Assembly: GCA_902826455.1 (NCBI GenBank)
Contig: CADEEV010000047.1
Span: forward strand, 1-35,302
DNA: 35,302 bases
Source of the DNA: an uncultured Acidobacteriota bacterium
Lineage (GTDB): Bacteria > Acidobacteriota > Vicinamibacteria > Fen-336
Direction of reading: 5' to 3'
Each line of letters starts with the position of its first letter. Position 1 is the stretch's first letter. A model generated the notes under the pieces. That model was not told the DNA's origin, did not search any database, and saw only the letters and a program-made list of their open reading frames with translations. A program made the translations under genes and the position numbers. Below, piece after piece: positions 1 through 35,302 of this stretch.

Positions 1-705
1 TTCGAGCGCGAGCTGAAGCGATTCGACCTGACGCCGAAGAAGGTGCTGGCGGACGCGGCCAAGCTCGAGGCGATCGCCCAGGAGCTCGGCGTGGGCGCGA
101 AGGCCGACGACCTGCTGGCGGCCGTGGGCTATGGCAAGGTCTCGGTGCGCCAGGTCCTGGCGAAGCTGCTGCCGCCCGACAAGCTCGCCGAGGACCCGGC
201 CGAGAAAGCGCGGCCCTTCACGGATGCCGTGAAGCGCTTCCTGCGCGTCGGCGACGAGCGGATCAAGGTGAAGGGCACCGACGACGTCCTCGTGTATCGC
301 GCGAAGTGCTGCAACCCGATCATGGGCGAGCCGCTCGTCGGCTACATCACGCGCGGCAAGGGCGTCTCGGTCCACTCCATGAACTGCCCCAACGTGGTGA
401 ACCTGCAGTACGACCCCGAGCGTCGCATCAACGTCGAGTGGGAGCGCGGCGGAGAGGCGGCGTACGAGGTGCGCATCGCCGTGGAGGTGGAAGATCGGCC
501 CGGGCTCCTGGCGGCGATCACCGCTCTCCTGGCGGGGCTCAACACGGACATCCGCAACGCCGAGGCCAAGACGTTCGACGACGCGACCGCGAAGGTGGAC
601 CTCACGCTGCGCGTCCAGGACCTCAAGCATCTCGAGCGCGTCTTGAAGGCGATCCGCGGTGTGGCGGGCGTCATAGACGTCGAGCGCAACGCCGTGGCTC
701 GATAG
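1..705 (+). CDS. rel: Rel/SpoT (p)ppGpp synthetase/hydrolase, C-terminal part (5' truncated)
   Basis: This is the last 234 residues of a long RelA/SpoT homologue; the frame is open from base 1, so the hydrolase, synthetase and TGS domains lie upstream of the window. Visible here are a helical stretch (about residues 1-85), the conserved-cysteine/zinc-finger region (CCNP, then GYITRGKGVSVH and NCPN, about residues 100-130) and a C-terminal ACT domain (about 158-230, with VEDRPGLLAAI). In this family the C-terminal half mediates ribosome binding and feedback on (p)ppGpp synthesis and hydrolysis. The residues used are the usual ones, with no sign of decay. RidA follows 21 bp downstream and is probably co-transcribed. 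Whether the missing N-terminus is bifunctional cannot be told. Confidence 0.93.
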   Translation, partial: FERELKRFDLTPKKVLADAAKLEAIAQELGVGAKADDLLAAVGYGKVSVRQVLAKLLPPDKLAEDPAEKARPFTDAVKRFLRVGDERIKVKGTDDVLVYRAKCCNPIMGEPLVGYITRGKGVSVHSMNCPNVVNLQYDPERRINVEWERGGEAAYEVRIAVEVEDRPGLLAAITALLAGLNTDIRNAEAKTFDDATAKVDLTLRVQDLKHLERVLKAIRGVAGVIDVERNAVAR

Positions 706-726
706 GAATCAGACCAAGGAGGCGAG

Positions 727-1107
727 TTGCCGAAGAAGCACGTCGTTTCGCCACAGGCGCCGAAGCCGATCGGGCCCTACTCCCAGGGCGTCATCTCGGG
801 CGGCTTCCTGTTCGCCTCGGGCCAGATTCCCCTGGATCCCGAAACGATGGAGGTTGTGCCCGGCGACATCGTCGCGCAGACCGAGCGCGTGATGGAGAAC
901 CTGGTGGCCGTGCTGAAGGAAGCCAAGATGGGCGTCGAGAACGTGGTGAAGACGACCGTCTACCTCGTCGACATGGCCGAGTTCCCGAAGATGAACGAGG
1001 TCTACTCCCGCTACCTGGGCAAGGAGCCGCCGGCGCGCACGACGGTCCAGGTCTCGGCCCTGCCGCGGGGGGTACGGATCGAGATCGACGTGGTGGCGGC
1101 CTACTAG
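727..1107 (+). CDS. ridA: RidA family enamine/imine deaminase
   Basis: A 126-residue protein of normal RidA (YjgF/YER057c/UK114) length. The family hydrolyses reactive 2-aminoacrylate and related imines released by PLP enzymes, protecting the cytoplasm. The N-terminal PIGPYSQGV and FASGQIPLDP blocks, the substrate-binding Arg in ARTTVQVSALP and the C-terminal EIDVVAAY are all present. The start is a TTG at 727, chosen because a strong Shine-Dalgarno (AAGGAGG, 716-722) sits 4 bp before it and family members begin with a short lead before the VSPQAPKPIGPYSQ-type block. It follows the Rel/SpoT homologue by 21 bp. A near 10-bp palindrome (GGAACGTTCC, 1130-1139) lies between this gene and convergent rpmB. 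Confidence 0.95.
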   Translation: MPKKHVVSPQAPKPIGPYSQGVISGGFLFASGQIPLDPETMEVVPGDIVAQTERVMENLVAVLKEAKMGVENVVKTTVYLVDMAEFPKMNEVYSRYLGKEPPARTTVQVSALPRGVRIEIDVVAAY

Positions 1108-1129
1108 CCGGCCAGCTCTCCCCTCGTCG

Positions 1130-1139
1130 GGAACGTTCC
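1130..1139. repeat. 10-bp perfect palindrome between convergent ridA and rpmB
   Basis: GGAACGTTCC reads the same on both strands and lies in the 34-bp gap between the ridA and rpmB stop codons. It has no loop and no T tract, so it is not a standard intrinsic terminator. It could be a protein-binding site or chance. Confidence 0.3.
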
Positions 1140-1141
1140 GG

Positions 1142-1351
1142 CTAGGCGGTCTTGCGCTGGGCCGTGGGCTTCGTGACCTTGCCCGAGCGCAGGCAGCGGG
1201 TGCAGACCTTGACGCGCTTCTGGGTGCCGCCGGTCACGGCGCGAACCTTCTGGAGGTTCGGATTGAACCGCCGGTGCGTCACGTTGTGGGCGTGGCTGAC
1301 ACGGTTGCCGAACTGGGGCCCCTTGCCGCAGAGATCACATCGTTGAGCCAT
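1142..1351 (-). CDS. rpmB: 50S ribosomal protein bL28
   Basis: A 69-residue protein with the bL28 layout: an N-terminal [16 protein letters not shown], the [17 protein letters not shown] core and a C-terminal [10 protein letters not shown]. The two CxxC pairs (CDLC, CTRC) show the zinc-binding form of L28, rather than the zinc-free form. It is a structural protein of the large ribosomal subunit. A Shine-Dalgarno-like GAGGAG lies 9 bp before the ATG. It stands alone on the minus strand with its own promoter (see 1407-1434), and points toward ridA. Confidence 0.97.
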
Positions 1352-1406
1352 CTTCTGATTCTCCTCGAGCGTACGGGGCCCGTCTCACGGCCCGCGCGAA
1401 ACCGCA

Positions 1407-1434
1407 AGTATAACAAGACTGGCGCGAGGGTCAA
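1407..1434 (-). promoter_or_regulatory. Sigma70-like promoter for rpmB
   Basis: On the minus strand TTGACC (1434-1429) is followed after 16 bp by TATACT (1412-1407). Both hexamers are close to the sigma70 consensus in otherwise GC-rich DNA. Transcription would start near 1400, leaving a leader of about 50 nt with the ribosome-binding site. Confidence 0.65.
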
Positions 1435-1485
1435 GGTAAGCGGCCCCGCGCGAGCGCCTGGCTTCGCGCGAGAGGTCGCCCGTGC

Positions 1486-1491
1486 TATAGT
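1486..1491 (+). promoter_or_regulatory. Possible -10 element for the MglA-like fusion gene
   Basis: TATAGT lies 63 bp before the ATG at 1555, in the otherwise featureless 203-bp gap between rpmB and this gene. No good -35 is seen at the expected spacing. No clear Shine-Dalgarno precedes 1555. Confidence 0.35.
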
Positions 1492-1554
1492 CGCCGGGCT
1501 TTCGTGTCTCGCATTTCGGCGTCTCTAAACGCGCGGCAGATCGCTCCTTAATCT

Positions 1555-3162
1555 ATGGTCCAGTTCAACTTCAGCGAACGGACCATCAAGGCGAAGGTGG
1601 TCTACTACGGCCCCGCCCAATCGGGGAAGACCACCAACCTGGAACAGATCCATCGGATCACGGATCCCCAGGCCAACAACCGTCTGATCTCCCTCAACAC
1701 CGCCCAGGACCGGACCCTCTTCTTCGACCTGCTGCCCTTCAGCCTCGGGGCCGTCTCCGGCTACGACTTCAAGGTGCAGCTCTACACCGTTCCGGGTCAG
1801 GTCCAGTACAACGCCACCCGTCGCGTGGTGTTGGCGGGAGCCGACGCCGTGGTGTTCGTGGCGGATTCCCGCAAGGGCATGTTCAAGGAGAACCTCGCGG
1901 CCTTCGAGAACATGAAGGTCAACCTGCTGGCGAACCGCCTGGTTCCCGAGAAGGTGCCGCTGGTCCTTCAGTACAACAAGCGCGATCTCGACGACCTTCA
2001 GTCGGAAGCCGAGATGAAGAAGGCGCTCAACCCCTGGAACCGGCGCTCCCACCTGGCCGTGGCGGCCCGGGGAGAAGGCGTCATCGAGACCTTCGTGGCC
2101 GTCGTGCAGGAAATGCTCACGGCCATCGCGGTGAAGTACAACCTCAAGGAGAAGGGCCTCGACCCGTCGAGCGCGCCGGAAGTGGTCGCCGAGGCGTTCT
2201 CGAGCCTGCTCAAGGCCGCGGGCCCGCCGCCCCCGATCGCCGACAAGCCCGCAGGCAAGGTCATCCTTTCCCAGGCGACCAACGTCGACCACGCGGCGCC
2301 GCTGCAGGCCACGCCCGAGACGGGTCTCGTCTCGGAGGAGCTGCTGCACCGCGCGATCCGCTCGAACGTCGAGCTCGCCGAGGCCCTGGCCGGGCTCGTC
2401 CATGACATGAACCTGGGGCTGGGGACGATCCTCTCCCACGCCGAGCTGCTGATGGTCTATCGCGAGGACGCCCGCGAGAAGCGCCAGGGTGCGATCGCGT
2501 CGATCCAGCACGAGGCGTCGCGCCTGCGCAAGATCATGCAGGAGCTGGGGCAGGCGGGAGTGGCGGCCGGCGCCGCACCCTCGCCGCGCGCGCCCACGGC
2601 GCCGCCGTCCGCGCCCGTGGCGCCGCCGCCTCGGGCCATGACCCCGGTGCCGCCCTCGGCCCCGACGCTGCTGGGGACGGCGCCGTCGCTGCCGCCGGCA
2701 CCGGCCGTGCCCGCCGGGCCGCTGCTCGAGACCACGCTGTTGGCGGCGGTCGAGTCCGCGAAGCCCGTCATCGAGCCGCGGCGCGTCGGCGTCGAGCTCC
2801 GCTTGATCCCGGGCACGCCGCTTCCCAAGTGCCCCGCTCCGACGCTCCAGCGCGCCATGGTCGCGCTGTTCGATGCCGTCTCGGTCATGTCCCCGTCGGG
2901 ATCGAGTGCCGTGGTCCGGGCCGAGAAGAAGCCCGTGCTGCTCCGGGGCCGCGACGGCCAGCAGGTGAAGCGCGACTTCCTGATGCTGGCCGTGTCCCAC
3001 GGCGGCACGCTCTCGCCCGAGGACCAGCAACGGATCCTGGGCGGCTCCGACACGTCGCCGCTCGGAGAAACCTGCCGCCTGGTGCGCGAGATGGGGGGCT
3101 TCGTGCGCTTCGCCCCCCTGCCCTCCGGCGGGCTCGAGACCCGGCTCTTCCTTCCTGCCTGA
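1555..3162 (+). CDS. MglA-type small GTPase fused to a degenerate histidine-kinase core
   Basis: A 535-residue protein, against about 195 for ordinary MglA. Residues 1-195 are the GTPase: P-loop GPAQSGKT (19-26), the MglA-typical TVPGQ in place of DxxG (78-82), and NKRD (141-144). MglA proteins act as polarity and motility switches with MglB partners. Residues 260-333 resemble a histidine-kinase dimerisation helix pair, with LVHDMNLGLGTIL placing His283 where the phosphoacceptor sits. A Pro/Ala linker (340-390) leads to a HATPase-like region (390-535) in which the N-box asparagines and the DxGxG ATP-lid glycines are not conserved (ALFDAVSV, VSHGG), so it probably does not bind ATP normally. 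The GTPase assignment is firm; the kinase-like assignment is by eye. No MglB/Roadblock gene is nearby. Confidence 0.85.
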   Translation: MVQFNFSERTIKAKVVYYGPAQSGKTTNLEQIHRITDPQANNRLISLNTAQDRTLFFDLLPFSLGAVSGYDFKVQLYTVPGQVQYNATRRVVLAGADAVVFVADSRKGMFKENLAAFENMKVNLLANRLVPEKVPLVLQYNKRDLDDLQSEAEMKKALNPWNRRSHLAVAARGEGVIETFVAVVQEMLTAIAVKYNLKEKGLDPSSAPEVVAEAFSSLLKAAGPPPPIADKPAGKVILSQATNVDHAAPLQATPETGLVSEELLHRAIRSNVELAEALAGLVHDMNLGLGTILSHAELLMVYREDAREKRQGAIASIQHEASRLRKIMQELGQAGVAAGAAPSPRAPTAPPSAPVAPPPRAMTPVPPSAPTLLGTAPSLPPAPAVPAGPLLETTLLAAVESAKPVIEPRRVGVELRLIPGTPLPKCPAPTLQRAMVALFDAVSVMSPSGSSAVVRAEKKPVLLRGRDGQQVKRDFLMLAVSHGGTLSPEDQQRILGGSDTSPLGETCRLVREMGGFVRFAPLPSGGLETRLFLPA

Positions 3163-3169
3163 CGGCCTG

Positions 3170-3184
3170 GCCGGCGCGCCCGGC
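3170..3184. terminator. Short GC hairpin between convergent genes
   Basis: GCCGG, a 5-base loop and CCGGC form a small hairpin in the 32-bp gap between the MglA-like gene (+) and the bacilliredoxin-like gene (-). No T tract follows in either direction, so intrinsic termination is uncertain. Confidence 0.3.
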
Positions 3185-3194
3185 GCGAGACGTG

Positions 3195-3551
3195 CTAGGC
3201 CTTGACTGGCACCAGCTGCTGAAGACCCTCGGCCACGGCTTCGCTCGTGATGTCCCAGTTGTCGCGGTCGAACACGGCCTTGCCCCCACGGAAGAAGAAC
3301 AACTGCGGCGACTCGTGGGTGACGCCCGTCAGGGACGCGACGTGGTTGCTCGCGGGCCGCGCTTCCACGACCTTGATGATGCCGAGCCGCAGGTCCTCGC
3401 GGCCTTCGAGATGCGACTGCACGCTGCCGAAGGTCTCGTTGGTCTTGTGGCAGGTGCCCGCCTTGAAGATCGCCGAAGTCGGGTTCTTCGCGAGGAACGC
3501 GTCCACCTCGGCCGGCGACGTCAGGAACTCGATGCGATCCTTCAGGGACAT
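3195..3551 (-). CDS. Bacilliredoxin-like (YtxJ/BrxC family) thioredoxin-fold protein
   Basis: A 118-residue single-domain thioredoxin-fold protein. The pattern of a lone cysteine after the first strand (FKAGTCHKTNET), then a LGIIKVVEARPASNHVASLTGVTHESPQLFFF block containing the HESPQ motif, matches YtxJ/BrxC, the monothiol bacilliredoxins that remove bacillithiol from proteins. The family's usual TCPIS is TCHKT here, so the Cys is kept but its surroundings differ. A strong Shine-Dalgarno (GGAGGA) precedes the ATG. It lies 34 bp downstream of aconitase in the same direction, so the two may be co-transcribed; aconitase is a known oxidation-sensitive Fe-S enzyme, which would make redox protection plausible (inference). 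Whether this organism makes bacillithiol cannot be seen here. Confidence 0.75.
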   Translation of the reverse strand: MSLKDRIEFLTSPAEVDAFLAKNPTSAIFKAGTCHKTNETFGSVQSHLEGREDLRLGIIKVVEARPASNHVASLTGVTHESPQLFFFRGGKAVFDRDNWDITSEAVAEGLQQLVPVKA

Positions 3552-3585
3552 GTCTCCTCCGCTTCCTCTTCGATTCTAGCCGGTT

Positions 3586-6285
<2,700 letters not shown>

Positions 6286-6305
6286 CTCTCCTCCAGGGAC
6301 CCACG

Positions 6306-6311
6306 AGTCTA
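6306..6311 (-). promoter_or_regulatory. Possible -10 element upstream of acnA
   Basis: TAGACT on the minus strand (6311-6306) lies 20 bp before the acnA ATG, in the 49-bp gap. No -35 of recognisable sequence is seen. It would give a leader of about a dozen bases carrying just the Shine-Dalgarno. Confidence 0.3.
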
Positions 6312-6334
6312 CCTCACGGGCGGAGGGCCGTGGC

Positions 6335-7471
6335 CTACTCGGCGTCGGCCTCGCCGATGCGGTCCGCCACGTAGCGCCGGATGTCGAGGCTCAGGTCCTC
6401 CATGGGCGCGTAGTAGCCGAAGCGGTGGACCCGGGAGCTCATGCCGCGCTGGACCTCCTCGCAGATCGCCCAGTCCTGACGGTTGATGAGGTCCCAGAAC
6501 TCCACGGCGTCGTGGGGATCGAAATCCGCCCGGGCGATCTCCTCGGGGTGGAAGAGGAAGTCGCACACCACCCGGGTCCTGCCGGCGGCCAGGGGCCACA
6601 AGGTGAAGGCGGCGACGTGGTCCGACGACAGGCTCAGGAAGAGGTTCGGATACGCGATCTCCCCCTTGTGACGCACCCGCTCCTCGTCCGAGAGCGTCGC
6701 GAACGGCCGACGCCGCGTCGTTCCCGACATTGTGAACGTGAAGGCGCCCTCGCGATGCGGGATGCCCTCCTCCCACGCGAGGCCCGCGCCGCCGTTCTTG
6801 CGGAAGGCCGGCACGACGTCGCACAGCTCGGGGTGGACGGGACCGCAGTGGTAGCACTCGTTGTAGTTCTCGGCCACCACCTTCCAGTTGGCGGCGACCT
6901 CGTAGGTGATGCAGTGCGCGGAGCGCAGCTCGGCGAGGGGATAGCGCTGCACGCGCTCGGGGATGGCTCCGAGCTGTCCCGCGAGGTCCTGCCGGGCTTC
7001 GCCTGGAGTGAGGTTGAGGAAGACGAAGCCGCCCCAGGTCGCGACACCCACCGGGTGCAGCCCGAGTCCCGCGCGCTCCCCCGCGAGGGAGTCGCCCAGA
7101 TGAGGCGCGCTCAGCAGTGCGCCGTCGAGGGAGTAGGTCCACGAGTGGTAGGGGCAGCGGATCGTCGCGTTGGGCAGCACGCCCGAGGGCTGGTTGCTGA
7201 GCGCGGCCTGGTCCGTGCACAGCCGGGCGCCGCGATGACGGCAGACGTTGTAGTGGGCTCGCAGCGTGCCCTCACGGGTCCGCACCACGAGCAGGCTCTC
7301 GCCGAACGCCTCCACGACGCGGGAGTCGCCAGGCCGGGGCAGGTCCTCCTCGCGCAGGGCGGCGATCCATTCGCGGCAGAAGAGCCCCTCCCGCTCCCGA
7401 GCGAAGACGTCCTCGCGCAGGTAGTGGCCGCTCGGAAGGCTCTTCTCCAGGATGGTCTGACCAGTAGTCAT
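6335..7471 (-). CDS. Rieske non-haem iron oxygenase alpha subunit, CntA/GbcA/choline monooxygenase type
   Basis: A 378-residue oxygenase. The Rieske [2Fe-2S] ligands are Cys77-x-His79 and Cys106-x-x-His109. The mononuclear iron site is in [14 protein letters not shown] (His208, His213), with the third ligand probably Asp327 or Asp333. The residue that bridges the two metal centres is Glu205 rather than the usual Asp; a bridging Glu is known in carnitine oxygenase CntA, which with choline monooxygenase and glycine-betaine demethylase GbcA forms the quaternary-amine branch of the family. A quaternary ammonium substrate is therefore likely, but the exact one is not shown. No reductase gene is adjacent. 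I chose the ATG at 7471; an in-frame TTG two codons upstream (7477) is possible. A TetR gene diverges from it and probably controls it. Confidence 0.88.
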
Positions 7472-7494
7472 GGACAATAAACCCTGCTCAAAGA

Positions 7495-7501
7495 TACACT
7501 A
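7495..7501. promoter_or_regulatory. Overlapping, oppositely directed -10 elements (Rieske / TetR)
   Basis: In the 51-bp gap, TACACT (7495-7500, +) and TAGTGT (7501-7496, -) are almost the same bases read on opposite strands. Start sites about 7 bp on would give leaders of some 15-20 nt to both genes. CCCC-GTA-GGGG (7503-7513) next to it is a small inverted repeat that could be part of an operator and overlaps the TetR ribosome-binding site. Confidence 0.4.
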
Positions 7502-7522
7502 GCCCCGTAGGGGAGAGAAGCC

Positions 7523-8248
7523 ATGAGTTCCAGTTTGACTCACAGTCAGCCCAGCGCCTCCGAGAGCGTGCGCGCGCGCTCCGAGGCCAAGCGTGCCCGG
7601 ATCGTGGACGTGGCGATGCGCCACTTCGCAGAGCAGGGCTACCACCAGGCGCGAGTCCAGGACATGGCAGCCGAGCTGGGCATCGCCAAGGGCTCCGTGT
7701 TCCAGCACTTCGGGAGCAAGGAGCGGCTGTTCCTCGCCGCCTACAAGCGGGCCGTGACCTCCTTCCCGGGCTGGCTCGACGTTCCCGGCGAGACCCGGGA
7801 GCAGGGCTTCTTCGCGACCGTGCGCTACTGGCTGCTGCGCACCGTGGACACGCTGCGCGAGGACTGGGTGCCCTACCGTGTCGCCCTCATCGGCAACTAC
7901 GGCACCGACCTCGGCCTGAAGCGCCAGATCAATCGCTTCCTCGTGAACGAGGATCCCTACCGTCTCGCGGCGTTCGTGAAGTTCGGCGTCGACCGCGGCG
8001 AGCTGCGCCGCGACGTGGACCAGGATTTCGTGGCCTCCTTCCTGGACTGGACGTGGGAGCGCTTCCAGGACGCACTGCTCACGGAGGAGCTCGACCCGGG
8101 CCTGTTCCGTCGTCATGGCGGCCGGCCCGAGCGCACGGAGGCGCGCATCGAGGAGTTCCTGCGGCTGCTCCGCAGCGCCATCGGTGCGCCGCAGCCCCTG
8201 GCGCCGCCCAAGGCGGCTCCGAAGAAGGCCCGGCAGGCGCGCCGCTAG
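7523..8248 (+). CDS. TetR family transcriptional regulator
   Basis: A 241-residue regulator. Residues about 22-70 form the TetR helix-turn-helix: KRARIVDVAMRHFAEQGY, then MAAELGIAKGSVFQHFGSKERLF. The rest is a family-typical variable ligand-binding helical domain, followed by a basic Ala/Lys/Arg tail (about 220-241). A Shine-Dalgarno (GGGGAGAG) precedes the ATG at 7523. It diverges from the Rieske oxygenase, so autoregulation and repression of that gene is the simplest reading (inference). Its stop codon TAG overlaps the stop of the convergent DNA glycosylase within CTAG at 8245-8248. Confidence 0.92.
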   Translation: MSSSLTHSQPSASESVRARSEAKRARIVDVAMRHFAEQGYHQARVQDMAAELGIAKGSVFQHFGSKERLFLAAYKRAVTSFPGWLDVPGETREQGFFATVRYWLLRTVDTLREDWVPYRVALIGNYGTDLGLKRQINRFLVNEDPYRLAAFVKFGVDRGELRRDVDQDFVASFLDWTWERFQDALLTEELDPGLFRRHGGRPERTEARIEEFLRLLRSAIGAPQPLAPPKAAPKKARQARR

Positions 8249-8820
8249 CGCGTCACGGCCTTCGACTCCGCATCGAAGAAGCGCAGCAGGCGATCGGCCG
8301 CGTGACGGATCCCGATCCGCGGCGAGACGCCCACGCGCACCGGCGGTCGTCCTTCCCGCAGCGTGAGCCCGGCGTCGCGCTCGAAGAGATGGCGTCCCGA
8401 CAGGCGCGTGTCGATGTCGAGACCGCGGCACAGGCGTCCGGGGCCCGACAGCGTCCGCGGCACGAGGGCGTCGTCGAGGCTCTCGGCGGCGCGAACCAGC
8501 ACGCAGCCCGCGCGGCCGCGCGGCTCCGTCGCGATGTTCAGGCAGTAGTGCATGCCGTAGATGAAGTAGACGTAGAGCGTGCCCGGTGCCTCGAAGAGAG
8601 GCGCCGTCCGCGGCGTCGGGCCGCGATAGGTATGGGCGGCCGGGTCGTCGCCGCCCTGATAGGCCTCGAGCTCGACGATGCGGCATCGCCTCACCCCGCG
8701 ACCCACGCGCCGCACCAGGTGCATGCCCAGCAGCCGCGGGGCCGCGACCTCGGGCGGGCCTTCGAGGACCTCGAGCAGCCGCCGGCGTTCCGCGGCGCCG
8801 GGCAGCTCGAAGCGCGTCAC
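8245..8820 (-). CDS. Alkyladenine (3-methyladenine) DNA glycosylase, MPG/AAG family
   Basis: A 191-residue monofunctional glycosylase that removes alkylated purines in base excision repair. The RIVELEAYQGGDDPAAHTYRGPTPR block carries the catalytic Glu (VELEAY), and LYVYFIYGMHYCLNIATEP plus LSGPGRLCRGLDID are the other family signatures. Length is slightly short but complete. The start is a GTG at 8820 overlapping the TGA of the preceding gene (GTGA), so it is translationally coupled as the last gene of a four-gene minus-strand set. Its repair role has no obvious link with the membrane proteins upstream. Confidence 0.92.
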   Translation of the reverse strand: MTRFELPGAAERRRLLEVLEGPPEVAAPRLLGMHLVRRVGRGVRRCRIVELEAYQGGDDPAAHTYRGPTPRTAPLFEAPGTLYVYFIYGMHYCLNIATEPRGRAGCVLVRAAESLDDALVPRTLSGPGRLCRGLDIDTRLSGRHLFERDAGLTLREGRPPVRVGVSPRIGIRHAADRLLRFFDAESKAVTR

Positions 8821-10508
8821 GGCTCGAACCTGTAGCTTCCGTCGAGGCGGCAGACGGCGCTTCGCTCCACGTCGTAGGCCCAGGCCTCGACCTCCACGGG
8901 CAGCAGCGTCGTGGGCAACCAGAACCGGGCCTCCCAACCGGCGTCGATGCACCCGGGACAGTCGAGGGCCTCGGCGACGTCGGGCCGCGAGCGCCCCGGC
9001 CCTGCGAGGGCGAACACCACGGGCGCGCCGCGCCGCTTGCGGTAGGTGAGGATCACGGCGTCGGCGACGCTGGGTCGCTCGGGCAGCCAGGCGCCCCCCA
9101 AGAGCCGCAAGCTCTGTCGTTCCGGATACGCCTCGTCGATCGACCCGCAGCTGCCCGGCCGCACCGTGGCCACCCGATCGAGCCGAGGGTCCGTGCGCTG
9201 TGCAGGGCGCAGCGCGCCCAGGGTCTCGAGCCGCGCGGCCTTCTGGCGGAACGGCACCGCCGGCTCGCCCAGCGGCTCGCGAAAGTCCACCTGCGGGAAC
9301 AGGGGCGCCAGCACCAGGTGGGCCTTGGCGCGCTTCATCAACAGGTAGCGCGCCTCCATGTCGTCGTGGCCCAGCCGCCCGGCGGGCAGGCTCCAGACCA
9401 GCAGCGGCAGGCAGACGAGCGCCCGGACCCGCGCCCGGCGCGGCCCGGGCGTGCCTTCCGCGAAGAGGACCGCCAACACGAAGACCGAGACGACCAGGTA
9501 CAGCGTCGGCGTCGTGTAGCGGGACGCGAACACGGTGCCGGTGCCGGCTCCGGCCCGGCCGAGGGCGATCAACCCGGCCGTCAGGAGCGCCTGCAGGCCG
9601 AGGCAGGCCCAGGCGAGCGCAGGACCGCGCCCGTCGACGAGCCTGCGAACGAGGCCGAGCGCGAGCAGCGCATAGGCGCAGAGCAGCGCGGCGCCCATCC
9701 CCAGCGCCATCGCGAGCCACGCCTTGCGGAAAGCCAGGGCCAACGGCTGACCCAGCATGCCGAGGAACGCGGTCAGGTAGAGCGCAGGTTCCGCGAGCAC
9801 CGGCGGCCGCTCGAAGCGATGCTGCGGCGCCGTGTATCCGTAGAGGTAGAGCCCGAGGCACGCGGCGAGCGCCAGGCCCCAGGTGATCGCGGCGCGAACG
9901 CGATGCTCGCGCGACTCGCGCAGGACGCGCAGCGGAAGGACCGCGATCCACGTGAGGAAGCCCGAGCCCAGGGAATAGGAGCTGACGACCGCGAGCGCGC
10001 CCGCGGCGGCGGCCCAGGGTCGCGAGCGCCAGCGCCCAGGCAACGCGAGGACGGAGGTGAAGCAGGCGATCGGAGCCAGGAACTGGAGCTGGAACCCCCA
10101 CAACCAGTTCTGATGCTGGATCGGGGAGAACACGAGCAGGTTGACGACGAACGACGCCAAGAACGGCCAGGCCGTCTCCTCGGGCCAGGTGCGCCGCAGG
10201 AGCACCTGGAGGTTCCATCCGATCAGCAGCGCGACCAGGAAGATCGCCGCGAGCTCCGCGCGCACGTTCCACTGCGTCAGCCGCGCGAGCGCCGCGAACA
10301 CCAGGCGCGGGAAGAATATGCGGTGCTCGTTGTGGGGTCGCCAGAGGTCCTCGACGCCCAGGCCGCCCTGGAGCGCCTTCTGCATCAGGGGCAGCTCGTC
10401 CCACTGGTCGTTGTACGGAACGTCGACGCCGTAGCGGTCGACGAGCAGGCCGAGCCAGAGCGCGGGAGCGAACGCGAGCGCGCAGAGCGCCGCGCGGCCC
10501 CATTTCAT
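8817..10508 (-). CDS. Polytopic membrane protein of unknown function, GT-C-like
   Basis: A 563-residue protein with about ten hydrophobic segments (residues 1-400) followed by a soluble C-terminal region (about 400-563). After the first membrane segment comes an acidic loop, VPYNDQWDELPLM, then WRPHNEHRIFFPRLV. Acidic residues in the first periplasmic loop recall GT-C glycosyltransferases that use polyprenyl-phosphate sugars, but I do not recognise the family, and the function is unproven. It is coupled at both ends: the start ATG overlaps the MFS gene's TGA (ATGA, 10508-10505), and its TGA overlaps the glycosylase GTG. Neighbouring acyltransferase and transporter genes fit a cell-surface role. 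Confidence 0.75.
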   Translation of the reverse strand: MKWGRAALCALAFAPALWLGLLVDRYGVDVPYNDQWDELPLMQKALQGGLGVEDLWRPHNEHRIFFPRLVFAALARLTQWNVRAELAAIFLVALLIGWNLQVLLRRTWPEETAWPFLASFVVNLLVFSPIQHQNWLWGFQLQFLAPIACFTSVLALPGRWRSRPWAAAAGALAVVSSYSLGSGFLTWIAVLPLRVLRESREHRVRAAITWGLALAACLGLYLYGYTAPQHRFERPPVLAEPALYLTAFLGMLGQPLALAFRKAWLAMALGMGAALLCAYALLALGLVRRLVDGRGPALAWACLGLQALLTAGLIALGRAGAGTGTVFASRYTTPTLYLVVSVFVLAVLFAEGTPGPRRARVRALVCLPLLVWSLPAGRLGHDDMEARYLLMKRAKAHLVLAPLFPQVDFREPLGEPAVPFRQKAARLETLGALRPAQRTDPRLDRVATVRPGSCGSIDEAYPERQSLRLLGGAWLPERPSVADAVILTYRKRRGAPVVFALAGPGRSRPDVAEALDCPGCIDAGWEARFWLPTTLLPVEVEAWAYDVERSAVCRLDGSYRFEP

Positions 10509-11770
10509 CCTGCGCGTCCCAGGTCCTCGTCCCGCGTCTCGCGCGTCGCGAGGAGACCGGCGAACGTGAGGAGCGCCGCCGCCGAGAGGTAGTAGCCCAC
10601 GAAGCGCAGGCCATGGGTCCTCGCGAGCCAGGTGGCCACGTACGGAGCGAGAGACGCGCCGAAGATGCCCGCGAGGTTGAACGTGAGCGAGCTCCCCGTG
10701 TAGCGCACCGACGTCGGGAACAGCTCCGAGAGCACCGTGCCCAGGGGCCCGTACGTGAGACCCATCAACGACAGGCCGACGGCGAGGGTCGCGACGGCGC
10801 CCCAGGTGCCCGCTTCGAAGAGCGGCGCCAGGACCAGGCCGAAGAGCGCGATGGCCGCGGTGACGCCGAGCAGCGTCGCGCGCCGGCTCCGCTCGGCCAG
10901 CAGGGCGGACATCGGGATCGTGAGGGCGAAGCAGAGCACGCCGAAGAGCTGGATCAGCAGGAACGTCTCGCGCTCGAAGCCGAGCGCGGTCGTGCCCCAG
11001 GACAGGGCGAACACCGTCATCAGGTAGAAGAGCACGAAGGTCGCGAGGGAGACCAGGGTCCCGAGTACGAGGGTCCCCGGGTACTGCCGGAAGACCACGA
11101 AGAGCGGCACCTTCGCCGCCTCGCGCCGGCCCGCCGCCTGCTGGAAGACCGGCGTCTCGGTGATCGTGAGCCGCACGTAGAGGCCCACGAGGACCAGGAC
11201 CGCGCTCGCGAGGAACGGGATGCGCCAGCCGAAGGCGAAGAACTGGGCGTCGCTCAGGGTCTTCGACAGGAGCAGGAACACGCCGCCCGAGAAGAAGAAG
11301 CCGACCGGCGCGCCCAGCTGCGGGAACATCCCGTACCAGGCGCGCTTCCCCGGCGGCGCGTTCTCGATCGCGAGGAGCACGGCGCCGCCCCACTCGCCGC
11401 CGAGACCGAGGCCCTGCCCGAACCGGCACAGGGCGAGCAGCACGGGCGCCGCGATCCCGATCGACGCGTACGTCGGCAGCATCCCGATCGCCACCGTCGA
11501 GACGCCCATCGTGAGCAAGGCCGCCACGAGCGTCGTCTTGCGCCCGACGCGGTCTCCGAAGTGCCCGAAGAGGGCCGAACCGATGGGGCGCGCGAGGAAC
11601 GCGATCGCAAACGTGGCCAGGGACGCGAGCGTCGCGGACGCCGGATCCGAGGCCGGGAAGAAGAGCCGCGGGAACACCAGGACGGCGGCGGTCGCGTAGA
11701 TGTAGAAGTCGAAGAACTCGATGGTCGTGCCGACGAGGCTCGCGAACAGCACCTGGCGCGGGCTGTTCAT
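10505..11770 (-). CDS. MFS transporter, metabolite:H+ symporter (MHS) type
   Basis: A 421-residue transporter with 12 predicted membrane segments. The N-terminal VGTTIEFFDFYIYATAA and the loop 2-3 GHFGDRVGRKTT motif mark the MHS subfamily (ProP, ShiA, KgtP relatives), which take up organic acids, osmolytes or similar small solutes with protons. RFGQGLGLGGEWGGA is also typical. The substrate cannot be read from sequence. Start at 11770 with GAAGGG upstream; 13 bp follow the acyltransferase stop. An alternative is an osmolyte carrier working with the Rieske oxygenase, but that gene is some 3 kb away in another unit. Confidence 0.92.
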   Translation of the reverse strand: MNSPRQVLFASLVGTTIEFFDFYIYATAAVLVFPRLFFPASDPASATLASLATFAIAFLARPIGSALFGHFGDRVGRKTTLVAALLTMGVSTVAIGMLPTYASIGIAAPVLLALCRFGQGLGLGGEWGGAVLLAIENAPPGKRAWYGMFPQLGAPVGFFFSGGVFLLLSKTLSDAQFFAFGWRIPFLASAVLVLVGLYVRLTITETPVFQQAAGRREAAKVPLFVVFRQYPGTLVLGTLVSLATFVLFYLMTVFALSWGTTALGFERETFLLIQLFGVLCFALTIPMSALLAERSRRATLLGVTAAIALFGLVLAPLFEAGTWGAVATLAVGLSLMGLTYGPLGTVLSELFPTSVRYTGSSLTFNLAGIFGASLAPYVATWLARTHGLRFVGYYLSAAALLTFAGLLATRETRDEDLGRAG

Positions 11771-11783
11771 CGTGCGTCGCCCT

Positions 11784-13022
11784 TCAACGCGACGGCTGCA
11801 GCTCGAAGCCGCGGGGGTGGCGGCGTCCGTTGAGCCACGCGCCGAGCCAGGTCGAGCGCACGCCGTAGTGATAGCTCGGCACGAGGAGCGCCAGCAGCGC
11901 GACGTGCAGGAGCGGGATCTCGACCCACCAGTCGAGGCCCCAGGGCGCCCACCAGACCTCGAGCGCCACGAGGACCGGGAGATGGGTGACGTAGAGCCAG
12001 TAGGACCCGTCGGCGAGGTAGCGCCAGAGCCGCGACGGGCGTCCGACATGGCGCAGGAAGAGCCCGATCCAGCCGAAGGCCGACGCGATCATCGTGAGGC
12101 TCGTGGCGAGGGACGTCGCCCAGCGCAACGCCGTCGCGTGCTCGGTGGCCCATGCGCCGCCAATGTTACGCGTCCCGACTCCGATCGCGGCGAGCCAGCT
12201 CATCCCGAAGCCGACCGTCAGCAGCAGCGGCCAGCGGTGCGCCGTCGACTCGAGGGGGCTCCGATGCTCGAAGAACCAGTAGCCGAGCGCGAAGAAGCCG
12301 AGGTAGAGCGCCAGCACCGGCACGTTCCACGCGAAGCTGCGATCGGGAGTGTCGATGTCCGCGCCCTTCATCAGGGCGAGCAGCAGCGTCGCGAGAGCCA
12401 CCAGCACCGCGGGCCCGAGGGCCGTGCCGGCGAGCCGTTCGGCGCGGGCAGCCCCAGCCTCCAGCCATGCCGTGAGCCCCGTGCGCGCCGACAGGGCCCG
12501 GGCGCACAGGAAGATCGCTCCGATGCAGGCGAGGTAGTAGAGGAACCAGAGGTGCGTGAGCACGATCGCGGGCCACACCTCGAGGCGGAGAGCTTGCGTG
12601 GTGAGGCCCAGCCACGCGTGCGGCTCCGAGGAGGGCGGCAACCAGCCCGTCCTCAGGCCCCCGATCATCCACAGCGCGGTGAGCGCGAACTTCATCGGAT
12701 AGAGCAGCACCACGAAGACGAGGACGACGCGCTTGATGCGATCGACGGCGTAGGCAGGCGCGCCGCGGCGCCCGATGACGAGCGCTCCGAAGAAGCCCGA
12801 CAGCAGGAAGAAGATCTCGAGGCGGAAGGTGTGCAGATAGAACGACAGCCAGCTCGGGATCATGCTGGGCCGGGCCGTCCCGACCGCCCACACGCCGGGC
12901 GGAGCCACGAAGGGCATGGTCGAGTGGAGCAGGATGCCCAGGAGCAGGGCGAAGGCGCGCAGCGCGTCGAGGGCGTGGAAGCGCTCGTCGGGCGTCGACG
13001 TCGTTCGGTGGGCGGGAGCCAT
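11784..13022 (-). CDS. Membrane acyltransferase, OpgC/acyltransferase-3 type
   Basis: A 412-residue integral membrane protein with about ten membrane segments. The acyltransferase-3 signature is at the N-terminus: FHALDALRAFALLLGILLHS, with the conserved Arg and His, followed by FFLLSGFFGALVIGRRG. The overall form resembles OpgC/MdoC, which puts succinyl groups on periplasmic glucans; other members O-acylate polysaccharides or lipids. The acceptor here is unknown. I start it at the ATG at 13022; an in-frame ATG 27 codons upstream would run almost into the divergent VOC gene's leader. It heads a tightly packed set of four genes. Confidence 0.85.
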   Translation of the reverse strand: MAPAHRTTSTPDERFHALDALRAFALLLGILLHSTMPFVAPPGVWAVGTARPSMIPSWLSFYLHTFRLEIFFLLSGFFGALVIGRRGAPAYAVDRIKRVVLVFVVLLYPMKFALTALWMIGGLRTGWLPPSSEPHAWLGLTTQALRLEVWPAIVLTHLWFLYYLACIGAIFLCARALSARTGLTAWLEAGAARAERLAGTALGPAVLVALATLLLALMKGADIDTPDRSFAWNVPVLALYLGFFALGYWFFEHRSPLESTAHRWPLLLTVGFGMSWLAAIGVGTRNIGGAWATEHATALRWATSLATSLTMIASAFGWIGLFLRHVGRPSRLWRYLADGSYWLYVTHLPVLVALEVWWAPWGLDWWVEIPLLHVALLALLVPSYHYGVRSTWLGAWLNGRRHPRGFELQPSR

Positions 13023-13034
13023 CGAGCCGCCCGC

Positions 13035-13075
13035 ATCGTAGCCGATCGTGAACGAGGGCGGCCATGCGGTATCGT
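13035..13075. promoter_or_regulatory. Divergent promoter region between acyltransferase and VOC genes
   Basis: The 103-bp gap holds TACGAT on the minus strand (13040-13035, 12 bp before the acyltransferase ATG) and TATCGT on the plus strand (13070-13075, about 50 bp before the VOC ATG). These are candidate -10 elements; no convincing -35s are seen. Confidence 0.3.
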
Positions 13076-13125
13076 CGAAGCTGGCATCGATGCTGCACGG
13101 CACTCGTCATGAAAAGGAGATCTCC

Positions 13126-13608
13126 ATGACCTCGATACCGAAGAACACGATCTGCCTCTGGTTCGACAAGGAAGCGCACGACGCCGCGCGCTTCTACGCC
13201 GCCACGTTTCCCGACAGCGAGATCACCGCCGTCCACACGGCGCCCGGCGACTACCCGAGCGGCAAGGCGGGCGACGTCCTGACGGTGGAGTTCACCGTCC
13301 TGGGAATTCCCTGCGTCGGCCTGAACGGCGGCCCTGAGTTCAAGCACAGCGAGGCGTTTTCCTTCCAGGTCGCGACGGAGGACCAGGAGGAGACCGATCG
13401 CTACTGGAACGCGATCGTCGGCAACGGCGGCCAGGAGAGCCAGTGCGGCTGGTGCAAGGACCGCTGGGGGCTCTCGTGGCAGATCACGCCACGCGTCCTC
13501 ACGGAGGCGTACAACAAGGGCGGCGCCGAGGCCAAGCGCACCTTCGACGCCATGATGAAGATGAAGAAGATCGACGTCGCCGCCATCGAGGCCGCACGCC
13601 GGGGCTGA
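13126..13608 (+). CDS. VOC family protein, PhnB/3-dmu-9_3-mt type
   Basis: A 160-residue vicinal-oxygen-chelate protein of the subfamily often labelled '3-demethylubiquinone-9 3-methyltransferase domain'. Members have the glyoxalase fold and an unproven biochemical role. The order TICLWFDKEAHDAARFYAATFPDSE, a central GLNGGPEF and NGGQESQCGWCKDRWGLSWQITP match the family throughout. An ATG at 13126 is the start because AAAAGGAGA lies 5 bp upstream; the longer in-frame reading from 13048 is untypical. The next gene overlaps its stop by 4 bp, so the two are probably coupled. Confidence 0.9.
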   Translation: MTSIPKNTICLWFDKEAHDAARFYAATFPDSEITAVHTAPGDYPSGKAGDVLTVEFTVLGIPCVGLNGGPEFKHSEAFSFQVATEDQEETDRYWNAIVGNGGQESQCGWCKDRWGLSWQITPRVLTEAYNKGGAEAKRTFDAMMKMKKIDVAAIEAARRG

Positions 13609-14402
13609 CGCCGGCCGCGATCGAACGGTTCATCGCCGACGGCTTCGTCCGCATCGACCACGCGTTCCCGCGCGAGCTCGCGGACGAGGCCCGGGCGATC
13701 CTCTGGAAGGCGACGGGCCTGAGCCCCGAGGACCCCGGCACGTGGACTACGCCGGTCGTGCGTCTGGGCGTGTTCACGCAGCCGCCCTTCGTCGCGGCCG
13801 CGAACATGCCCTCTCTGCACGCGGCCTTCGACGCGCTGGTGGGTCCGGGCCGCTGGCAAAGGCTCGGAGCGGTCGGCACCGTCCCCGTGCGGTTCCCGTC
13901 CTCCGTCGATCCGGGAGACACCGGATGGCACGTCGACATGAGCTTCGGCACGGACGCGCCGGACTTCATGACGTGGCGCGCCAACATCCGCTCGAAGGGC
14001 CGCGCGCTGCTGATGCTCTTCCTGTTCTCCGACGTGGGCGAGCTCGACGCTCCGACGCGCCTTAGGGTCGGGTCGCACGTCGACATCGCACGTCAGCTGG
14101 CACCGGCGGGAGAACGAGGCCTGACGCTCCGGGAGCTCGCCGCCGACGGCTTCGCGGCGAGCGCTCGTCGCTCCGTCGTCACGGCAACGGGAGATGCCGG
14201 CACGGTCTACCTGTGCCATCCGTTTCTCGTGCATGCGGCGCAGCCGCATCGAGGGAAGCGCCCGCGCTTCCTGGCCCAGCCACCGCTCCTGCCGGCGGAC
14301 CCGGAGAATCGGCCACAAAGGGACCTGAGTGTCGTGGAACGGGCGACGGCGCGGGGGCTGGGTGGGGGATTGGCTGGGACGCAGGGATTCGAACCCCGAT
14401 AA
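13605..14402 (+). CDS. Phytanoyl-CoA dioxygenase (PhyH)-like 2-oxoglutarate/Fe(II) oxygenase, start and end unusual
   Basis: About 265 residues of the PhyH-like superfamily: TPAAIERFIADGFVRIDHAF at the N-terminus, an iron-binding GWHVDMSFG (His109, Asp111) and a distal CHPFLVHAAQPHRG with a following Arg for 2-oxoglutarate. Such enzymes hydroxylate varied small molecules; the substrate is unknown. No ATG, GTG or TTG lies near the natural N-terminus. A CTG at 13605, overlapping the VOC stop as CTGA, is the best start. The family-like C-terminus ends near ERATARGLGG, but no stop occurs there; the frame continues into the tRNA-Gln gene on the other strand and ends at TAA 14400-14402. The last ten or so residues are thus antisense tRNA sequence. 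Confidence 0.8.
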   Translation: MTPAAIERFIADGFVRIDHAFPRELADEARAILWKATGLSPEDPGTWTTPVVRLGVFTQPPFVAAANMPSLHAAFDALVGPGRWQRLGAVGTVPVRFPSSVDPGDTGWHVDMSFGTDAPDFMTWRANIRSKGRALLMLFLFSDVGELDAPTRLRVGSHVDIARQLAPAGERGLTLRELAADGFAASARRSVVTATGDAGTVYLCHPFLVHAAQPHRGKRPRFLAQPPLLPADPENRPQRDLSVVERATARGLGGGLAGTQGFEPR

Positions 14403-14444
14403 GCAGAGTCAGAGTCTGCTGTCCTACCGTTGGACGACGTCCCA
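14371..14444 (-). tRNA. tRNA-Gln (anticodon CTG)
   Basis: Read on the minus strand, TGGGACG (14444-14438) pairs with CGTCCCA near the 3' end. A D arm, an anticodon stem GCAGA/TCTGC with loop CTCTGAC (anticodon CTG, codon CAG) and a T arm with GGTTCGAATCC follow. The discriminator G and CCA end are encoded (CCA at 14373-14371). It is a full cloverleaf. It has its own promoter upstream (14461-14489), and its 3' 32 bases overlap the end of the PhyH-like frame on the other strand. Confidence 0.96.
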
Positions 14445-14460
14445 GCAGGACGAGTCCCCG

Positions 14461-14489
14461 ATTCTAGGGGACCCCCTCGCGGGGGTCAA
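14461..14489 (-). promoter_or_regulatory. Sigma70-like promoter for tRNA-Gln
   Basis: On the minus strand TTGACC (14489-14484) is followed after exactly 17 bp by TAGAAT (14466-14461). Transcription would begin near 14454, about ten bases before the mature 5' end, a normal leader for RNase P processing. Confidence 0.7.
14470..14487. repeat. Perfect 7-bp inverted repeat inside the tRNA promoter, possible terminator of the M14 gene
   Basis: GACCCCC, a TCGC loop and GGGGGTC form a stable hairpin 8 bp past the M14 stop codon. No T tract follows on the minus strand. The same bases fill the spacer and part of the -35 of the tRNA promoter, so a terminator and a promoter appear to be superimposed. 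Confidence 0.5.
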
Positions 14490-14495
14490 ACCCGC

Positions 14496-16997
14496 TCAGC
14501 GGCCGGCGGCGGCGAGGTAGAGCGCGTTCGCGAGGGGCGCGTACGTGCCCCAGCTCTGGGCCCGGTACTGCGGGCGGAAGCCGAACAGGACCACGCGGCC
14601 GCGCCCGAGGGGCGCGTCGACGAGGGCGGCGCGACCGCGAAGCCTCTCGCCGGCCTCGAGGTAGCCCGAGAGCAAGGGCTGCGCCTCGGTGTACGACAGC
14701 ACCGTCTGCTCTGCGGGCGCCGTGAACGCGGGGCTGTCCGAGAACCAGATCATCGCGCTCTCGCCGAGGCCGCTCGCGAGCGGGCTTCCGGCCCGCACCG
14801 ACGTCCGGAGGATCGAGCCCGGCGCCTTCGTCTCCGGAACGAGACCGCCGTTCACGCCGAGGCCGAAGTCCTCGACGGGCAACAAGGCCGCCTCGTTGAA
14901 GGCCACCAGGGTGCCGCCTTCGTCGGCGAAGGCCTTGAGCGCGGCGACGCCCTCCTCGCCGATGCCGCCGGTGTACTCGGCCGGGAGCGTCGAGGCGGCG
15001 CGGCCTTCGACGATCTCCTTCGGCGATTGATCCGGGAGCACGATCGCGTCGAAGCGGGCGCGCAGGCGGCCGCGGCGCACGTCGGCGTCGTGGAGGGTCT
15101 CGTAGCGGACGTCCAGGTCCTTGTCGAAGACGTAGCGTGTCCAGCCCTCGTCCATCGACGGCGAGAAGGACTGGTACACGCCGATGCGAGGCGCGCGCAA
15201 CGCGAGGCTCGCGGGGCGGGCGGTGACGCCACGCGCGACGAAGCCGAGCTCGCGGGCGAGGCTTTCGAGGCGCGTGCGGGCGCCGCCAGGCACCAGCAGC
15301 GTCCCGGCGGGGAAGGGGACCCCGCGGTCGGTGAATGCCACCTTCGACCAGCCGACCGCAACGCCGGCGCGCAACAGCCGGCCGAGGGCCACGAGCTCGC
15401 CCGTGGAGTGCCCGAGAGCGTAGCTGCCGGCCCGGCCATCGACGCGGCCGGGCTCGACCGTGACGGACGCGACGCGCTCGAGCGCCGCCTCGAATGGCGT
15501 CTCGATCGCGACCGCTTCGACGCCGAGCAGGTACGGCAGTGTGTGCGCCGTGACGTCGTAGGGCTCCTGGGTCGGAGCTCCCGCGTACGGTCGGATCTCG
15601 GGGTAGTCCTGACGCTCGAGCAGGGTCTTCGCGAAGGCGCTCGCGGGCTGGCTCATGCGGATCACGTGACTTCCGGCCGGGAAGCGCCGCCCGCCGGCTT
15701 CGAACGCAGCCGTGGCGCGCTCGATCTCGAGGGCGCCGGTCGCGAGGACCTCGAGCAGCTTCGCCGTCGCGAGAGCGTCGCGCTGGCCGGAGGGCACGAC
15801 GAACGCGAACGGTGACGTGCGCGTGCTCGCGCGACGGTTCACCGCCAGGAAGTTCGAAAGCCAGAACGTTCGATTGTGCGCGGCATGGCTCAGCAGTGCC
15901 CACGTCGCCGCGCGCTGGTAGTCCATCATGTCGCGCAGCCGCCAGCGGCCGCCCGGCCAGGGCGCGGGGAGATTCCAGCTGGCCAGCTTCGCGTCGTAGC
16001 CGATGCCGCTCTCGAGCTTGGCGAAGGGCATCTCGACCGGCGTGGCGTAGTTGGCGGACGCGACCTCCGAGAGCACGCGGAGCCCGCCGTGGGTGTGGGG
16101 GTAGGCCCGGCTCGGCGACCAGGCGTCGTAGATGGCCCGGAACACGACGCCGGTCTTGCCCTCGCTCGTGAGGCTCGCCGCCATGTGGGTGCCGATCGCG
16201 GTGAGCGCCGCGCGCAGCCCGGGATCCACGTTGGGCTCCACGGGATCGACGTAGGGCGGTACGAAGATGCGGGCGCTCTTCTCGCCCATCTGGTGCAGGT
16301 CGTGGACGAGCTGGGGCCGCCAGCGGTCGTACAGGTGCTTCACCGTCAGCCGCGTCTCGGCCTGCGTGAACATGTACCAGTCGCGGTTGTTGTCGTGGCC
16401 GGTGTAGTGGTGGTACAGGAACGGCTCGTCGGCGCCCTCCCAGGACGTGCCGACGGTCTTGCGGTACCACTCGGTCACCTCCTGCATCCCGTCCGGGTTG
16501 TGGGACGGGATCATCAGGATGACGGTGTTGTCGAGGACGTCGCGCGTCGCCTCGTCGTCGCCGCTCGCGAGGGCGTAGGCCGTCTCCATCGCGGTCTGGG
16601 TCGCGGCCACCTCGCTCGCGTGGATGCCGTGGTTGAGCGCGACGATCGTCTTGCCGGTCGCCACGAGTCGTCGGGCCTCGGCGTCCGAGAGCCCGCGCGG
16701 GTCCCAGAGGCGCAGGTTCGCGGCGCGGATCTCTTCGAGGCGCTTCATGTTCGCCTCGGAGGTGATCGTCACGATGAGGAACGGCCGGCCCTCGGTCGTC
16801 GTGCCGACGTTCTCGACCCGCACGCGCTCCGAGGCGGCGTCGAGCGCCGCCCAGTATCGCTGAGCCTGGGTCCAGTCGGCGAGGACGCGGTCCTCTCCGA
16901 GCGTGAAGCCGAGCACGGACTGCGGCGTGGGCACGGCGGGCGCCGCGGAAGCCACCGGTTGAAGAGCGAACAAAAGTCCTGCGATCACGCGTTTCAT
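14496..16997 (-). CDS. Secreted M14 zinc carboxypeptidase-family protein with C-terminal amidotransferase-like domain
   Basis: An 833-residue protein. An N-terminal signal peptide (about residues 1-19, ending ASA) sends it to the periplasm or outside. The M14 domain spans about 35-350: zinc ligands His126 and Glu129 in NHGIHASEVAA, a GHDNNRDWYMF segment holding the Asn-Arg substrate-carboxylate pair, and probably His235 in VHDLHQMG. M14 enzymes cleave C-terminal residues or peptidoglycan and similar amide bonds; the substrate here is unknown. The C-terminal third (about 600-833) contains ARFDAIVLPDQSP and FADEGGTLVAFNEAA, resembling the class-I glutamine amidotransferase/DJ-1 fold but with no evident catalytic Cys. 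The stop is close to a hairpin. The start, ATG at 16997, is only 24 bp from the divergent TPR gene. Confidence 0.9.
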   Translation of the reverse strand: MKRVIAGLLFALQPVASAAPAVPTPQSVLGFTLGEDRVLADWTQAQRYWAALDAASERVRVENVGTTTEGRPFLIVTITSEANMKRLEEIRAANLRLWDPRGLSDAEARRLVATGKTIVALNHGIHASEVAATQTAMETAYALASGDDEATRDVLDNTVILMIPSHNPDGMQEVTEWYRKTVGTSWEGADEPFLYHHYTGHDNNRDWYMFTQAETRLTVKHLYDRWRPQLVHDLHQMGEKSARIFVPPYVDPVEPNVDPGLRAALTAIGTHMAASLTSEGKTGVVFRAIYDAWSPSRAYPHTHGGLRVLSEVASANYATPVEMPFAKLESGIGYDAKLASWNLPAPWPGGRWRLRDMMDYQRAATWALLSHAAHNRTFWLSNFLAVNRRASTRTSPFAFVVPSGQRDALATAKLLEVLATGALEIERATAAFEAGGRRFPAGSHVIRMSQPASAFAKTLLERQDYPEIRPYAGAPTQEPYDVTAHTLPYLLGVEAVAIETPFEAALERVASVTVEPGRVDGRAGSYALGHSTGELVALGRLLRAGVAVGWSKVAFTDRGVPFPAGTLLVPGGARTRLESLARELGFVARGVTARPASLALRAPRIGVYQSFSPSMDEGWTRYVFDKDLDVRYETLHDADVRRGRLRARFDAIVLPDQSPKEIVEGRAASTLPAEYTGGIGEEGVAALKAFADEGGTLVAFNEAALLPVEDFGLGVNGGLVPETKAPGSILRTSVRAGSPLASGLGESAMIWFSDSPAFTAPAEQTVLSYTEAQPLLSGYLEAGERLRGRAALVDAPLGRGRVVLFGFRPQYRAQSWGTYAPLANALYLAAAGR

Positions 16998-17002
16998 CGC
17001 GC

Positions 17003-17011
17003 TAGAGTCTA
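17003..17011. promoter_or_regulatory. Near-symmetric bidirectional -10 element (M14 / TPR-VWA)
   Basis: TAGAGTCTA in the 24-bp gap reads TAGAGT on the plus strand (17003-17008) and TAGACT on the minus strand (17011-17006). It is an odd palindrome around the central G. Start sites about 7 bp on would leave almost no leader for the M14 gene and only a few bases for the TPR gene. Confidence 0.5.
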
Positions 17012-17021
17012 CGCGAACGCC

Positions 17022-18098
17022 ATGCCTGTGCTGGTCGCGCTTCTCGTCTCGGGGGCCGTCCTGTCGGCTCCGATCGAGGTCCTGCGTCGGGAGTACGACG
17101 GGTTCGTGCGCGGCACGCGCGACGGCGACCCAGCCGCCGCCGAGAGGCTCGCAGGATGGCCCGAAGCAGACGTCAAGGCCGCGGTCACGGACCTCATGGA
17201 GCGGTCTCGTGACCGCAAGACGAACGCGGGACCCGAGGATCGGGAGGCCGCGGCGCTCCTGCACACGGAAACCGGGTTCGCGCTCGCCGCCGGCCGGCAG
17301 GAGGCGGGAGCCGCGCTGCACCTCGGGAGCGCGCGCGACCTGGTGCAGGCTGCGAGCCGCGAGTTCGCCTGCTCCTGGTGGCTCGCGATGTCGTACCGGC
17401 AGGGCGGCGCTTCCGAGACGCTCCGCCAGGTCGAGGCCCTGGTGCAGGCCGACCGTGCCTGCGGCGATCTCCCGGAGCTCTGGCTCGCCCACGGCGCGCT
17501 GGCGGAGTTCATCTTCACGTTCGGTCCGGAGAGCCCGTCGCTGCGCTCCCGCGTCCTGGGGCGCGACCTGGAGCGCGTGACCAACAGCTCGCTCGTCCGG
17601 AAGCTGCTCGAGCCTCGTCCCAACGATCAGGGATCCCTCGCGGCCGGATACTACCGCCGCGTCCTGCGCGACGATCCGCGGCAGTGGGAGGCGCACCTGC
17701 GGCTCGCGCGATTCCTGCGACTCACGGGTCGTGCCGGCCAGGGCGTTCCACACCTCGAGGCCGTGCTCGAGGGCAGCCGCGAGCCGAAGGAGCGCTATCT
17801 CGCGCGGCTCTTCCTCGGCGACGCCCAGCTGCTGCAAGGGGCCCAGGCGGACGCGATCTCGAACCTCACGGCGGCAGCGCGGATGGGGCCCGGCGCTTTT
17901 GCCGCGGCAATCGCGCTCGGCCGGGCGCAACTCGGTGCCAGCGCCCCAGCGGCGGCGCGCTCCTCGCTCCTCGCCTACCTGTCCAGGGACACCGCGCTCG
18001 ACGTGATGGACCCCTGGGTCGCCTACAACGTGGGCGTGCCGCTCGACGGCCTCGCGCGCGCCATGGCTCGCCTGCACGAGCACGTGAAGCTGAAATGA
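17022..18098 (+). CDS. Secreted TPR-repeat protein of unknown function
   Basis: A 358-residue protein with a short N-terminal signal-like segment (MPVLVALLVSGAVLSAP). The rest is all-helical, with TPR-like repeats clearest at about 210-320: AGYYRRVLRDDPRQWEAHLRLARFLR, then LGDAQLLQGAQADAISNLTAAARMGPG. TPR domains bind other proteins; no enzyme motif is present. Its TGA overlaps the ATG of the VWA gene (ATGA), so the pair is translationally coupled and probably works together outside the cytoplasm. I do not recognise a more precise family. The start at 17022 was chosen over a long open upstream frame because it gives the signal peptide and sits at the shared promoter. Confidence 0.8.
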   Translation: MPVLVALLVSGAVLSAPIEVLRREYDGFVRGTRDGDPAAAERLAGWPEADVKAAVTDLMERSRDRKTNAGPEDREAAALLHTETGFALAAGRQEAGAALHLGSARDLVQAASREFACSWWLAMSYRQGGASETLRQVEALVQADRACGDLPELWLAHGALAEFIFTFGPESPSLRSRVLGRDLERVTNSSLVRKLLEPRPNDQGSLAAGYYRRVLRDDPRQWEAHLRLARFLRLTGRAGQGVPHLEAVLEGSREPKERYLARLFLGDAQLLQGAQADAISNLTAAARMGPGAFAAAIALGRAQLGASAPAAARSSLLAYLSRDTALDVMDPWVAYNVGVPLDGLARAMARLHEHVKLK

Positions 18099-18934
18099 CG
18101 AGTGCCCTTCTCGTCGCGGCGGTCCTGGCGCAGGCGCAGGTCCCGACGTTCGAGAGCCGCGTCGAATCCGTGCACGTCGACGTCCTCGTGAAGCGCGGCG
18201 ACGCCATCGTCTCCGGGCTGACGGCCGAGGACTTCGACGTCCGCGACCAGGGCATTTCCCAACGCGTGAGCCTCGTGGCGCGCGACACGATCGGCGTTCA
18301 CGCGTTGCTGGCCCTCGACGTCAGCGGCAGCGTCCGCGGCCAGCGCCTCGAGGACCTGAAGGCCGCGGTCCGCGCGTTCCTGTCGAAGCTCGAGGACCGC
18401 GATCGGGTGACGCTCCTCGCGTTCAACCACGGCGCGCGGCTGGTGGCGGGACCGGCCGCGTCCGCCGCCCAGGTCGAGGCGGCGCTCACGAGCCTCGAGG
18501 CCGGCGGCGGCACGGCGCTCCACGACGCGCTGGTCGCGGGGCTGATCCTCGCGGACGCCGGCGCCGGGCGGCCGGCGCTGCTCGCCTTCAGCGACGGCGA
18601 TAATCGGCTGAGCTGGACGTCGCCCGAGGCGCTCGTGGAGACCGCGCGCGCCTCCGAGGCCGTGATCTACACCATCGGCGCCGGCTCCCTGGGCGCCTCC
18701 GGTCGCACGCTGCTCGAGGATCTGGCCGACCAGACGGGCGGTGCCGTGCGCGAGGCCCGCGACGGCGCTTCGTTGCGCGCGGCCTTCGGGCAGATCCTGT
18801 CGGAGCTGCGCGGCCGGTACCTGCTGCGCTACGAGCCGACCGGCGTCGAGACGCCGGGCTGGCACAAGCTCGAGGTGAAGCTGAAGGGCCGCTCCGGGGA
18901 CGCGCGCGCCCGGCGCGGATATCTCCGCCGCTAG
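18095..18934 (+). CDS. Secreted VWA-domain protein, acidobacterial VWFA-related type
   Basis: A 279-residue protein with a short signal-like N-terminus (MTSALLVAAVLAQAQ). It begins with a beta domain, VESVHVDVLVKRGDAIVSGL, followed by LTAEDFDVRDQGI. This order is typical of the VWFA-related family (TIGR03436) that is greatly expanded in Acidobacteria. A von Willebrand A domain follows, with an intact MIDAS: DVSGS, the Thr in GGGTALHDAL, and the Asp in FSDGDNRL. VWA domains bind protein partners through a metal ion. The C-terminal LRGRYLLRYEPTG also fits that family. It is coupled to the TPR gene by ATGA. Lhr follows 49 bp on with its own likely promoter. Confidence 0.88.
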   Translation: MTSALLVAAVLAQAQVPTFESRVESVHVDVLVKRGDAIVSGLTAEDFDVRDQGISQRVSLVARDTIGVHALLALDVSGSVRGQRLEDLKAAVRAFLSKLEDRDRVTLLAFNHGARLVAGPAASAAQVEAALTSLEAGGGTALHDALVAGLILADAGAGRPALLAFSDGDNRLSWTSPEALVETARASEAVIYTIGAGSLGASGRTLLEDLADQTGGAVREARDGASLRAAFGQILSELRGRYLLRYEPTGVETPGWHKLEVKLKGRSGDARARRGYLRR

Positions 18935-18971
18935 CGCCCGCAAACGGACCAGCCCGAACCGGCGCGGCGGC

Positions 18972-18977
18972 TATGAT
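18972..18977 (+). promoter_or_regulatory. -10 element giving a leaderless lhr transcript
   Basis: TATGAT ends exactly 6 bp before the TTG start at 18984, the distance at which transcription normally starts on the start codon itself. No Shine-Dalgarno is present. A -35 is not recognisable. Confidence 0.45.
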
Positions 18978-18983
18978 CGAGGC

Positions 18984-21900
18984 TTGGCCCGCCCGTCGCT
19001 TCCCGACGCCTTCCACGACGCGACACGGGAGTGGTTCGCCGACGCGTTCCCGGCCGGGCCCACGCGCGCCCAGTCCCTGGGCTGGCCCGAGATCCTGTCC
19101 GGCCACTCGGCCCTGATCTTCGCGCCCACGGGCTCGGGCAAGACGCTTGCCGCGTTCCTTGCCGCGATCGATCGTCTGATGTTCGCACCCGTGCCCGAGA
19201 AGGCCGCCCGCTGCCGGGTCGTCTACATCTCGCCGATGCGGGCGCTCGCGGTCGACGTCGAGCGCAACCTGCGGGCGCCCCTGGCCGGGATCGGTCGCGT
19301 CGCGGAGCAGCGTGGCATCGCCTTCCACGCGCCGACCGTCAGCATACGCACGGGGGACACGCCGGCCAGCGAGCGTGCGAAGCTCAACCGCCAGCCCGCG
19401 GACGTCCTCATCACCACGCCGGAGTCGCTGTTCCTGGTGCTCACGTCCGAGGCTCACCGCATGCTGGTCTCGACCGAGGTCGTGATCGTCGACGAGATCC
19501 ACGCGCTGGTCGGCACCAAGCGCGGCGCCCATCTGACCCTCAGTCTCGAGCGGCTCCAGGAGATCGCCCGGAAGCCTCCGCAGCGTCTTGGCCTCTCGGC
19601 CACGCAGCGGCCCCTCGAGGAGGTGGCGCGCTTCCTGGGCGGCGGGCGCAAGGTCCACATCGTGGATGCCGGGGCGAAGAAGGTCTTCGATCTCAAGGTG
19701 GAGGTGCCGGTCGAGGACATGTCGCGCCTCGGCCAGGTGATCGAGGCCGATCCGCTGGCCGCCGAGCCGCTCGAGATCCCCGAGGGCCCCGCGAGCGCGG
19801 TCAAGCGCCGCTCGATCTGGCCGGCCATCCACCCGCGCCTGCTCGAGCTGATCCGGGCCCACCGCTCGACGATCCTGTTCGTGAACAGCCGGCGGCTGGC
19901 GGAGCGCCTGGCCGGCGCCCTCAACGAGCTGGCCGGCGAGGACCTGGTGCGCGCCCATCACGGCTCGATCGCCCGCGAGGAGCGGCTCCTCATCGAAGAT
20001 GCGTTGAAGACGGGCCAGCTGCGAGCCATGGTCGCGACCTCGTCCCTGGAGCTCGGCATCGACATGGGCGCGGTTGATCTCGTCGTCCAGATCGAGACCC
20101 CGCCGTCGGTCGCGAGCGGCATCCAGCGCATCGGCCGCGCCGGCCACCAGGCGGGAGCGGTCTCTCGCGGCGTCATCTTCCCGAAGTACCGGGGCGATCT
20201 GCTGGCGACGGCCGCCATCACGCGCGCCATCAAGGAAGGCGAGGTCGAGACGACGCGGGTACCGGCGAACCCGCTCGACGTCCTGGCGCAGCAGCTCGTC
20301 GCGACGGTCGCCATGGGCGAGCGTTCGATCGACGACCTGTTCGCCCTGGCGCGCCGCGCGGCGCCCTTCGCGAAGCTGCCACGCGCCCAGTTCGACGGCG
20401 TCCTCGACATGCTTTCGGGCCGCTATCCCTCCGACGAGTTCGCCGAGCTGCGCCCTCGCGTCACCTGGGACCGGCTGCGCGGCACGGTGCGGGCCCGGGA
20501 CGGCGCCAAGCGCCTCGCGATCGCGAACGCCGGCACGATCCCCGACCGCGGCCTGTTCGGCGTCTTCCTCGCGGGGGACGAGAACAAGGGTGCGCGGCGC
20601 GTGGGCGAGCTCGACGAGGAGATGGTGTTCGAGAGCGGCGTCGGCGACGTGTTCGTGCTCGGCGCCTCGAGCTGGCGCATCGCCGAGATCACGCGCGACC
20701 GCGTCTTCGTCGTGCCGGCTCCCGGGCAGGGCGGGCAGATGCCGTTCTGGCGCGGCGATCGCTCGTTCCGTCCGGTCGATCTCGGCCAGTCGATCGGCCG
20801 GCTGACGCGCGAGCTCGTCGCGGCGACGCCCGCCAAGGGCATCGCGCGTCTCGTGGCCGACCACGATCTCGACCTTCTCGCGGCCACCAACCTGATGGCC
20901 TACCTCAAGGACCAGAAGGACGCCACGGGCGCCGTGCCCGACGACCGCACGCTCGTGCTCGAGCGCACCCGTGACGAGATGGGGGACTGGAGGCTGTGCC
21001 TGCTCTCGCCTTTCGGGGGCCGGGTCCACGCGCCCCTGGCCCTCGCGATCGAGGCCCGCCTGCTCGCGGCCGGCGAGCCCGAGGTCGACGCGATCTGGAG
21101 CGACGACGGCATCATCGTGAGGCTGCCCGACCGCGAGCGGCTGCCCGACGCGGCAGCGCTCCTGCCGTCGCCCGACGAGATCGAGGACCTGGTCGTCGCG
21201 TCGCTCGGCGGGAGCGCGATGTTCGCGGGCCACTTCCGGCAGGCCGCGGCCCGGGCCCTGCTCCTGCCGCGCCGGCGCCCCGGCTTGCGCACGCCGCTCT
21301 GGATGCAGCGCAAGCGGGCTCACGACCTCCTGACCGTGGCCGCGCGCTACGGCTCGTTCCCGATGATCCTCGAGGCCTACCGCGAATGCCTGCAGGACGT
21401 CTTCGACCTGCCGGGCCTCGTGGATCTCTCGAGGCGCATCGCGCGCCGCGAGCTGCGCCTCGTGACCGTCGACACTCCCGTGCCTTCGCCCTTCGCGTCG
21501 GCGCTGCTCTTCGGCTACGTCGCAAACTACCTCTACGAAGGCGATGCGCCGCTCGCCGAGCGCCGGGCCCAGGCCCTGTCCGTCGACCAGTCGCAACTGC
21601 GCGAGCTGCTGGGCGAGGCCGAGCTCCGGGAGCTGCTCGATCCCAAGGCTCTCGAGGACACGGAGCTCGCGCTGCAGGGCCTGACCGAGACGACGCGAGC
21701 CCACAGCGCCGATCGCATCCACGACCTGCTCCTGCGCGTCGGGGACCTGAGCCATGCGGAGCTCGGCGCCCGGAGCGAGCCCGGCTCTTCCCTCGATGGC
21801 TGGCTCGAGTCCCTGGCCCGCGAGGTGCGCCTGCTGCGCGTGACGATCGCGCGCGAGGAGCGCTACGTCGCGGTCGAGGACGCGGGCCGCTTCCGCGATG

Positions 21901-23441
21901 CCCTGGGCCTGCCGCCGCCCGCCGGTCTTCCCGCCGCCTATCTCGAGCCCGTGCCGGAACCCGTCGAGAGCCTGGTCGCCCGTTATGCGCGCACCCACGC
22001 GCCGTTCCGGGCGGTGGAGGTGGCGCGCCGCTTCGGCCTCGGCGAGGGCGCCGTCGAATCCGCGCTGCGCCGTCTCGCCGACAACGGCCGGGTTCTCGAA
22101 GGCGAGTTCCGGCCCGGCGGCCGTGGGCGCGAGTGGTGCGATCCCGCCGTGCTCGCCACGATCCGGCGCCGCTCGCTCGCGGCGCTGCGCCAGCAGGTCG
22201 AGCCGGCCGAGCCCGAGGCGCTGGGCCGCCTGCTGCTCGACTGGCACGGCATCGTGACCGCCGGCGCCGCGCCCCGCAGCGGCCCGGACGCGCTGCTCGA
22301 CGTGATCGAGCAGCTCCAGGGCGTCGCGATCCCCGCATCGATCCTCGAGTCCGAGGTGCTCCCCGCGCGTCTCGCCGACTATCGCGGCTCCGACCTCGAC
22401 GCGTTGTGCGCCGCGGGCGAGGTGGTGTGGGCCGGGCTCGGAACCCTCGGGGAGCGCGACGGCCGGGTCGGCCTCTACCTGGCCGAGGATCTTCCGCTGC
22501 TCCACCAGCCCGGCGACGCGCCCGACCAGGCGATCCACGCGACGATCCGCGCCTACCTCGCGCGCAGCGGCGCGAGCTTCTTCGATGCCGTCCATGCCGC
22601 CGTCGGCGGGGGGCTCACGCGGCCCACCCTCGAGGCGATCTGGGACCTCGTGTGGTCGGGCGAACTGACGAACGACAGCCCGGCCGCGCTGCGCTCGTTC
22701 CTGCGAGCTCATGCGAGCCGCAGCCGGGACCGCCGCTTCCGGCCGTTGACGGCCTTCCGCTCGCGCCGCGCCGCGCCCGCGAGCGCCTCGGGGCGCTGGT
22801 CGCTGCTTCCGCCGTCTACGGCCTCGGCGACCGAGCGCGTCGCCGCGCGCGCCGAGCAGCTCCTGGCCCGCCACGGCGTCGTGACCCGGGACGCCGTCGC
22901 GGCCGAGGGCTTCCCGGGCGGCTTCGCGGCGCTCTACCCCGTGCTCGCGGCGCTCGAGGAGGCGGGCCGCATCCGTCGCGGCTACTTCGTGCGCGGGCTC
23001 GGCGGCTCGCAGTTCGCGCATCCCGGGGCGCTCGAGCGCCTGCGCGCGCTGCGCGACGCGGCGCTGCCCGAGGCCGCGGTCGTGGTGGCGGCGACGGACC
23101 CGGCGAACCCGTACGGCGCCGCCTTGCCCTGGCCGGAGCATGGGGATGTGCGTCTGCAGCGCGCGGCCGGGGCCCACGTCTTCCTGTGGGGCGGTGCTCT
23201 CGTGGCGTCGCTCGCGCGCGGCGAGCGCGAGCTGACCCTGTTCCTGCCGCCTGACGAGCCGCAGCGCGGCGCCACGGCGAAGGCGATCGCCCACGGTTTC
23301 GCCGCGTGGGCGGCGCGGAGCGGCCGCACCTTCTTCGGCGAAACCAGCGCCGATGGCGTGGCACTGGGCCGCAGCCCGCTGGCGCCCCACCTGCTCGCGG
23401 CCGGGTTCGCGCCCGCTGGTGGCGGCTTCCGGAGGACCTGA
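18984..23441 (+). CDS. lhr: Lhr-type ATP-dependent helicase (full-length, with C-terminal extension)
   Basis: A 1485-residue superfamily 2 helicase. Walker A APTGSGKT (47-54), the Ia-type YISPMRALAVDVERN, DEIH (170-173), LSATQRPLEEVARFLGG (III) and HRIGRAGH-like QRIGRAGHQAG (VI) are present. Residues to about 860 match Lhr-Core, with its winged-helix domain; the remainder is the large C-terminal extension found in full-length bacterial Lhr such as E. coli (about 1540 residues), where a uracil-DNA glycosylase activity has been reported. Lhr unwinds 3'-5' at RNA-DNA hybrids and DNA damage. A TTG at 18984 is taken as the start since TATGAT sits 6 bp upstream. A Nei-like glycosylase gene overlaps its stop. 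Confidence 0.97.
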   Translation: MARPSLPDAFHDATREWFADAFPAGPTRAQSLGWPEILSGHSALIFAPTGSGKTLAAFLAAIDRLMFAPVPEKAARCRVVYISPMRALAVDVERNLRAPLAGIGRVAEQRGIAFHAPTVSIRTGDTPASERAKLNRQPADVLITTPESLFLVLTSEAHRMLVSTEVVIVDEIHALVGTKRGAHLTLSLERLQEIARKPPQRLGLSATQRPLEEVARFLGGGRKVHIVDAGAKKVFDLKVEVPVEDMSRLGQVIEADPLAAEPLEIPEGPASAVKRRSIWPAIHPRLLELIRAHRSTILFVNSRRLAERLAGALNELAGEDLVRAHHGSIAREERLLIEDALKTGQLRAMVATSSLELGIDMGAVDLVVQIETPPSVASGIQRIGRAGHQAGAVSRGVIFPKYRGDLLATAAITRAIKEGEVETTRVPANPLDVLAQQLVATVAMGERSIDDLFALARRAAPFAKLPRAQFDGVLDMLSGRYPSDEFAELRPRVTWDRLRGTVRARDGAKRLAIANAGTIPDRGLFGVFLAGDENKGARRVGELDEEMVFESGVGDVFVLGASSWRIAEITRDRVFVVPAPGQGGQMPFWRGDRSFRPVDLGQSIGRLTRELVAATPAKGIARLVADHDLDLLAATNLMAYLKDQKDATGAVPDDRTLVLERTRDEMGDWRLCLLSPFGGRVHAPLALAIEARLLAAGEPEVDAIWSDDGIIVRLPDRERLPDAAALLPSPDEIEDLVVASLGGSAMFAGHFRQAAARALLLPRRRPGLRTPLWMQRKRAHDLLTVAARYGSFPMILEAYRECLQDVFDLPGLVDLSRRIARRELRLVTVDTPVPSPFASALLFGYVANYLYEGDAPLAERRAQALSVDQSQLRELLGEAELRELLDPKALEDTELALQGLTETTRAHSADRIHDLLLRVGDLSHAELGARSEPGSSLDGWLESLAREVRLLRVTIAREERYVAVEDAGRFRDALGLPPPAGLPAAYLEPVPEPVESLVARYARTHAPFRAVEVARRFGLGEGAVESALRRLADNGRVLEGEFRPGGRGREWCDPAVLATIRRRSLAALRQQVEPAEPEALGRLLLDWHGIVTAGAAPRSGPDALLDVIEQLQGVAIPASILESEVLPARLADYRGSDLDALCAAGEVVWAGLGTLGERDGRVGLYLAEDLPLLHQPGDAPDQAIHATIRAYLARSGASFFDAVHAAVGGGLTRPTLEAIWDLVWSGELTNDSPAALRSFLRAHASRSRDRRFRPLTAFRSRRAAPASASGRWSLLPPSTASATERVAARAEQLLARHGVVTRDAVAAEGFPGGFAALYPVLAALEEAGRIRRGYFVRGLGGSQFAHPGALERLRALRDAALPEAAVVVAATDPANPYGAALPWPEHGDVRLQRAAGAHVFLWGGALVASLARGERELTLFLPPDEPQRGATAKAIAHGFAAWAARSGRTFFGETSADGVALGRSPLAPHLLAAGFAPAGGGFRRT

Positions 23442-24235
23442 TGCCGGAGGGCGACACCATCTTCCGGGCCGCGCGCACGCTCCACGGGGTCCTGGCGGGG
23501 CGGGTCGTGACCCGCTTCCAGTCGCCCCGCGCCGGCGTCGAGGTCCTCGCCACGCGGCTCCACGTCGTCGGGAGCACCGTGGAACGCGTCGAGGCGAGAG
23601 GCAAGCACCTGCTGATGCGCTTCTCGGGCGGCGCCGTGCTGCACACCCACATGCGCATGCACGGGAGCTGGCACACCTACCGTCGCGCCACGCGCTGGCG
23701 CCAGCCGGCCCACGCCATGCGCGTGCTGGTCGAGACCGGGGACGTGCTCGCCGTGTGCTTCGACGCCCCGGTGGTCGAGCTCCTGGCGCCGGGAGAGGAG
23801 GCCGCCCACCCGGCTCTCGCCAGCCTCGGCACGGACCTGCTCGGCGCCGACTTCGACGCGGGCCGGGCCCGGAGCGCGCTGCGCGCGCGACCCGACCTCG
23901 AGATCGGCGTCGCGCTGCTCGACCAGCGCGCTCTCGCCGGCATCGGCAACGTCTACAAGTCCGAGGTCCTGTTCCTGTGCGGCGTCGATCCCTTCCGGCG
24001 GGTCGCGAGCCTGGACGACGCGAGCCTGGAGCGGCTCGTCGCGACGGCGGCGCGAGAGCTGCGTCGCAACGTCTCGCGCAACGAGCGGCGCACCACCACG
24101 GCGCTCGCCGGTCCGCCGCTGTGGGTCTATCGCCGCAAGGGCCAGGCCTGCCGGCGCTGCGGCGCCGCGATCGAGAGGCGGCTGCAGGGGGACCAGGCGC
24201 GCTCCACCTATTGGTGTCCCGCCTGTCAGACGTAG
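23441..24235 (+). CDS. nei: Endonuclease VIII-like (Nei family) DNA glycosylase/AP lyase
   Basis: A 264-residue Fpg/Nei-family enzyme, removing oxidised bases and nicking the abasic site. The mature N-terminus PEGDTIFRAA has the catalytic Pro2 and Glu3; EARGKHLLMRFSGG has the conserved Lys. An H2TH domain (about 130-215, including LLDQRALAGIGNVYKSE) and a C-terminal zinc finger CRRCG...CPAC follow. The EGDTI form is Nei-like, not Fpg (which has PE-LPEV). Coupling with lhr is tight: TGATG, with a Shine-Dalgarno GGAGGA 5 bp from the ATG inside the lhr end. The pair forms a clear DNA-repair module. Confidence 0.95.
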   Translation: MPEGDTIFRAARTLHGVLAGRVVTRFQSPRAGVEVLATRLHVVGSTVERVEARGKHLLMRFSGGAVLHTHMRMHGSWHTYRRATRWRQPAHAMRVLVETGDVLAVCFDAPVVELLAPGEEAAHPALASLGTDLLGADFDAGRARSALRARPDLEIGVALLDQRALAGIGNVYKSEVLFLCGVDPFRRVASLDDASLERLVATAARELRRNVSRNERRTTTALAGPPLWVYRRKGQACRRCGAAIERRLQGDQARSTYWCPACQT

Positions 24236-24242
24236 CGGCGGG

Positions 24243-24893
24243 CTAGCTCTTCTTCTTGACGATCAGCGCGGTGATCGCGCCGAAGATCATGCCGCCGACG
24301 ACGGTCATGTAGATCCACACCGTCATCTGCGGCAGCAGGCCGATCCACAGCCACTTGACGAACGGGGTCATCGCCGCGACCTGGGGCGATTCCGGAGGCG
24401 CCACGTCGTAGTGCGTTCCCCAGTTCCCGAGGATCGCGAAGAGCATCAGGATCGCGACGGGGATGCGGGCCGCGAAAGCGTACGCGACGAGGGTGCGGCC
24501 GAGCGCCCTCCAACCCGGGTACGCGATGAGGATGGAGACGATCGAGGCGATCACGAACACGACGAGCTGGCCGAGCATGGGGAGCTTGAAGACGCCCATG
24601 GCGAGGACGAGGGCTCCGGCATTCACGGCGAAGGCCAGGAACGCGAGGCCGAAGGCCTTGAGGGCGCTCGCCGGGCCATGGCCCAGCCGCACCAGCTTCA
24701 CGGCGAAGTAGATGCCGAGGATCGGGATCAGCCAGCTGATTCCCACCGGGGCGGCGCCGCCGCCCGCGGACTTGTTGAAGAGGGCCGGCGACCAGCTCTG
24801 CAGCTCGCCCACGAGGCGCAGCAGGGTGACCGCGAAGGTGATCACGGCCGGCACCAGGATCAACTGCCCGACGGGAACGCCTTCGTCCTTCAT
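24243..24893 (-). CDS. Integral membrane protein of unknown function
   Basis: A 216-residue protein with five or six hydrophobic segments, a long loop after the first (about 30-48, ELQSWSPALFNKSAGGG), a central AYPGWRALGRTLVAYAFAARIPVAILMLFA segment and a positively charged C-terminus (IVKKKS). The general form recalls Yip1-type bundles but no family motif is certain. I chose the ATG at 24893 because GAGGTGA lies 5 bp before it; a GTG two codons earlier is possible. It is the last gene after the FabH-like and glycosyltransferase genes, with a 19-bp gap, and converges on nei. Confidence 0.7.
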   Translation of the reverse strand: MKDEGVPVGQLILVPAVITFAVTLLRLVGELQSWSPALFNKSAGGGAAPVGISWLIPILGIYFAVKLVRLGHGPASALKAFGLAFLAFAVNAGALVLAMGVFKLPMLGQLVVFVIASIVSILIAYPGWRALGRTLVAYAFAARIPVAILMLFAILGNWGTHYDVAPPESPQVAAMTPFVKWLWIGLLPQMTVWIYMTVVGGMIFGAITALIVKKKS

Positions 24894-24912
24894 GGTCACC
24901 TCGGTGGCGGGA

Positions 24913-26049
24913 TCATACGCCCGTCAGGGTCTCGATCTGCTCGGCGACGGCGTGGGCGGCGCGTGGACGGCCGAGGCCGCGGGCGGCGCGCGCCATGGCC
25001 GCGAGGCGCGCGGGCGCCTCCAGGAGCCGGGCGATGCGAGCGCCGATCGTGAGCGGGTTCTCGCCGCTGATCGCGGCGCCTTCCTCGAAGAGCATGGTGG
25101 CGTTGCGTGTCTCCTGCCCGGGGATCGGGTTCGTGACGACGAGTGGCAGGCCGCGGGCGAGCGCTTCCGACGTGGTGAGGCCGCCGGGCTTCGTGACGGC
25201 CAGCGTCGCGAGGGCCATCCACTCGTGCATCTCGCGGGTGAAGCCGAGGACGCGGGTCGGGAGAGGTGCCGCCTCAGCGCGCTTCTCGAGGCGAGCGCGA
25301 AGAGCTTCGTTGCGGCCGGCCACCACCACGAGGCGGGCGCCGCGCAGCGTCGACCACAGGCTCTCGACGAGGGCCTCGATCGGCCCGACTCCGAGGCCGC
25401 CCGCCAGCACGAGCAGCAGGGGACGCTCGTCGGCGACGGCGTGTTTCGCGCGCAGCGCCTGCAGGTCGGGCTTCTCGGCGAAGACGGGATCGATGGGGAT
25501 GCCCGTGACCTTGATCGAGTCCGTCGCGGCGCCGAGCGCCGCCAGGTGGATGCGGTTGTCCTCGCGGGCGACGCAATAACGGTCGACCCCGGGACAGTGC
25601 CAGAAGCGGTGGACGTCGAAGTCCGTGACGACCACCAGGTGCGGCGCCGCGAAACGGCGTCGCTTCTTCTCGTGGGCCACGATCGCGGCGGGCAGGAAGT
25701 GGGTGTGGGCCACGACGTCCGGCTCGAACTCCCGCAGGAACCTCACGAAGGGCCGCGTGTTGAGCCGCTCCAGGAGGCCGCGCAGCCGTTCGGCCGTCTT
25801 GTGCCTGGGAGGCCGGTTGGTCTTGTCGTAGAGCACCCCGAGCAGCTCCGGGGCGTGGTTCACGAAGTCGACGTAGCCCTGGCCGTAGAGCCTCCGGAAC
25901 GACGGCGGCGTCAGCGTGAGGGTGTCGACGTGGCCCACTTCGGCGCCGGGGAAGCGCCGCCGGCACGCGGCCTCCACCGCCTCGGCCGCGCGCAGGTGTC
26001 CAGCGCCCGCCGAGGCCGACAGCACGAGGATGCGGCGGGGCCGAGGCAT
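24913..26049 (-). CDS. MGDG-synthase/processive diacylglycerol glycosyltransferase-like GT28
   Basis: A 378-residue glycosyltransferase. The N-terminal ILVLSASAGAGHLRAAEAVE (His18) is the MGDG-synthase signature; HTHFLPAAIVAHEKKRR and VVVTDFDVHRFWHCPGVDRY follow, typical of the N domain. The C-terminal GT28 half has VVAGRNEALRARLE, GFTREMHEWMALATLAVTKPGGLTTSEAL and PIPGQETRNATML. Family members such as plant MGD1 and bacterial UgtP transfer a sugar from a nucleotide donor to diacylglycerol at the membrane. The donor and exact lipid here are unknown. The ATG at 26049 lies 2 bp past the FabH-like stop, so translation is coupled. MurG, the other GT28 family, differs in its N-terminal motif. Confidence 0.88.
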   Translation of the reverse strand: MPRPRRILVLSASAGAGHLRAAEAVEAACRRRFPGAEVGHVDTLTLTPPSFRRLYGQGYVDFVNHAPELLGVLYDKTNRPPRHKTAERLRGLLERLNTRPFVRFLREFEPDVVAHTHFLPAAIVAHEKKRRRFAAPHLVVVTDFDVHRFWHCPGVDRYCVAREDNRIHLAALGAATDSIKVTGIPIDPVFAEKPDLQALRAKHAVADERPLLLVLAGGLGVGPIEALVESLWSTLRGARLVVVAGRNEALRARLEKRAEAAPLPTRVLGFTREMHEWMALATLAVTKPGGLTTSEALARGLPLVVTNPIPGQETRNATMLFEEGAAISGENPLTIGARIARLLEAPARLAAMARAARGLGRPRAAHAVAEQIETLTGV

Positions 26050-26051
26050 CT

Positions 26052-27113
26052 TCAGGCCCGCAGCAGCGTCGCGCCCCAGTTCATGCCGGCTCCGAAGCCG
26101 ACCAGCAGCACGAGGTCGCCGGCCACGACGCGGCCCCCGCGCGCGCACTCGTCCCAGAGCAGCGGGATCGTCGCGGCCGTCGTGTTCCCGTAGCGCTCGA
26201 TGTTGTGGATGACCTTCTCGTCGGGCAGGCCCAGGGCCTTCTGGCAGTACTCGTTGATGCGCTTGTTGGCCTGGTGCATCAGCACCATCTTGAGGTCGGC
26301 GGTCGCGACCCCGTTGCGCGCGAGGAGCGACTGCGCGGCCTCGATCATGTGGCTCGTGGCCATCTTGAAGACGTGGCGGCCGTCCATGACGGGGATGTGC
26401 TCGCCGCGCTCGATCTGGCCCGGATCGACGTAGGGCCGGCGCTTGAAGCCGTTGCCCGGGACGAACAGCGTCTCGTAGTCCTTACCGTCCGTGTGGAGCT
26501 CCTGGTCGAGGACGCCGCGCTCGCCGTCGACGGCCTTCACGACCACCGCCGCGCCCGCGTCGCCGAACAGCACCGTGAGGTGGCGGAACTTCGTGTTCCA
26601 GGCGTGCTCTTCCGGCGTCGGCGCCGTGTCGGACCGGCCGTAGAGGTACTCCCAGTTGGCCGCCGAGTACGGCATGAAGCCCGTGTGGATCTCGGCGCCC
26701 ACGAGCAAGGCGGTGCGCGCGAGGCCAGCGCGGATGTGGGCGTCGACCAGCTGGAGCCCGTACAGGAAGCCGGCGCATTGCTGACGGATGTCGAAGCACG
26801 GCACGGGGCGCAGCCCGAGCTTCGTCTGCAGCAGGCCGCCCGCGCCGGGGAAGAAGTGATCGGGGGTCATCGTGGCGAACACCACGAGGTCGACCTCCTC
26901 CCGCGCGACGCCGGCCGCTTCGAGCGCCTTCGCGGCCGCGGCCACGCCCAGGTCCGACGTCCCGGTGCCGGGCTCGACGTAGTAGCGGGTGACGACGCCG
27001 CTGCGCTCCTGGATCCACGCGTCGTTCGTGTCCATGATGCGGGCGAGCATGTCGTTCGTGACGCGGTGGGGCGGGATCTCGCTCCCGCTGCCCACGATGA
27101 CGGAGCGTGGCAT
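26052..27113 (-). CDS. FabH-like 3-oxoacyl-ACP synthase III
   Basis: A 353-residue thiolase-fold ketosynthase, a little longer than E. coli FabH (317). The triad is present: Cys113 in RQQCAGFLYGL, His280 in MHQANKRI and Asn310 in YGNTTAATIP. The extra length is mainly near residues 150-178 (WEYLYGRSDTAPTPEEHAW). KAS III enzymes condense acyl-CoA with malonyl-ACP to begin fatty-acid chains; variants act in polyketide, alkylresorcinol or lipid pathways. No malonyltransferase, FabG or ACP gene lies beside it, so it may be a specialised rather than the primary FabH. A GGGAGG lies 9 bp before the ATG at 27113. A glycosyltransferase follows 2 bp after. Confidence 0.9.
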   Translation of the reverse strand: MPRSVIVGSGSEIPPHRVTNDMLARIMDTNDAWIQERSGVVTRYYVEPGTGTSDLGVAAAAKALEAAGVAREEVDLVVFATMTPDHFFPGAGGLLQTKLGLRPVPCFDIRQQCAGFLYGLQLVDAHIRAGLARTALLVGAEIHTGFMPYSAANWEYLYGRSDTAPTPEEHAWNTKFRHLTVLFGDAGAAVVVKAVDGERGVLDQELHTDGKDYETLFVPGNGFKRRPYVDPGQIERGEHIPVMDGRHVFKMATSHMIEAAQSLLARNGVATADLKMVLMHQANKRINEYCQKALGLPDEKVIHNIERYGNTTAATIPLLWDECARGGRVVAGDLVLLVGFGAGMNWGATLLRA

Positions 27114-27141
27114 TCGCGATGGCCTCCCGGAGACGAGCGGC

Positions 27142-27149
27142 ATTATAGT
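27142..27149. promoter_or_regulatory. Bidirectional -10 element (FabH-like / peroxiredoxin)
   Basis: ATTATAGT reads TATAAT on the minus strand (27147-27142, a perfect consensus) and TATAGT on the plus strand (27144-27149), sharing four bases. The minus transcript would have about 20 nt of leader with the ribosome-binding site; the plus one would begin at the ATG at 27156. Confidence 0.6.
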
Positions 27150-27155
27150 GACGCC

Positions 27156-27602
27156 ATGCTGAAGGCGGGGGACACGGCGCCGGATTTCGCGATCCGCGAC
27201 ACGACGCTCGCGGCGCTCGCGAAGCGGCGCGAGGTGGTGATCTTCTTCTTCCCGAAGGCCTTCACGCCGGGCTGCACGCGCGAGGCCGGCGGTTTCCGTG
27301 CGGAATACGCCGCACTCCAGGAGAAGGGAGCGGAGGTGGTCGGGGTCTCCTCGGACACCCAGGCCACGGCCGATCGCTTCGGCGACTCCCTCGAGCTGCC
27401 GTTCCCCATGGTCGGAGACGCCACCGGAGACGTCCTGCGGGCGTACGGCGTGCGGATCCCGCTGCTGGGCCTCGCGCGCCGCGTGACCTACGTCGTCGGG
27501 CGGGACGGCAGGATCCGCCACGCGTACGAGAGCCAGTTCGACGCCCAGTCCCACGTGACCGAGGCCTGCCGCGCCGTGGCCGGCGGCGAGAAGAGCGCAT
27601 GA
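27156..27602 (+). CDS. Peroxiredoxin, AhpC/TSA (BCP/PrxQ-like)
   Basis: A 148-residue thiol peroxidase. FFFPKAFTPGCTREAGGF holds Thr37 and the peroxidatic Cys40, and Arg109 (LARRVTYVV) is the conserved Arg. Most PrxQ/BCP proteins have a second Cys five residues on (CxxExC); here it is Gly45, so the resolving Cys is either the lone Cys138 near the C-terminus or absent. The ATG at 27156 is 6 bp beyond TATAGT and lacks a Shine-Dalgarno, suggesting a leaderless message. Its TGA overlaps the ATG of the PhyH-like gene, forming a coupled pair. It reduces peroxides; the electron donor is unknown. Confidence 0.92.
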   Translation: MLKAGDTAPDFAIRDTTLAALAKRREVVIFFFPKAFTPGCTREAGGFRAEYAALQEKGAEVVGVSSDTQATADRFGDSLELPFPMVGDATGDVLRAYGVRIPLLGLARRVTYVVGRDGRIRHAYESQFDAQSHVTEACRAVAGGEKSA

Positions 27603-28618
27603 GCGTGCGCGCGATCGACTGGAAGGAGCTCGAGACCCGGGGCTTCGTGGTCGTCCGGTCGCTGCTCTCGGAACAGGAGGTCGCGGACGTCCGGCGCGTG
27701 TACGAGACCGCGAAGCGCAACGAGACGATCTACGTCTCGATGGTCGCGGCGCCGGCGGACGTCGCCCCGATCGCGGCCCGCCTGGAGGCCCTGCTGCCGT
27801 CGATCCGCTCGGGGACCGACATCCAGACGGACACCCTGAACAAGGACGGCTACTTCTTCCCGACGGAGTACACGAACCTCGGCTGGCACACGGACCACAA
27901 GTCCTACTACGCGCTCCAGGATCACTACCACTACCTCAACTTCTGGATGCCGATCATCAAGCCACGCGCCGACAAGTCCGGGCTCGGCCTCGTGCCCATG
28001 GACAAGCTGGCGGCGGCCGCGCCCGACGTGTACCGGGCGGTCGTGCGCCGCGGCGCCGCGACGGTCAAGGACGGGACGCTCAGCTACGAGGGCGACGGAC
28101 GGATCGAGGAGATCCCGTGCGCCACCGAGCTGATCGACGGCATCGCCGAGGCGCCCGAGCTGCTGCCGGGCGACGTGATCGTCGCGCGCACCGACGTGCT
28201 GCACCGGACCCAGGACGCCGAGACCGTCCGCGTCGCGCTCACCATGCGCGGCAGCTGGAGCCGCCAGGTGCTCCGCAAGCGGGTGCTGCTCGTCGGCTCC
28301 CCGGAGAAGCACCAGCGGATGCTCGCGGAGTCCACGGGGTTCAAGGGCATCCTCGCGTGCTTCTGGATCAAGGGACGCAACGAGATCACCCTGGCGGACT
28401 GCGGCGAATGCCTCCAGTCCTTCGTGAAGCGCGAGTGGCGCACGCTGGCCATCGGCGCCGCGGCGTCGTTCCTCTTCCCCCTCGTGCTCCTGCCGTACCG
28501 GGTCCGGTCCATGCGGGCGAAGACCGGGTCGTACCTCAAGGGCGTGCTGGAGCTGGTGCGCTTCGACCGCCGCTACCGTCGGGCCAGCCGCGCCATGCGG
28601 GAGCAGCCGCTCCGCTAG
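27599..28618 (+). CDS. Phytanoyl-CoA dioxygenase (PhyH)-like 2-oxoglutarate/Fe(II) oxygenase
   Basis: A 339-residue protein. Iron ligands are His97 and Asp99 in NLGWHTDHKSYY and probably His202 in DVLHRTQD; Arg211 in VRVALTMRG suits the 2-oxoglutarate carboxylate. The C-terminal part (about 235-339) has no clear homology by eye and includes one hydrophobic stretch (LAIGAAASFLFPLVLLPYR) that may tie it to the membrane, followed by a basic tail. The natural substrate is unknown. Coupled by ATGA to the peroxiredoxin upstream, and followed after 16 bp by a lipid-sugar type glycosyltransferase, which suggests action on a lipid or surface precursor (inference). It is a different lineage from the PhyH-like gene at 13605. 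Confidence 0.85.
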   Translation: MSVRAIDWKELETRGFVVVRSLLSEQEVADVRRVYETAKRNETIYVSMVAAPADVAPIAARLEALLPSIRSGTDIQTDTLNKDGYFFPTEYTNLGWHTDHKSYYALQDHYHYLNFWMPIIKPRADKSGLGLVPMDKLAAAAPDVYRAVVRRGAATVKDGTLSYEGDGRIEEIPCATELIDGIAEAPELLPGDVIVARTDVLHRTQDAETVRVALTMRGSWSRQVLRKRVLLVGSPEKHQRMLAESTGFKGILACFWIKGRNEITLADCGECLQSFVKREWRTLAIGAAASFLFPLVLLPYRVRSMRAKTGSYLKGVLELVRFDRRYRRASRAMREQPLR

Positions 28619-28634
28619 GGCCCGGCGCCACTCC

Positions 28635-29333
28635 ATGCCCCCTTCGATCTCGGTCGTCTTCCCCATGTGGAACGAGGAGGCCTCCAGCCACAGGGCCGTC
28701 AGCGCGGCCCTCGAGATCCTCCCGGAGATCACCGACGACCACGAGATCGTCATCGTCAACGACGCGTCGACGGACAAGACCGGCGCCCTGGCCGACGCCC
28801 TCGCGAAGGAGCATCCCTGCATCCGGGTGGTCCACAACGCCACGAACCGGAAGCTCGGCGGCACCCTGCGCGCCGGCTACGCCGCGGCGTCGAAGGAGCT
28901 CATCCTCTACACCGACGCCGACCTGCCCTTCGACCTGCAAGAGCTGCCCCGGGCCGTGCGCCTGCTCCAGTACCAGCAGGCCGACGTGCTCTCGGCCTAC
29001 CGCTTCGACCGCACCCTGGAGGGCCCGCTGCGGGCCGTGTACACCTTCTTCTACACGCTGCTGATCCGGTCCCTGTTCGACCTGCCGGTGAAGGACGTCA
29101 ACTTCTCTTTCAAGCTGTTCCGGCGCGCGCTCCTCGAGCGCTTCCCCTTGAAGAGCGAGGGCAGCCTGATCGACGCGGAGTTCCTGATCCGCGCGCGCAA
29201 GTCCGGGGCGGTGATCATCCAGATCGGCGTCGACTATTTCCCGCGCTCGAGGGGCGTCTCGACGCTCTCGTCGCCCGGCGTCATTTTCAAGATCGTGCGC
29301 GAAATGCTTGGGCTGTGGGCCGAGCTGCGCTAG
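28635..29333 (+). CDS. Glycosyltransferase family 2, dolichyl/polyprenyl-phosphate sugar synthase-like
   Basis: A 232-residue GT2 enzyme without C-terminal membrane helices, similar in size to DPM1. The GT-A fold is shown by ISVVFPMWNEE at the start, VIVNDASTDKT, the LYTDADLPFD metal-binding motif and KDVNFSFKLFRR. DPM1-type enzymes move mannose or glucose from a nucleotide to a polyprenyl phosphate on the cytoplasmic side. The acceptor here is inferred from overall form only. It follows the PhyH-like gene by 16 bp. Its TAG at 29331-29333 lies close before the next gene's GTG. Confidence 0.9.
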   Translation: MPPSISVVFPMWNEEASSHRAVSAALEILPEITDDHEIVIVNDASTDKTGALADALAKEHPCIRVVHNATNRKLGGTLRAGYAAASKELILYTDADLPFDLQELPRAVRLLQYQQADVLSAYRFDRTLEGPLRAVYTFFYTLLIRSLFDLPVKDVNFSFKLFRRALLERFPLKSEGSLIDAEFLIRARKSGAVIIQIGVDYFPRSRGVSTLSSPGVIFKIVREMLGLWAELR

Positions 29334-29345
29334 TCTAGCCAGGTC

Positions 29346-31073
29346 GTGCTGAACGATCTCTCCCGCGTACCCATCTCCGAGACGCTCCGGGGGCTCTCCT
29401 CGTCCCGCGCCAGCGGCGACCTCGAGGTCCGCTCCGGCAAGATCATCAAGACCGTCTACTTCGACCACGGGCGCATCGTCTTCGCGGCGAGCAACATGAA
29501 GAAGGATCGCCTGGGCGAGGCCCTGGTGTCCCTGGGCCGCATCACCGACGAGGAGTACGCCCGGGCCTCCGCCTTCATGAAGCAGCGCCGCAAGCGCTTC
29601 GGCGAGGCGCTCGTCGCCTCGGGCGTCATGGACAAGAAGGAAGTGGGCCGCTCGGTGTCCCGCCAGGTGAAGAGGATCGTGGTCTCGCTCTTCGACTTCA
29701 AGGAAGGCGCCGCCTCCTTCGAGGAGCGCAAGTGCCCGATCCCCCTCGAGTACATGGTGAGCCTCTCGGTCCACCGCATCCTCTACATGGGCATCAAGGC
29801 CATGAAGAGCGACACGCTGGTCGAGACGGGCCTGGGCGACCTCGACCGCTGGGTGACCCTCGCTCCCGTGCCGCCCTTCCCCTTCGGCGTGCGCAAGTGC
29901 TCCGCCGAGGAGCTCGACGTCCTCGAGCAGTCGAACCGCAAGGTCACGATCCGCCGCCTCGCCTGGGAGAAGAGCGGCATCGCGTTCACCCGCTTGCGCG
30001 CGGTGTACGCCCTCCTGGCCGCGGGCATCCTCGAGTACGCCGACAAGCCGCAAGGCAAGGACGAGCCGTCGCCCGTCATCCAGATGGAGACGAGCACGTT
30101 CCTGCTCTCGGCCCTGCGCTCGCGCCCGGACCCGTCGGCCCACGAGGCCCTGCGTCAGGAGATCAACGACGAGCTCCAACGCTCGTCGCGCCTCGACCGC
30201 GAGGCCTGGCTCAAGGTCTCCCGCACGGCGCCGCGCGACGAGCTGATCCGCGCCCTCGAAGAGAAGATGGAGCGCTACCACGCCCTGCTCGACGCGGTCG
30301 GCACCGAAGAAGCGCTGAAGACCGACATCGAGCTGATCCTCGGCCGCGCCTCGACGATGCTGCGGCTCGCCCGTCAAGCGCCCTTGCCGCCCGCGGCGCC
30401 CGCGACTCCGGCGCCGGCTCCCGCCGCGCCGGCCGCGAGCGGCGCCACGACGCCGCTCAAGGTGGTGGCCGCGCCCCCGAAGGCCACGGTCACGGACGCG
30501 ACCACCGACCCGGCGGTCGTGGTCGCCCCGCCCCCGCCCGCCCCACCGAGCGCCCCTGCGCCCGTGGCGGCAGCCCCGGTCCCGCCGCCTCCGGCCCCGG
30601 CGCCCGCGGCTCCCGCCCCTCCGGCAGCGCCGGCCGAGCCGACGCACCAGGAATCCGAGCTCGAGAACGCCGGCCGCATGGCCGACATCCAGCGCCTCAT
30701 CATGGAAGGCGACGTGCGGATGGCCGTCTCCGACTACGCGAACGCCTCGAAGGTCTACGGCGCGCTCGTGGATCTCGCCCCGCGCGTGCCCGCGTACCGT
30801 CTGCGCCTGGCGATCGCCATGGCCTGCTGGCCGCGCACGGCGAAGCAGGCCGAGCGCGAGTTCCTCGAGGCGGCGCGCCTCGATCCGAACAACGCCGACC
30901 TCCACTACCAGTTCGGCCTGTACTACAAGGCGATGAAGGTGAAGTCCCGGGCGATCGCGGTGCTGCAGACCGCCGTGCGCCTGAACCCGCAGCACAAGCA
31001 GGCCCGTATCGAGCTCGAGTCGCTGTCGCCCCGCGACTCCGCCCTCACCAGCCTCCGCAAGCTCTTCAAGTAG
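29346..31073 (+). CDS. DUF4388 (PATAN-like) protein with C-terminal TPR repeats
   Basis: A 575-residue protein. Residues 1-90 are the DUF4388 N-terminal domain: [22 protein letters not shown], then [16 protein letters not shown]4388 is common in gliding and predatory bacteria and Acidobacteria and is thought to act in signalling. After a winged-helix-like middle, residues about 260-335 ([15 protein letters not shown]-like start, then [14 protein letters not shown]) resemble a J domain without its HPD motif. A Pro/Ala linker (about 345-435) leads to TPR repeats (about 450-565). The start is GTG at 29346. It fits a cytoplasmic scaffold. MglA-type GTPases often co-occur with such proteins, but the two genes are far apart here. 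Confidence 0.82.
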
Positions 31074-31935
31074 TCTCGCGGGTCCCGTCGAGGGTGATGA
31101 GGAGCGCGGTCGCGACGGCCATCGCGACAACGACCAGGGACGTCTCGCCCAGCCGCACGGCGTCGGCCGCAAAGGTCGCGAGCAGCAGCGCGAAGATGCC
31201 GAGAGCGTAGCCGCGGGGCGCCGCCGCCAGCAGCCGCGGCATCGCGAGCTCGAGGTCGTCGCGGCGCCTGCGGAAGCGCAGCGCCGCCGTCGCGACGAGC
31301 AGGAGCCCGACGACGGCGTCACCGCGGCTCGTGAAGAGCCCCTCGGCGCCCGTGGCCCGCCACAGCAGCCCCACGGCCACGAGAGCCGCGATGGAGCCCG
31401 CGCCCAGCACCACGCGCTTCGCCGCGCGGGCCGGCAGCGACAGCGCGGTGTCCTGGCGTGCGGCGCCCCAGGCGTAGCTTCCGACGATCACGCCCCAGCC
31501 GACGAAGTTGCCGATCGGGACGTCGAGCCACGGGCCGGGCGGCGTCCAGCGCCAGAGCCCGGCCCTCACGGCCACGGGTTCGATCAGCACGTCGAGGCTC
31601 GTGGCCAGGAGCGCCGCCGCCAGCGCGGTGCGCCCCGGCGACTCGTAGCCGAGACGGGTCACGATCGCGATGGCGGCGAGGATCACCGCGGCCCACACCA
31701 CGGCCACCGCCAGTGGCACGCCGCCCGGCGCGACGCGCCAGCCGGTGCCGTAGTCGTGGGAGGCGAAGACGAGCATCGCCACCTTCTCGAGGGCGTAGCC
31801 GTACGCGACGAGCGCGAAGAACTCCACGACGGAGCGCCGGAAGCCCACGGCGGACTCGAGGAGCAGCAGGGCCAGCAGCGCCGCCAGGGGCGCGACCAGG
31901 AGCTCGTGGACCCAGACGGGGAGGGCCCCGCTCAC
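31066..31935 (-). CDS. Carotenoid biosynthesis protein, DUF422/CruF family
   Basis: A 289-residue membrane protein with about seven or eight hydrophobic segments. The diagnostic central stretch is LLATSLDVLIEPVAVRAGLW, then WLDVPIGNFVGWGVIVGSYAW, with the Asp, Glu-Pro and Asn-Phe-Gly-Trp residues that mark the family. Known members include CruF (gamma-carotene 1',2'-hydratase) and archaeal bisanhydrobacterioruberin hydratase, which add water to a psi-end double bond in the membrane. The precise carotenoid is unknown, and no phytoene synthase or desaturase is in the window. The start is GTG at 31935 overlapping the TGA of the phosphotransferase fusion (GTGA), so the two are translationally coupled. 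Its 3' end overlaps the convergent DUF4388 gene by 8 bp. Confidence 0.82.
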   Translation of the reverse strand: MSGALPVWVHELLVAPLAALLALLLLESAVGFRRSVVEFFALVAYGYALEKVAMLVFASHDYGTGWRVAPGGVPLAVAVVWAAVILAAIAIVTRLGYESPGRTALAAALLATSLDVLIEPVAVRAGLWRWTPPGPWLDVPIGNFVGWGVIVGSYAWGAARQDTALSLPARAAKRVVLGAGSIAALVAVGLLWRATGAEGLFTSRGDAVVGLLLVATAALRFRRRRDDLELAMPRLLAAAPRGYALGIFALLLATFAADAVRLGETSLVVVAMAVATALLITLDGTRETT

Positions 31936-34900
31936 GCGCGCTCCGCGAACTCGGCGACGCCATGGCCGACGCGGCCCGCGTACTCGTAGCGCGTGAAGTT
32001 CTCACGGAGCATCAGGGCCCAGGGCCGTCCCGCCAGGTGGCGCAGCGGCCGGCGCTCGATCTCCACCGGGATGCGCAGGCTGTCCTCGATGCGCCCGCGC
32101 AGCGGCAGGCGCTCGCCCGAGGCCGTCTGCACGTCGAGCTCGAAGACGTCGGAGCCGGGCTCGTGGGCGCACTCGACGCGACCGATCGCCTCGAGGCGCC
32201 CGTCGCGCCACACGAAGCCCCCGGCGACGCGCCGCCCGTCGATGCTCGTGGAGAGAGCGTGGAGCGCCATGCGGTCGCCGAAGCGCACCGTGAAGAGCGT
32301 CCAATGGTCGGCCGCCGACCACTCACGGCGGCCCCAGGAGTGATCCCGGCTGCCGCTGGCGTCGATCGCGACGCGCCGCCCGTCGATCGTGACGTGGCCG
32401 CGAAACGCACCCGACTGCTCGACGTGATGCGCGCCCATGGGCTCGACGATGCGCCGCGCGTCGGGGGCAAGCACGGTCACGAGATCGATGGCCGGGGAGA
32501 CCGGGTGCAGGGTGAGCTCGAGCTCCACGGCGACCGTGCGCGGTGCGAGCAGGAGCGGCAGGGGAGCGCCGGGGAACGCGACGCCCTCCCAGGGCGCCAG
32601 CGTGCCGCGGAAGAACAGCGTGTTCGGCGACCACGTGGTGCCGATGCCGCCCACGTCGAAGCCCCGCGCGCTCGTGCGGGGGCGCTGCAGCACGAGACCG
32701 AACAGGCGTCGTCCGTCGGGCAGGGCCAGGGCCAGCACGGCCTCGCCGCGATCCCGGGGCCTGACCCCCATCGACGCGATGAGCCCGATGCGAGCCGCCG
32801 GGTCGTAGGCGTTGAAGTACACGCTCTCGCGCGCCGTCGGGTGGGCCCCGAACGGATGCAGGCGCTCGTCCGCAGGATCCGCCGGCGACAGCCCGGGAGC
32901 CGAGGCTTGGCCGTCGGCGGAAGGCGCGTCCTCCGACAGCACCTCGACGCGCCCGGTGCCGCCATCGACGCGCACCCGGTCGCCGGTGCGGATGCGGCGC
33001 GTGGCGTCGTGGAGATCCACGACGCACGGCACTCCCAGCTCCCGCGCCACGACCGAGCCGTGGGACAGCATGCCGCCGATCTCGGCCACGGCCCCGGCCG
33101 AGGCCGCGAGGAGCGGACCCAGGGCGGCGTCTAGCACGGGTGCGACCAGGATCTCTCCGGGCTCGAGCCCGGACACGACGCCCTCGGCGAGGACGCGGGC
33201 GCGGCCGACGCCCACGCCCGGGCTCGCGCCCAGCCCCGACCACGATTCCGAGACGACGCCCTCGGGGATCGGCGCGTCGAGGTCCACCTCGCGCGGGGCC
33301 GGCAGCGCGGCCTCGCGATCCTGCCGCCGCCGCCGCCGTGCGAGGACGTTCGGCGCCGGAGGCGTGCCTTCGAGAGCGGCCCCGATCTCGCCGAGGTCGA
33401 GGAGGAAGACGTCGCTCTCCGACGGCAGCAGGCCCTCGGCCACCAGCCGGCGTGCCGCGGCCCGCGCCAGGCGCCGTCCGTGGGACACGAGGGCGATCGC
33501 GAGCGATTTCGTCTTCTCGCGCTCGCGGACCCAGTCCTGCGCGGCGCGCAGCGCCCAGCCGAAGACTGCGCCCCGAACGGCCCCCAACCGATGCCGGGCC
33601 GCGACCTCGTCGGCGCGCCGGTCGGTCGCGCGAGCGCGATGCCCGAAGCCCGCCGACCGCTTGCCGGCGAGCAGCGTCTCGAGAGCGGCGAGCACGGGCG
33701 TCGGGTCGTCGCGCCAGGAGGGCGCCGCGAGCTCGCCCTCGGAGACGGCGCGGTGACCGTAACGCTCGAGGAACGCCTGCAGCGCCGCGACGAGGCCCGG
33801 CGGGCCCTGGCCCGCCGCAAGCGCGTGCGCGGCGGCGGCCGGTCCCTGGGCGAGCCAGGCTCGCCACTCCGGCTCGCTCCGCGCGGCCCCGGCCAGCCCT
33901 TCGAGGGCGAGGGTCGGCGCGGCGCTCTCGATGTCGGGCAGGCCGGCGACGAGCCGGTTCACGAGATCGGCCGGATCTCCCGGCAGCCATTCCGCCACGC
34001 GCGAGAGCAGCGCCAGGCGGAACGCGGACGCGCCCGAGGTCGCGATGTGGGTGCGCGCGACGCCCGATCCGGTCGCCACGAAGGAGGCGACGAGCGCGCG
34101 CAGCTCGTCGCGCGAGGCGCGGGCGACGGCCTCGGCCGACGGCAGCGCGGCGACGACGGCCTGGGCGCGGACGATGTCGCCCGGGAGCCGCCGCTGCAGG
34201 CCCAGCAGCCGGACCGCGACACCCACGAGCCAGGGCAGCGCCGTGAGCTTGAGGGGAGGGGCCGTGCCGCCGCGTGACGCGCCGGCGCCGAGCACGAGCT
34301 TCTCGGCGTCCTCTGCCGAGATCGCGGGCAGGCGCCGGCCTACTTCGATGCAGAGCGTGAGGTTCAGGTAGACGCGCCGGCGGTGCAGCACGAGGAACGA
34401 GCCGCCCTCGAGGTCGCGAGGCAACAGGCCCGCCTCGCGGGCGACCGACTGGAAGCCGCCCTCGAGCAGCGTGCACACGCCCGACCAGGTGAGGGGCGTC
34501 ACCGGGTCGGGCAGCACCTCGCCGACGTTGGCTCGCGTGAGGCGTCGCGCGCGCGGATCGCCGTCCTCGGCGGCGACCGTGATCGGCCGCGCCTGGAGCA
34601 GCACCACTCCGCCGTCGCCGAGCGCCCATTCCACGTCCTGGGGCGCCCCGAGCCGCGCCTCGATGTCGCGGGCGAGCGCCACGACCGCGGCCAGGCCCGG
34701 GCCGTCGAGCCCGGGCGGTCCGGTCTGGGAGCGCAGCGTGCCGCTCGCGCGATCGACGACGTGGCGCGCCGGCGTGACGCGGCCCGAGACGAGCGCCTCG
34801 CCGCGCCCGGAGTGAGACTCGACCAGCAGCGCCGAGGCGTCGCTCGGGTGGCGCGTGAACGCGACGCCCGCAGCCCGCGGCTCGACGAAGCGCTGGACGA

Positions 34901-35288
34901 GGACGGCCATGGCACCCGTGGCGCCGGCCGCGAGGAGCGCCGCATACGCGGCGCCGGCGGCCGCAGACTCGAGGCACGCGGTCACGGCGGCGAGGACGGC
35001 CTCTTCCCCCGTCACGTCGAGGAACGTGGCGTACTGGCCCGCGAAGCTCGCCTCCGCGAGATCCTCGGCGCTCGAGGACGAACGCACGGCCACGGAGCCC
35101 CCGAGCGTCCGATAGGCGGCACGCACCGCGCCGCGGGCCGCGTCGTCCCACGGGGAGCCGGCGACGAGCACGAACCCGTCGGGCACCGGCAGGCCCTCCG
35201 CCTTGAGCCGGCCGAGCACGAAGGCCTTCCCGCCCATGCGCGGCCGATCGTGCGGGCCGGAGGCGTCGAGCCAGAGGATCGGCACCAC
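31932..35288 (-). CDS. Rifampin-phosphotransferase-like dikinase fused to a CrtC/AttH-like lipocalin domain
   Basis: A protein of at least 1118 residues. Residues 1-240 form a PEP-synthase-type ATP-grasp domain (VRSSSSAEDLAEASFAGQY; end QARPIT). Residues 250-640 match the substrate-binding middle of rifampin phosphotransferase, with NVGEVLPDPVTPLTWS, RYGHRAVSEGELAAPSWRDDP and a REKTKSLA segment. Residues 680-785 are the swivelling phospho-His domain, GGMLSHGSVVARELG with His743. The PEP/pyruvate barrel of PEP synthase is absent, so this should phosphorylate a small molecule, as RPH does. Residues 820-1118, with YFNAYDP, DVGGIG and RDHSWGRREW, are a lipocalin-like unit related by eye to CrtC/AttH and DUF7064/DUF7065. 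The start may be GTG 35288, 35285, or beyond the window. A carotenoid hydratase family gene is coupled downstream. Confidence 0.82.
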   Translation of the reverse strand: MVPILWLDASGPHDRPRMGGKAFVLGRLKAEGLPVPDGFVLVAGSPWDDAARGAVRAAYRTLGGSVAVRSSSSAEDLAEASFAGQYATFLDVTGEEAVLAAVTACLESAAAGAAYAALLAAGATGAMAVLVQRFVEPRAAGVAFTRHPSDASALLVESHSGRGEALVSGRVTPARHVVDRASGTLRSQTGPPGLDGPGLAAVVALARDIEARLGAPQDVEWALGDGGVVLLQARPITVAAEDGDPRARRLTRANVGEVLPDPVTPLTWSGVCTLLEGGFQSVAREAGLLPRDLEGGSFLVLHRRRVYLNLTLCIEVGRRLPAISAEDAEKLVLGAGASRGGTAPPLKLTALPWLVGVAVRLLGLQRRLPGDIVRAQAVVAALPSAEAVARASRDELRALVASFVATGSGVARTHIATSGASAFRLALLSRVAEWLPGDPADLVNRLVAGLPDIESAAPTLALEGLAGAARSEPEWRAWLAQGPAAAAHALAAGQGPPGLVAALQAFLERYGHRAVSEGELAAPSWRDDPTPVLAALETLLAGKRSAGFGHRARATDRRADEVAARHRLGAVRGAVFGWALRAAQDWVREREKTKSLAIALVSHGRRLARAAARRLVAEGLLPSESDVFLLDLGEIGAALEGTPPAPNVLARRRRRQDREAALPAPREVDLDAPIPEGVVSESWSGLGASPGVGVGRARVLAEGVVSGLEPGEILVAPVLDAALGPLLAASAGAVAEIGGMLSHGSVVARELGVPCVVDLHDATRRIRTGDRVRVDGGTGRVEVLSEDAPSADGQASAPGLSPADPADERLHPFGAHPTARESVYFNAYDPAARIGLIASMGVRPRDRGEAVLALALPDGRRLFGLVLQRPRTSARGFDVGGIGTTWSPNTLFFRGTLAPWEGVAFPGAPLPLLLAPRTVAVELELTLHPVSPAIDLVTVLAPDARRIVEPMGAHHVEQSGAFRGHVTIDGRRVAIDASGSRDHSWGRREWSAADHWTLFTVRFGDRMALHALSTSIDGRRVAGGFVWRDGRLEAIGRVECAHEPGSDVFELDVQTASGERLPLRGRIEDSLRIPVEIERRPLRHLAGRPWALMLRENFTRYEYAGRVGHGVAEFAERA

Positions 35289-35302
35289 GGAGCGAGCGGC
35301 CC

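Follow-up and report, generated by a model that had tools for sequence, protein, structure and literature searches.

The window, as we call the whole stretch of 35,302 nucleotides that was analysed, contains an open reading frame of 535 codons plus stop that joins an MglA-type small GTPase to a histidine-kinase-like pseudokinase, the combination proposed from sequence and now borne out by profile and AlphaFold matches to both the DHp and the CA fold (Table 1). The GTPase is followed by a DHp-like helical hairpin and a CA-like domain that has lost the N box and the G1 box and carries an invariant, family-specific K-P-V-L hairpin (residues 459–462). The gene is divergent from rpmB and lies after relA/spoT and ridA, with a BrxC-type thiol protein as a further neighbour. 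The order relA/spoT-ridA-rpmB-fusion is common to several orthologues, and this is a housekeeping stretch only, with no signalling partner gene next to the fusion. A long stop-free frame on the opposite strand was taken for the usual shadow in GC-rich DNA. Orthologues of the same architecture occur in the other 16 genomes searched, which are Acidobacteria/Vicinamibacteria metagenome-assembled genomes (MAGs) from the family and order (class Vicinamibacteria) to which the window belongs. Because these orthologues are full-length, the fusion is real and not an assembly artefact, which rules out a chimeric MAG. One orthologue, L014 (G009:C689:78-1791), is frameshifted within its C-terminal half, through either sequencing error or pseudogene formation.

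Table 1 Features of the fusion gene and its divergent neighbour
Feature	Position	Strand	Basis or remark
rpmB (ribosomal protein L28), divergent neighbour	1163..1351	-	translation; conserved order in relatives
MglA-pseudo-histidine-kinase fusion, whole gene	1555..3162	+	orthologues in 16 other genomes; purifying selection per folded domain
MglA-type GTPase domain	1555..2139	+	residues 1-195; phmmer to MglA structures, residue table
DHp-like helical hairpin	2326..2568	+	residues 258-338; sub-threshold HisKA, hhalign, model helices 2-44 and 47-82
Linker helix signature VSEELLHRAIRSNVELAEAL	2329..2388	+	residues 259-278; common to MglA-GAF-HK proteins
His283 codon (CAT), acceptor position	2401..2403	+	unconserved among orthologues
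CA-like (HATPase-fold) domain	2722..3159	+	residues 390-535; model, VIA-align, hhalign, invariant columns

Residues 4–191 align to structures of Myxococcus xanthus MglA without a gap (phmmer, E 5e-52), and the two proteins therefore share residue numbering. The P-loop GPAQSGKT (19–26), the intrinsic Arg53, Thr54, a TVPGQ motif with Gln82 and NKRD are all present; the key positions are invariant, with R53, T54 and T78-V-P-G-Q82 found in 16/16 orthologues. An intrinsic Arg beside the G2 Thr together with a TVPGQ G3 motif defines Group 1 MglA (PMC4316618), and since these residues are kept the domain is expected to be active, with predicted GTP binding and hydrolysis by the Group 1 mechanism. At 535 amino acids the protein falls outside the 150–240 residues of stand-alone small GTPases. 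At position 21, which corresponds to Ras Gly12, every one of the 16 window orthologues has Ala or Pro and 32 of the 37 kinase-bearing relatives described below have Ala, whereas 46 of the 51 other MglA proteins of the set have Gly; position 84 is Gln in the window group (group A), unlike in most other MglA proteins. The G21V variant of Thermus thermophilus MglA has a kcat about sevenfold lower (reported in PMC3000849), so by analogy slower GTP turnover is possible in the window protein. The prevalence of Ala21 in kinase-fused MglA proteins, and of Gly in most others, possibly marks a change in GTP turnover across the whole clade.

The C-terminal module is barely visible to standard domain models. 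Pfam HisKA matches residues 275–331 at 20–23 bits, below the gathering score of 26.9 (E 6e-4 to 8e-5), and Pfam finds neither HATPase nor GAF in the window protein. When a profile of 16 orthologues was compared with one of 28 genuine histidine kinases using hhalign, with 20 column-shuffled controls, the two aligned along the whole length of the module with a score of 116.6 (shuffled maximum 19.3), and the DHp and CA parts alone scored 48.9 and 75.5 (shuffled maxima 14.8 and 19.5). The AlphaFold model of residues 258–535 (pLDDT 85) has a long helix hairpin followed by the Bergerat order of elements; the full-length model is of moderate confidence only (pLDDT 71). Compared with solved structures by VIA-align, the model matches histidine-kinase CA domains at Z 15–17.5, the list being led by the pseudokinase DivL (Z 17.5, 135 residues, 2.4 Å), with which the kinases VanSA, HprS and CusS are tied in Z, and Foldseek also returns histidine kinases. 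The module thus has the DHp hairpin and Bergerat CA fold of a histidine kinase. The sequence-only reading had allowed that residues 260–535 might lack a HisKA/HATPase match or form an unrelated helical domain; neither is the case, the latter being ruled out by the profile scores and the predicted fold.

The damage to the N and G boxes noticed in the window protein is real and family-wide. Throughout the aligned group A sequences, Ala or Gly stands in place of the N-box Asn and His, Asn or Gln in place of the G1 Asp, so that none has the pair of residues for ATP binding, while both residues are kept in 16/16 genuine kinases of the same alignment. His283, which had been singled out as a retained phospho-acceptor, does align with the acceptor His of kinases, but it is private to the window genome: the acceptor position is His in one of 16 orthologues and is Arg in 10, Gln in 4 and Glu in 1 of the 15 other intact ones. 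These substitutions rule out phosphorelay through His283 as a conserved mechanism and make the proposed role as a receiver of phosphate unlikely. With His283 unconserved, and with neither the N-box Asn nor the G1 Asp left in any orthologue aligned, phosphotransfer by this protein family is unlikely, as judged from its residues.

The genome encodes four further MglA-type proteins. A canonical MglA of 200 amino acids adjoins MglB, and three other roadblock-type matches are found in addition to this mglB-mglA pair. Two further MglA-type proteins carry other C-terminal extensions, and a 721-residue frame, the group D protein, has a GAF-like region and another degenerate kinase core. The group D locus (G000:C1:220494; L023:1001-3121, L284) represents a distinct second MglA fusion with a coil and a GAF-like region, and in its relatives L018 and L046 both the N-box Asn and the G1 Asp are present. 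When the profiles of the window group and of group D were compared directly, no similarity emerged, so the two groups have decayed either separately or too far. Apart from the two fusions, this taxonomic order has two conserved MglA paralogue groups (L021, L022 and relatives, L025–L060), with the N-termini MVLFNYSTKELT and VVFFNYTTMQMT, which bear Pro-rich or uncharacterised C-terminal extensions of about 180–300 residues.

The fusion is not a lone oddity, and in this respect the context given by the sequence-only reading did not hold. Proteins of about 630–850 amino acids with the order MglA-helix-GAF-HisKA-HATPase occur across Acidobacteriota, and a survey of the phylum combined with retrieval of long MglA frames yielded 37 MglA proteins of 629–848 residues whose histidine-kinase core scores up to 246 bits. 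The full catalytic set (acceptor His, N-box Asn, G1 Asp and Gly) is kept in 24 of them, so that MglA-GAF-histidine-kinase fusions are common in the phylum and most of those examined are catalytically intact by residues. GAF, HisKA and HATPase_c were confirmed by Pfam in five representatives, and a Pfam small-GTPase family scored above or near cut-off in four. In 12 genomes of other phyla reached through the loci, the clear MglA matches lie in short frames (209–296 amino acids).

A maximum-likelihood tree of the GTPase domains contains a 97/97 branch that places all the histidine-kinase fusions, the window group and group D, together with eight related proteins in which no kinase core was detected, on one side, and the stand-alone and other long MglA proteins on the other. 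The window GTPase therefore shares a subclade with the kinase-fused forms. The linker helix of the window protein (EELLHRAIRSNV) also aligns with 21 linkers of the histidine-kinase fusions (hhalign E 2.5e-6, score 32.2; shuffled maximum 12.7). This helix precedes GAF in the fusions and runs directly into DHp in the window group, and the window protein has no GAF between linker and DHp. The simplest account of these relationships would be a single origin of the fusion, after which the window lineage lost GAF and catalysis. On this account the window protein is a GAF-less, kinase-dead descendant of the MglA-GAF-histidine-kinase family, and the more important lead lies with its kinase-competent relatives.

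Of the 12 surveyed loci that keep the acceptor His, 9 have a CheY-like receiver no more than about 4 kb away, usually directly upstream, against one of five in the comparison (Fisher p 0.10; p 0.02 with groups A and D each counted as one further locus), and an association of a kept His with a neighbouring receiver is suggestive only. Around intact MglA-GAF-histidine-kinase genes at L277:5813-11288, L281, L278, L269 and L273 we observed a cassette that comprises a SpoIIE-type phosphatase, a CheY-like receiver, the fusion, an RsbW-like HATPase, a HisKA protein and a STAS protein, and that resembles a partner-switching module tied to a polarity GTPase; in some of these loci one or more of the last three components went undetected. 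None of the cassette genes (SpoIIE, receiver, RsbW, HisKA, STAS) is found beside the window gene.

We propose, with a probability of roughly 60%, that the window protein dimerises and serves as a pseudokinase scaffold of the DivL kind, under the control of its GTPase. Among the three suggestions of the sequence-only reading, the dimer scaffold is the best fit. The MglA head would alternate between GDP and GTP states, and the DHp-like hairpin would pair two chains, and with them two GTPase heads, into a homodimer. No phosphate would be transferred by the CA-like domain and the DHp surface, which would serve instead as a protein-binding arm; most plausibly, and by analogy with DivL, this arm would dock a response regulator or a separate histidine kinase. 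Such docking would couple the GTP state of MglA to a two-component pathway with no phosphotransfer in cis. The protein probably descends from an MglA-GAF-histidine-kinase that lost both GAF and catalysis. The proposal builds on the architecture, the predicted fold, the absence of catalytic residues, the signs of purifying selection and the placement among the kinase-bearing fusions in the MglA tree, and extends them to a putative dimer, a putative docking partner and a putative direction of signalling. Against it, a partner is not encoded beside the gene, the receiver-docking surface of DHp is not demonstrably conserved, and the C-terminal module is under looser constraint than the GTPase.

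An alternative that we regard as unlikely, although the strongest of the rivals, is that the module regulates only its own GTPase, acting in a GAP-like, GDI-like or autoinhibitory manner in place of MglB and without a partner kinase or receiver. No mglB adjoins the fusion gene in the neighbourhood inspected, and with Ala or Pro at position 21 and Gln at position 84 in group A, hydrolysis or the response to MglB may differ; the fused GTPase keeps Arg53 and Gln82. However, the genome retains MglB beside the canonical MglA, as well as the other roadblock-type matches, and the kinase-bearing relatives, mostly with Ala21, have receivers nearby, which indicates outward signalling.

The pattern of selection bears on a less probable reading, in which the C-terminal module is a functionless remnant in decay. 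The loss of catalytic residues, the loose linkers and the frameshift in L014 would suit such a remnant. Yet many residues are invariant, clustering in the linker helix, the K-P-V-L hairpin and the C-terminal strands, and close-pair dN/dS is 0.02–0.42 for the CA-like and 0.07–0.40 for the DHp-like domain, compared with 0.03–0.16 for the GTPase, so that purifying selection acts on every folded domain of the fusion and preserves the dead one. Taken over all pairs (0<dS<2.5), the median dN/dS is about 0.47–0.48 for DHp and CA, and it is this value that points to looser constraint than in the GTPase. With low close-pair values (0.02–0.42) across two families, decay is disfavoured. Least probable is that His283 actively accepts phosphate from another histidine kinase in this organism only: the residue occupies the exact acceptor position and is followed by Asp, where kinases usually have Glu, but a conserved role cannot rest on a residue that is Arg, Gln or Glu in 15 other intact orthologues, and Arg to His needs a single-base change.

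Broader and more tentative is a second proposal, to which we give slightly less than even odds: that in Acidobacteriota a Ras-like polarity GTPase has become the built-in input of active histidine kinases, its GTP state gating a phosphorelay in one protein (MglA-GAF-histidine-kinase with a CheY-like receiver), and that the window branch kept this GTPase-to-kinase wiring as a catalysis-free pseudokinase. If so, the GTP state would gate phosphorelay within a single Acidobacteriota protein, in some lineages beside SpoIIE, RsbW-like and STAS genes. In known systems, polarity GTPases and two-component kinases communicate via separate proteins (Frz-RomR-MglA, conservons). With both parts in one chain the coupling of GTPase and kinase becomes directly testable, and the series from kinase-competent to kinase-dead proteins in one clade offers a natural test of how a histidine kinase is used after catalysis is lost. 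The expectation that such a fusion had not been described agrees with a full-text search of the open literature, in which we found no published MglA-histidine-kinase fusion (subscription papers lay beyond its coverage). Proteins longer than 240 amino acids were left aside in a 2014 census of prokaryotic small GTPases (PMC4316618), which could therefore not have classed these fusions.

Compared with the Group 1 MglA proteins of M. xanthus and T. thermophilus, the window protein has the same P-loop, Arg53, TVPGQ with Gln82 and NKxD in a gap-free alignment, but those proteins are stand-alone, of about 195 amino acids, with Gly21 and mostly Phe84, whereas it has Ala21, Gln84 and a C-terminal extension of 340 residues. 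Caulobacter DivL has a similar kinase-dead DHp and CA fold and is the best solved match to the CA part (Z 17.5), at a sequence identity of about 21%. This pseudokinase uses its kinase core to sense a phosphorylated receiver, binding DivK~P (PMC4211667), and so provides a precedent for signalling without phosphotransfer (PMC4211667); binding of a receiver by the window protein would be by analogy only. DivL differs in its PAS input domains and in its acceptor site, which is Tyr, while the window protein has an N-terminal small GTPase. The Acidobacteriota MglA-GAF-HisKA-HATPase proteins (for example, L283:7225-9408 and L277:7547-9667) share with the window protein the MglA clade, the linker helix and the DHp-CA order, but they keep GAF and, in 24 of 37, the catalytic residues. 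The actinobacterial conservons (CvnA histidine kinase, CvnB roadblock, CvnC and CvnD GTPase) likewise combine an MglA-family GTPase with a histidine kinase in a single pathway (PMC4316618, PMC13343842), but as separate proteins with a Group 2 GTPase, whereas in the window protein a Group-1-type GTPase and a dead kinase share one chain. What is new is thus the combination of MglA and kinase in one chain; its parts are known, and in conservons they are paired as separate proteins.
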